A stretch of DNA of 64,000 bases from contig CM019063.1 in NCBI GenBank assembly GCA_009667805.1, forward strand, positions 406,354,959 through 406,418,958. Direction: 5' to 3'. The number at the start of each line of letters is the position of its first letter. Positions within the stretch are counted from its first letter, which is position 1. A program made the translations under genes and the position numbers. Below are positions 1 through 64,000 of this stretch, in pieces. Below the pieces are notes generated by a model. It was given only the letters and a program-made list of their open reading frames with translations, searched no databases and was not told where the DNA came from. The stretch comes from Leptobrachium leishanense. Taxonomy: Eukaryota; Chordata; Amphibia; Anura; Megophryidae.

Positions 1-213
1 AGAGCAAAAAACATTTCAAACGTTAAAGACAAGGCAAAATAGCAGATGCACAGATAGTCAATACAAATAATTTGCCTGGGTTTATACAGAGAGCTTAGTG
101 TAATTAAAATATTGTGTTTTGGTCTTCTCTGGTGCAGACAAAATACTATCGGGTCTATTCACTAAAGTTGAAACTTAAGAGAATTGTTCTCTTCCTATCT
201 GTCTCTTCACTCT
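1..213. repeat. Inverted copy of 7106-7320
   Basis: This stretch is nearly identical, in reverse complement, to 7106-7320. The shared part covers the upstream edge of the L2 LINE fragment (ttctcttcctatctgtctct) and about 170 bases of flank whose origin I do not recognise. The match stops at about 213, where the hAT terminus begins. It may be the internal part of a non-autonomous hAT element that continues off the window, or a small inverted duplication. Confidence 0.7.
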
Positions 214-216
214 TTG

Positions 217-482
217 AAGGAATTTTTAGTTTTTATTCTTTATGTGATGGAAAAATCACTGTTCCTTTAAAAATGTTTTTTTTTTAAACCTTTTTCCTTG
301 TTTCCTGTCCCCAGGGCACTACCCGGACCCCTATACACCTTTTATGTCCAATATCTTGCATATATGCCCTCTTGCAAGGCACTCTAAAAATCGAACGTTC
401 GAGTCCCATTGACTTGCATTAAGTTCGAATCGTGTTCGTGTTCGAATGCGAACCGAACACAGGGGTGTCCGGCCCATCACTA
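217..482 (-). mobile_element. hAT terminal fragment (same family as 7730-13901)
   Basis: Reverse complement of the first ~300 bases of the hAT element at 7730. It ends in the terminal inverted repeat cccatcacta (tagtgatggg when reversed) at 482. The shared inner sequence includes the polypurine/polypyrimidine stretch and gggcatatatgcaagatat in reverse. Only this one end is present in the window. Confidence 0.75.
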
Positions 483-531
483 TTCTCCAGTCATTCTCCT
501 GAGTTTCACCTTTCTTTGAATAGACCTGATA
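483..531. mobile_element. Right-end scrap of a CAGGG-type MITE
   Basis: The segment cattctcctgagtttcacc followed by tctttgaatagacctg resembles the right end of the small MITE at 20260-20438 (ctctctgaatagccctg). It directly abuts the hAT terminus at 482, so the hAT probably inserted into or next to it. Confidence 0.45.
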
Positions 532-896
532 TTATATTGATGTTGGAATTAACCCTGTCACTGTTTGTGAGACATGAGAAGCAAAGTTATCATCAAAAGT
601 ACACTACTCGTCGAGGGAATTATGTTGTACTGTAATCCTGCCAGCTCACTGGTTAACTGAAATCCCAGATATTATTGATTTGAAATAGTTTGTATGTATA
701 TAAAACTTTAAATTAAATGCTGATATAAACGACATACTCTTGTATCTGTCCCTAAAAATACGGTACATTTCAAAAACCTGCATGAAATAAAATAATGTGA
801 GAATGTTGTTTCTTAAATAAAAAGTCACATGCTAATAATGGCTTCAGAATTAGCAAATATTGGCTTAGTAATCTACCTTTGTATGAAGAAATATAA
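532..896. other. No recognised feature
   Basis: AT-rich sequence with no coding signal, terminal repeats or homology to other parts of the window that I could see. Confidence 0.4.
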
Positions 897-900
897 TTAA

Positions 901-2097
901 CCCTTTCGCTGCTGAGCCATTTCACACCTCTGTGCTGAGGTCATTTTTACCGGTTTCGCTCATCATGTTTAACCGCGTTTTGAAGCCTTATTTTAATATA
1001 TGATCCAGACATATTATATATCGTTCTTTCCGGCAGACTCGGCAGATTCATAATATGTCATTATTATATGTATACGTCATGTCCTGTCTGTATAAAATTT
1101 GAATTTTCAATAATTTATAATGTGTAAAGTGTTTTTTTTTAACATTTTAACATGCGATCGTTTGCGGTTATATTTTCTATGGGGTGCGCTTGTTAAAAAT
1201 ATTAGAAATGGGGTCTCGTTACATTTTTTTTTTGGGGAAAATTTAGCTATTTTTAACAAACGCACCGCATACAAAAATCGTTAATGCAGCATCTTTGTTC
1301 ACATTATAATTGAAATGGGAACAATATTAATGCATTAACAAAACCAAAAAACTAAAAAAATTGTTCATTTTTTTTAATAATTTTTTTAAAATATTTTTTT
1401 ATATTTATTTTTAATTTTTTTAAAAAAAATTTACATGGTCAAGTTTGGTATCGTTGGAAAGGCCATGCTCTGGCCGATCCAACAATATCAAACATTAGCC
1501 CCTAGCTGCCACAGATTGGGAGATAGGGGGTTCATTGGAACCCCCTATCTACACCATTGCTGGCAGCTAGGGGTTAACTCCAGGACTGGCGTCATCGTGC
1601 TATGCACGATGATGCCAGTCCTCAGGGGGAGTTCCTGGAGGCTTGGCTGACATCCAAGATGTCGGCCAGCTCCAGGAGAGGATCACGATTTGGCGCTTTT
1701 CAGCGCCGAATCGTGATCCGGCTCCCCAGGGGTTAATTACAGCCACCGTTTGGAAGGGTAGGCTGTGCCCTTCCAAACGGTGCCTGGATTAATCCTGTGC
1801 CCTCGGCGATCGGGAAGGAGAGAGGTCCGAAGGACCTCCCCCCTCCCTTTCAGGCGCCTCCTCTGCACACGCGGGGGGCCGCCTGAATTAGATCTCATCG
1901 CGCCGCCACGATGACATCTAATTGCTCCGCTGGGGTCCCGGAGTGCTGGGCTGACATCCAAGATGTCCGGGGGGGCGCAGCAATCTGCCGGAATCTGGCG
2001 GATTGCTGCCTTCTGTGCATGGACGCGCTCAGCGCGTCCATAGCACAGAGCAACCACTTGGCTGGACGCGCTGAGCGCGTCCATAGCAGCCAAGTGG
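901..2097. mobile_element. piggyBac-like non-autonomous element, copy 1
   Basis: The element is flanked by TTAA at 897-900 and 2098-2101. Termini are ccctttcgctgctgag on the left and, reversed, ccacttggctgctatgg on the right, an imperfect terminal inverted repeat. TTAA target sites and a CCCTTT-type end are typical of piggyBac elements. The left third (to ~1430) is AT-rich. The right part (1443-2097) is a chain of hairpins: 1443-1493, 1499-1573, 1582-1622, 1634-1676, 1681-1718, 1744-1782, 1886-1923, and the twice-repeated ggacgcgct-agcgcgtcc palindrome at about 2022-2041 and 2064-2083. It has no transposase. It shares the family with 20908-21940, 39715-40950 and 51934-56918. Confidence 0.8.
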
Positions 2098-2101
2098 TTA
2101 A

Positions 2102-2569
2102 ACCTTTCACCCCTTTGCTACACAGTGAATTTGTAGACAACAACTTTCCTTTGCAGACAGTGTAGAAACTAAAATACCCTTCATAAAATGTCTTTTAGGT
2201 AAATTTTAGAGGCACTAAGCTTATTTTCTAGCCAAAAAATGCTCCTTCATGTATCATAAAACAGCTGTAGATCCAAGATGTTAAAACAGCTTAAACACCT
2301 TGGATGACATGTCCAATCCACTGAAATTTTGGTGGCACATTCTGAAGCCCATTTGCAAACTAATTTTTCCTTTGCATTGCTCCAGAATACCACCAGATTG
2401 GATTTACTTCTTGTTTGGCTCCTGCACAAGCTTTTGAACATTACGTGTAGCCAGGACAGCCAGCAGGGGGTGGCAGCCCATGATATGTTCATGGGTCCAG
2501 TGACTCAAGGGGGCCCTGGGCCTTACCAAACACTATGTCACTTGCCAAAATGCCTCTGATGTAAGGGTC
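2102..2569. other. No recognised feature
   Basis: Unique-looking sequence. A short minus-strand open frame at 2247-2492 is rich in Cys, Trp and Lys but matches no family I recognise. I do not support it as a gene. Confidence 0.35.
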
Positions 2570-2815
2570 CCTTCAGTAACATTAAAAATGTCCCATAGAC
2601 AAGTAATGTTTAATCTATTCAGAGAATGCCTAACAGCACCTAAATGTTGACGAAGTGCCCAAATTTTCAGTGCTTCAGTTCAACAGGTTCAAACAGGCGA
2701 ATCTCTTCGGTTTTAATAGGAAAACAATTACCGTTTTTTTTATTAAAAAAATTTATTCTTTTCATTTGCAGAAACAAGCCTTTTTAATTTAATCAGTTTT
2801 TTAGCATTTTGTACC
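2570..2815 (+). mobile_element. Degraded CAGGG-type element fragment
   Basis: Contains the family block cccatagacaagtaatg, then taatctattcagaga, and later tttattcttttcatttgcag. These match, in order, the middle of the elements at 14245 and 46409. Both ends are missing. Confidence 0.6.
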
Positions 2816-5459
2816 ATTGTTCTGGACTGGTGACTTTGAGGGTAGTTTCAGTTGAGTGTATTGGACGGAAGCCAGATTGCAGGGGGTCATGTAGGGAATT
2901 TATGCAGTAATTATCCTTTATTGTAACACTGAGCCCTAAATGCTACATAAATACTTGTCATTGTATGAAGTGTGTGAAATATTATCAACTTGTGGTATTT
3001 AGCACACGCTAAATATAGTTACAGATATACCACTACCCAGTCCTTATAATACATATAGGATTATGTAGCAATATTAATTCATTACCAGGTTTTCAGCTGC
3101 GCTAAATAAAAGGTATCACTGCATGTGGTAATGATAATGCTCCTAATATGAACTTAGTGGTGTTGTAAGAAATTAATGTCTTATCTTGCCTCATTACAAT
3201 TAAAAGTTGCATTACGTTTACCGTGGGTGGTCATTTCTTTAGCAAAGCTTTGGTTAGAATAGTTTCTCCCTGATTTCTATCCTCCCTGAACTCAGTCAGA
3301 TCTCATGGTTCCAACTCACTTCTCTTCACACAACCTAAAAAATGATTGTAAAATGGCTGCCATCAACTCTGAGAGAAAAGCTTACACACAGCAAAGAGCA
3401 ATGAGATGAAAATTCTGCCACAGTGACCTCTGTGGCGGGATGACTACATTGCACAAAGTATTTTTAAACTGAATTAGAACCCCGCAGCAGACTTGCAATA
3501 AACTTGCAAAGCAAGTTAAATTGAACACGTGCGATGCAGACTTGCTGCAATTGTGCAACAAACTTGTCAAGCTTGGCAAGTCTACCAATAGCTTTGCAAG
3601 TTATTTTCAAACTCCCAGCTGAATTGCTTGCTGTCTGGGTAATGTATATAGGTGTGTAATGTATAAATGCACTACGAATGATGCTTAACAATCAAAGACT
3701 CCAACTAATGCCAATTGTTCTCTTTGCTCCTTAGCCATGTGATCTAGTTGGTATAAAAAAAACAGAACTGAGTTTTGCAAACATTCAAAGACCTGAATAG
3801 TGATATTATAACTGACAGATGGCTGTCACTGCACTTAGTTGGCTTTTACCAGTTTTCACACTTGCAAAGTTGGTTTGGCTGTGCTTCAGTTTGCAATTGC
3901 AAAATACCATCTACAATGTAAACTTCTGTGGTGTACATTTTTGAGCTACATAAATTTCACCAGCCTTTGAATGTAGTGGAGCCTGCCTGGTGGTTAATAA
4001 TGTTGGTTATTGCGTGTGATATCATGGGTTTCTAAATCAGCAAAATGTCTGCATGAAGAATGTTCCTTTGAACATTCTTCTCTATGTTAAAGGTCCTTCT
4101 GACTCCTCTGATCTAATGATTAACACTCATTGATTCTTAAAGAGGATGATCTTCTGAAGATTAACTCCAATCTGGAGCTGCCTAACTTATGCACAGCCTT
4201 AGCCTTAGGCTGTTGTGGGCCTTTTGTGTGGCTTCCTTGATTCCTGTGTTGAACTCAACCTTTTGACCTTATCTTGTAATGCACTTTTGTATTATTATGT
4301 GCCATAATATCTCACACAATAGGGCCGTTACCTGTTCCTTAAAACATAGAACAGATAGACATCACAAAATGTAACCAAATGTGTTAAAGTTCAAAACTCA
4401 TTTAGATAAATACATGTACTCGTGTATTTAAGAGTCCAGTATATTGTTCTCTATGTATATTGACTCGTGAGGTGTCCTGAAATTGTCTGATCCTGCTGCA
4501 ATAAGCAAGACCAGTCAATCAAGAAGCTTTAATATGGTCATCATTCCCTATCATTACGGCAATTTAAGGGATCATAATTGTGTTAATGACCAGTGCAGCA
4601 GAATACATGTCAGTTACCATGCAAGATAGCCCAATATTGATCTTTTAATGTTTATACTGTTTTATCATTTGTTATTGTGCACCTCTTGTAGTATGACACT
4701 AGCATTTATTTGGGTAAAAACATCTATAGATTAGTGAAACAATTACAATCAAACAAAATAAGCCACTTATTCATATATCTCAGACAAGCCTGCTTCTCCT
4801 GAACCAGATGTGCTCAATGAATGGATACGGCAAACTTGAGTGATCAGCCAATCAGCTGCCTCTCAATGCACACTAGGAGTGGATTGCTGCCTGGACCCCT
4901 GGAATGCACTGCAAGATGATTGACAACATTCGATGGGGGCTCAGGGTATTTCTCTGATTTGAAAGACTGCCGAGGGGGAGGAGACACTCAGATCACCATG
5001 AATTTTATCTGCATATAACAAATTACCTTTTAAGGTTAAATCAAAAATCGCACCCTTGGTAAAGGATTTCTGTACCTTAACTACTTTTAAATAATTTTAG
5101 CATATTCCACAATAAAACTGATAAAGATTTCACATTTTAGACATTATAGACAAAGTATCTTTATAAGGCAGTCCCAAGAACTACTTTCTTTTTTTCTAAA
5201 TTACAGAATTTGATTGACTGTTTATGTCACGTGCTATATTGAATGTTGTTGTTGTATCAGTTACTGTAACTAACGATTTTGAAAACTGTCATAAAAGTCC
5301 CGAATTTCCAAAATCACAATGCATCACGGTTGGATGTCCAGAGGGTTATTACAGAGTGACCTTTCTATAGATTAAGTCCTTCACTACCAAGGGATTTTCC
5401 AAAAATATATTTAGAAAAGAGTGTTTTTTTTGGTAAATCATTTTTAATTAACTAAACAG
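2816..5459. other. No recognised feature (2.6 kb)
   Basis: AT-rich sequence with no long reading frame, no paired terminal repeats and no clear homology to other parts of the window. The phrase cactaccaagggattttcc near 5385 resembles ctacactaccaagtgattt at 51130, which may be a shared transposon end, but I cannot define the element. Confidence 0.35.
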
Positions 5460-5878
5460 TGTGACAGACTCCTAGATACCTCAACTGGTTATCTCCGCCA
5501 AGAGGTGCTAACTATGTTATGGACGTCCAAATTGCTTCATAGGATTCCCCCAATAACCAGACAGAACCGATTTTGCGAGTAGAAAACCAAAGACTGATTT
5601 ATTTTATTCAAACTTTGGCAGACACTTTTAAAAACTCTTAGGGACAATCCCCTTGTGATACATAAAAACACACAAGCCACTCCCTGAAGAAAGATCAGGG
5701 AAAACCCAGACTGGAAAATTCCCAGAAATGACTAACAAAAGAGGGCAAAGCTATCCGAAAACAGCTCCACAGGCCCGGCTACCTTCCGTGTCCTTACCGA
5801 GCCAACCCCTACCCCAGCACCCACAACCAAACTGCTCTCTGAGGGAGAAAAAAACCCTGCATACTCAGGTCCGTCACA
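5460..5878 (-). mobile_element. Solo LTR, minus orientation
   Basis: On the minus strand it reads TGTGACGGACC...GGAGTCTGTCACA, with the TG...CA ends of an LTR and short inverted termini. An AATAAA polyadenylation signal lies internally on the minus strand (5590-5612 region). Flanking 5-mers are aacag and tccag, which match at 3 of 5 positions, so a degraded TSD is possible. No internal retrotransposon coding part is present. A Gypsy- or ERV-type solo LTR is likely; the lineage is not determinable here. Confidence 0.6.
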
Positions 5879-6384
5879 TCCAGTAAGAAATTTTTAAGAA
5901 TATTCCCAATGTATTTCATACTGTAATAATCTATTTGGCAAGCATAACTCGCCATCTACTGGCCAAATGGATATACTGCAGGTAGAACTGCAGCTCATGG
6001 CTCCATATCGTCTGGGGAATGACCGAGATATCAGGACATCCCCCAGCTGATTTTAGCCAGTTTTAGTACCTTTATCATTATACACACAGGGCAAAAACTT
6101 TGGGAGCACCTTCTGTAACCCAAATGCGGACAAAATTTGTTCACACAATCTCAAGCTGCTATGCCTGCTACTGCTGATTGCATATACACAATTACTGTAG
6201 TGAAGGGTTTAAACAGTGGTAGAATGTCAACTAAAGACCAATTCTTCCAAGTCAGTTAACACAGGTCAGCAATTTGAGCTCGGCATGAAAAAATAAAATT
6301 TTAAAAAGTTGGTTGCTTTTACTTAAAAGTGATTACGATTTTTTTGAGAAATATTTTTAATTAGTTATACAGTAAGAAGAAATA
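5879..6384. repeat. Intergenic stretch holding a short dispersed repeat
   Basis: Around 6040-6150 the sequence gctgattttagccag, then cacacagggcaaaaactttg, resembles 15080-15185 (gccgattttacagtc, then cccacagggctaaaactttg). I see nothing else in this interval. Confidence 0.45.
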
Positions 6385-7150
6385 TTAGGGAATATTCCGA
6401 ATTAGGGAATTGGATTCTAAAGGAAACAGGGAGCCAGTGTAGATATTGACAAAGGGGCAAGGTGCGAGAGATGTGTGAGGTGAGGTGGATGAGCCTGGCA
6501 CAGGTATTCATAACAGACTGCAGAAGGAGAATCTGGGACCTTTTAAGGCCAGAGAGAAGGAGGTTACAGTAGTCAAGGCGGGACATAATAAGAGCTTGGC
6601 TCTTGCGTATTAGCAGAGTCCTAATTAAGACAGGGACAGATGCGTGCAATTTTCTTTGGTGGAAGCAGCAAGATTTGGTTAGTGACTGAATCTGAGGAGA
6701 GATCAGAGTCGAGGAGGACCCCGAGGCAATAAGCCTGGGAGGTAGAAGTAATGCTGGCACCATTCACCTGAAGGGAAATGGCTGTGAGAATGTTGGATTT
6801 AGAGGGAGGGAAGATGAGAAGTTCAGTTTTGGAGAGGTTAAACTTTAGGAAATGGGTAGTCATCCAGTTGGAGACAGCTGACAGGCAGGCAGCAACACAG
6901 TCCAACACAGGAGGAGAGAGATTGGGGAAGGAAAGGTAGATTTGGGTGTCGTCAGCATAGAATGATATTGGAGTCCATAGGAAGAAATGAGGTTGCCCAG
7001 AGAGGCAGTATAGATTGAGAAGAGTACTGGACCCAGAACAGAGCCTTGATATACCCCAACTGAAAGAGGAACTTGGGTGAAGAGGCACCAGCAAAAGAAA
7101 CAATGAAGGAGTGAAGAGACAGATAGGAAGAGAACAATTCTCTTAAGTTT
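6385..7150 (-). pseudogene. L2-type LINE reverse transcriptase fragment
   Basis: Broken coding remnant of a non-LTR retrotransposon read on the minus strand in at least three frames. From high to low coordinate it shows the YQGSVLGPVLFS block (RT), the catalytic FYADDTQIYLS block near 6940-6960, then SKTELLIFP, then LIMSRLDYCNLLLSGL and LHWLPVSFRIQF near the C-terminal end. YADDTQ together with SRLDYCN and LHWLPV is characteristic of the L2/CR1 branch. The endonuclease part and the 3' terminal repeat are missing and several frameshifts are present, so it is dead. Its upstream edge is included in the inverted copy at 1-213. Confidence 0.8.
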
Positions 7151-7320
7151 CAACTTTAGTGAATAGACCCGATAGTATTTTGTCTGCACCAGAGAAGACC
7201 AAAACACAATATTTTAATTACACTAAGCTCTCTGTATAAAGCCAGGCAAATTATTTGTATTGACTATCTGTGCATCTGCTATTTTGCCTTGTCTTTAACG
7301 GTTGAAATGTTTTTTGCTCT
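7106..7320. repeat. Inverted partner of 1-213
   Basis: Reverse complement of 1-213 with only a few differences. It includes the edge of the L2 fragment and ~170 bases of unknown sequence. Confidence 0.7.
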
Positions 7321-7729
7321 GAGAAAATATGTGTGTAATTTCAAGGAGTTGTATTCACAGAATGCAGGATGATTCAACATATTGCATCTGTAATTAAAAT
7401 GGTGTGGATGGATGTTCAAGGTTATCCAAATTTTTAGTGTAATTTGTCTAAACTACAAATAGTTTGTTTTGGATGAAATGATTAGATCATAGTTTATTTC
7501 TGGGCAAAAATAAATACTCTTACATATTTTCCAATATTGTTTTTGTGGAAATTCATTGGAGGAAAGGTTTTGTTTCAAGAGAAAAATATAAGCTACCCCC
7601 TTATTTTAATAAATGTGTGACTTGACTGCAGGTTCAGGGAGTCTGTGTTTTGTACATGAGAGAAAAACCTGTTATGTCCCCCTTTTTGTCTCTTTGGACA
7701 ACAAAACGTCTTCCAAATGGAGTGGTGTG
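7321..7729. other. No recognised feature; hAT target site
   Basis: Unique-looking AT-rich sequence. The last eight bases (GTGGTGTG, 7722-7729) are the left target-site duplication of the hAT element that follows. Confidence 0.5.
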
Positions 7730-8604
7730 TAGTGATGAGCCGAACACCCCCGTGTTTGGTTCGCATTCGAACTCTAACAATTTCAAAAGTTCGAGTTCGA
7801 ACTCGAACCGAACTCAATGCAAGTCAATGGGACTCGAAAGTTAGAATTTCAGAGTGCCCTCCAAGAGGGCATATATGCAAGATATTTGTCATAAAAGGTA
7901 TATGGGGGTCCGGGTAGTGCCCTGGGGGACAGGAAACAAGGAAAAAAGTAAAAAAAAAAGTTTTTAAAGGAACAGTGAGTTTTCCATGAAATAAAGGTTA
8001 AGAATAAAAACGAAAAATTCCTTCAAATATCATGCTAGGACTAGGAGGTCCCCATAACCTGCCCGTGAAGTGGCGGATTTGTAGAATGTATAGAAACATT
8101 TAAAAAGAAAAAAAATGACATTTCAAATGACGGTAAATGGTTTTCCTTTAATCTATTCATAAACAACTGCTTGGGGCGGCAGCCTGTATGAAAAGAAGAG
8201 ACATTTTAGGACACGCAGAACAAGTTTAGTGTTTTTTTGGGCTAAATTATGGTGAAACTTATGCAGGCTTTGGATGAAAGTAACAATAGGTGCTTTAAAA
8301 TTGGGCCTTTAGTGTCGGCAACAGTGCCGTCACACCGTAACCCCTCTGTGGTATTGTGGAATGCAGTCCAATATTAAAATGATATGAATCTGGTATAGGC
8401 GTCAGTGGCAGTGCACCCAAATATTGTGTCTTTGATGGCAGCAAGTGCCTTTACACCGTAACCCCTTTGTGGTATTGTGGAAGAGTGCAGTGGTGGAGGT
8501 TTTTGTAATGCAGAAGAGATCCCTGATCTATTCAGTTATGTCAGCATCATGGGATTGATAGCTGTTGATCCAGGACTGATTCGTCTTTATAAATGTCAGT
8601 TGGT

Positions 8605-11600
8605 CTACAGAGTCAGTGGACAAACGCACTCTTTTGTCTGTGACAAAACCTCCAGCGGCACTGACGTCCTTTCAGAAAGCACGCTGGATGAAGGGCAACC
8701 TAGTAGCTGCATAGCATATTGGCTAAGCTCTGTCCAGTGATCCAATCTCAACACCCAGAAAGCCAGTGGATCATCTGCTGTAAAGGTATCCAGGTCTGCC
8801 CTTGCCCCTAGGTAGTCCTGCACCATATGGTGAAGATGCTGGCAATGGGTGCCTACATTTAAAAAGGCATCAGTCAAGCAGCCCCACCTTCACCGCTCTT
8901 CCTCTGATCATCCACAGCCTCAGAAGCACCTGTGTCATCATTTGGTAACCTACCAGTGCCTGGAAAGGTGTTACACAAGTGTCGCTTTAGAGCGTACTCA
9001 AGTTGTTTCATCCTGTGCTCCCTCTGTGCAGGCAGGAAGAGCTCTGCAACTTTACCCTTGTATCGTGGATCAAGAAGGCTTGCCAACCAGTAATGATTCC
9101 TCTCCTTGATAGCACAAATCCTGGGGTCCTTTAGCAGGCTTTGCAGGATAAGGGAGCTCATGCAGCATAGGTTGGAGGTGGCATTAGCTTCCGAGTCTTC
9201 CTGGTCAATGAGGATGACCCCATCGTGCACTTCCTCCTCCCAGCCACGTACTAGTCCATGTGTTTCTGGGCACACAAAACCCTCCCTTGAGAAATCCCCA
9301 CCTTCAATGCCCCCACTACTTAAATATTCCTCCTCATCCTCCTCCTGTCTGATCTGAGGACCTGCAGGAATGCTGTCTGCGTAAAGACTGGGGCCTTGAG
9401 AGCTAGGGAAGGCCTCCTCTTCCTCCCGCTGCTCTGCCTCTGGTGCCACATCTATAATTCCCTGCAGAGTGCGCTCCAGCAGGAACACTAAAGGAATTGT
9501 GTCACTGATGCATGCACTGTCCCTGCTCACCATCCTCGTTGCCTCCTCAAATGGTGACAGTACAGTGTATGCATCCTTGATCATCAGCCACTGCGGGGGG
9601 GAAAAAAAACAAGTTGACCTAAACCTGTCCTTGTGCCATACTCACACAGGTACTCGTTGATTGCCCTCTGCTGCTTGTGCAGACGCTGCAGCATTGCTAA
9701 TGTTGAGTTCCACCTGGTGGGCAAGTCACAGATCAGACGATTTGTGGGAAGGTGGAATTCTCTTTGAATTTCTGCCAGGCAAACACTTGCTGGGAATGAC
9801 CGTCTGAAGTGGCTGCAGACTTTTCTGGCCTGGCTGAGAAGTTGTGCCAGCCCTGGGTACCTGGTTAGGAAACGCTGTACCACCAGATTTAGGATGTGTG
9901 CTATGCATGGTACATGCGTCAACTTACCCTTGCATAGGGCGGAGAGAAGGTTGCTGCCATTATCACAGACGACCATTCTCAGCTGAAGCTGGCGTGGTGT
10001 TAACCATCTCTGCACCTGCCCCTGCAGAGCTGACAGAATTTCTGGCCTGGTGTGACTCCTGTCCCCTAAACAAACCAGCTCAAGCACAGTATGGCATCTT
10101 TTTTGCTTGAGCCATTGCATAGCCCCTGCCACACGTCGGTTTAACTGCCACTTCGCAAGAGACAGAGAAGGAGGATGAGGAAAAAGTGCTGGAGCAGACA
10201 GACCTCATACAAGCAGCTTTCTGGAGGCGTGGTGGATGAACAAGCTCCAGCACAGAGCCCGTCTTGAATCCCTCCCAGCTGCAATCATGGTAACCCAGTG
10301 TGCCGTGAAGGAAATGTAACGGCCCTGTCCATGCTTGCTGGACCACGTGTCTAAAGTCATGTGCACCTTTCTGCTGACTGCCTTTCCCAATGACTCCATA
10401 ACATTGTGTTACACGTGCTGGTATAGTGCTGGAATGGCCTTCCGTGAAAAGAAATGGCATTTTGGAACCTGCCACTGTGGTACAGCACATTCAGCAAATT
10501 CACAGAAGGAAGCAGAGACCACCAGCTGGAAAGGCAGCAGCTGCAATGCGAGTAATTTTGCTAAGTTGGCATTTAGACGCTGTGCTTGTGGATGTTTGGG
10601 ACTATATTTTTTCTTACGCTGCAGCAGCTGAGGCAACGTAATCTGACTGCGTAAATCTTCAGCTGATGGGATGCTGTCACATTGTGAGGAAGGACCTGGT
10701 ACACCCATTACTGTAGCATCATCCCTGTCAGTGGAGGTTGTAGGCAATGACATGGCAGGACATATAGTGGGGGTAGAGACAGATGAGGAGGAGGACCTAT
10801 GCAAAGTGTTGTGCCAACGGGATGCGTGGCAGGTGGTCATATGTCGCCTCAAGCACGTGGTACCCAAGCGTGGGATGTCTTTCCCACGCTTGATCCTCAT
10901 CTGACATAGATTACAAATAGCAACTGTGCAATCTGCTGCACATTTCTTAAAGAACTCCCAGACAGCAAACTTCCTGTACATATGCTTTGAGACAACAGCA
11001 CTCTGCACCTGAGCAGCTGTGACTTCTGATGCCTTGGACTGGCTATGGTTGGTCATAGAGGACGTTGTGCCTCATGTTTGTTGTGCTTCCTCCTCCTCCC
11101 TTGACTCTTGTTCGATCAGGCACCCAGGTGGAGTCAGTGACCTCATCATCGTCATCACCTCCTATCTCCTCGTCACTGGAACCAACTTGGCAGTATGTTG
11201 CAGCTGCTGGGGCAACATGAGTGCCAGTTATTTGTGTGTCACTGGCACCCCCTTCCTCTAGGTTGATTATACTCCCTTCCTCAACCTCAGAGATTGAATC
11301 AGAGCACTGTAGTTGCTGCACATCCTCAAGCAGCATGTCACTGTCACTGTAGTCAAACAAATCAGCTGACTCCTCTGTGTATGTTGGTGAGGCTGCGGCA
11401 GGAGTAGCTGTGGACATGGAGGCTGAATTAGATGTTTTGGCAGCTGAGGTAGACTGTAAACCACTACAAGCCTGGCTGGCAGAGGACTCGGAGGACTCAG
11501 ATGGCCTGGTTAGCCAATCCTGCAAATCCTCTGTATGTTGCTGCTGCTTAAGACGGCCAGCGCCTGTTAGAAAGGACAAGCGTGCCCTTGCAGAGGATGC

Positions 11601-11705
11601 ACCACGTCCACGACGACCAGAGGCACAGCCTCCTGACACAGAGGCTGCTTGCCCTCTTATCTGTGTCTGGGAGCGTCTGCCTGTCCTTTTTGGTCTTTCT
11701 GACAT
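8605..11705 (-). pseudogene. hAT transposase, BED-finger type, frameshifted
   Basis: The protein would bind the element ends and catalyse cut-and-paste transposition in the nucleus. The start is taken at MSERPKRTGRR (11705). An acidic Ser-rich region follows to ~11043. A BED-type zinc finger (CNLCQMRIKRG...RRHMTTCH) is near 10870-10940. The first catalytic block (MTLDTWSSKHGQGRYISFTA) is near 10300-10365. The second (VVCDNGSNLLSAL) and the PCIAHILNLVVQ motif are near 9900-9985, followed by LPTRWNSTLAMLQRL near 9670-9740. The C-terminal dimerisation region (DPLAFWVLRLDHWTELSQYA) with the SERT motif that carries the expected catalytic Glu is near 8670-8790. The reading frame changes at about 11050, 10410, 10100, 9590 and 8875; one break lies by the ggggggaaaaaaaa run at 9595. 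It is therefore inactive, although conserved blocks survive. Relatives include ZBED-type domesticated genes, but the TSDs and frameshifts argue for a plain transposon. Confidence 0.88.
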
Positions 11706-11832
11706 GGTAACTGATATATAGATTAAAGATATACAGAACTCTGATTCAACTCTGTTATAAAAATTGGAGATATGCAGAACTCTGATTCAACTGTGTTATC
11801 TAGATTAAAGATTTCCAGAACTCTGGTATAAC

Positions 11833-12609
11833 TGTTACATTTTTCCTAGTTTTGGCTGTGCCCCCTGGTGGTGAAGGGCCTTCATGTCTGTTTTTCCCTT
11901 GTGATGTGTTTGGCCATGCTGTTTGGGGCTGTTCAGGGGTTCTGAGGTCATCTCCTGGTCTGGGGTCACATGGCCCAATCACACAGACCCACTCCCTATA
12001 AATATCCCAGCAGCACAGAGCCTCATTGACGGTTTGTGGAGTTTCATGGTGGTTCTGTTTAGTTCATGTTCCCTGTGTTGCTGCAAAGCATTCCTGTCTC
12101 ATTGTATTCTGGTTTTGACCTCGGCTGTGTTTCCTGACTATCCCTTCTGCCCACTCCTGGCACTGTATATGCTGATCTGTTCCCAACCTCTTCCTGTATG
12201 ACTATTCTTGAATGTTTCATGTTTTATGTACCTTGTCTGTCTTAGTCTAGTATATATTCAGAGGCCGCTTATAAGGACCGCTTTAGTGTAGTCTGTCTTA
12301 GTTTAGTACATATTCAGAGGCCGCTTATAAGGATCTCTTTAGTGTAGTCCGTCTGTTTTGTTGACTGCCCTGCAGCCTGCTCAATTCACAGATTGTCAGG
12401 CGTATCATAGTGTTTCTGAGCGTGTCCTAAGTGGTCTGTCGGTCTTGAAACCTTCGGAGCTTAGTGGCAATTCAGTTCTGTTTTTTGTTGCTCCTTGGTT
12501 TTGGAGAAATCCGTCTATCCTTATGTCCAGTCAGTAACTCACCTGCCTTAAGGGCTTCATCCCATGTTCCAAGCCACCACGATGGCCCAAGCAGGGGCTA
12601 ACCGTTACA
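11833..12609. mobile_element. Solo LTR nested in the hAT element
   Basis: Begins TGTTACATTTTT and ends GCTAACCGTTACA, with TG...CA termini and short inverted ends. It is flanked by perfect 5-bp duplications ATAAC (11828-11832 and 12610-12614), as expected for LTR retrotransposon integration followed by LTR-LTR recombination. It contains two tandem 56-bp units at 12235-12346 (cagaggccgcttataagga in each). It must be younger than the hAT insertion, or came along inside it. Confidence 0.85.
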
Positions 12610-12611
12610 AT

Positions 12612-13550
12612 AACTCAGTGAGACACCCTGATAGCTGGCAGCCAGTGACAAGACACAGATTAAAATTCCCAAAAACCACCTATAAATCAGTGAGACCCCT
12701 GATAGCTGGCAACAGTGACAAGACACAGATTACAATTCCCAGATATCTGCTACAAATCTGTGAGACCCCCTGATGGGTGGCAGTGACAAGACACCGATTA
12801 CAATTCCCAGGAACCTCCTATAAATCAGTGAGACCCCGTGATGAGTGGCAGTGACAAGACACAGATTAAAATTCCCAGAAATCTGCTAGAAGTATGTGGG
12901 ACCCCCTGATAGCTGGCAGTGAGAAGACACAGATTACAATTCCCAGAAACCTCCTATAAATCAGTGAGACCCTCTGATGGGTGGCAGTGACAAGACACAG
13001 ATTCAAATTCCCAGAAACCTCCTATAAATCAGTGAGACCCCCTGATGGGTGGCAGTGACAAGACTCAAATTACAATTCCCAGGAACCTCCTATAAATCAG
13101 TGAGACCCCCTGATGGGTGGCAGTGACAAGACATAAATTACAATTCCCAGGCATCTCCTATAAATCAGTGAGACCCCCTGATGGGTGGCAGTGACAAGAC
13201 ACAGATTACAATTCCCAGGAACCTCCTATAAATCAGTGAGACCCCCTGATGGGTGGCAGTGACAAGACACGGATTACAATTCCCAGGAACCTCCTATAAA
13301 TCAGTGAGACCCCCTGATGGGTGGCAGTGACAAGACACAGATTACAATTCCCATATATCTGCTAGAAGTGAGACGCCCCAATAGCTGCTGGCAGTGAGAA
13401 CACACAGATTACAACAATTCCCAGATATCTTGTAGAAGTGAGACCCCCACAATAGCTGCTGGCAGTGAGAACACACAGATTACAACAATTCCCAGATATT
13501 TTGTAGAAGTGAGACCCCCACAATAGCTGCTGGCAGTGAGAATATACACT
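12612..13550. repeat. 68-bp minisatellite inside the hAT element
   Basis: About 13 units of atcagtgagacccctgatg, ggtggcagtgacaagacaca, gattacaattcccaggaacc. Exact 68-bp spacing is seen between tcagtgagacc at 12961, 13029, 13097, 13165, 13233 and 13301 (first units 68-70). The last three units (from ~13365) are more diverged and carry agctgctggcagtgagaa. Open frames through it are by-products of the repeat. Confidence 0.9.
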
Positions 13551-13909
13551 AACAGAACAATCTCCTCTCAAAAAACACGTACTGGGGGCTGTGTGAAGCC
13601 TTATATAGTGTGCTGCGGGACTTAGCTCTGTGAGCCCATGATTGGGCAAAATTTGCCCAATCAGGACTCTGAGCCTTGATTGGCATAGTCTTGCACCTGC
13701 CTTGCACCTGACTTTTGGTCAGGTGCAAGGCTGTAGCCAATTACAAGCTTCAGGCCAGTGGAAAAGTACATTGTGGTCGATTGTGGTGCATTGTGAGTGA
13801 ACATGCGGCGAACACGCGGAAATGTTCGGAGTTCGCGAACAGCTGAACGGCCGATGTTCGATGCGAACTCTGAACAGATGGAACCGAACAGCTCATCCCT
13901 AGTGGTGTG

Positions 13910-14244
13910 CTTCCAATTATAGCTCTCAGAACTATCATACTGGTTTTCTTATAGATTATGAGAATAATCTTGCAATAATCTTGGTATTTTTTACCTATCT
14001 CTAATTTCACTTGCATGATGATCAGATCACCTCTATTGGTATAAACTCAGGAGTCCAGAAGACTCAATATAGGCATATCAAATGTTACCACTCCACTGGA
14101 GCTCTGCTGGTCATGGAATTCATCACCAGGAATCCAGCTGCCACCTGGATCACCAGTAATGGTCCATCAGGACAAAAATCGGCCCAGGCTCCAATCAGTA
14201 TGTTTAACAAAACCAAGTTTTAATAATCACATTAGTAAAACAAA
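13910..14244. other. No recognised feature
   Basis: Unique-looking flank between the hAT target site and the next transposon fragment. Nothing coding seen. Confidence 0.4.
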
Positions 14245-15095
14245 CAGTGTTATTAAAAGAGAATTGAACTAGCCCCAAAATTGCACCGAACAGCGAATTT
14301 CCCCATGCGGTGCAATTTTGGAGCCATTCGGCTATTCAAAAGCTAGCAATTCACCAAATATTGGCTAATTGCTAGTGAAATATGGTGATCTTCGGCAGCA
14401 GTGAAATCCCCATAGAGAAGTAATGGTTAATCTATTCAGAGAACACTGAACAGCAGCGAAATGTCAGTGAAATGTCCTGATGTTCGGTGGTTTCCTTCAG
14501 CAGGTTTAATCAGGTGAATCCCATAGGTTTCAATGTTAAAAATATTCCTATTTTTAGTTAATATTTATTAACCAGTTTATTCTTTTAATGTGCACCAAAA
14601 AGTCTCTTTATTTATTAGGATTTTTTAGGCATTTTTCGGGAGTTTTTTGTCAAAAATGTTTTCCAATTTTTTTTTATCTGTATCAGACATTTTTATTATT
14701 ATTCATAGGACCTGATATGTAATTTTCAGGCATTTTCATAAAGTAGTTTTTTGGTAATACAATTTTTCAAAGTCGCAGTGTTTTTTTTTGTTTTTCTTAC
14801 ACCGTCCGTTTTTTTTTCAAGCGACTGGACGGCGCTCAGTTCAGCAGATCGCCGTTTTTTTCAGATGCGTTTGGTTGGTTTGTGGCAGATCGTTGGGTGC
14901 ATTCGGCTTTTTTAATGCGGTTTTTCGGGGTCGCTCAGATTTTTTTCCAGCGGTTTTACGGCGGTTTTTCAGATCGATGTGTCGATTTTGGTGTTTTGGA
15001 TGCGGACAGCGTCTTTTCCTTTGCGCTTCAGGGACCTTGTGGTGAATGCTGAATGCCCAATATTTCAGAGCATTTATCAGCCGATTTTACAGTCT
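14245..15095 (+). mobile_element. CAGGG-type non-autonomous element, damaged ends
   Basis: Left end cagtgttattaaaagaga is a mutated form of CAGGGTTATTCAAAGAGA. The internal order ccgaacagcgaatttccc, then catagagaagtaatggttaa, cggtggtttccttcagcagg, aaaaagtctctttattta and ggaccttgtggtgaatgctg is shared with 46409-48194. The right terminus is lost around 15090. It has no coding capacity. Confidence 0.75.
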
Positions 15096-15735
15096 TAGCT
15101 CTTTGGGCATTATGCCCACAGGGCTAAAACTTTGGGATACCTACTGCAGTCCAAAAGCAAATGAAATTAATTTGCAGCAAACAAATTTAATTTGCTTTTG
15201 AACTGCAGATGAGCAGATCGAGATATTAGTTGTGATGCTATGATGATGTCTTTGGTGGGCTCCGGCTCTGCGGCTCCCGACTTTTGCAGGAGGGACATGA
15301 TGAGGTGTTTGGTATGCATTCCAGAGTGGAAAGCACACTCTCCGGGAAGTTCACCATGGAACATTTGATGCCTACAATGATGTTGGTGTTTGTAGAGCGG
15401 GTATCCACCACCCGTTCCTAGCTGGAATGCTTGGCGTTCTGGAATTGGCGCTCATATGGAAAATTGATGGAGTTGGTGATAAAATACCTGGAGGTTTCTT
15501 ATGTGACTCAACCTCACAGTAACACTGAGCAGTGATAGCACCCATCTCTTGGGAACAGGATGACAAATACTCAAATTGGATCATTTTATGAGGTAGCGTA
15601 AGGGGTGAATAGTTTATTTCTCCATTCTGTAATCGGATTTTGCAAAATCCTTCAAAACTGCTTAACTAATTTGAAATTGCCATATGCAGTCATTAACACT
15701 TCATTTGGAATAGATTCCATTGTGTGTAAAACGAC
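15096..15735. other. Short dispersed repeat then unrecognised sequence
   Basis: 15080-15185 resembles 6040-6150 (agggctaaaactttggga). It also holds a local inverted pair, gcaaatgaaattaatttgc and aaatttaatttgc. Beyond 15190 I recognise nothing. Confidence 0.4.
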
Positions 15736-17002
15736 TGTAGCGGGTGCCTCTCAGCCCTGCTGTGGCCTTGTATCTCCCACTGCAGCCCAGACTTAAACAA
15801 ACACAAGCAGGTTAATAGGGACACGTGCAGCCTGTCAGTAGCTGCGAGGGAATCCCCCCTCCCTCTCCTTCTCCCTTATGCAGTGAGCTTAAGACTTACA
15901 CAGAAGCAGCTGCCTACATAGCTCCCTCTCCGGTCTCCTGATTGGTAGAGGAAGCTGAGTGATCCAAGGAGGACTGGGAGAACAGCCATGAATTCTGGGA
16001 CATGTAGTCCCCAACACAGATAGCCCACAATAATCATTGAAGGAGGAAACTACACATCTCAGCAGCTCAGAGGCAGAGGGGAGATCTTACAGTGTGGCTG
16101 CCCGCCCTTTCCTGAGGAGACATGATGAGCACGTGCCTGTGGATGTGAGGGGAAGAGAAGTCAGGCCCAGAAGTTTCTGAGAGACCATAAGGACAAATAT
16201 ATGGAGGAGAGAGACAGGCTGTCATCATCATCTCGTTTGGAAGATCGCGTGACCTGTGTTGCTTCCATCGTCATCCATTCAGCTGAGACAGCGATCAAGC
16301 TACCAATCGCTGGAAGGAAGATATAATGAGTGCATCTAATGGTGAGAGATCTTCTGCCATCGTCGTGTGAGTTGATCTTGCTAACTTGATTAGATTCTAT
16401 TTACTGCCAATGCAGCTCTAACTGAAGGAGGATCACTACAGTTGTTAATCTTTGCTACCCTGTGACACTTTGTGAAGATTTCACTTTCCATCCTGTGTAT
16501 TACAAATATTGCTTCACCATAAAGGTACCCAACTACAGAATTCAAAGGTCCCCAGCGCTAGCAGACTTGTTTGTGTGTATAATTCCCACTGGCCAGTGGT
16601 TAGTTCGAACCTAGAAGACCTAGATAGGTTCTTAATGTCAGTTACAGTATGTTACTTTTAGCTAATTATTGAGCAATGTTGATGTATTGTGTAGCTGACT
16701 GTTTCGTTCACCCATCACTCAGTGTTTTTATGGCAGGGCCTCTTACCGGTGGTTAAAGCGAACAAACCCGAATCCTGGGTTAATCCGCTGAGTGGTTGTA
16801 TTATATTATTTTCAATTAATGTTGTTGTACTGTTAATCCTTTTATCGCTTTTCAGGGCTTATCGTCAGTTCTAATAAAGCCCTTCTAAGAGTATAAGCAG
16901 TGTCTTGGTGTCACTTGGATCCAGGAGGGGGGAGGTGAGCGTTCATTGGTGTAGGACAGAAGGCCTGTATACTACGGCGGTCCTTGTGGGGGTAGCGCCA
17001 CA
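15736..17002 (+). mobile_element. Possible solo LTR
   Basis: Starts tgtagcgggtgcc and ends gggggtagcgccaca, so TG...CA with imperfectly inverted ends. A polyadenylation signal (ctaataaagccc) lies at about 16871, fittingly close to the right end for a plus-strand LTR. The flanking 5-mers (acgac, tgacc) do not form a clean TSD, so boundaries are uncertain. The stretch 15987-16062 also holds a small MITE-like motif (gggacatgtagtcc). Confidence 0.4.
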
Positions 17003-17470
17003 TGACCAAAGCAATCTTTCCTCCATAGGTAGGTTATGGTGCAAGAAGGTTCCTTACTTTTGTTTCATTTCACAAAAACCTGTTTTTTTGCATGCAAAAG
17101 TTGCTGTATCTATAACCAAACCCTTTTTTTTAATATCAGTGACATAAGTAATAAAGTATGATTTAGTGCCCATTTTTGGAGAACATGCAGCTTCATGACT
17201 CAGCTTGGTCCGTGCTGTGTATGCTAAGATTCTGCAGGAAGTTGCTAGGTAATTGCACAGTTCTGTTATTAACCCTGACATTAGCAGTGCCTACTTGTCT
17301 TCCCTTAATGGGCTCTATTGATTGTTACAGTATGTCTAGTCTGAAAAGAAGAATTTTGATCAATTTACTTATTTTTTGCCGGTATGGATTAGTCATTTAT
17401 TAAACTTTGAGAGATATTCAGCAGAAGCTTTGTGTTGTGTGGAGGAGGCTAGAGGTTACCTAATAGAAAA
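17003..17470. other. No recognised feature
   Basis: Mostly unique-looking. A TTAACCCTGACATTAGC at 17269 could be the left terminus of the piggyBac-like MITE that ends at 17828, but the match to its right end is weak. Confidence 0.35.
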
Positions 17471-17828
17471 ACTGAGCAGGGAGCGATCACAAAACAGTCC
17501 GGCAGGTAAAATTACTATTGCAGGATGCCTCAATGTCGAGGCATCCGTGTAATAGTAAAAGAGCAGCTGGAAGCGATGAAGATCGCTTCCCACGCTGATT
17601 TTTGCTGCAGGGCACATATCAGTTTAAACCGGAAGTCGTCCGGCAGCGAAATTCACTATTGCAGGATGCCTCAATGCCGAGGAATCCCATCAATAGCAAT
17701 AGAGTGGCTGGACGCTGTACCGATCGCTTCCAGTTCTCTGTTTACTACAGGATGTAGCAGGTATTTCCTTGGTCGTTAAGCGACCTTTTTCATAGGACGT
17801 ACCTGGTACTTCCTCGAGCATTAAAGGG
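17471..17828. mobile_element. piggyBac-like MITE (second family)
   Basis: Right end, reversed, reads CCCTTTAATGCTCGAGG next to TTAA at 17829-17832, then GAAGTACCAGGTACGTCC. Two internal direct repeats start at 17499 and 17639 (ctattgcaggatgcctcaat in each, ~140-bp spacing). There is no coding region. The left boundary is uncertain and may be as far as 17273. Confidence 0.5.
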
Positions 17829-17832
17829 TTAA

Positions 17833-18090
17833 AGATAATCAAGAGGGAATTGGCAGCAGATCCTTTCACTGCTTTAATGAAAATTCATATGCATATGATA
17901 AGCACATATTCCCTATTATTCTAATTTAATGTCTGTGCTTTCTTCACAGATGTCTTCCATCTGCTTATAAAGAAAGGGAGTTATCCACTAAGTGCCGGCC
18001 ATCATTGCGAATACCAGTAAAAATTGTCAGTGTTGCAGTGCTGTCAAACACCAGCATTTATCAAAACTAAAATCCAAATACTGTACACTC
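17833..18090. other. No recognised feature
   Basis: AT-rich linker with no clear features. Confidence 0.3.
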
Positions 18091-18097
18091 GCTGTAT

Positions 18098-18203
18098 CCT
18101 TATTTTTTTTTAATTTATTTATTTTTATTTTATTTATTTATAAAGGATTTTACCAGGAAGGATACATTGAGATTTCTCTCGTTTTCAAGTATGTCCTGGG
18201 TTC
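18098..18203 (-). mobile_element. Short retroposon tail, copy 1
   Basis: On the minus strand: cccaggacatacttgaaaac, gagagaaatctcaatgtatc, cttcctggtaaaatcc, then an A-rich tail (the T-rich run 18098-18142 on the plus strand). The same core recurs at 18936, 33093, 39328 and 48548. The A-tail at one end suggests the 3' end of a SINE or LINE. Confidence 0.65.
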
Positions 18204-18692
18204 AAGAACATTGAGTGGTTACAGAAATACAAAATAGTAAAATGCAAGATATTAACACAAAACAAATATACAGATTAACAAAAAAATAAATATGTAGGAA
18301 ATAAAGTCATTATGTCACATGTTTACAGGAGCATTCCGTATTGAGGTTCAGTATGTTAATAGGGAATTCTTAAGGGAACAAAATGTCTTCACTCAGTGTT
18401 TTATTAGCTACAGAATGACTCTTTTTAGTTTTCCAAAAACAAACCAAGATTGAAGTATAGACTTGGCGTTACTAGGTGATCATTGGACTAGTTTAGAAAT
18501 CAAGCATCAGCATCATTTATACATTCATGATTTCAGAACGACTAGGGAATTATTATCCCGATAATGTCACAAGCATAATGCTAGAGTTATTTAATTTAAA
18601 TAATTTAGCCTACAAATATATGTTCAGATGACAAAGCTCCAAGCTGTCTATGGCTTCCGATTCATTTTAGGAGGATCATCATTTTTGACATA
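18204..18692. other. No recognised feature
   Basis: No coding signal or repeat seen. It could be the body of the retroposon whose tail is at 18098-18203, but I have no second copy to compare. Confidence 0.3.
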
Positions 18693-18931
18693 CAGGGTTA
18701 TTCAAAGAGACCCGAATTGGCTCCGAAATTGCACTAAACAGTGAATTTCCTCATACAGTGCAATTTCGTGACCAATCGACTATTCAAAAAGCAGGCAGTT
18801 TGCCAAACATTGGTGAATTATGGTGATCGTCAACGGCAGTGAATTCCCCATAGAGAAGTAATGGTTAATCTATTCAAAGAACACCGACTAGCACCGATAT
18901 GTTACTGAAATACCCTGATTTTCAGTGTTTT
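18693..18931 (+). mobile_element. Left part of a CAGGG-type element
   Basis: Intact left terminus CAGGGTTATTCAAAGAGA, followed by the family blocks gtgcaatttcgtgaccaatc and catagagaagtaatggttaa. It breaks off at ~18931, where the retroposon tail begins. Confidence 0.75.
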
Positions 18932-19013
18932 GTTTTTTTTGCTTTGAGAAAGTATTTTACCAGGAAGGATACATTGAGATTTCTCTTGTTTTCAAGTATG
19001 TCCTGGGTGGCAT
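18932..19013 (-). mobile_element. Short retroposon tail, copy 2
   Basis: T-rich run, then attttaccaggaaggataca, ttgagatttctcttg, ttttcaagtatgtcctggg. It is the same core as 18143-18199, and abuts the truncated CAGGG element. Confidence 0.65.
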
Positions 19014-20207
19014 TTTAAATTTTTCATGTATTCGTTTATCCATTACAGAATTGTTGTTGAAATGAAAGATTCTGAACTAAGGATGGTGTCACATATCCTA
19101 CATCCTTTCACACGGAGTCTGCATTATTAGCAAACTGACAGAAATACCCTTTGTGTCAAATACTGTAATTGTGATAAAGATAAATAATAAAAATATTGAT
19201 CTCCTGCTTATGGGGATTTGTAGTGATCACAATGAGATTATTAGCAATGAATCTTCCAAAAAATACCAACAGAATATAAAAATAATATCTATATGTGGCA
19301 TAATGCATGTGTATGGAAATGACAATAACACCTTGTATCTGTACTGGTAAAATGTATTTTCATTCATTATGATCCCCTGAATCTTATCCCTGTACATCAG
19401 TGACAGACCCAAGAGCTCTCCCTGTATTCTGCCAAATACTTGCCTCCAGTAAAGCAACAGTAATGTGTTTGAACATTTTATTACAATGAGGTTTGGGGCT
19501 TCTATTTGCAGCTTGTGTTATATCTCTGCAGGGTGCATGGAGAAAGATAATACAGTGGAATTTGTTTCTCTTCAGGGGGCACACTAATTAAAAAGGTGTA
19601 AAAATTGGATTTTGGTATGCTAATGACTGCTTTTCAATGTATTACAATGCAAAAGTGAGATAACTCAACTTTGAGTGTTATGGGGTTAAACATTTAAAAT
19701 ACACAATTTTTTAGGCAATATGCTGATACAGTCTAAAACTCATTACTAAACTGCAGGTGCCAAAAACTACATTTTGAAATGCAAATGCCATTAAAAAGTC
19801 ACATATAAGTAATTGCATAGATTAAAACCTGGAAGCGTTTGTGCTAATGTGAGTAAAAACTAGGAACAGAAAATCCCATAAAAAATAACCTGGTGAAGAT
19901 GTTATTATTTATAAATTAATTGAGCTGGGCTTAATTTCTACTGGCATCAACAGTTTCAACTGTAAAAAAATGCCCATTTTATTGTAGTAGATGATGCACT
20001 GTATAGAAAAATGTGTAAGTGCATTTTCAATATCTTAAAAAATATATTGATATCAGTATAATAGTTTAATCAATTTATACTATATCTGAAACAAATTGCT
20101 AAATTAATACAAATACATTGCATCTACTCCTCACACAGCCATTATGCAGTTCATAATTATACATTTCCTACCCAGTCAATTTGCCTTTGCTTAGGCCTAC
20201 TGGGCAG
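19014..20207. other. No recognised feature (1.2 kb)
   Basis: AT-rich with only short random reading frames. No terminal repeats or recurrence elsewhere in the window seen. Confidence 0.4.
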
Positions 20208-20700
20208 TAGACATGTGCATTTTGTTTTGTTCGGAATTCAAATTCGGACGAAAAACACTCAGGGCTATTCAGAAAGAAGTGAAAACCTTGAACGACTGGA
20301 GAAGTGAAAATTCTAGGTCAAAATAGCCAAACCAGAAAAATTCTCCCATTTATCTCACTTTCCAAATTGGCTATTTGGTCTAGATTGTTCATTCTCCTGC
20401 CAATTCTCAAGGTTTTCACCTCTCTCTGAATAGCCCTGACTGTTTTCTCATTTCGGGAGCATTTCCAAAAATGAAAATCGTCCGTCCGAAATTTTGGATC
20501 GATCCAAAAATACAAATCGCGGTAAACACAGAAACAAAACAAAATCAATTCGATCTAAAACAAAAAAAAAACTAAACCAAGTGATCTAAAACAAAAAAAA
20601 GGAACCAAATGATCTGAAATGAAAAAAAACAAACTAAATAATTTAAAATGAAAGAAAAAATTCAGAACCAAATAATCTAAAACTAATTTTTAATGCAGCA
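20208..20700. mobile_element. hAT fragment with terminus TAGACATGTGCA
   Basis: Starts tagacatgtgcattttg, the same 12-base terminus as the hAT elements at 23957 and 61585. The right end is not found, so it is truncated or too diverged. A-rich imperfect repeats (gatctaaaacaaaaaaaa) fill 20545-20680. The MITE at 20260-20438 is inserted in it. Confidence 0.55.
20260..20438. mobile_element. 179-bp MITE with 3-bp TSD (ACT)
   Basis: Long terminal inverted repeats: CAGGGCTATTCAGAAAGA...GTGAAAACCTTGA on the left, and the reverse complement with two indels on the right (tcaaggttttcacc, ctctctctgaatagccctg). ACT flanks both sides (20257-20259, 20439-20441). Ends resemble the CAGGG elements at 14245, 46409 and 49116. 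Confidence 0.8.
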
Positions 20701-20903
20701 TATGAATCCACTCACAGAGGGGAGGTACCTCTCTGCAGTATAATTAATGCAGCATATGATTCCGAACACAAGAAGGCAACCAGGAAGTACGAGGCCGCGA
20801 TCGCCGGAGGAGACTGCGGGGACAGCGAGGGAGCACAGGGACAGGTAATGTATCTCTATCCAGCCCGAGTGTGGCTCGAGGTTACCGCATTTAGCGGTGA
20901 AAT
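20701..20903. other. GC-richer stretch, unrecognised
   Basis: Contains the twice-used phrase aatgcagcatatga (20692 and 20746) and then a purine-rich, CpG-containing run. Possibly transposon interior; I cannot assign it. Confidence 0.3.
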
Positions 20904-20907
20904 TTAA

Positions 20908-21940
20908 CCCTTTCGCTGCTGAGCCTTGTCACACCTTTGTGCTGAGCTCATTTTTACCGGTTTCGCTCATCATGTTTAAATGCGATTTGAAGTCACATTT
21001 TATTATACAACCCAGACATATTATATATCGTTCTTTCCGGGAGACTAGGCAGATTCATAATATATCATTATTATATGTATACGTTATGTCCTGTCTGTAT
21101 ATTATAAACAAAAATGCAATAAAATTAGAATTTTCAATAATTTACAACGTGTAAAGTGTTTTTTTTCACATTTTAACATGCAAGCGTTTGCGGTTATATT
21201 TCCTATGGGGTGCGCTTGTTAAAAAAATTAGAACCGGGGAATCGTTACTTTTTTGGGGAGAATTACGTGTTTTTTAGCAAACGCCCCCATAGAAAAAAAT
21301 CGTTAGTGCAGCATCATTGTTCACATTATAATTGAAATGGGAACAATATTGCTGCAGTAATAAAAAATTTTTTTAACTTTTATTATTTATTTTTTTACCT
21401 TGTACATGGTCATGTTTGGTATCATTGCAAAGGCCATGCTCTGGCCATTCCAGTGATATCAAACATTAACCCCTAGCTGTCTCGGATCGGGAGATAGGGG
21501 GTTCATTGGTACCCCCTATCTCCACCATAGGTGGCAGCAAGGGGTTAATTGTGAAACTGGTGCCATCGCGCTATGCACGATGACGACAGCCATTAGGGGG
21601 ATATCCCGGAAGCTTGGCCGACATCCAAGATGTCGGCCTACTCTGGGAGGGGACCGCGTTACGGCACATGTTAGCGCCATATCACGATCCAGCCCCCTAG
21701 GGGTTAAAGACAGCCACCGCTTGGAAGGGCAGGCTGTGCCCTTCCAAGTGGTACCTGTATTTAGCCGATGGCCCACACGGATGGGGAGGGGGAGAGGTCC
21801 GAAGGACCTTCCCCCTCCCCTTCAGGCACCTTCCCCGCAATGGCGGGGGGGTGCCTGAAATAGACGTCATCACGCAGGCGCGATGACGTCTATCGTGCCC
21901 GCCGGGGTTCCGGAGGCTGGGCTGACATCGATGACATGTG
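20908..21940. mobile_element. piggyBac-like element, copy 2, right end lost
   Basis: TTAA at 20904-20907, then ccctttcgctgctgagcc. It is collinear with copies 1 and 3 through the AT-rich part and the hairpin chain, including the agatagggggttcattggtaccccctatct hairpin arms near 21500-21530 and the gacgtcatcacgcaggcgcgatgacgtc hairpin near 21862-21890. It stops after gctgggctgacatcgatg, where copies 1 and 3 continue for 150 bases more. No transposase. Confidence 0.78.
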
Positions 21941-22877
21941 TTTTCTAAAGGGTAAATTAATCTTTACACTGTCTGAAATGGAGAGATGTTCCATAAATAA
22001 ATTTTGTCCTGATAGTGGGTTTTTGGAAATCAACTTGCTAGTGATCGGGATAATCACTGGCCAATTACAATGTCCATCATTATCTAGTCATGTCTCTCCC
22101 CCTTCTCTGCTAAAGTGATATTTAGTCAATCTAGGCCAATATCATGGACATCTTGCAAGGGATACATATTCATGCTGGTAATTAATTTTTATCCTATTAT
22201 AAGATTGGCTTGACATGGGTTTTGAAGGCTTGGCATCTGGAATCGGTTAAATTTATCTCAACAAAATCCTTCTGTTTTTCTTTTATTTTCATCTGTACTA
22301 ATCTCTGTATATTATATACGTACATAAATATATATATATACATACACAAGTAGATATATTTACTTATGAATTATTTTAATATGGTTTACTAAACAATTGA
22401 ATTTTCCTAAACACCTCTTATTCAAATGTGTAGGAACCCCCCCCCCCCCACACACACACACACACACCAGATTTCTCTTTGGTGTTATTCAGCATAGAAT
22501 TTTTTTTAAAATGAATTTTCCCAAAGGGTTTTACATTTGCCTTAGATGTAAACCATGTGCTGTAAATCAAAACAAGACATGTGTATCTTTTGAATCTAAT
22601 CTCATTTTTCCAAGCGTGCTTTTTATTTAATGGAATTCCGATGCTGAGTTCACCATGTGGGAAGTACTTTAAAACAAATGAAATTCATTATTTCTAAACA
22701 TTCATTGTAACAGTAAAAAGAAAATACACCAAATACCAAATACACTAGAACGCCACAACTTTCTACTGATCATAAACTTACATCATGAATATAAACTATC
22801 TTTGGATTCTTACAGTTAGTTTTTTTCACCAAATTAAGAAGTACATTAAACATTAAGGGCAGTATCGTGTGCCTCTT
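21941..22877. other. Unrecognised sequence with C-run/CA microsatellite
   Basis: Nothing coding. A (C)n(CA)n simple repeat lies at 22437-22467 and a short TA-rich run near 22322-22336. Confidence 0.4.
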
Positions 22878-23956
22878 GCTAAGGGGAAAAATGTGTAGAT
22901 CTAAAACTCATAAGAGCAAATACACATCATAGTGCAATACAGTACAAACCTAATGGAATAAGCCCCATACGACCTTACTCACAAAAAGTATATAAAAGCA
23001 AAATATAAGGTAACAATAAAATGTTCCAATTGTGTTTCGTCTTAAATATTAAAAAGACTTCAGGCCATATTACATTCCTGGCACTAAATCAATGAAACTA
23101 ACGGGGAAAACCTGTGCCTACCCCATTTTAGCACCATATTATGGGGCAGGCCCTATTTCAACAGCCTGCCCCGCAACGCAGCACAACCCTCCATGATACT
23201 TGCGCCACAGTGAGTATCACCTCCTGGAGTCCATAGGACTCCATGGAGTGTTGTCCTCCTGGGCCGCGAGCCCTGCAGTATCTCACTCTTGCGAGATCGT
23301 GCAGGGCTGTGGAGTGATCGTGGAGGGAGACTGGGGACTATTTATCCCCAGTCTCACTCTGCTCCAAGCAGCCAGAAGCTGTGAATCGGGCCACTGTTCA
23401 CGCTGCGGGATGAGAGGTGAGTATCCAATTTTTGGGGGGATTTTAAGCCGGTGCTGACTGATTCCGCAGAAGTGGTATCAGTTAACACCAGCTTCTAGCT
23501 GTGGTTAACTTTTTCATTACTGCATTGGGGCGGTAATTAGCGTTAGGACTTTGTGCTCCCCATGTTATGTATAGAGAGTGCAAAGTACAGTAAGCTTGCG
23601 CAAGCTACTGCAATCACCGATGTGGTAATGGATTACAAACAGGTTTAACGCATGCACTAAAGTCACTTAACCTAGCGTTAATACTTACATATCTGAGCGC
23701 TAACGTTAGCGATAAGATTGTAATAGGGCCCGAAGTCTTTTTAACATTTGAGACGAAACACTTTGGAATGCATTAATAAATATAATTTTCTGCATATCCC
23801 GAGGAATCCTCCCTGGTGTTCCTGATGGTGGTGAGTGATACCAGCAGTGGAGTCACAGAGTGGCAGTATAGTGGTAACACTGATGTGCCTGAATATTATA
23901 TACTTTTTGTGAGTGAGGTCATATGGGGCTTATTTCACTATGTTTGTTCTGTATTG

Positions 23957-25077
23957 TAGACATGTGCACAGCACAAAATTTTGTTTTGAACTAATGGATT
24001 AGTCCTAAAATGCAATTTATTTAGTTGCTAAAGAAATTAGTTTTCAGTTCTTTAGTATGAAAACTAATTTCATTCATCCGAAAACCAGCAGATACAATTA
24101 CTATTGTAGTGGCTCCTCAGAGGGCTGAGATCGCTGCTTGTTACAGTATCTCTCACTCTCAGCACAATGTGGGCCATATTACATAGTTGGTGCTAACTTA
24201 ACCAGAGCTGTTGTAAACTTCCCAGAGCCATTATAGCCTATGGAGGTTTTCAATTTAAAACAGCTCTGGTTAAGTTAGCACCAACATAGTAATACTGCCC
24301 CTTGTCAGGCAAAGCTGTTACAGTAACTGACTGCTGCTCATCAAAGCGCTCAGAGTTTCAGTAAAACTAGTAAATAATATTTTTATATATGAGAGGTTAA
24401 AACAATATTATTTCCTTGTTTTACTGAAACTCTGAGCGCTGTTACATTCAGTTACTGTAACAGCTGAGCCTGCTACATTGTACTGAGAGATAATGTAACA
24501 AGCAGCCGATCTCAGCGCTCACAGCCACTGGATTTAAAGGGCTAAAAAAAAAGGTTCCTCTCTGTATAATGTTTAGAACATCCTCCTGCATTAATTAATA
24601 CCCCTCTCTGTATAATGTATACAACATCCACCTGCATTAATTAATACCCCTCTCTGTATAATACTGTATATAGAACATCCTCCTGAATTAATTAACGTCC
24701 CTCTCTGTATAGAACATCCTCCTCAATTTATAACTTTCTCTGTATAATGTATATAACATCCTCCTGCATTAATACCCCTCTCTGTATAATGTATAGAACA
24801 TCCTCCTGCATTAATTAATGCCCCTCTCTGTATAGAACATCCTACTGCATTGGCATGTGGAGGGTGCAGAACTTCGGATGTTGCGCTCTTCATTGCTGGT
24901 CTCCTTCACTCAATGTAATATCACAAAAAGGACTGAAACTAAAATGTAGTGCATTTTATTTTAGTTTCTTTCATTTTTTGTACTGAGCAGTTTCGTTCCT
25001 CTTGAGTCATACAAAAATTAAATTATCCCAAAATTCGGACTAAATCGTATTAGTACTAAAACGAATGCACATGTCTA
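23957..25077. mobile_element. Non-autonomous hAT, copy 1
   Basis: Perfect 8-bp TSD CTGTATTG at 23949-23956 and 25078-25085. Termini are TAGACATGTGCA and its reverse complement TGCACATGTCTA. The middle holds two hairpins: 24186-24285 (gttggtgctaacttaaccag arm) and about 24313-24466 (gctcagagtttcagtaaaac arm), embedded in a longer inverted pair. A 46-bp tandem array follows at 24557-24850. A second copy is at 61585-63143. No coding capacity. Confidence 0.9.
24557..24850. repeat. 46-bp tandem repeat inside hAT copy 1
   Basis: Units begin cctctctgtataatg and contain agaacatcctcctgcatt, aattaatac. Starts at 24557, 24603, 24649 and 24699 give 46-50-bp steps. About six to seven units. The same array is in the second copy (62617-62905). 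Confidence 0.85.
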
Positions 25078-25135
25078 CTGTATTGCACTATGATGTGTAT
25101 TTTGCCTTATGTGTTTTAGAACTACTCCCTTTTAA

Positions 25136-25484
25136 TTAATTTTTTTTAGTTTATTATCGGTATCAAGAGGAGAAGATGTTGTGGGAGTGATCAAGGTGTT
25201 TTATGATTTTTGGCCATTTTTCAGGTCGGGAGTTCCAATGCGGGTTTACCATGATTTTGATTCTCAATAAAAATTCAGATCAAATATCGACACTCGCGGC
25301 TATGTTTTTCAGTGGAAATATCATCTGTAGTGATTTATTTAAAGTTTATTGGGGGTGCCGATTTCTGAAAAATATCAAGTGCTAAAAAGTGTTAATAAAT
25401 GGCTTTTCAGATGCTTGCAGCGACAAATGTATTGGTCCGGCTCTTACTGTATGTAGTTTCCAACTTGCGTGTTATAAATTGAAA
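25136..25484. other. No recognised feature
   Basis: AT-rich. No reading frame or repeat with support. Confidence 0.3.
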
Positions 25485-25857
25485 CAAATTGGGGCACCCA
25501 TTTAGACTGGACGAAAGGAAATTCAGTCTAAAGCATAGGAAGGGTTATTTTACGGTGAGAACAATAAAGCTGTGGAATTCTCTGCCTGTTGAAGTGGTTG
25601 GGTCAGAGACTGTACAAACTTTTAAAAAACGACTGGATGACTTCCTGCAGACACAGAATATTAAGGGTTATAATATTTAATATGTGGGTAAGCGTCTTGT
25701 TCCAAGGAGAAATCTGACTGCCATTCTGGGGTCAAGAAGGATTTTTTCCCCAGTATGTTGCATATTGGTGAGTGCTTCAGACTGGGTTTTTTGCCTTCTT
25801 TTGGATCAACCTGATGGACGCATGTCTTTTTTCAGCCTATGTTACTATGTAACTATG
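25485..25857 (+). pseudogene. CR1-type LINE 3' end (5'-truncated)
   Basis: A short coding remnant at 25489-25680 reads HPFRLDERKFSLKHRKGYF then TIKLWNSLPVEVVGSETVQT, the C-terminal tail found in CR1-family reverse transcriptase proteins; compare DTWNSLPVEVVEAKTV in the longer CR1 at 32200-32260. The 3' untranslated part ends ggacgcatgtcttttttcag, cctatgttactatgtaacta, the usual terminal tandem of this LINE type. Everything upstream of the last ~60 codons is missing, as in most CR1 insertions. Confidence 0.8.
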
Positions 25858-26200
25858 AAACCCTGGACATGCGCATTGTAATCTAAAGTCCCGTAAACGC
25901 AACTCTTACTGTAAACTTTTGAAAATGAGCGTCTTACTGTAAGTTGCGGATAAGTACAATTTTTGATTGAAAATCCAGTAAATGCGAGTCATATTTTAAA
26001 TCCTGAAAATGCAAGTGCTACTGTAAATCCCAGTCTTGCGTGTCTTTACTGTAACTGTGTAACAGTTCAAATAGAACAGTATAGACTTGTGACTTGTAAA
26101 TATAACAATGTAATATTATCCCTTTGCTGCCGAGTAACCACAGGGAGACAGGAGAGCCTGAATGATTCAGGGCGGCATAGCATGCCCCATGGTCCTGCAA
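25858..26200. other. Unrecognised sequence
   Basis: Contains several short imperfect repeats of 'aaa-cgcgagtc/actgtaa' type (25880-26060). ccctttgctgccgag at 26122 resembles a piggyBac-like terminus but has no TTAA beside it. Confidence 0.35.
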
Positions 26201-26278
26201 TGGTGGGCTTACGCTACTAATGGACATTATTAGTAACTAAAAATCACTATTTTGTAGGCTGCGTTCAGGATTTTGAGC
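26201..26278 (+). repeat. Direct repeat, left member
   Basis: tggtgggcttacgctact... through tgcgttcaggattttgagca. The same ~78-base sequence with a few changes is at 27231-27308, in the same orientation. Confidence 0.75.
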
Positions 26279-26682
26279 ATGTATGATGAAAATTATTTTT
26301 CTCTTTTGTAAGAATTGGGGCTCACTGGTAGGGTTGCATTGTGCCTCCCGAGAGCAATGGGAGTTAAGCATGCAATATGCTTTCTTTGTTTCAGGATTCT
26401 TTCAGGAAGTCAAACCAGTCATACTTGTTGCTCATCCGAGCCACATTTTCCTGTTGACCCACAGATGGGGAGGGTCTGGAATGGGCATACTTACAATCCA
26501 CTAGGAATTTTCTGTGTTGAAAAACACCAGAGACATTGTACTGGACAAAGTAGTAATGATAGTGTTGGATCATTACCTTTATGTTTTCTATAATTATTTA
26601 CTTAATGTAACACTGTTACAGAATTTAAAAATAAATATATAGGCGCTTTGTAGATAATATTTGAGATGCATTCTCCCCTTAA
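26279..26682. other. No recognised feature
   Basis: No coding signal. The last three bases (TAA, 26680-26682) are the left duplication of the MITE that follows. Confidence 0.4.
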
Positions 26683-27107
26683 GGCTAGGGTCAGATTGAG
26701 GCAGTGCGAACGCGCGTTCTGGCGCACTTAATCACGGCCGCACTAGCAGCAGATGCCGGGCAATGACGGCCAATATACGAAGTACGGTCGCACAAAAGTC
26801 CGGCTGCGCAACGCAAGTGGAAAATGAACGCATTTTTTCGAGAACGTTAAACCACTAGTACTGACGTACAGAGTGCGCTGCGTCCGCTAGCGGCGTGTGT
26901 GCGTGATTAGGAGACGTCAGACGCTGCTAATGTCCGGCCAACATAACGTCCAGATGCAAGAAGTGTTTTATTGATGATCTGTACAAAATCACAGATGAAA
27001 CTGCGCATCGTATGACCGCTATTGCGTATTCCGTGAAAAAATACGTCCATTCTTCGAACGCACATTTTCACGGACAACGTGAAAAATGCGTTAGTCTGAC
27101 CCTAGCC
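26683..27107. mobile_element. Harbinger-like MITE, copy 1
   Basis: Termini GGCTAGGGTCAGA and, reversed, GGCTAGGGTCAGA, perfectly inverted. The 3-bp TSD is TAA (26680-26682, 27108-27110). The interior is CpG-rich (acgaagtacggtcgcac and many others), with no coding region. A closely related copy is at 62166-62592. The 3-bp TAA duplication is typical of PIF/Harbinger. Confidence 0.82.
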
Positions 27108-27230
27108 TAATAGAGCAGTCTTTTGTATTTTTTTACATATGTATTTTTTACATTTCTTTTTTTCACAGTCTGTTAGTGTAGGTAGCCACCAAGGATGCCG
27201 GCTTGATGCTTTGAAGCCTTGATGTTGGCT

Positions 27231-27308
27231 GGTGGGCTTACGCTACAATTGCCCATTATTAGTAACTAAAAAAAAATCTCTATTTAGGCAGCGTTCAGGA
27301 TTTTTAGC
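27231..27308 (+). repeat. Direct repeat, right member
   Basis: Same sequence as 26201-26278, ~1.03 kb downstream. The Harbinger-like MITE lies between the two members. Confidence 0.75.
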
Positions 27309-28429
27309 ACTTGTTATGATATACATGTTTCTTCTCTTTATTAAAAGCCAGACTTTGCATCATTACATTAGGAAAATCTGGGAATTAAGCCCTCTGACTA
27401 CCACTGTAAGGTATGCATTGGATAGTTGTACATGCATACACCGATCGTGCAACTGACCTCAATTACTGCCTGTAGTTGGGTGCCTGCGTGTGACGACAGA
27501 GAAGATGGTGCCACAGAAGACTAATTGAAACCTTTAAAAAAATATAAAATATATTAGGTTGGGAACAGCAGAGTTTAATAGTTAACTCAACTGTTTATTT
27601 TATTTTTTTGTGTATAGGAACGATAGTAAACTCCACCCCCCAGATGTTGATGATCTACTATTCTCAAAAATGTTTGAATGCGCTAGATGTCCAGAGAATA
27701 ATGGGACTTGTAATTCAGCAACATCTGGAGCGCTGGGGTGGCATGCCTGATGTAGAGTGTATTTAAAGTTTTCCACTATATTAAAATATAATTTTCTCTT
27801 CAACCTTATAGTTTAGCCTTTCATTATTTGAAGACATGCAAACTACAGGTGATACAGCATTTTTGGAAAGCATTACATAACTGACTAGAATATAATCTCA
27901 TATTGTGTGTAGCTTTGACTACGTCTTGTACAAACACCCTTTTCAGGCAAATATTTTAGCATAGAATACAGTTTACGTTTGATTTAAAAGTTCTTTTGTG
28001 TGTATAATTCAATTTACTATTTCTTGTGTTAGGTCATTATCACTATCAAAATCTGAACAGAGACATTGTGATATCTTTAATCACCAGCACTAGTTTCATT
28101 TACATACTTTGTTATGGCTAGTTTGCTTCCAAATGTAGTACCAAATGATAAATATAGACTCTTTAGGGATTTGTTTCGATTAAGTAGACTTCAAGGGTGG
28201 TCTTAATATGAGACCAAATTAACAACTGATAATTTAGTTCCAAGACTTCTCATGGGAATAACGTAATTACTGTGATGTTGTTTTTAAAACTTTGTTTTTT
28301 AAAAGCAATGTGTGCTTCAAAATCTTTTTTTAAAGCAAATTTCTTTAGCGGATTAATTGTTTTGGAATGTATTCCTGCTATTTCTTTCCATTACCTCTGT
28401 TACTGAAGCTATTATTTTTGTTTTGATGG
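27309..28429. other. No recognised feature (1.1 kb)
   Basis: AT-rich with short random frames only. Confidence 0.4.
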
Positions 28430-28544
28430 AACCAATTTAAATTTTTAACAAATGCATTTAATAAATGTCTAACTACTCTACAACTTTTTTTTCTGTAACA
28501 GACCTTTTTATTTTTGCTCATAGGACCTTATATATTATTCCCAA

Positions 28545-29367
28545 CAGTGACGTGCGGTGAGGTCAGTGGCTGGTGACGCATTGGCTAGTATCAGAGCCAG
28601 ATATACACAGGGTTACGCAGTCGCAATTTATGCATTTGATTATCGCTATATAGGAGAATAGAGTTTCACTATAAAGTTCGCATCTTTTTTTTTTACAGCG
28701 AAGAGCATGCACTTACAATACTGACTAATAGAGGGCGCTATTACAACTCTTACTGTAAAAAAAGTTTGCATACAGGTGTCTATTGTACAATACTGACTAA
28801 TAGAGGGCGCTATTACACACATGCTGATTGCTGAGCTCTGCCTGCCCCCCCCCCACGACTGACGAGGACAGTCAAATGACTGTCCTGCGTCCATCAATTC
28901 ATGGGGAGCTCTGCCTCCCGTGGGGGCGTTTTTTTTAAAAAAAAGAAGTGCTTGAGACCAATGGAGCTTTCCCATTGGCTCAAGCTTTCAATTGCCCTCA
29001 TTGCTTCTGGAGGCACAAAAGAGCGTAGAACCAGCTTGAGCTTCACAATTTGTGTAGCATTCAGCTGCGCAAATTGAGTAGGCTAGGCTGGCTCAGTGCT
29101 GCCCCTGCTGTCTGTGTAGTGAAACACACACACACACACAGCAACTGAAAGTGCAGGAGAAAAAAAAGCGGAGGACAGAGAGAAGCAAGCACAGCGAGGG
29201 AGCGTGGAGCAGGTGAGTATGAGAACTTTTTTCAATAAATAAAATTTAATTTACAGTTTAAATATACACACACACATCACATGTCATTACAGCACAATGA
29301 CCACATTAATTTACTGGAATGGCATGGGAGGCTCTGCCTCCCCTACCACCACTGACTCACGTCCCTG
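28545..29367. mobile_element. Non-autonomous hAT (823 bp)
   Basis: Perfect 8-bp TSD ATTCCCAA (28537-28544, 29368-29375). Termini are cagtgacgtgcggtgaggtc and, reversed, cagggacgtgagtcagtgg. The interior has a (CA)n run at 29123-29140 and a block also found in the hAT at 42867 (cattcagctgcgcaaattg). No coding region. Confidence 0.85.
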
Positions 29368-29652
29368 ATTCCCAAGCATTTTCATGCAGTATTTCTTTAA
29401 AAAAAGCCTTTTAAAAGTTGCAGTGCTTTTTTAAAACAAAAAAAATTTATTGTTTGGCAGCTAGCTGTTTTTTTCAGGCTGGTCGGCGGCCTGTCCGGTG
29501 GGTCATTGGATTTTTTCAGATCGATTCAGTGGTCTTTTCGGCAGATCATCGGATGCATGCAGTGGTTTTTTTGGTGGTTTTTCGGAGCAATTCAGCAGTC
29601 TTTTAAGAGTTGTCCTGCGGGTTGATTTGCCGCACCTCGAGGACCCTACAGG

Positions 29653-32388
29653 TTACTGAGATATGGTTCAGTGAGAAAAATAACTGGGACATAACAATAC
29701 CGGGGTACTCTTTATATAGAAAAGACAGAGAAGGTAGGAAAGGAGGAGGAGTGGCCCTGTATGTGAAAAACAACATAAAAATTAACCAAATAAAAGTGAG
29801 CGAGTTGAACATAGAGTCAGTTTGGGTTACGCTAACATTTGGCAATCATACAGTAGCTCGTGTAGGTGTGATCTATAGACCCCCTGGACAAGTAGAAGAG
29901 CTAGATAATCCTGCTGTTTGAGGAAATAGCCAAAATGGCAATGAAGGGGGAAGTTATTATCATGGGGGACTTTAATCTTCCTGATGTGAACTGGAAAACC
30001 AAAACAGCTGGGTGCACCAGGAGTACAAATATTCTAAACTCCCTACTGGGATTATCTCTAACACAAGTAGTTGAGGAGCCGACCCGTAAAGAGGCCATAT
30101 TGGATTTAATACTCACAAATGGAGGTTTGGTATCGGACGTTGTTGTAGGTGAAAATTTGGGATCTAGTGATCACCAGTCAGTATGGTTTAATATAAGAAC
30201 AGGGATGGAGCCGCACCACACAAAAACAAAAGTTTTAGACTTTAAAAAAACAGATTTTTCTAAAATGAGACTTTGTGTGAAGGAGTCATTATCAGACTGA
30301 GGAGATTAAAGGAGTCCAGGAGAAATGGGATTATTTAAAGGAAGCATTATTGAAGGCCACAGGCAATTGCATTCGGCTTGTTAGCAAAAACAAAAAAAGG
30401 GAAGAAACCACTGTGGTACTCTGCAGAAGTGAATAGTGAAGAACAAAAAGACAGCATTCAATAATTATAAAAAAACTCAGAGTGAAGAAGATAGGCAAAC
30501 CTATAAGATTAGGCAGAAAGAGGCAAAGCAATTTATAAGAGCTTCCAAAGCACACGCAGAAGAGAAAATAGCTCAGTCAGTAAAAAAAGGGGACAAAACA
30601 TTTTTTAGATACATAAAGAGAAAAGAAAAGTAAAACAAGGATTAGTTAGATTAAAAACAAAGGAAGGAAGGTATGTAGAAGAGATAAAAGTCTCGCTGAC
30701 TGCCTCAATGAATTTTTGTTCAGTCTTTGCAGAAGAAAAGGAAGGAAAGGGACCTCAGTTAGGAGGAAACACTAACGAGACATTTACATATGAGTTTACA
30801 GAGGAGGAGGTTCTACAGCAGCTGTCTAAAGTAAAGACAAATAAGTCAATGGGGCCTGATGGGATCCACCCTAAATTATTAAAAGAGCTCAGTGATGTAA
30901 TAGCAAAACCGTTAACAGATTAATTTAACCAATCCTTGCTAACGGGAGTCATCCCAGTAGACTGAAAATTAGCAAATGTTGTGCCCATTTACAAGAAGGG
31001 TAGTAGGGAGGAATCGGGGGAACTATAGGCCAGTTAGTCTTACGTCAGTAGTGGGGAAATTAATGGAAACCATGTTAAAGGAAAGTATTGTTGAACATCT
31101 AAAAATACATCAATTACAGGATCAGAAACAACATGGGTTTACCTCAGGGAGATCATGCCAAACTAATCTTATTGATTTTTTTGATTGGGTAACAAAAATA
31201 ATAGACACAGGTGGTGCAGTAGACATTGCTTATTTAGATTTCAGTAAGGCTTTTGATACTGTTCCGCATAGAAGGCTTATCAATAAATTGCAATCTTTGA
31301 GCTTGGATTCCAATATTGTTGAATGGATTAGGCAGTGGCTGAGTGACAGACAACAGAGGGTTGTGTAAATGGAGTTTATTCGGCGCAAGGTCTGTTACCA
31401 GTGGGGTACCTCAGGGGTCAGTACTGGACCCATTCTCTTTAATATTTTTATTAGTGATATTGCAGAAGGTATTAATGGAAAAGTATGTCTTTTTGCTGAT
31501 GACACAAAGATTTGCAACAGGGTTGACGTTCCTGGAGGGATCAGCCAAATGACAAATGATTTAGGTAAACTAAAAAAATGGTCGGAGCTGTGGCAATTGA
31601 GTTTTAATGTGGATAAGTGCAAGATAATGCACCTGGGACGTAAAAACCCAAGGGCTGAATATAGAATATTTGATACAGTCCTAACCTCAACATCTGAGGA
31701 AAGGGATTTAGGGGTTATTATTTCAGAGGATCTAAGGGTAAGTAGTCAATGTAATAGAGCAGCAGGAAATGCTAGCAGAATGATTGGTTGTGTAGGGAGA
31801 GGTATTAGCAGTAGGAAAAGGGAAGTGCTCATGCCACTGTACAGAGCACTGGTGAGACCTCACTTGGAGTACTGTGTGCAGTACTGGAGACCGTATCTCC
31901 AGAAGGATATAGACATTTTAGAGAGAGTTCAGAGAAGGGCTAGTAAAATGGTGTACGGCTTGAAGGAGAAAAGTTACCAGGAAAGGCTTAATGATCTTAA
32001 CATGTACAGCTTGGAAAAAAGACGAGACAGAGGAGATATGATAGAAACATTTAAATACGTAAAAGGAATCCAAAAGGTAGAGGAAGGGAGTATATTTAAA
32101 CGGAAACAAAGTAGCAAAACAAGAGGACATAGTCTTAGATTAGAGGGGCAAAGGTTTAAAAGTAACATCAGGAAGCATTATTTTACTGAGAGGGTGGTGG
32201 ATACATGGAACAGTCTTCCAGTTGAAGTGGTAGAGGCCAAAACAGTAATTGAATTTAAGCAAGCATGGGATAGGCATAAGGCTATCCTAAACAAAAGATA
32301 AAGCCAGGTAAAGTATCCATGTAATTGGGCAGACTAGATGGGCCGAAAGATTCTTATCTGCCGACATTTTTCTATGTTTCTATGTTTC
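29653..32388 (+). pseudogene. CR1-type LINE, endonuclease plus reverse transcriptase, broken
   Basis: Longest coding remnant of the window. The protein would nick target DNA and prime reverse transcription of its own RNA. Order seen: endonuclease with TEIWFSEKN, GYSLYRKDREGRKGGGVALY, then IIMGDFNLPDVNW and LGSSDHQSVWF (29655-30300); RT with KSMGPDGIHPKLLKEL (30840-30890), YRPVSLTSVVGKLME (31030-31070), AYLDFSKAFDTVPHRRL (31225-31280), then the catalytic CLFADDTKICNR at about 31485-31520; C-terminal region with RALVRPHLEYCVQYWRP and DTWNSLPVEVVE, ending at 32301. Stops or frameshifts lie near 29921, 30300, 30633, 30923 and 31368. The 3' end is gactagatgggccgaaagat, ttctatgtttctatgtttct. It is truncated at the 5' end within the endonuclease. 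It sits in the CAGGG element. Confidence 0.93.
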
Positions 32389-32468
32389 TAATGCTGAATT
32401 AGCAAATTTAATTTGCCGAAATGCGACAAAGAGAAGAGTGACATTTTGGTGCTCCCTGAATTACCCTG

Positions 32469-33092
32469 TATATTCTTGCCTTGCTGCACTGAAGATCAAA
32501 CCAGTTGTATCATCTAGGTTATATATTGCAAGGAGCTATTAGCTGTTATTAAATGCCACAGGTAAGTCTTTAAAACGTGGATAACAGCTAAATAATATGA
32601 AAGATTGGCACATCAATATAGGAAAATACAATAAGCTATATATTGACAATAAATACAATCCAAAAGTAAGTATTAACATATCAAAACATAAGGAAAAAAT
32701 GACAAAAATATAACATAAGTGTATATGCGTAAACAATAAACATAAACGCATGAAAACTATAAAACCAAAGATATATATATATTCAAAAAGCAAACACATA
32801 CATATTTACCTCAGTGTAACAAAAGAGTAAGCGAACACCCAGGGAACACCAATGTTTTGTCTATAAGTCTATGTTATGACAATACTTGATAAAATCTGCT
32901 GGGGTTAAAATGTGGCTGCAGTTGCCACTGACACCATAAAATAAAGAAATGTTCCGAGACTGTGCGAATGCCAACCGTTTTTTTATTTTATTTTGGCTGT
33001 CATTGTAAGTGCTGTTATGCGTTGCCAGGGTGTTTTTTTCTACCAGTGTCTCTCTCTATCAGTGTTTTTGTGTTTTTCTCTGTCATTGTATT
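32469..33092. other. No recognised feature
   Basis: AT-rich; short minus-strand frames rich in Phe/Leu/Ile are composition artefacts. Confidence 0.35.
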
Positions 33093-33215
33093 TTTGAGTA
33101 AGGATTTTACCAGGAAGAATACTTTGAGATTTCTCTCGTTTTCAAGTATGTCCTGGGTGGCGAGTATGTACCGTTAGGCGTCTTGCCCAAGGACACTTAC
33201 TGGAGAGGTATTTTT
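33093..33215 (-). mobile_element. Short retroposon tail, copy 3
   Basis: Contains ggattttaccaggaagaata, ctttgagatttctctcg, ttttcaagtatgtcctgggt, followed by ggcgagtatgtacc and a longer body to ~33215. It is one of the most extended copies of the core shared with 18143, 18950, 39330 and 48560. Confidence 0.7.
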
Positions 33216-34659
33216 GTGTCTTTGTCTCTTTTAGTAGCTTAGCATATGTCTGGGAGAGTCTGTGTATACTTATTAATTTTCTAACCTACTATTTTCTTTG
33301 AGATTAATAAGAGTGGAAGGTATCAGGCTATTGGGTGACGGTGTCGTCAAGGTGGGGATGTGGCCAGGAGGGGTGCAGGGCTGTTATGTGCCATAGAGTG
33401 TCTAATGGTATAAAGCCAGCCCTGTGATCATTGGCCATGTGATGCACAGCTAAATTTAAATCACAGTCCAGTAATAACACACATTCTGCAAAATCTCAGA
33501 AACTGTTAAAGTTTGGTACATAGAAAACTGCAGTTATAAGAAACCAGCAATGGACTGGAATTTAAAATATTCATGGGAAGCAAGCCATGAAATGGTGGGA
33601 TTTACCATGTAAGGGTTCTATCAAGGGCAACATTTAAGCTGTCCATGGGCACAATCAGGACTAATTCATACGGAATAAGAGTTTTTTTAACTCTTGCAGC
33701 TCTAGTTAGAAAGATCTTCCCCTGAAGCAAGGGTCATATTGGGTTGGATATGACACATTTTCAAATATATATCCCCCAGGTCCATTATTCCCCATACAAT
33801 GAATATGCCACATTGAATATGCCACAAAATAAAAAGAAAACGATGTTTGCGAAAATGTCTATATTTTTACTGTGGTACACTGGAATGAGGTGGGCTGGGT
33901 GCTAATTTAATGGGTTGATAAATCACATGGGGAGGTGGGAAACTTACCACTTTGTTCTTGGACCCAGGCAGCTGAATATCTTGGGCCAGGACACATTTTG
34001 CAAACACGAAGAGAGATTTTTTGGAGTTGGCTTGGGCGTCTGAACGCACGGAAATGTATCTATTTACAATCGTTGTAAAGCATCTAAAAAACGTCTCAAT
34101 AGTCCTTCCAATAAATCAATAAAAGAGTCAAAAGTCAGCCTGTGACTATATAGCCACTTTATGAAACCAATGAAATTGTGATATCATTTTATTATCTCAG
34201 CAGATAAGTGACATCTGTGACATTTACAGGTACAAATCAGAAATGTGTTCTAAACAAGGATTGCTTCAGGGATCAACCATATTAAAATATTTTCGCTTAG
34301 AGATATCCAGCACATTTTCTTTGTCTTCTGATTGACTTTTCCCCATATTTTTTAATGAATATATGTATATACACAGCCATGTGTGCCTCTTAATTGAACA
34401 TTATTAAAATGATTTAATTTTAACCTTGAAGTAACGTTAATTAAAATTGTAAGTTGATTTAAATTAATAATTTCTCATTCAGTAACTAGATATACAAGTT
34501 ATGTATTTTTAGACTGAGAAACTTACAATAAAACATTCGGTGGCTTTTAGACCATGGTTTCCTTCTAATTCTTGTTTGCTTGCATTGGATGGGTACACTC
34601 ATCTACTCATCTACTATTACCAATATTGTACAAAACTGTAAGTGTGAATTGCTTATAAA
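33216..34659. other. No recognised feature (1.4 kb)
   Basis: AT-rich. No open frame, repeat or transposon ends that I can support. Confidence 0.4.
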
Positions 34660-35390
34660 TCATTTAGGGCTAAATTCCATAGTGAACACTATACTGCGAG
34701 CGCAAAAGCGGTAAATATTAGTGCTCCCAACTACCAAGCGGATTACAAAGCTTGTGCTGGTTTGTGTACATGATCGGTTAGCACATCCATGAGATGCGTT
34801 AACATTACATGGCTGAACACTGCCGTTAGCGGCACCATACACTAATATGGTTGCGCGAGCAGAATTCAACCAGGTTTTTCCCATGTATCCTTGTCTGACC
34901 CCACCTGTTCCCTGCCAAAAAATACCATCTGTGCATAATGCCCTGACTGTGATCGCACTTTCCAAGTCAGGCACAAGGCCTCAGACCTTTGGAGAGGTTA
35001 CTTGTGAGTTTTGAGGGTGTGGAGTGCAGTTGCAGAGTGTACGAAAGAGTTATTTTGTCTTGTCACCTGTGTTAACCCATTCATCACACATCACATATAA
35101 CCATCATCACATGTAAATACGCATTACTCCTACTTGCATATACACATACACCTATACAGTACTACATATCACATACATACCTGTCTTTACCCGTACCTTG
35201 CTCCCCTATTGTACCCACTTTGTCACTTTACCCCTGTGTATTCTCAACTGTCATTGTCTGTCACTGTTTGCCATGGAGGGTGTTGGGAGAGAAGATGGAG
35301 GGAGGAGAGGGGGTGTTGGTGAGGAGGAAAAGGAGAAAGTGAGAAGAGGTAGAGAGTATCTGGACATAGTGGTGAGGGAGAAAGGAGACA
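34660..35390. other. Unrecognised, partly CpG-containing sequence
   Basis: 34668-34970 is richer in CG (actatactgcgagcgcaaaa) and may be transposon-derived (gggctaaattccatagtg start), but no partner end was found. 35060-35260 is C/A/T-rich with repeats of catcacacatcacatataa type. Confidence 0.3.
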
Positions 35391-35394
35391 TAGG

Positions 35395-35660
35395 GTTGAG
35401 GGGGAGAGGAGGAGTGAGTATAGGAAACATAGTGATGGGGAGAGGAGGAATGGGGAGAGGAGACGTGTTGAGGTGGAGTGAAGGAGTGGGGAGAGGAGAC
35501 ATGCTGAGGGGGAGTGGAGCAATGGGGAGAGGAGACCTGCTGAGGAAGAGAGAGGAGTGACAGGGACAGGAGTCCTGAGAGGGACAGTAGAGGAGACAGG
35601 GAGAGGAGGAGGGGGAGAGGAGGCATAGGAGGGAGAGTGAGGGTGCCAGGCAACGCCCTT
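35395..35660. repeat. 36-bp purine-rich minisatellite
   Basis: Units of ggggagaggagacatgctga, gggggagtggagcaat. Exact 36-bp steps at 35452, 35488 and 35524; flanking units are degenerate (gagaggaggaatggggagag). The strand is almost all purine, which explains the long open frames on both strands. Confidence 0.8.
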
Positions 35661-36161
35661 GAAGCCAAGGGACAGATTCTGGGTGTGGGACAAGACAGGG
35701 AATTAGTGTGCCTTCACCTCCTTAGGAGGTCGGATCCCGAAAGAGAGATACAACCTGATGGAGAAGGAGGCACTGATAGTGACCTATATGCAGAGGGCAC
35801 ACACAATGGATGATTTGTCCCTGTCTGGGCACCTGCACCTCCATCTATAGAGTGAGATCCAGGGAGCAGTCTGTGCACTGGGAAAGAGCATCCAGTCAAT
35901 AAGGCACCAGGACTGTAAAAGGGAGCTCAAGGCAGAGATAGCAAGGGTGCGGCGGAATTCCAGGAGGACTGAAGGCGCCCCCCCAAGGCGTTATGTGTTC
36001 ACTCAGTGGGAAAAGATACTGAAGCCCCAAATTAACATCATCAGTGTGCAAGGATTTGAGAGAGGAGTGGAGCAGACCCCCGAGTGTGAGTATTGCTGTC
36101 ACTGAGATTGTTCAATGTTTTTTCACATGTTTCAGGCAGTCTTGTTTATGCATATATTTCG

Positions 36162-36222
36162 GGCTACATCTCCCATGATGTTTAGTCAATCGCTCTCTAG
36201 TGCATCATGAGACATGTAGTCC
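36162..36222. mobile_element. Small palindromic MITE-like motif
   Basis: gggctacatctcccatgatg ... tgcatcatgagacatgtagtcc: inverted ends about 20 bases long separated by ~20 bases. Such 'ctacat-tcccatgatg' hairpins are common vertebrate MITE termini. Confidence 0.5.
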
Positions 36223-36469
36223 AAAAACATTTGAAGGTAACAACTTGCACAGAAATAATCTAGATATAATGTAAAATAGGATTTTGATGCTTGGGATTGG
36301 GGTTATTAACTTCATAGTCTTCATGCTTTTTAAATTGTCGTTTCATAATTGCTGCTTGATAATTGATGGCTTTTTAACCACTGTTTTACACCGTCAGGCC
36401 GAACGTGGTGTTCATCCTTATGCTGCAGTTCTTATACTGCTTTTGTTTTTATTCTTCTGTGGGGCGAGA

Positions 36470-36655
36470 TTGCTAGGGGGGTCATTCTGCCAGTGTTTTA
36501 TTCTGACAGTGTTTTATTCTGCTTGGGTGGATCATTCTGCTGGGGGGTAATTCTGCCAGTGTTGTATTCTGCAGGGGGGTAATTCTGCCTTTGTTTTATA
36601 CTGCTGGGGGGTAATTCTGCCAGTGTTTTATACTGCTGGGGGGGGGGGTCATTCT
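36470..36655. repeat. 32-bp G-rich tandem repeat
   Basis: ggggggtaattctgccagtg followed by ttttatactgct. Starts at 36542, 36574 and 36606 (32-bp steps). Preceding units are less regular. A run of ten or more G lies near 36640. Confidence 0.8.
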
Positions 36656-37518
36656 GCTGTGTATCTAAATTTCTCATATTGCTGGTGTTAACTTGCTAGT
36701 ATTCACAACATGTCATGTCAATTATCTATTTATAATATTTTTATATAACCCCATGTTGGCACACATGTGTTTGTGACCCTTTATCAGTTGACCCCCAATT
36801 CAGAATAGATTCAGGTGTTTATTGAACATTGTAGTTAATATATCCTGTTCTCTCTTCACAGGTAAACCACCACCACGAACACCACCATGCCCTGTGACAC
36901 CTATGCACCCCACAGGAGGAACTGAGATATGAGAGTACCCAGTCCTTCCTCGAGCTCCTGGGGGTCAAAGACTATATCCTCTTTATGGAGCCTGTTGTAC
37001 AGCCTGTGTCCCAACTGTCCCCAAGGCACTCACCACAGACCTATCTCTCCCTTGATGCTCCAAGCAGCACGCTGCTCGACACACCTGCAACCCCTGCTAT
37101 CGCTCTACCAGCTGAACAGCTCCCCCTTACACCTGCACCACCTTCAACACTGTACCACCGGCGCAAACAGCCACGACCCTGCCCAGTGGTGTATTTAGGT
37201 TTTGTGCTGCCCTAGGCCTGACTAAACTCGTGCACCCCCTAATTTAAATTTGAGGCACCCCTTCCTGTAAAGGCCACACCTCTTCCTGGTTAATCCCCAC
37301 CCCTCCTCTTTAAGCTCCACCTTTTCCTCTTAGAGCTCCGCCTTTTCCTCTCTTTATATTAAAAGTGGATACCAAGTGCCTACTTGTATATTTTGTATAC
37401 CATTTCAAATGTATCTATTGAGATAAATAAAATTATGAAATGTTTAAATTCAAGCATTTTTACAAAGAACAGCCACGCATGTTAAGTATACTGGATCACA
37501 GCTGCTCTAATTGGTTGA

Positions 37519-38036
37519 ACAATAAAATCCACAGAAACGTGCACTGCATATGAGCGTTTCACAGAGCTGCACAGCAATAAAACCCACAGAAATGTGCACT
37601 GTGTATGAGCATATCACAGAACTGCACATCCATAAAACTCACAGTAATGTGCAGTGTGTATGAGTGTATCCCAGAGCTCCAAGGCAATAAAACTCACAGT
37701 CCTATGCAGTGTGTATCACAGAATCCACAGCAATAAAACTCCCAGCAATGCAATGTTTGGTGTGTGTCAGCGTATCAGAATCCACAGCAATAAAAATTCC
37801 AGCAATGCAATGTGCAGTGTGTATGAGTGTATTAGAATCCACAGCAATAAAACTCCCAGTAATGCAATGTGCGGGTCAGCGTATCAGAATCCACAGCAAT
37901 AAAACTCCCAGCAATGCAATGTGTGGTGTGTATGAGTGCATCAGAATCCACTGCAATAAAACTCCCAGCAATGCAATGTGTGGTGTGTAGGAGTGCATCA
38001 GAATCCACTGCAATAAAACTCCCAGCAAACCGAGTG
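37519..38036. repeat. 57-bp tandem array in the hAT element
   Basis: Units of gaatccacagcaataaaact, cccagcaatgcaatgtgtgg, tgtgtatgagtgcatca. Starts of gaatcc at 37721, 37778, 37835, 37887, 37944 and 38001; three more diverged units precede. An inverted relative of one unit is seen near 44250-44285 (actgtgagttttattgctgt). Confidence 0.85.
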
Positions 38037-38347
38037 TATATGAGCAGACAGCAATTATTTATTCTACATTTACCGGCCTCCGTCCGCGGTAGGGCTGTGT
38101 GCAGAGTCAGCAGAGACTGTGTACAGACTCAGCAGGAGGTCCCTCCAGGCCACGTTAGGATCGCGGCTGTGCCTGTGCGTGGAGCCATCTTGTCAGCAGT
38201 GGGGTTCCACTGCCAGAGGGTGCACCGTGGCCTGCCAGAGGGTGCACCGTGGCTTTGATTCCCTTCCTGGTGGGTGTTCAGTCCAGAATAGAGTGACAGT
38301 CCATGTTAACGAAAGGGTGGGCAGCTGCATGTGTGTCACGTGGTTCA

Positions 38348-38388
38348 GCCAGTCAGGTGGTACTGAGACTCAGTACCACCTGACTGGC
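38348..38388. repeat. Perfect 20-bp hairpin with 1-base loop
   Basis: gccagtcaggtggtactgag, a single a, then its exact reverse complement. It stands inside the hAT element and has no similar copy in the window. Confidence 0.9.
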
Positions 38389-38849
38389 CGGACTAAGTGT
38401 GACCTGCACGCACGCAGCCTCACCAGGAGCCAGGCAGCTCAATGACAAATTTCTATCACTGCTGTGCTGGTTAAGGAAAGGTCCACTTTAAACAGCAGTA
38501 AGCAGACAGGGCTTCATATTCTGCTGATACCCCCCCCTTTACCTGCCGTTTACTGTCATCTTCTCTCTCTGGACACAAATCACATCCCCCTCCTAGAGCT
38601 GCTGCGGGCAGGGGAGGAGCTATGAAGGGAGGAGAGGGGGATTTTTATTCTATTCGATTTTATTCCGTATGCAAACGCCATGCTCCACTGCTCGTTGTTT
38701 GAGAACACAGCTCAAAGCTGACACACAGTGACAGTGGCACCTCCTAGTACCCCCTAATGACACCCCAATAATCACTGGTACCTGGGGCGGCCCGCCCTCC
38801 GCCACTCCTCTAAGTACACCACTGCTCTGGTGATATGCTCACACACAAG

Positions 38850-39290
38850 TTTGGCGAACTGCCAGCAAGTACGGTGCTGTTTGAAGGCAGTGCAAATCCC
38901 CATAGAGAAGTAATGGTTAATCTATTCAGAGAACACCAAACAGCAGAGAAATGTCAGTGAAATACCCTGATGTTCGGTGGTTTCAATCAGCAGGTTCAGG
39001 TATTCAGGCGAACCCCATAGGTTTCAATGTTAAAAATATTCCCGTTTTTATGCAATATCTAATAAACCACTTATTATTTTAATCTGCAGTAAAAAGTCTT
39101 TATTTATAGATATTTTTTTTTAGTACCATTTAGTAATTTTTCAGAATTTTTTTGGCAAAATCCCCCCCCCTTTTTTTAATATCGGTTCTTCTTTTTCTGT
39201 AACAGAACTTTTTATTATCAATCATAGGATCTTATATGTAAATTCCAGACAATTTCGTTCAGTAGTTCTTTTGCAAACAGCAGGCCATGG
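38850..39290 (+). mobile_element. CAGGG-type element fragment
   Basis: Blocks catagagaagtaatggttaa, tattcagagaacaccaaaca, cggtggtttcaatcagcagg, aaaaagtctttatttatag, aggatcttatatgtaaattc in family order. Both termini missing. Confidence 0.7.
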
Positions 39291-39327
39291 GTTTGCGGTG
39301 GCAGCATACAGCGGCCGACTCCATGGA

Positions 39328-39425
39328 CATACTTGAAAATTAGTGACATCTCAATGTTTCCTTCCTGGTAAAATAGTTTGCAAAAGTAAAAAAAAAAAAA
39401 AAAAAAATCTTTTTTTTTTTTTTTT
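39328..39425 (+). mobile_element. Short retroposon tail, copy 4, with A-run
   Basis: ggacatacttgaaaattagt, gacatctcaatgtttccttc, ctggtaaaatag, then a ~19-A run, ideal for a retroposon 3' end, followed directly by a ~17-T run. Confidence 0.65.
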
Positions 39426-39521
39426 AGGGGTGGGCCACCCGGCGGGCCGCCGTCCTCTGGAGAGTGCCGCCCTAGGCCTAGGCCTTGTTGGCCTAGGCCA
39501 AAATACACCAGTGACCCTGCC

Positions 39522-39710
39522 ACACTCCATGACCTGCTGCACAACCTGCTCCACAGCCTGACCCCCAGCCTGATCCGCAGCCTTTATACAAACACAATTA
39601 TTTTATATCCTCACACCCTGCTCTGCCATGTCACATACCCTAAATATGCTTTTTCTCTGTATCGGCTTTTGCTGAATTAAGGGCTCTGTGGGCCTGAATT
39701 TTGGAAGACT
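39522..39710. other. Unrecognised flank
   Basis: Continues the sequence interrupted by the hAT at 37184 (Pro/Ser-rich frame remnant, then ordinary AT-rich DNA). No feature recognised. Confidence 0.3.
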
Positions 39711-39714
39711 TTAA

Positions 39715-40950
39715 CCCTTTCGCTGCTGAGGCATTTCCCGCCTCTGTGCTCAGGTCATTTTTACAGATTTTGCTCATCATGTTTAAACGTGTTTTGAAGG
39801 CTTATTTTAGTATATGACCCAGACATATTATATATCGTTCTTTCCGTCAGACTCGGCAGATTCATAATATGTCATTATTATAAGTATACGTCATGACCTG
39901 TCTGTATATTATATACAAAAAATGCAATAAAATATGAATTTTCAATAATTTACAACGTGTAAAGTGTTTTTTTTTCACATTTTAACATGTGAGTAATTGC
40001 GGTTATATTTTGTATGGGGTGCGCTTGTTAAAAAAATTTGAGATGGGGTCTTGTTCCTTTTTTTTTGGGGAAAATTATGCGATTTTTAACAAACGCACCG
40101 CATACAAAAATCGTTAGTGCAGCATTATTGTTCACATTATAATTGAAATGGGAACAATATTGCTGCATTTACGAACCAAAAAAAGAAAAAAAAACTAGTT
40201 TATTTTTTTTTTTATAATTTTTTTTAAAATATTTTAAATTTTTATGTTTTTAATTTATTTTTAAAAAAACTTTTTTCATACACATGTTTGGTATTGTTGG
40301 AACGGCCATGCTCTGGCCGATCCAACAATACCAAACATTAACCCCTAACTGCCATGGATCGGGAGATAGAGGGTTCATTGGAACCCCCTATCTCCACCAT
40401 TGGTGGCAGTTAGGGGTTAACTCCAGGACTGGCGTCATCGTGCTATGCACGATGACGCCAGTCCTCAGGGGGCATTCCTGGAAGCTTGGCCGACATCCAA
40501 GATGTCGGCCAGCTCCGGGAAAGGATCACGAACCGGCGCTTTTCGGCGCCGATTCGTGATCCGGCCCCCATGGAGTTAATGCCAGGTACCATTTGGAAGG
40601 GCAGGCTGTGCCCTTCCAAACGGTGCCTGGTTTAACCCCCTGCACGCCGCCGATCGGGAGGGAGAGAGGTCCGAAGGACCTCCCCCCCTCCCTTTCAGGC
40701 GCCTCCTCCGCACATGCGGGGGGGCGCCTGAATTAGGTGTCATCGCGCCCCCGCGATGACACCTAATTACTCCGGCGGCGGTTCCGGGTGCTGGGCTGAC
40801 ATCGAGGATGTCAGCCCGCACCGGGGGGGCCAGCGATCGGCCGGAACCTGGCCGAATGCTGGCCCCAAAGGGAGGACGCGCTCAGCACGTCCTCCGCAAG
40901 GAACGATACTGCGGGTGGACGCGCTGAGCGCGTCCTCCGCAGTGAAGTGG
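39715..40950. mobile_element. piggyBac-like element, copy 3 (complete)
   Basis: TTAA on both sides (39711-39714, 40951-40954). Left end is ccctttcgctgctgaggc; right end, reversed, is ccacttcactgcggaggacgcg. Same architecture as copy 1: AT-rich left, hairpin chain on the right (e.g. arms 40524-40539 / 40546-40561). In this hairpin base 9 of the arm is A-T paired where copy 1 has T-A. No transposase. Confidence 0.85.
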
Positions 40951-40954
40951 TTAA

Positions 40955-41837
40955 TATACCCAGTTGCAGAATCTGAGTTGGACATTTATGGTCCCTTTTG
41001 ACATGCTGCATACAAAGTTGTGTATTATTACTGGCTCCAAAATGCACTCGCCAAGTGCAGCAAATGAATGTATAAGGGGGCCCAGGGGGCGATTTTTTAT
41101 GGAGTGGGGGCTGCCACTCCGATGTAGGCATGACATGAAAAAACCTGTCTTGTTTGAAAAATCAAGAGTAAATATACTGTATTAACATGCAGAAACAACA
41201 TTGATGCAGGGTTATGTGTATCTGTGTAAATAAATTTTACTTTGTGATGAAATTTTATGTTATACACATGTGTGCAGCTTTCTGTTTGAAAAATGTGTAG
41301 CTATAAAATATAAAGCAAATACACAGCAAATCATGCAACCACACAAGTAGTTAATCATATGTGCAATCACACATAGCAAAACTGTTAAAGTACACACATA
41401 GAAAAATACACAGTGAGACACACATAAAATGATATAGAACCTAGATCCACATAACAAATCTACAGATACACAAACAAGGCAAGCCACAAAAAACTCCGGT
41501 AGGTAGTAAAATAAACATATGCACACAGCATAATGCCAGCAACATAACCCATACAGAGATACATATAACAAAACACCCAAATTATAAAAAAATCAAGACG
41601 CAGACCCACATACGCATAATTTACACATAAATCAGTTTCCTACATCCACAACTGTCAGTAATTCCTTGAACGTTAAGTTTAGCTACTCTTTTGTTTTTTT
41701 ACTTTCCTTGTAGACTTTTCTTGACTGACTCTTAGCTTGTGTTCCCCAGTAGACAGAGAAATGTTACAACCTCCCTCAATTGCTCAACTACATTATCTTG
41801 CACATTCTCAAGGTCAAGGAATAAAGGAACTGAATAG
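40955..41837. other. No recognised feature
   Basis: AT-rich; CA/TA-rich short phrases near 41270-41620. No reading frame with support. CCACC at 41838-41842 is the left duplication of the LTR that follows. Confidence 0.4.
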
Positions 41838-41842
41838 CCACC

Positions 41843-42662
41843 TGTCATGTTCCTTGTCCAGCTCACCCTTATCAACAGTGGTGAGGATCCTTTTGGACAG
41901 ACTTCTAAGCCCTCCGATCCTTGAATGGTGAGGACCGCTAACCCTATCAATCCCAGCCAGGGAGAACAGAAAAACCAGTAACAATGAGTATAACCTAGTA
42001 ACAGCAGGTTTCAAGAGAGAGTATGTACTGGGGCAAAAAGGGCTAACTTCACCAACAGCTGGGGAGTAGCCTGAGTGAGGCTTGTGCAGTACGTTCATAC
42101 ACCAGGGATCAGAATAAGCGTGGTCATATAAACAATCCGGATTGGCTACAGACAGGGTTCTCATACAAACTGATTTGGCAACAGGCAGGGTTCTCATACA
42201 CTCTGGTTTGGCAACAGGTAGGATCAGTATTATCTCTTAAGTCAGCATTTTGCAGGTTCGATATATACTCTGAGTCAGCGTGGGGTAGAATCAGCATACA
42301 CTCTGAGTCTGCTCTGGGCTTAACATACATATAGGCTTGGACAGGGAAAGAATGGTCAGGAAGGCAGTCCGAGACAGCAACAATCAGGGTCCTCATACAA
42401 TCCGGTTCGGTAACAGAGCAAGGAATCAAGGGATCAGTGAAACGAAAATACGAATACACCTGACGATGCAGGAACTAACTCCACGTCAGGGCAATGAGTA
42501 GACTCGCGCACCCTGCATTTAAGGCCGGCAGCTCCGCGTCATCATGCCACACCCCGCCCCTCCAGGCGCATGAACGGCCGGAACTCCTGGCACCTGGCCA
42601 GCCAGCGATGTCGCCGAGCGCCCAGACCCCCCTGAAGTCCCGCAGGTGCCGAGGACGTGTCA
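41843..42662 (-). mobile_element. Solo LTR, family E, member 1
   Basis: Starts TGTCATGTTCC and ends GAGGACGTGTCA, flanked by perfect 5-bp duplications CCACC (41838-41842, 42663-42667). Inverted short termini. On the minus strand a TATA-like tttaaatg followed by gcagggtgcg suggests minus orientation. Related to 45356-46324 (cagacttctaaaccctc / cagacttctaagccctc shared). Contains 3-4 diverged repeats of ctcatacaatc-type sequence. Confidence 0.85.
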
Positions 42663-42866
42663 CCACCATGACTACTTAAATTTATGTTTTATTTTAAGTG
42701 GACATTGCGACAGGAGCCTGTCTCCCCTGTTTCTATAACCATCCCAGACAGCAGTGGCAGTTGATTGCAATTGATAGTGGCTTGTGCATTAATCTTGCAT
42801 GCATTGATCGCCCTCAATGAGGTGGGAAAATGTATGTTTTCTACTGTTTTCTAACATATTCTAGCG

Positions 42867-43795
42867 CAGTGTTTCTCAAGTGGTGGGTCGCGAACCAAAA
42901 GTGGGTCACGGACTGGGTCACGGGGCAAGTGCCCCCAGGCCTCTCTAATGCCTGGGACCCGCTGATGCATCAGGTAAGATACTCTGTAATGGCAAGGTGG
43001 GAGGGGGAAAGAATCTGTAATGGGAGGTGTGGGGTGGGACTCAGTCAGTGACTGGTGGCACACTCTGTACTCCCAACACTAGGAGCCACTGTGCACAATC
43101 CACACCTCAGTGAAGGAAAGTATATTTATATTGGCCATGGAGGCGTATTTTGAATGGCTTGGACCAATGGTGTTTTTCCATTGGTCCAAGCTATTCCATT
43201 GCTCTTCAGTGTCTCTGAAGCACTGAAAAGCATGGGTTCAGGAAGTAGGCAGTGCTGGACGCGCGTTGCAGACTTCTCAATCTCTTGGCCAGCTTGAGTT
43301 TATGCGATTAGCATAGCATTCAGCTACGCAAATTGCGTAGGCTCAGAGAGGGCAGGCTGCTGCGAAAAAATATTGTGCGCAGCGGCAGAGACAGACAGCG
43401 GGAGAGCGCGGAGCAGATAAGCTTAAGTTTTTTATAATATTTTATTATTCATTCAGTAGTGATTTAAATTAGAGTTGCTTTGTCTACCATCACCCCAGAC
43501 TTTGAGACACTTATTAAGAGCAAGAAGCATCCCCAGCTTTCCCTTAAGTTCTAATTAATTTCATATGTTTCGGTTACAGTTTATTTTATTGGGTTTTTGC
43601 CTCAACAGCCCTTTCGTTTTCACTAGTTCTGTGATTACTGCACTATCCATTTTGGAAAGAATCCCTATTTGTTTACAAAATTGTTTAAAAAGTAACATTG
43701 TAGAATATTGCACACGTTGTTTTGTGGAAAAAATTATAATGTTTCAGAAATTCAATTCTTTTTGTGTCGCGACTTAATGACCAAGGACAATTGTG
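42867..43795. mobile_element. Zaphod-like hAT, right terminus missing
   Basis: Left terminus cagtgtttctcaagtggtgg, then gtcgcgaaccaaaagtgggtc. At 43765-43798 the sequence tgtcgcgacttaatgaccaa, ggacaattgtgggtcctgag is the usual right subterminal block of this hAT group, but the final tgagaaacactg is absent where the CAGGG fragment begins. The middle (43140-43440) shares a block with the hAT at 28545. No transposase. Confidence 0.65.
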
Positions 43796-44011
43796 GGTCC
43801 TGAGGCGGGTTTTCAGCGGCTTATTGGATCGAATCCAAAAGTTTTGGCGATTTTGTGTTTTTTTCCGATCGAGCGGTTTTGTGGCGGATTTTCCCTGCAC
43901 TTCGGGACCATGCAGTGAATGCTGAATTCAGCGTAGGGTCGGGGAATTTAATACCCCGAAGTGCGGGGAACGAAAGAGAGCTGAAATTTTGGTTCTCTTT
44001 GAATAACCCTG
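43796..44011 (+). mobile_element. Right part of a CAGGG-type element
   Basis: Contains gcggattttccctgcacttc, gggaccatgcagtgaatgct, and the intact right terminus ggttctctttgaataaccctg. The left part is missing. Confidence 0.75.
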
Positions 44012-44106
44012 TTACTTTCTGATACCAAATTATCTCTTACACATATGTTTGCACTCTCCAAACAGTACTGTTGACTACACTCTTTAGCAAATTTATTTTC
44101 GGACCA

Positions 44107-44290
44107 TGCAACCAGGGCCATAACTACCAGAGAGAGTGCCACTGCAACCAGGCCCATGAGTTCGAAGGAGGCTCACACACAGCCGGGCCCCGGCCTCACC
44201 TGGCTGGCTTGGCAAGGGCCTCATCTATGATTTGCTCACACACAGCACACATTACTGTGAGTTTTATTGCTGTGGAGCTCTGAGATATAC
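44107..44290. mobile_element. Possible hAT scrap
   Basis: Starts accagggccataactaccag, a hAT-like start, and then holds an inverted relative of one 57-bp unit from 37519-38036. No TSD seen. Confidence 0.35.
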
Positions 44291-44479
44291 ATAGTGCACA
44301 TTTCATTAAAAATGGGATGGACTGAAATGGTTGTAGTGAACCTGCACTTTGTAGTAATTGATTCCATGTGGGTCTGTTGTGGGGTATTCCGTCGATGAAC
44401 TATGCCTCTTGTTTTCAATATAAAAAGCACTGCATATTGTATCTTTGTATGGTTTTTGCTATCTGATTGCGAACATTTT

Positions 44480-45235
44480 GGGCTCTATTATATTCTCCGC
44501 GCAAATTCGTACGCACAGCGCAATTTTTGCGTTATCGCGCGAAAATTAACGGTGGTATTACAATCCGAACGCATTTTTTCATCCGTCAAAAAATATAGTT
44601 CGTAAAACCGTCGCGCAAAACGAAGAGAAATACGCATGCAGTAACGAAGCGCACGTAAATCAGTGTGTGGACTGTTTTTTTCGCGGGATTCGGCCAATCA
44701 GAATTAAGAACCTTAATTGACATCAATTTACCTTAATTGACCTTAATTGACTCACTTAAGTTTTGTGTCAAAGTAAATCTGAGTATACATGCTGCAGCAA
44801 TAATAAAAACATGCACAAATTCACAATTTTATTGTCTGGGTATGCGTAGAATGTGTAACTATACTGTGCTGTATTTTTTTTTTTGTATTTTTGTGTATTT
44901 CGTTTCGGCCAGAACGTTCAGATTTGCAGTTACCTCCAGCTTTTCAAAGACGTTAAAATTATGCGTGCAAACGTCGTTCGTAAAATGTTGGGCATCGATT
45001 GTAATACCATCCGCGTACCAGCGCACGAATGCATTCACGCTCACAATGTTAAGTATGGGATGCTCGCACGAACGTGCGTTTACGAAGGGTTCGCGCAGGG
45101 TCACTCGCAATAGACGTTAACGCTCATCGTATGCGCGAACGTCGTAATACGATGTTCAGCGCAAAGGGTTTTTCCCCTCGCGTTAATGCGCTTTTGCGCG
45201 CGCGCAAAAAAGTGCGCAAAGTACGTAATAGGGCC
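44480..45235. mobile_element. CpG-rich element with GGGC(T/C)CTATTA termini
   Basis: Left gggctctattatattctccg; right, reversed, ggccctattacgtactttgc. Inverted ends continue as gcgca-rich sequence. The interior is unusually CpG-dense for this window (gcgcgcgcgcaaaa near 45200). I found no clear TSD (attt/attt possible). No ORF with known domain. Confidence 0.6.
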
Positions 45236-45355
45236 ATTTATGTGGTATGCCCTTATGCACAATAAACAGATTTTACAAAAAAAAAAAAAAAAAATCATAT
45301 CAATATTAAAAATAGTAATTTTGTTGTTTTATTGTAAATAATTATTGTAAATAAT

Positions 45356-46324
45356 TGTCACGATTCCCGTGGACTAACTTGATGCAGATCCCTTTAGGCA
45401 GACTTCTAAACCCTCTGATCCTTTGGTGGTTGGGATTGCTATCCCTGTATATCTCTGTTTGAGTCAAGAACGCACCACACGTATACAACACAAGACACAG
45501 GCCTAGCACTCTCAGAGTAGGACTGGCATACATGCAACAATGGTTAATCTCATGAATGGTTTTAGGACAAGCTGGATCAGTACCAGGAATGGTTCCCAGG
45601 CTAGCCGGGATGGCAACAGGACAGGCACTCGGGCAAACTGAGACAGTATCAGGACGGGCATACACACAAGCCTGACCAGAAAAAGAAGGGTTAACAATGC
45701 CATCTGAGTCAGTAACATTCAGGGCATGCATACAATCCGAGTCAGCATTGAGCAGGGCCCTCATATACAATCAGAGTCAGTAATCAGCAGGGCCCTCATA
45801 CAATCCGAGTCAGCATTGAGCAGGGTCCTCATACAATCAGAGTCAGTAATCAGCAGGGCCCTCATACAATCCGAGTCAGCACTGAGCAGGGTCCTCATAC
45901 AATCAGAGTCAGTAATCAGCGGGGCCCTCATACAATCCGAGTCAGCATTGAGCAGGGCCCTCATACAATCAGAGTCAGTAATCAGCGGGCCCTCATACAA
46001 TCCGAGTCAGCATTGAGCAGGGTCCTCATACAATCAGAGTCAGTAATCAGCAAGCCAATTGAAACAGTGAATCACAAGAGCGATGAATCACTAAGCTCTG
46101 CGGGAAGCAACTTCATGACAAGGCATTGAATGATTCACGCTGTCTCAATTTAAAGCCGACGGCTCCGCGTCATCACGCCGCACCCCACCTCCACATTCAC
46201 CATGCGACCTCCTGTAACCAGCGCATTGCCTGGCACCCAGCCAGCTACTAGCACCGATGGCGCTGCCGGGTGTCTGGTACCACCCTGACCAGCCAGAAGC
46301 CCCCCAGGAGCGGTGGACGTGACA
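45356..46324 (-). mobile_element. Solo LTR, family E, member 2, with expanded array
   Basis: Starts TGTCACGATTCCCGTGGAC and ends GGTGGACGTGACA. Flanking 5-mers ataat and ctaat match at 4 of 5 positions. Related to 41843-42662. It contains the 33-bp array at 45726-46052. On the minus strand, the TATA-like taaattgagacag lies near 46140. Confidence 0.75.
45726..46052. repeat. 33-bp repeat arranged in 66-bp dimers
   Basis: Two alternating monomers: tcatacaatccgagtcagca, ttgagcagggtcc, and tcatacaatcagagtcagta, atcagcagggccc. About ten monomers. Because 33 is a multiple of three, both strands stay open, producing long spurious frames. Confidence 0.9.
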
Positions 46325-46408
46325 CTAATAATTTAAGGTCAAACGTAAAAAATGTTTCTTAAGATTTTCAAAGTTGAATAACTTTGTCTAACATTTAGCT
46401 GTGATATA

Positions 46409-48194
46409 CAGGGTCATTCAAAGAGAGCCAAATTGGCCCCGAATTTGCACCGAACAGTGAATTTCCCCTTACGGTGCAATTTTGTGGCCATTCGACTATT
46501 CAAAAAAGCTGCCAGTTCGCCAAATATTGGTGAATTGCAAGCGAAATATGGGTCAGCTTCAGCAGCAGTGCGAAGTAATGGTTAATCTATTCAGAGAACA
46601 CCAAACTGCACTGAAATGTCAGTGAAATTCCCTGATTTTCGGTGGTTTCATTCAACGGGTTTAATCAGGAGAATCCCATAGGTTTCAATGTTAAACGAAT
46701 CCCCAGTTTTATCAAAAATATTTATTCAACCCTTTATTCTTATCATTTGCAGCAAAAAGTCTCTCAGGGTTATCCAAAGAGATTCGAAAAGTCACCGCAC
46801 GTTCGGTGACTTTTCGTTCTCTTCAATTCGGTTCCTTTTGCCGATTGCATTTGGGTGACCCTGCGGTGTATTCAGCAAACACCACAGGGTCCCCGAATTG
46901 CAGGGAAAAGCTGCCGTAAACCTGCCGAAAACTAACCGAATGCACTATGAAAACAAGCAAAAACATCTGGATTAACCTTCGAAGAGGAGCGAACAGGAGC
47001 CGAACAGGAGCCGAATCACACAGAGCCGAAGCAGCTGTGACGTAGAGGAGGCAGTGAATAAATTAGAAAACCATTTGTATGAATCTGGGAAAAAGAAACG
47101 CTGTTTGCAAAGAAACTACTGAGCGAAAATGTCTGAAATTTTCACAGGAGGTCCAGGGAATGATAATAAAGAGGGCTGTTACAAAAAAAATAAGCAAACT
47201 GAAAAAAAAAAAAAAGAAAAATCGGACTTTTAATTTTTTTTAAAAAAATTCAGAAAAATGCTTAAAGTATCCTAAAAAATCTATAAATAAAGAGACTTTT
47301 TGCTGCAGAATTTTATAATGAACTGTTTATTAGATATTGAATTAAAACGGGAATATTTTTAACATTGAAGCCTATGGGATTCTCCTGAATAAATTTGCCG
47401 AATTAAACCACCGAATGGCAGGACATTAGGAGAACCTTTCACTGCTGGTTTGTGTTCTCTGAATAGCCGAAGCAGTGCTTTTTCATGGGGATTTCACTGC
47501 CCTCGAACAGGGACCGAACAGGCACCGTATGTTCAGGCAATTCGACAGGATTTGGCGAATTACCCGCTCTCTGGATAGCCGAATGGCCAGGAAAGGTAAC
47601 CGAACGCTGATTTTCAGGGTTCGGTTACCTTTCTCAAGCAATTCGAATCTCTTTGGATAACCCTGTTTGTATTTAATTTTTAGGATTTTTTTGGCATCTT
47701 TTGGAATATTTTCAGCAAATTTTTTTCCAATTTTTTTTAATGTTTCAGCATTTTTTTTTCTGTAACAGACATTTTTATTATTATTATTCAAAGGCCCTTA
47801 TATATTATTTCCATGCATTTTCCTGCAGTATTTTGTTTTGAAATGCTTTTTAAAGTTGTGTTTTTTTGGGGGGTTTCGGCAGCTGAGCGGCTTTTTCTGG
47901 CGGCTGGCCGGTGGTCTTTTAGGCGGGTTGTCAGGTTTTTTTTGATCGATACGACGGTTTTGCGCAGGATTGTCGGACACATTCGACGGGTTTTTGGATC
48001 GATTTGGTGGTTTTTTCGGTTCGATTTGGCAGTTTTACAGTGATTTTCCGAGCCATTTGGGAGTCGATTCGCACACTTCAGGGACCTTGAGGTGAATGCT
48101 GAATTCACTGCAGGGTTGGCAAATTAAACTCATCGAGTGCGGTGAACGGGAGAGCAGCGATCGGTGACATTTCGGTGCTCTCTGTATATCCCTG
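46409..48194 (+). mobile_element. CAGGG-type element, both ends intact, split by a sister element
   Basis: Left end CAGGGTCATTCAAAGAGAG; right end, reversed, CAGGGATATACAGAGAGC. Flanks are ATA on each side (left atata|cag, right ctg|atagt), a possible 3-bp TSD. The copy at 46765-47665 interrupts it at aaaaagtctct. This is the best reference for the family in this window. Non-coding; right half is T/G-rich. Confidence 0.82.
46765..47665 (-). mobile_element. CAGGG-type element, subfamily C, copy 1
   Basis: 901 bp. Ends CAGGGTTATCCAAAGAGATT on the left and, reversed, the same on the right. The interior (gtttattagatattgaatta, ggattctcctgaataaattt) is the reverse complement of the middle of its host. 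Nearly identical to 49116-50017. Confidence 0.88.
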
Positions 48195-48547
48195 ATAGTC
48201 ATTTGTATTTTAAGAAGACCAGTCAAAGAATTTTTCAAAAAGAAGTATTTCTAAAATTCCTTTGCGTTAACATTTCAAGTGTTAGACAGATCTAAAACCC
48301 AGACCACTAATCCAATTTTCCTGAAATATAAGATTTTCAGGCTTAGAGAAAATGAAAGAAGTTGTCATATTTTATGAAATAGTTAGCAGGTTTAAAAACT
48401 GTTTTATTTGTTCATATATTGGGAATTTAGTTTGCTGATATATTGTATAAATTACCTATATTGTAGTGCATCATAATAACACTATGAAAAGTTATTGTTG
48501 TATGCATTTTTTTCAATCTGTTATTTGACAGTATACACTTTTATTAC
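48195..48547. other. No recognised feature
   Basis: AT-rich linker. Confidence 0.35.
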
Positions 48548-48649
48548 ACTATTCGAGGTAGGTACATACTCGCCACCCAGGACATACTTGAAAATGAGAG
48601 AAATCACAATGTATCCTTCCTGGTAAAATCCTTTCTCCAAAAAAAAAAG
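48548..48649 (+). mobile_element. Short retroposon tail, copy 5
   Basis: ttcgaggtaggtacatactc, gccacccaggacatacttga, aaatgagagaaatcacaatg, tatccttcctggtaaaatcc, then an A-rich tail. The same core is seen in four other places. Confidence 0.7.
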
Positions 48650-49115
48650 AGTTTAATTAGATGAATCCATACCATTTGGTTTAAATTTCCTGAGCGATGT
48701 ACCATGTTTTGTTAGTTTTCGTTTTACACATACCAGCATATGCTTTTTTCTAAGACAATTAAACAATTTATTTATTACTATCAGCCTTGGTGGTGTGTTT
48801 TTGTGTAACTTTCTATATCTTTTTTAGAACATTCCATTCCTTAAGACTTCAAATTTGTTATGTTTCTGTTTTCATGGCATTTCATTTCAGACACTTCAAT
48901 AGCACTGATGTAACTTTTGATACATCATATTTTAAAGTTTCTAATTTCAGTACAATGTGTGTGTTTTCTGTTTCTGGGTACAAACTGTTAAAATAATTAC
49001 AACTATACACACACTTGAGGGTATACGCACTTGTATTGTGACAGAGTGCTTGGGTTGGGTAACAGAATGTCTGGGAGAGTAATTGAGGGATACTTGGTTC
49101 AAGCCAAACAACACA
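48650..49115. other. No recognised feature
   Basis: AT-rich, short Phe-rich open frame at 48787-48996 of composition origin. Confidence 0.35.
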
Positions 49116-50017
49116 CAGGGTTATCCAAAGAGATTCGAAAAGTCACCGCACGTTCGGTGACTTTTCGTTCTCTTCAATTCGGTTCCTTTTGCCGATTGCA
49201 TTTCGGTGACCCTGCGGTGTATTCAGCAAGCACCACAGGGTCCCCGAATTGCAGGGAAAAGCTGCCGCAAACCTGACGAAAACTAACCGAATGCACGCTG
49301 AAAACAAGCAAAAACATCTGGATTAACCTTCGAAGAAGCCGAACAGGAGCCGAACAGGAGCCGAATCACACAGAGCCGAAGCAGCTGTGACGTAGAGGAG
49401 GCAGTGAATAAATTAGAAAAACCATTTGTATGAATCTGGGAAAATGAAACGCTGTTTGCAAAGAAACTACTGAGCGAAAATGTCTGAAATTTTCACAGGA
49501 GGTCCAGGGAATGATAATAAAGAGGGCTGTTACAAAAAAAATAAGTAAACTGAAAAAAAAAATAAAAAAAAATCGGACTTTTAATTAAAAAAAAAAAAAA
49601 ATCAGAAAAATGCTTAAAGTATCCTAAAAAATCTATAAATAAAGAGACTTTTTGCTGCAGAATTTTATAATGAACGGTTTATTAGATATTGAATTAAAAC
49701 GGGAATATTTTTAACATTGAAGCCTATGGGATTCTCCTGAATAAATTTGCCGAATGAAACCACCGAATGGCAGGACATTAGGGGAACCTTTCACTGCTGG
49801 TTTGTGTTCTCTGAATAGCCGAAGCAGTGCTTCTCTATGGAGATTTCACTGCCCTCGAACAGGGACCGAACAGGCACCGTATGTGCAGGCAATTCGCCAG
49901 TATTTGGCGAATTGCCTGCTCTCTGGATAGCCGAATGGCCAGGAAAGGTAACCGAACGCTGATTTTCAGCGTTCGGTTACCTTTCTCAAGCAATTCGGAT
50001 CTCTTTGGATAACCCTG
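49116..50017 (-). mobile_element. CAGGG-type element, subfamily C, copy 2
   Basis: 902 bp. Same termini as copy 1 at 46765, with ACA on each side (49113-49115, 50018-50020) as a possible 3-bp TSD. Very high identity to copy 1 indicates recent amplification. Non-coding. Confidence 0.88.
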
Positions 50018-50031
50018 ACAGTCCCCTAGGG

Positions 50032-50215
50032 CAGTGGTTCCCAACCGCGGTCCTCATGTACCCCAAACAGGCTAGGGTTTAAGGATCACCTTGGGGAAAT
50101 GCAGACTGAATCCTGCAATCACTGAGCAGCAAATCATATCACATGTGCTTTGCTTCAGCTATCTGGAAAACCTGAACTGTTGGGGGTACTTGAGGACCGC
50201 GTTTGGGAACCACTG
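50032..50215. mobile_element. Short hAT MITE (184 bp)
   Basis: Termini CAGTGGTTCCCAACCGCGG and, reversed, CAGTGGTTCCCAAACGCGG. 8-bp flanks ccctaggg (50024-50031) and ctctaggg (50216-50223) differ at one base. A well-known type of hAT MITE. Confidence 0.9.
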
Positions 50216-50223
50216 CTCTAGGG

Positions 50224-51212
50224 TATAAACAGCCTCAGACTTGAAGTTGTGCAAATGAGGTCTTTTTATTCCATAAACAAACGCCACATTAGGCTTTGAA
50301 TCACTATTGCTGGTGATTAAACAAAAAACTACAAATGAAATCCTAACTCAATTTAGAATACTTACTACACATCCAGCGATCCTGACTATCCAGAAACCAT
50401 AATCCAATAAACAAAAGGAGAATAACAGTTTGCCTGTAGAAGTATTACTGCTCCCCGCCCTGCACTGAACAGTCTGAATAAACACTTCTGTCCAGGAGTC
50501 AACAGCCTGGGAATTTACCTGTTGCTTTATTGATTAATTGGCAACAAGTGTGTGAAAGGATAGAGGCCATGACGGATTCGGAGTCCTAAATACCTTCCCT
50601 CAATTACTCTCGCAAACATTGTTACTCAACACATGCACCTTGTCACAGTATATTGTCACTTTATCGTACTAATCTAAGTCCTATAATTACTCAAAAAAAT
50701 CATTGTTTTTTGTCATTCAGTTATTTAAGCAAAGTAATAACAACCCATATGCTTTCTGAATATCTTCTTAAACATAATTCCTGAATAATAGCTAAGCTAT
50801 GTAGGCAAAGTTGTTACAATTTAAGACAGAAGGTATGTTTTTTTAAGATAATTTATCCAATTTTGTTTTCCATTCTATACACATGCTTTCTGGTGTAAGC
50901 CCAGCTTTTGAGTATGACAGAGAGCAGAACTGCATGAACATTTTTTTCCATAAGTCTTACCAACAGATATATTTAATAAGTACAGCTAAGACAATAACTA
51001 TTTTATTTTAAGCCGACAACGTATGGCACCTCATATTCCTCATGTAATGCACCTGTGTATGTGGCATGCTAGAAGCTTTTTATTTAAGTGTTGATTTTCT
51101 TCCAGCAAAACATACATCTATATATTAACCCCTACACTACCAAGTGATTTTTGTTGAAAATGTTTTTATCATATCATTTACTTGAAACACAGGATGCAAA
51201 GTTAACAGTTAA
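50224..51212. other. No recognised feature
   Basis: AT-rich sequence. A phrase at 51130 (ttaacccctacactaccaag) could be a piggyBac-like end but has no partner. Confidence 0.35.
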
Positions 51213-51614
51213 GACTCGGGTCAGACGAGCGCAGTGTTCACATCCGTGTTGCCACACATTTTAATGTTCATGATAGCATACAATTATGATCAATAGAGAC
51301 CCACACACGAAGTACGTCGGCACCAAACTGCGGACGCATAACGGAAATGTGGCATAACGGATGCAGGTTAGGCAAGAACGTAAATCCTAGAACGGACTCA
51401 CAAAGTGCGCTGCGTCTGCAACGTCTGCATAGTTTTGTATGTGAGTGATGGAACGAAGTCAGACGGACTGCATTTATGCATCCAGCATTTTGACGGACAA
51501 AATGTATTTCATATTAATTTATTTTCCCTTCTACATCAGTCAAAAAAAAGTCAGTCATAAAATCGAACTGTGTGGCCACTACCTTGTTGTCAGTCAGAAA
51601 GTACGTCCGTTGCC
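51213..51614. mobile_element. Diverged Harbinger-like MITE, copy 3
   Basis: Preceded and followed by TAA (51210-51212, 51615-51617). Left end gactcgggtcagacgagcgc resembles ggctagggtcaga of the other copies, and the CpG-rich interior has cgaagtacgtcggcac. The right terminus is degraded. A second start (ggctgcggtgacacgagtgc) follows at 51618. Confidence 0.5.
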
Positions 51615-52139
51615 TAAGGCTGCGGTGACACGAGTGCACTGATTGCTCACAGTGCGTTCGTTGAAACGGACCAAACCATGTCGAACACGCCGGAATAACC
51701 ACGCCGAACACGCCGGAAAAAGCCGACGAGCAGCCGATCACAGCGCAGAGCAGCTGCCGGAAAAAGCCGTCAACCAAGTGAACAGGGTAAAAAAAAAAAA
51801 CAGAGTGCTTGAAAGTTTGGAAATTGAAATGCTGTTTGCAAAAAAAAATACTGAACGAAAATGCCTGGACTTTACATATAAGATCCAATGAATGATAATA
51901 AAAAGGTCTGTTACAGAAAAAAAAGCGCTTTAACCCCTTCGCTGCTGAGCCATTTCACGCCTCTGTGCTGAGCTAATTTTTTCCGCGTTTGCTCATCATG
52001 TTTAAACGCGTTTTGAAGCCACGTTTTATTATATCACCCAGACATATTATATATCGTTCTTTCCGGCAGACTCGGCAGATTCATAATATATCATTTTTTT
52101 TTTTAAATATATTTTTATTGAATTTAAAGGCGGGTCAGG

Positions 52140-52342
52140 ACCCAGGCGAGTGAGGATAGCAGGAGATGATGCTACTGAAACCCATTGAGACCATATCAAC
52201 ATATAACGGGGAAGTTGGTCAGTGGATGACAAGTAAAAACGCTCCACCGCTCTGAGTTCCTCCATTCTTCGAAACCACACTCGGAGAGGGGGAGGGGGAG
52301 GGGAAGTCTGTCTCCAATATAGGGGAATCAGGCCCTTGGCAA
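52140..52342 (-). pseudogene. L1 ORF2 C-terminal end, downstream piece
   Basis: NVAKGLIPLYWRQTSPPPPP, LRVWFRRMEELRAVERFYLS, DQLPRYMLIWSQWVSV: the last segment of L1 ORF2, continuing from 54187 across the L2 insertion. Followed by a short 3' untranslated part and the A-tail. Confidence 0.8.
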
Positions 52343-52872
52343 CATTAAGAATTCGGCCATTTCTTACCGCTGTCACCACAAAACAACTCATACATGCCCT
52401 GGTAATCTCCCGACTCGACTATTGCAATAATCTCTTATCTGGCCTCCCTCTGTCCCGCCTCTCCCCCCTACAATCCATCCTGAACGCCTCCGCCAGGCTA
52501 ATTCACCTCACCCGCCGCTCTGTCTCTGCCGCTCCCCTCTGCGAGTCCCTTCACTGGCTCCCCATCCACTGCAGAATTAAGTTCAAAATCCTTATCCTTA
52601 CCTACAAAACCCTCACTAACTCAGCTCCCCACTACCTGTCCTCACTAATCACCAAATACACCCCAGCCCGCTCCCTAAGGTCAAACAGTGACCTGCGCCT
52701 AGCTTCTCCCTGCATCACCTCTTCCCATGATAGACTGCAGGATTTCTCACGCGCAGCCCCCACTCTCTGGAACGCTCTCCCTCGTACTGTCAGACTTTCC
52801 CCTAACTTCTCTTCCTTCAAACACTCCCTTAAAACGTTCCTATTTAGGGAAGCCTACCATCCAACTCACTGA
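52343..52872 (+). pseudogene. L2 reverse transcriptase C-terminal part
   Basis: Continuous frame of ~178 residues: LRIRPFLTAVTTKQLIHALV, SRLDYCNNLLSGLPLSRLSP, LHWLPIHCRIKFKILILTYK, LQDFSRAAPTLWNALPRTVR, FKHSLKTFLFREAYHPTH and stop. These are the conserved C-terminal blocks of L2 ORF2 after the polymerase motifs. It has no catalytic domain because of 5' truncation, but this piece has no internal stop, so the insertion is relatively young. Confidence 0.9.
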
Positions 52873-53027
52873 CACAACCATCAATCACTCTCACTTTACA
52901 GTCCTCTCCTCCTGTTTCCAACCCCAACCCTCCTAGATTGTGAGTTCCTACGGGAATAGGGCCCTCATCTCCTCCTGTACTGTTTGTCAAATGTTGTTCA
53001 ATGTATTGTAACCCTGTCTATACTGTG

Positions 53028-54079
53028 AAAGAAAAGAAAAAAACACTTCCAGGCGCACCTTACTAAAATTTCCACTTTTTTAAAACCAAAAAATGGCCAA
53101 TGTGCAAACATCTAATGAATTAATATTTAAACAAAACAGTGGTATATTATGATAAATGTGTATAACTTAAGGAATACTTATATTTCAGTGGTGTTACTTT
53201 TTTCCCCTTTTCTCAGTATGGGGTCCTGTGATGTAGCTGTTCGGTATCCCAAGAAAAAAGGAGGGGGGAGGGTATTTCTCCACTTGATGTAAAAAAAGGC
53301 AGCAGAGCGGCAGATAATTCAATTAAAATGCATTTATTAATCAATAAAAAGGTAGACCTTCAACTATAAAATCAATTGTTAAAATACTAATTAAGTAGGA
53401 TCAACAAAAACGCGCTTTCACCAATAGGCTTCATCAGTTGTTATCCTTTCTGAATGATCAGTCTGTGCAAGAAGTGCAAAAAGTCCAAAAAGTTTTTGGA
53501 CTTTTTGCACTTCTTGCACAGACTGATCATTCAGAAAGGATAACAACTGATGAAGCATATTGGTGAAAGCGCGTTTTTGTTGATCCTACTTAATTAGTAT
53601 TTTAACAATTGATTTTATAGTTGAAGGTCTACCTTTTTATTGATTAATAAATGCATTTTAATTGAATTATCTGCCGCTCTGCTGCCTTTTTTACATCAAG
53701 TGGAGAAATACCCTCCCCCCTCCTTTTTTCTTGGGATACCGAACAGCTACATCGCAGGACCCCATGCTGAGAGAAGGAAAAAAAAGTATCACCACTGAAA
53801 TATAAGTATTCCTTAAGTTATACACATTTATCATAATATAACCACTGTTTTGTTTAAATATTAATTCATTAGATGTTTGCACATTGGCCATTTTTTGGTT
53901 TTAAAAAAGTGGAAATTTTAGTAAGGTGCGCCTGGAAGTGTTATTTTCTTTTCTTTTATATTCGCGTTTTTGAGGTTGTAAACACATATCTTCTAGCTTG
54001 CAGCACCGACCTATATTGAGCACGCCTTAATAATCTTACAACCACTAAGAAAAGCACCAGATTCACGCTGTCTTTTATT
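53028..54079. mobile_element. Near-perfect foldback with 15-bp TSD (Penelope-like?)
   Basis: Left arm 53028-53491 and right arm 53493-53958 are inverted copies of ~465 bases with a 1-base centre at 53492. A single-copy tail follows (53959-54079). The host sequence cctgtctatactgtg is duplicated exactly on each side (53013-53027, 54080-54094). Each arm carries ctgatga...gaaa boxes (53547-53568 on the plus strand; 53415-53437 inverted) beside gcgcgtttttg, the style of sequence seen in Penelope-like repeats. It contains no ORF. Confidence 0.8.
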
Positions 54080-54186
54080 CCTGTCTATACTGTGCCTATT
54101 GTACAGCGCTGCGGAATATGCTGGCGCTTTATAAATAAAGAATAATAATAATAATAATAATAATAATGCGTGGCAAGATTGATTTC

Positions 54187-55075
54187 TTACAGGCCGACAC
54201 CGACATTGAGGTATGATGTAATAACATGGAGGCAGGCGTGCAAAAAAAAGGGGGGACACCCAAGGAGTTCACTAGCTATTATAAGTAGGCTCGACCAGTA
54301 TGGATGGATCAGGGGACAATCCGACCACAAATGAAGGACAGAACCTGGGGCATCAAAGCAGCGCCAACAATTTGGGGAATTGTCAGGGGAGAACTTTTGT
54401 AGGCGGACAGGGGTGTAATACCAAAGTGTTAATAATTTATACGCCGTTTCCTGGGTTTTGCTGGCTATGGAGCAGCGGTGTGTTAAATCACAGATATCTA
54501 GCCATTGTTCATCCGTCAAGGTACAGTTCAACATCGTTTCCCATTTACCCATGAACGGGGGCGGGATAACCGAGGCCACATCCCTAAGAAGGGAGTATAT
54601 GAATGACACTCCGTTGGTCAATGGGGCAGGCGAGGCACACCAGCGTTCCAGTTGGGTGAATGGGCGTGTGAGCATATGTGGGCGCAGCGCGGTCCTAAGG
54701 CGGGTAGTGACTTGGCGGTATTTGAAGTGGTGCAAAAAGGTTGGCGGCCTATCCCCAATAAGGTGCTGAGAGGCACCAAGCCCGTACTGGTAAGGAAATG
54801 GAGAACTCTAGGTATAGGGGCGGTGGTTAGTGACACTAACGCCCTCGGGCCCATGTGTGACAGAAACCCATCGCAATACGTGATTGGTGTCATTGGAGAG
54901 GGGTATGACGTGAGGCTAGAATGGGTCGCTTCTCGATGCCAACACAGCAGGGAAACTCGTATGGAGACGACCGTGCCATACGGAGGCCCAGCGTACGAGG
55001 CAGCCATGGTAGGACCGCTAGTGGAACCTCCAACAATATTTCTGACTCTCCCAGTCTCTCGCCCCTGATTTTTCA
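54187..55075 (-). pseudogene. L1 ORF2 C-terminal region, upstream piece
   Basis: Minus strand, several frames. Clearest piece 54187-54735: QVTTRLRTALRPHMLTRPFT, SFIYSLLRDV, KTQETAYKLLTLWYYTPVRL, CWRCFDAPGSVLHLWSDCPL. KLL-WYYTP-RL and the CWRC...H.W..C motif are conserved in the C-terminal part of vertebrate L1 ORF2. Further upstream (54735-55070) the frames are broken. The L2 insertion at ~52343-54168 separates it from its last ~60 codons (NVAKGLIPLYWRQTSPP onward, 52391-52140). Confidence 0.82.
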
Positions 55076-55262
55076 CCCCACATGGTGATCAAGCTGGCGG
55101 TTTTGGTGTTATTTTCTATCAATGCTAGGGGCTCGAATATCCCTGAAAAAGACTCCACCGCCTTAAATGATTTTCGTAAGCACAGGGCCTCTGTGGTGTT
55201 TGTGTAGGAGACCCACTTTCGCAGTGGGGCTAGACCCCGATTTACTGACTCCAACTACAGCG
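55076..55262 (+). pseudogene. L1 endonuclease start, inverted inside the L1
   Basis: On the plus strand, MVIKLAVLVLFSINARGSNI and FRKHRASVVFV-stop-ETHFRSGARPRF: the first ~60 residues of an L1 ORF2 endonuclease (INARG and V(Q)ETHF blocks). It is opposite in direction to the rest of the L1. One in-frame stop replaces the conserved Gln before ETHF. Confidence 0.75.
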
Positions 55263-56252
55263 GGAGTCGTCACAACCAGGCCAATAGGGATATTCCATCT
55301 ATAACGGATCTTTTTAGCCATCAGTTGACTGGTGAGGGGCTTCAGGGCCCGACGATAGGCCAGAGCCGCTGGAGAAAGATCAGGAAAAAGTTGTAAGGGT
55401 GTCCCTTCATAGGAAATTTGAGTGGAATTCTGTGATTGTCGCAAAATATCCTCCTTAAGGCCAAGTTATTGAGACAGCAAATAACGTCGCAGGGAGAGCC
55501 CCCCGCAGGACCCACAGTCTGAGGGCTCTATGAGCACGCACAAAGTCAATTCGTGAGTCAGCAGGACGGTCCAGAAGTGAGTTAAGGATCGTAGTTAAAG
55601 CCGACCTGAATTCAGTTGGGGAAACTTCTGATTCGGGTAGGCCTCGAAGCCTAAGATTGTTGCGGTGCCCTCTGTTATCCAAATCCGTGATGTGCTGCGC
55701 CATACTTCTCATCTGAGCCGAATGCAGATCGAGCGTTTCAGACATGGTAATTTGGGCCTGCCTGTTCGTATCACAGTCAGCTTCAACTGAGGCCACCCTG
55801 TCGTGGAGGCCCTCGACATCCGTCCGGAGGAGATGGAGCTCCGCCATGATGGAGGTTTGCAGCGTTTTAATGTCAGCCCGCGTGGGGAGAGCTCTCAAGA
55901 ACTCTCCCCAGGATGCTGGGTCCTCAGCCATAGACCTGGGTGGGGATCTCTGTGGCGACCCGGCGGCCATCAGGTCCGCTGTCTCGGGAGGGTCCGTGAG
56001 CGGGTCCGCGAACGAACTTTCATTCGGATCCACGAGCGGATCTACTGCAGGCCCCAGCTTGGATGCGGCCTCCAGGAGCGTCTCTGTCGGGAGGAGAAAG
56101 GCACGCAAACTCGAGGCACCAGCGCACCAGAGACCCTCCTGGGTCTTCTTAGATGCAGGGGATTTATTTATTTGCCCCATCTGAGCTGCTGTGGTGCCGG
56201 GATTGAGCTGGATAACTCTGGTCTGTGCGGAGCTCCCAAATAAGGTGGCCAT
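55256..56252 (-). pseudogene. L1 ORF1-type protein remnant
   Basis: Would be the RNA-binding chaperone of L1 particles. The start is taken at MATLFGSSAQTRVIQLN (56252). A Pro/Asp-rich N-terminal region is followed by a coiled-coil candidate (RADIKTLQTSIMAELHLLRT, VEGLHDRVASVEAD), then ITDLDNRGHRNNLRLRGLPE, the typical opening of the L1 ORF1 RNA-recognition domain. After a frameshift near 55450 the C-terminal domain continues as QISYEGTPLQLFPDLSPAAL and MAKKIRYRWNIPIGLVV. The coding part ends near 55270 at the inverted junction. The insertion stops only ~25 bases upstream of the start codon. Confidence 0.85.
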
Positions 56253-57358
56253 CGCGATTGGCAGCCAAGCCACACCCAATATATAATTTTTATAAGTATA
56301 CGTCATGTCCTGCATGTATATTATAACAAAAAATGCAATAAAATTTGAATTTTTAAACTTCTACAGCGTGTAAAGTGTTTTTTTTCACATTTTATCATAC
56401 GAGTTTTTGCATCAATATTTTCTATGTGGTGCGCTTGTTAACAAAATTAGAAATTGGGACGTTACATTTTTTTGGTGGGAATTACATGATTTTTAACAAA
56501 CACACCCCTATGACGTCTGTTGCCGGGGGGGGCCCAGAGGTGGAGCCGCCATCCAAGATGGTGGCCCCCACCGGATCTAGGCCGCGATCTGGCCCCGAAT
56601 GGCTCCAGATGGAGGTCCGGCATTTAAGGGATTAAAGCCAGGCATAGGGTTAAAGCCTGGCTTTTGGTTGTAGACCCTCCCGATCAGGAGGGAGAGGGAT
56701 TCCCCCACCTTTCAGTCAATCTTCCGGCGTCATCACGTCTGGGAGGGTCTATAAAAGCGGCGTCTGACTTCAAGGAAGTCAGAACGCTGCGGGACCTGGA
56801 CCAGAGAGGTGAGTATCTCTCTGGCCCCCCCGCCGAGCAGAAGATGTGTGGGGAACGTCCTCCACATATAGCAGGGGTCAATGAGGACATTCCCCACACG
56901 GCCTCTGCAGGGAAGGGGTTAAAAAAAACAGGAAAAAAAATTGCCGAAAAAATCCCAAAAATTGCCTAAAAGATAAAAAAAAAACAATAAATAAAGAGAC
57001 TTTTTACTGCAGAATAAAATAATAAACAGTTTATTAGATATTGAATTAAAAAAGGAATATTTTTTAAATTGACCACTATAGGATTCGCCTGACTAAACCT
57101 GCCGAATGAAAACACCGAACAACAGGGCATTTCGGCAACCTTTCTCAGCTGTTCGGTGTTCTCTGAATAGATGAACCATTGCTTCTCTATGGGGAATTTT
57201 ACTGCCCTCGAACAGCACCGTACGTGCAGGCAATTCGCCAAAATTTGGCGAACTGCCTGCTCTCTGAATAGCCGAATGGCCCCAAAATGTCACCGTACAC
57301 TGAATTTCAGTGTCCGGTGCCATTTCGGTGCCATATCGGCTCTCTCTGAATATCCCCT

Positions 57359-59121
57359 ATAATGATTATTATTACTTCTCTTCCTTTTGTCACTGAGGAT
57401 TATTTTCCTCTGAACATAAGAATATATGGAACTAGGAGATTACATCAAGAAATACAATATACACACATATACAGGTTGTGTGTTGAAAGATGAATGTTGT
57501 AGAAAAACAAGTGAGCATAAAATCTTTTATATTGTGTTAATAGAAGCAAGTTGCATTGCTGACATTCATTTGTGGCTGCTTCCGAATAGCATTGTTTGAG
57601 TAATTGAAATTGATCTATTGTGGTTTTTTTTTTTTTTTTGCAGCACTTTTTCCCCCAAAGCCATATTGACAAGCTATACAGTGTTCACCGAAAGAGTTGT
57701 GCCAAATGGGGGTATTTTCACTACTCCCTATTGTACCCTAAATCAGTTTGAAGAGTACAAGAAAATAGATTCCATTTCATGGTCCAAATAACCTTGGGAC
57801 TCTTTCTGTGTCTCTATGGCACCTCCTGGTAACAGACAACTAGGGGCAACCAAGCTTTTCATTCAATCATAGCCACTGAGAGCCATATATCCAAGTAGTT
57901 TTTAATGACTTCCCGTTTTACTGAAATGTTAGAGGCCACTTCACATAGACACGGCACACTTATAACAATTACACTGCAAAATAACATTATTAATAGTGAA
58001 TATTTAAAATTCACAGAGAAATGATAAACACAGGTTACATTTTCTTTTTTATAAAGAAATGATAAATAAGGTGCTCAATGACAAAGAATTTCACTTATAA
58101 ATGAAGGTTTTAATACAGTTTGTGTACTTAATTGTTAAGAAAACCATTCTTAATCAGCTGTTATATATTGTACATACTTTAGTCATCAATATCATAGAGT
58201 AACTAAGGTTTCAATTTAAAAGCTTCAATGAATAACAATCATGTATAGTTAACAACATACCATACTGTAGAAAGACATTGAAATAGTACCCGTGGAATGC
58301 ACCTTAAATAAGTGTATCATTGTTTCAAATAGTAGATACGAAAAATTAGGTTGAGTGAGTTAAGATGAATTTGATCAAGCTAATTACGTTTCATTCTGCT
58401 GGTACTGAAAGATATGTTTTAATAACAATATCAGTATAGTGTATTCTTGTCCACACAAGCATACACTATGCAAGAAACAAGCAGGCAATGTTATGGTATA
58501 AATCTGGCTCTTCCTTTTTTTACAGTGGAATATTAATGAAAAGTCAGTAGAACAAAGAACGAGTAATACCGCAAACAGAATGTTACTGCAAGCCTGAGTC
58601 AAAATCTAGTCTTTTATGGCAGATGTAAGCTAGCTTGGCTACCCACAGACTTTTGGAACAAAATAAGAACAAGACATAACCACATTCACACAAAAGTTCA
58701 CCTAAAATTTCACATCTTAATGTTATGTGTAACAATCCTCAAACCACCCATGATGATAACACTGTGTTACTGTAAAGTTAGCACATTCTTAAACTCAAAT
58801 CCAAAACATTTATTCTTTGATTGTTTTCCCTCCAGTGTTATTGACTAGTTTCCAAAACAGAGATGAATGATTTCACCCTTAGATGTATTTTATACTTACT
58901 TTCGTGCCTTAGTGAAACTGATTCATGCTGTTTAAAAATTTGATAGCACATTGGGCTTCATTCACTAAATGCTGAGTTGATACCAAGAACAGCAACTCAG
59001 CTGTAATCAAGTTTATCTCTGCGGCAGTTATAGCCTAGCAGTGCTTGTTGGTGGCTACTTGCATTTTGTAAATTAAATTGAAATGTCTGGGCACACACAT
59101 AAAATGTGTAAATCATATTAT
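57359..59121. other. No recognised feature (1.8 kb)
   Basis: AT-rich. Contains a T-run at 57624-57640. No reading frame, terminal repeats or recurrence in this window seen. Confidence 0.4.
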
Positions 59122-59900
59122 TGTCATGCTTCTAGCTTGGAGACCTATGAGTCCCCTTGTTAGTATTCCAGGTCGGATCTTATCTCTGTCTGCTATATCC
59201 CTCATTCACTTTCCACTCCAGGATTTCACTGTAGTTTGTCAGGTCTGACCTCCTGACCCAGAGCACTAGCCTATTTAAGAGCATCTCTCCCATCCTGCAG
59301 TGCTCTAATATAGGGTCTTCCGGTTTCCTGTGTTTTTGCCATTTTTCCTGCTGCTGGTATTCTGCCTCTGTTATAATTCCCTTTGTATTAATGTTTTGCT
59401 TATTTTGCTCTCTGTTTCCCTTGCTTGATTATTCCTCTGTTTACCTTCTTTTGGTGCATCTTGCTGTTCTAGTGTATCTTAGTTTGTTTATGCTCCTGCT
59501 GCTTTTTCTCTTCCTTGCTTCTCTGTGCTTTATTTTCTGTTTTACCCTTGCTTGCTGATCTCCTGTGTACAAACCTTGGCTTCCCTACTTGACTACCCAC
59601 TGTTTGATCCCTTTTCTGTGTACCATCCATGCCTGGCTTATGCTCTCTAACTACGTCTCTGTATTTTCCCCTTTAGTACCTCGCACGGTTCTACTTGAGG
59701 CCCGTGAGGTCACTGCCTGCTCATCATCACTGCCGTGTGGCTATTTTTTGGAGGGATTTTCGATCAGCAGACACTTCTTCTGCAGGCATCCGTCCTCCCA
59801 GTCGCCATATTGGGGCCTGGGGATCGGGCTTTGTGGCAGCGCAGAGCATACTTAGTGCTGGCTCCCTGAAGCACAACCTTCATGTTTATCTCACTGGTGT
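59122..59900 (+). mobile_element. Possible LTR, right boundary unclear
   Basis: Starts tgtcatgcttctagcttgg, similar to the family E ends. A TATA-like ctatttaagagc lies at ~59270, followed by a C/T-rich stretch. I could not find the right CA end or a TSD. Confidence 0.35.
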
Positions 59901-60844
59901 GGTGAGTGCTCTTTTTTCTTTCTTATATTTTATTTTTAATGATACCATACCTGTTCTTGACCTTTGTACACCGGGAGAACACATTTTGGGAGTTGAGAAG
60001 ATTACATTTTAGGTTTCCTACTAGAATCCTCTCAACCATTCCGTTTTTGATTACTTCCTCTTTTCTTCTGGTTGTCCCTCTTTTTTTTTTTGGTTATATA
60101 TAAATATATACAGTATATATAAAACAAGCCTGCCAACAACGTCAATGCAATCCACCACCGGGCAGGCCCTACTCTGCAAACCTAATGGCTGCTCTTCATG
60201 GGATAAACTCACTTACTGAGGAACAAGTCCTTTCCTGGAGCTCCCCGCAGATCAAGGTTAAATAGAACCTGGAGGAGGAGTACCTGTGGCAGGGAGGGGT
60301 GCATACCCAAGAGATTCATATGAAAAACATATTGGGGAGGTAGCACTCAACCTAAACTAAGCTTTCAGTGCGGGAGCGTCTCAAAAATAAAATACAAAAC
60401 AAAACCAGGGAGAGAGAAGTGAAGGAATTTGGTTTGCTCTGCTCTACCCTGCTACATTGCAACTTCAAATTGGTGGCATATCACGGTCCACAAATTCTGC
60501 TGCTGAAGCTGATCTCTTCCTGAACCACATCTTGCTGGATTGGGAGAATGGACAACCATCTCCAACATCCCCAACACCACTCTCACAGGACCTGTGAACA
60601 TCTTTACTTGCAGAGCTCTTTTATGACTGTATCGTATATAGTTGTCACATGGTGGCTTATGCTATGTTGCCTGAAGTATTTTGTGCTTCTTCCCTCTAAG
60701 GCTGGATTCCCTGGCTTGAGTTGGGACCAGGGATGTCCCCCTTTCTCCCAACTACTTATTTTGTTGAATCATTTGACCGGACAGGCATTGGTTAACGAAC
60801 AATCTTGTTCTACAGGGAGTGCCACTTCATCTCCTTTCTTGCAT
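59901..60844. other. Unrecognised, possibly 5' part of the L1
   Basis: No clear ORF. A TA-rich run at 60090-60122. Since an L1 endonuclease begins at 60845, parts may be L1 leader or degraded ORF1. Confidence 0.35.
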
Positions 60845-62165
60845 TGTTAGTGGGGCCAATACTCCTATCAAATGGAAAAAAAATATTACGTTTCCGACTC
60901 ATAAGCAGCCGCATATCACCTTGCTTCAGGAAAGTCATTGGTCCAAGTCTTTGACCTCATCTTTCATGGCAAAATAGATTCAAGACTGTTTTGCTGCCAA
61001 GTATAACTCCAAAACAAGAAGTGTTGCTATTATTTTGCACTCTTCTTGGTCATACACAATCAATGACTGTACCATTGAACATGATGGTCATTATATTTTT
61101 CTGTTTTTGACAATGAACCATAGAAAATATTTTATTGTTAATGTTTATGCACCAATGTTCCAAATTACTCTTTTACCCAAAGGTTCCTTACTATGCTTTT
61201 GAATATTTCTACTCCTAAACTGATAGTGGTTGGGGATTTCAATGCTGTCATCAATACTGCTCTGGGTAGGTCTCAATCGATCACCACCATTTCTACTTCA
61301 TCTACTCCAGTCTTCCTAAACTTTATCACAATGCTGAACATGCATGACCTATCTCTACAAGTAAATGGAACGCTCATTAGCCCAACGCCTCAAGCTCGCT
61401 GCCTTGGTGTCACTTTTGACTCTGACCTAACATACTCTCCCTACATCTAGACATTGACCAAATCCTGTTACTTTCAACTCAAAAACATTGCCCGTGTCCG
61501 CCCCTTTCTGACACAGGATACCGCAAAGGTGCTGGTTCATGCTCTTGTCATTTCACGACTTGATTACTGCAAGTCGCTCCTTATTAGACATGTGCACAGC
61601 ACAAAATTTCGTTTTGAACTAATGGATTAGTCCTAAAATGCAATTTATTTAGTTGCTAAAGAAATTCGTTTTCAGTTCTTTAGTATGAAAACTAATTTCA
61701 TTCATCCGAAAACCAGTGGATACAATTACTATTGTAGTGGCTCCTCAGAGGGCTGAGATCGCTGCTTGTTACAGTATCTCTCACTCTCAGCACACTATGG
61801 GCCATATTACATAGTTGGTGCTAACTTAACCAGAGCTGTTGTAAACTTCCCAGAGCCATTATAGCCTATGGAGGTTTTCAGTTTACAACAGCTCTGGTTA
61901 AGTTAGCACCAACATTGTAATACTGCCCCGTGTCAGGCAAAGCTGTTGCAGTAACTGACTGCTGCTCATCACAGCGCTCAGAGTTTCAGTAAAACTAGTA
62001 AATAATATTTTTATATATAAGAGATTCGAAGAATATTATTTCCTTGTTTTACTGAAACTCTGAGTGCTGTTACAGTCAGTTACTGTAACAGCTGAGCCTG
62101 ATACATTGTACTGAGAGATAATGTAACAAGCAGCCGATCTCAGCGCTCACAGCCACTGGATTTAA

Positions 62166-62592
62166 GGCTGGGGTCAGACCAGCGCACTTTTAACGTGCGT
62201 TCTGGCGCACATAATTACGGCCGCACTAGCAGCAAATGACGGGCAATGACGGCCAATATACGAAGTACGGTCGCACGAAAGTCCGGCCGCGCAACGCAAG
62301 TGGAAAACGAACGCATTTTTTCGAGAACGCCGAACCGCTAGTACGAACGTACAGAGTGCGCAGCTGCGGCATAGCGGCGTGCGTGCGTGATTAGGAGACG
62401 TCAGACACTGCTAATGTCCAGCCTACATAACGTCCAGACGCAAAAAGAGTTTTATTGACGATCCCAAAAAATCACGCACTAAAAATGCGCATCGTATGAC
62501 CGTTTTCACGCACTCCGTGAAAAAATACGTCAATTCGTTCGGACGCACTTTTTTACGTTCGCGTGTAAAAATGCTTTCGTTTGACCCTAGCC
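62166..62592. mobile_element. Harbinger-like MITE, copy 2, inside the hAT
   Basis: Left ggctggggtcagac, right (reversed) ggctagggtcaaac. TSD TAA (62163-62165, 62593-62595). The empty site is preserved at the equivalent place in hAT copy 1 (ggatttaaagggc near 24530), which confirms the boundaries. CpG-rich interior like 26683-27107. Confidence 0.9.
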
Positions 62593-62616
62593 TAAAGGGG
62601 TAAAAAAAAAAAGGCT

Positions 62617-62905
62617 CCTCTCTGTATAATGTTTAGAACATCCTCCTGCATTAATTAATACCCCTCTCTGTATAATGTATACAACATCCACCTGCATTAA
62701 TTAATACCCGTCTCTGTATAATATATAGAACATCCTCCTGAATTAATTAATGTCCCTCTCTGTATAGAACATCCTCCTCAATTTATACCTTTCTCTGTAT
62801 AATGTATATAACATCGTCCTGCATTAATACCCCTATCTGTATAATGTATAGAACATCCTCCTGCATTAATTAATGCCCCTCTCTGTATAGAACATCCTAC
62901 TGCAG
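62617..62905. repeat. 46-bp tandem repeat inside hAT copy 2
   Basis: Same unit (cctctctgtataatg...) and similar copy number as 24557-24850, so the array predates the spread of the two copies. Confidence 0.85.
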
Positions 62906-64000
62906 TGGCATGTGGAGGGTGCAGAACTTCGGATATTGCGATGTTGCGCTCTTCATTGCTGGTCTCCTTCACTCAGCAATGTAATGTCACAAAAAGGACT
63001 GAAACTAAAATGTAGTGCATTTTATTTTAGTTTCTTTCGTTTTTTGTACTGAGCAATTTCGTTTCTCTTGAGTCATCCGAAAACTAAATTATCCCAAAAT
63101 TCGGACTAAATCGTTTTAGTACTAAAACGAATGCACATGTCTACTCCTTATTGGCTTCCCCAACTCCCGTATTGCCCCTTTGCAATCTGTAATGAATACA
63201 GTTGCCAGGCTTACTTTTCTCACCAAACGCACCTCACATACTTCCCCACTCTGCCAGTCCCTCCACTGGCTTCCTGTCCATTCCAGGATACAGTTTAAAA
63301 TACTGATGCTCACATTCAAATCGCTCAATAACTCAACCCTTCCCTACATGTCTTTGTTATTCCGCAAGCACATCCCATCTAGACAACTCCGGTCAGCAGG
63401 TGATCTCCACTTGTCATCGGTCTACACACGCACGGCCAACTCTCGCCTCCAAGACTTCTCAAGGGCAGCACCAGTCCTGTGGAATGACTTGCCTCGCCCT
63501 ATCAAACTCTCCCCAGACCTTCAGGCCTTCAAGAAATCCCTCAAAACCCATCTCGTCAGATCAGTGTACCACATCACTGATGCAACTCCTCCCTCTGCTC
63601 ACCTACTCAGACATGATTGAAGCTGCTTCTATAGCCCATCGTTCCCAAACCACTGGCACTAATGATCTGCTATCTATTAAAGTTCTATTTGTCTTCCTCA
63701 ATCCCAATCCCTCTAGACTGTAAACTCCTATGAGCAGGGCCCTCTACACCTCTGGTTTCCATCATATATCCGCTTATCAGTATCTCGTTCCCTTTGGTTA
63801 TTGTAAAGCGCTGCGGAAACTGTTGGCGCTATATAAATGATGACAATAATAATAATAATGACCCCTTGTGTATTTTGCACCCCTCAGAGAGAGACTACTA
63901 TTTTCAGTTGCCAGCTCATTGCACATTTTCTGGATTTGATATGTTTTTGCTTAGGTCCAACCTTCTTTTTGGTTTGGGGAGTGCAGTTACCAATGCCATA

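What the first reader, a model, noticed from the sequence alone, without database searches (positions are those of the whole stretch)
53028..54079. A ~930-bp near-perfect foldback with 15-bp TSD and hammerhead-like boxes
Seen: two ~465-bp inverted arms with a one-base centre at 53492, then a 121-bp single-copy tail, all between exact 15-bp duplications cctgtctatactgtg. Each arm contains ctgatga (53547-53553) followed by gaaa (53565-53568); in the left arm the bases between them can pair as GCC/GGU (stem II). Known: hammerhead ribozymes use CUGAUGA and GAAA boxes, and Penelope-like retroelements carry them in their repeats, which can be inverted. Inference: a non-autonomous Penelope-like element, possibly a retroposed inverted dimer. 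The right arm has lost one stem II pair (GCA).
Basis: partly seen in the sequence, partly recalled or inferred. Interest (0 to 1): 0.75.

Follow-up and report, generated by a model that had tools for sequence, protein, structure and literature searches.

The report
Foldback insertion of a Penelope retroelement
A 1-kb mirror-image DNA repeat in a probable frog genome is the two-sided footprint of a Penelope-type jumping gene, and its many copies suggest that the element's enzyme copied one RNA onto both cut strands of the target.

Summary
In detail: a near-perfect foldback (53028-53956), a single-copy tail (53957-54079), an exact 15-bp target duplication, and a paralogous empty site. Copies are numerous in this 3.5-Gb genome. 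The foldback was not copied as a unit: the arms of a copy share subfamily variants (382 of 401 cells), either arm may be shortened at the centre, and all 24 foldbacks scored have exactly one tail, although 14 single-armed copies end at the two sites 7:7. This fits reverse transcription primed from both cut target strands, at an inner and an outer start site, perhaps of one RNA. Inverted pLTRs with one optional tail are published and were put down to self-priming; the ends seen here speak against that, but later deletions at the palindrome centre could mimic part of the evidence. The hammerhead boxes are beyond chance and recur with different stems elsewhere in the genome, but Rfam gives no match, stem III is spoiled, and no foldback arm starts at the predicted cut.

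The parts
53013..53027 (.). left copy of the 15-bp target-site duplication
   Evidence: single copy in the paralogous empty site
53028..53491 (-). inner-primed arm: pLTR sequence in reverse orientation, outer end at the ARM/TAIL boundary (inner reverse-transcription start site, inferred)
53492..53492 (.). centre of the foldback, where the two cDNA ends (RNA 5' end, inferred) are joined
   Evidence: single-armed copies also begin at ARM 1-6
53493..53956 (+). outer-primed arm (ARM): pLTR sequence in element orientation
   Evidence: same sequence beside the Penelope ORF on C10
53957..54079 (+). TAIL: stretch between the inferred inner and outer reverse-transcription start sites, present once per foldback
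54080..54094 (.). right copy of the 15-bp target-site duplication
53538..53586 (+). hammerhead-like motif, right arm (stem I GGATAACAA/TTGTTGATCC, CTGATGA 53547-53553, GAAA 53565-53568; stem II weakened by GCA)
   Evidence: no Rfam match
53398..53446 (-). hammerhead-like motif, left arm (family form with GCC/GGT stem II)

Best explanation
The feature is a non-autonomous insertion of a Penelope-like element (PLE) consisting only of pLTR sequence. RNA begins near ARM position 1-2, with a TATAAG/TATAAA starting 26 nt upstream in longer copies (inferred start site), and runs through TAIL towards the ORF. The PLE enzyme nicks both target strands; one 3' end primes at the inner start site (ARM/TAIL boundary), the other at the outer site (TAIL end). 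Each cDNA runs towards the RNA 5' end or stops early, and the two cDNA ends are joined head to head, often with a small filler, giving arm-centre-arm-tail between duplications of mostly 13-17 bp. Shown: PLE parentage, ends, duplications, one tail per scored foldback, matching haplotypes of the arms. Inferred: priming on both strands, use of one and the same RNA, end-joining at the centre, and the RNA start.
For: PLE parent: the C10 relative has a pLTR fragment (ARM 143-461 plus TAIL), a frame with RVT_1 (E 8.9e-10), a second frame with a GIY-YIG match (20.9 bits, cutoff 22.6), a nested LTR element, 3' UTR, ARM and TAIL. The TAIL end of its 5' pLTR (position 7382) lies about 50 nt before an ATG-started frame. 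Exactly one TAIL in 24 of 24 foldbacks scored; in 21 of 24 the other outer end is the inner site (ARM 455-465). In the ARM-only search, not biased to TAIL, 14 of 14 foldbacks with both ends identified are of mixed type (ends), while 14 single-armed copies (13 of them from that search) end 7 inner, 7 outer (duplication clear by eye in about half). Arms of a copy share haplotype: 382 of 401 informative cells agree, against 68% on average and 78% at most when partners are shuffled 2000 times; L-R divergence within a copy 1.1% against 2.7-3.0% between copies, 13 copies. Central shortening hits either arm: inner-primed in L010, L011, L015; outer-primed in L068-L071. Among 129 RT hits, the 12 neighbour pairs under 10 kb are 10 divergent, 2 tandem, 0 convergent. 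Published biochemistry: the Anolis PLE protein cuts and extends both strands and has two start sites bounding the tail (PMC11167929, main text).
Against: The in vitro study reports no difference in start site between top and bottom strand, so obligate mixing is not predicted by it. Matching arms could also come from two RNAs of one locus or from later gene conversion; 19 of 401 cells disagree. Asymmetric centres could be later deletions in an unstable palindrome. 3 of 24 foldbacks (L013, L016, L017) have another outer end; L017 has a good duplication, so the inner site is not the only possible start. 20 of the 24 came from a query containing TAIL. Of three long RT-bearing foldbacks fetched, two had ends that I examined (L065, L066) and neither gave a clear duplication or end pair.
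Confidence: 0.72

Rival explanations
1. Self-priming (snap-back): one cDNA or antisense RNA folds back at the end that corresponds to the RNA 5' end and copies itself, giving a hairpin; published for rotifer PLEs as the likely source of head-to-head pLTRs.
For: Explains identical haplotypes in both arms and symmetric centres; proposed in PMC3846280 (passages).
Against: A snap-back copy of a tail-bearing arm should include the tail, and of a tail-less arm cannot gain one; yet exactly one tail is found in 24 of 24, and in L068-L071 the longer arm is the tail-less one. The second arm ends at the inner site in 21 of 24.
Confidence: 0.15
2. Unit propagation: the foldback itself is transcribed and retroposed as one non-autonomous element.
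For: Many copies share nearly the same centre.
Against: Variants are shared across the two arms of a copy, and left arms are no closer to left arms than to right arms of other copies; central bases differ from copy to copy; the shared centre is also where single-armed copies begin.
Confidence: 0.06
3. Symmetric foldbacks by any route, later trimmed by deletions at the palindrome centre.
For: Perfect palindromes are known to be unstable (recalled); shortening hits either arm about equally.
Against: In the shortened copies L011, L015 and L068-L071 the longer arm still reaches ARM 2-6, near the RNA 5' end; a deletion would rarely stop just there. Does not explain the mixed ends.
Confidence: 0.2
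4. DNA transposon of the foldback type.
For: Long inverted arms.
Against: Duplications of 13-17 bp in 18 of 24, one-sided tail, single-armed copies, and a relative with an RT and a GIY-YIG match. I ran no search for a transposase.
Confidence: 0.01

Closest known systems
Penelope-like elements with inverted pLTR and optional tail (Adineta vaga Pen2a and others; PMC3846280)
   Same: RT plus GIY-YIG, pLTRs, head-to-head inverted pLTR, short tail on one of the inverted pLTRs, target duplication (passages)
   Different: Here the insertion is pLTR-only, ORF-less and high copy, tail 121 bp instead of 31, duplications mostly 13-17 bp instead of 8-10
PAc (Poseidon of Anolis carolinensis; PMC11167929, main text read)
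   Same: Two internal start sites bounding the tail; both target strands cut and extended; hammerhead motif
   Different: In PAc the commonest start lies about 111-118 bp inside the ORF and the hammerhead overlaps the ORF start; here the inferred sites lie about 50 and 170 nt before the ATG and the motif lies near the RNA 5' end. PAc shows no strand difference in start site in vitro
Amphibian retrozymes (axolotl, newt; PMC7229834, passages)
   Same: Non-autonomous; weak hammerhead helix III that works better as a dimer
   Different: Those are short tandem repeats of about 330-350 bp, not foldbacks; here stem III is spoiled in the family form

Membership tests
Penelope-like element (derivative) | RT of the Penelope kind in a relative with the same termini | tested here: met
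   RVT_1 E 8.9e-10; best named relatives are frog (Leptobrachium) 'reverse transcriptase domain-containing' proteins, 56% identity; ARM and TAIL on both sides of the ORF. That the RT is of the Penelope clade rests on recalled motifs and its GIY-YIG partner; no tree was built
Penelope-like element (derivative) | GIY-YIG endonuclease | tested here: inconclusive
   PF01541 E 0.00046, 20.9 bits, curated cutoff 22.6
Penelope-like element (derivative) | pLTRs | tested here: met
   direct repeat 6940-7396 and 17908-18365 of the C10 stretch, 96%; the 5' one lacks ARM 1-142
Penelope-like element (derivative) | optional tail on one end | tested here: met
   24 of 24 foldbacks have one tail; single-armed copies with and without
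Penelope-like element (derivative) | target-site duplication | tested here: met
   exact 13-17 bp in 18 of 24, 7-10 bp in 4, none convincing in 2; empty site for the window copy
Hammerhead ribozyme (type I, minimal) | Rfam covariance-model match | tested here: not met
   none at gathering in the window, none at E up to 10 in 52900-54200 and 53515-53620, up to 5 in 13 loci, up to 10 in 6 more. No positive control was run
Hammerhead ribozyme (type I, minimal) | core boxes CUGANGA and GAAA with stems I and II | tested here: met
   conserved in the family, 23 of 40 aligned arms identical over the stretch; three differing stem sets in this genome: arm family, L091/L092, flank of L087. Stem II needs one extra A, and the minimum-energy fold does not leave the core free
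Hammerhead ribozyme (type I, minimal) | stem III / A15.1-U16.1 pairing | tested here: inconclusive
   family form GAAA-GCGCG-TTT breaks the CGCG palindrome; pairing possible only as a dimer with a G-U pair (own reading; dimer fold not decisive)
Hammerhead ribozyme (type I, minimal) | self-cleavage | not testable with these tools
   no assay; among the arm starts of 24 foldbacks none lies at the predicted cut (about ARM 86, own reading; nearest 71)

The most novel reading that the evidence does not exclude
A PLE enzyme uses one RNA molecule twice: each of the two target strands primes at a different one of two built-in start sites, so that every two-sided insertion has one tail and two arms of the same haplotype. 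The tail is then the spacing between the sites of two paired polymerases, not an optional ornament.
Probability: 0.45. Interest if true: 0.68.

Novelty: new member of a known kind. Interest (0 to 1): 0.48.

Why it matters
How Penelope-like elements insert is an open question. Head-to-head pLTRs with a tail on one side were already called typical in the rotifer study, which favoured self-priming and asked for experiments (passages). This family offers dozens of short, readable insertions in which ends, centre and haplotypes can be read together, and makes 'two strands, two start sites, one RNA' directly testable with the purified-enzyme assay already in print.

Tried and rejected
Rfam matches at the centre (miRNA and other families) are below their gathering scores and follow from the palindrome; rejected. 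Unit propagation was tested and disfavoured; a DNA-transposon origin was rejected on the ends and the RT-bearing relative. A role of ribozyme cleavage in setting the 5' ends was considered: no foldback arm starts at about ARM 86; single-armed copies start at ARM 1-6. L065-L067 (long RT-bearing foldbacks) gave no clean end pair; L067's ends were not examined. Solved structures: no match. Rows dropped: L024 made the first end-scoring script fail and was left out of the 24, though by eye it looks like a foldback with a 14-nt inner arm; UTR-bearing ends L072, L073, L076, L079, L082, L085 (four inner, two outer) and L019, L020 (outer) were left out of the single-armed count because their 5' sides were not read to the end or belong to longer copies; L086 was kept although its upstream bases faintly resemble the UTR end. 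L018 and L019 look like one locus on two contigs, and L018 was left out from then on.

Searches did not complete: the genome-wide hammerhead pattern and the TAIL-only search.

Full report
Observation. The foldback, its one-base centre, the single-copy tail and the exact 15-bp duplication are present as described. Joining the two flanks after one duplication copy gives a sequence that aligns gap-free (381 of 392) to another copy of the host repeat, in L066, so the insertion and its duplication are real.

Copies. A whole-element search gave 96 matching stretches with 40 of 765 candidates scored; an ARM-only search gave 53 stretches with 40 of 606 scored. Counts are therefore lower bounds. Layouts were read for 28 loci, 27 of them with ends, and for 20 more.

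Parent. Upstream of ARM in some copies lies a shared stretch. One such copy on C10, 84.68-84.70 Mb, holds a pLTR fragment (ARM 143-461 plus TAIL), a frame with RVT_1, a second frame with a GIY-YIG match just below the curated cutoff, a nested LTR element with LTRs of about 713 bp (Gypsy-type by eye), the 3' UTR, ARM and TAIL. The two pLTR copies are 96% identical over about 457 bp. ARM and TAIL are thus PLE pLTR sequence. Of 30 RT loci compared with this relative, eight loci (seven insertions: L036, L039/L057, L042, L044, L046, L048, L049) show the same head-to-head layout within the stretch held; the centre of L039/L057 holds a host repeat. Among all 129 RT hits the 12 neighbour pairs within 10 kb are 10 divergent, 2 tandem, 0 convergent.

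Ends. In 24 foldbacks scored there is one TAIL each; in 21 the opposite outer end is the ARM/TAIL boundary (ARM 455-465), the exceptions being L013, L016 and L017. Twenty of the 24 came from a query that included TAIL. In the ARM-only search, 14 of 14 foldbacks with both ends identified are mixed (L001, L002, L003, L005-L011, L068-L071); L016 and L065 in that list lack an identifiable second end and L024 was not scored. Single-armed copies whose 5' side shows no match to the parent end at the inner site in 7 (L074, L075, L077, L080, L083, L084, L086) and at the outer site in 7 (L021, L022, L023, L025, L078, L081, L087) (L025 is only; the upstream sides of L021-L025 were compared with each other and with L009, L010, L018-L020, the others with the parent); by eye a duplication is clear in about half of them. 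If ends were chosen independently at these rates, half of the foldbacks should be unmixed; 14 of 14 mixed has a probability of about 0.00006 (own arithmetic, assuming that single-armed copies show the same preferences).

Centre. Symmetric copies meet at ARM 1-11 with -1 to 7 extra bases; L012 has 13. Shortened copies: inner-primed arm from ARM 69, 200 and 393 (L011, L010, L015); outer-primed arm from 54, 71, 169 and 179 (L068, L069, L070, L071), the last four with 4-15 filler bases, some resembling nearby ARM sequence by eye. L009 has about 178 nt of inverted and 385 nt of direct upstream sequence between its arms, so its two cDNAs stopped at different points beyond ARM. Single-armed copies begin at ARM 1-6, and a TATAAG or TATAAA starts 26 nt upstream in longer copies, which suggests that ARM 1-2 is the RNA 5' end (inference).

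Haplotypes. At 22 informative columns, 382 of 401 cells agree between the two arms of a copy; shuffled partners agree in 68% on average and 78% at most in 2000 shuffles. Seven of the 19 disagreements fall in one column (297). Among the 13 copies with two long arms, most internal variable columns have the same counts in left and right arms; columns 17, 22, 296 and 299 differ somewhat. So the arms arise together from one source sequence, anew at each insertion.

Mechanism. Priming from both cut target strands, at different start sites of one RNA, explains one tail per foldback, shared haplotypes, shortening of either arm and outward 3' ends. It builds on the Anolis PLE work, where the protein cuts and extends both strands and the tail equals the stretch between two start sites; that paper saw no start-site difference between strands (PMC11167929, abstract and main text). 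The rotifer study describes inverted pLTRs with a tail on one and favours self-priming on an antisense template, leaving the question open (PMC3846280, passages). My searches (listings; open-access library only) showed no paper that by title or start of abstract proposes two-strand priming from one RNA for PLE foldbacks; the main hammerhead-in-PLE paper (Cervera and De la Pena 2014) was not held, and older PLE papers cited by the rotifer study were not seen. Passages of a 2017 hammerhead review (PMC6155905) and of a 2026 Drosophila virilis study (PMC12910113) added nothing on the layout.

Hammerhead. The family form GGATAACAA-CTGATGA-A-GCC-TATT-GGT-GAAA-GCGCG-TTT-TTGTTGATCC is conserved (23 of 40 aligned arms identical over the stretch). 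It exceeds chance as an arrangement (1 of 5000 shuffles), not as a fold (z -0.8 to -1.5). The same architecture, with the same extra A in stem II but different stems and a clean CGCG stem III, occurs in L091 and L092 (a second PLE family) and in the flank of L087. Rfam recognises none of the loci tried (L087 was not tried). A published screen rejected candidates with mispairs next to the core (PMC3088659, passages). I read it as a genuine but probably weakened PLE hammerhead that does not set the ends of these insertions.

Verdict. An element of a known kind with a known odd layout, but a copy set that bears unusually clearly on how the layout arises.

Noticed in passing
L091 from 264, L092 from 148 (second PLE family), L087 minus strand from 679 (flank): Clear minimal hammerhead-like motifs with differing, pairing stems; Rfam gives no match in L091 and L092 even at E 10.
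   Followed up: partly
G000, e.g. C2:28421887-28433041, C8:124907666-124910393: A second, abundant PLE group (RT about 57% identical to the first; many open frames of about 801 aa) also lies in divergent head-to-head pairs.
   Followed up: partly
window 52237-53027 and 54095-54165: The foldback sits in another repeat that by eye resembles the C-terminal part of a LINE reverse transcriptase followed by an AAT-rich microsatellite.
   Followed up: partly
L021 left flank: About 19 bases of unexplained sequence lie between the left duplication and the start of a single-armed copy (by eye).
   Followed up: no
L018 / L019 (C4569 and C2:184.35 Mb): The same PLE copy with its flanks on two contigs at 99.5% or more: probably an unplaced haplotype copy.
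   Followed up: no
window 8874-11786 (minus): Open frames resembling a BED-finger/hAT-type transposase (by eye only).
   Followed up: no
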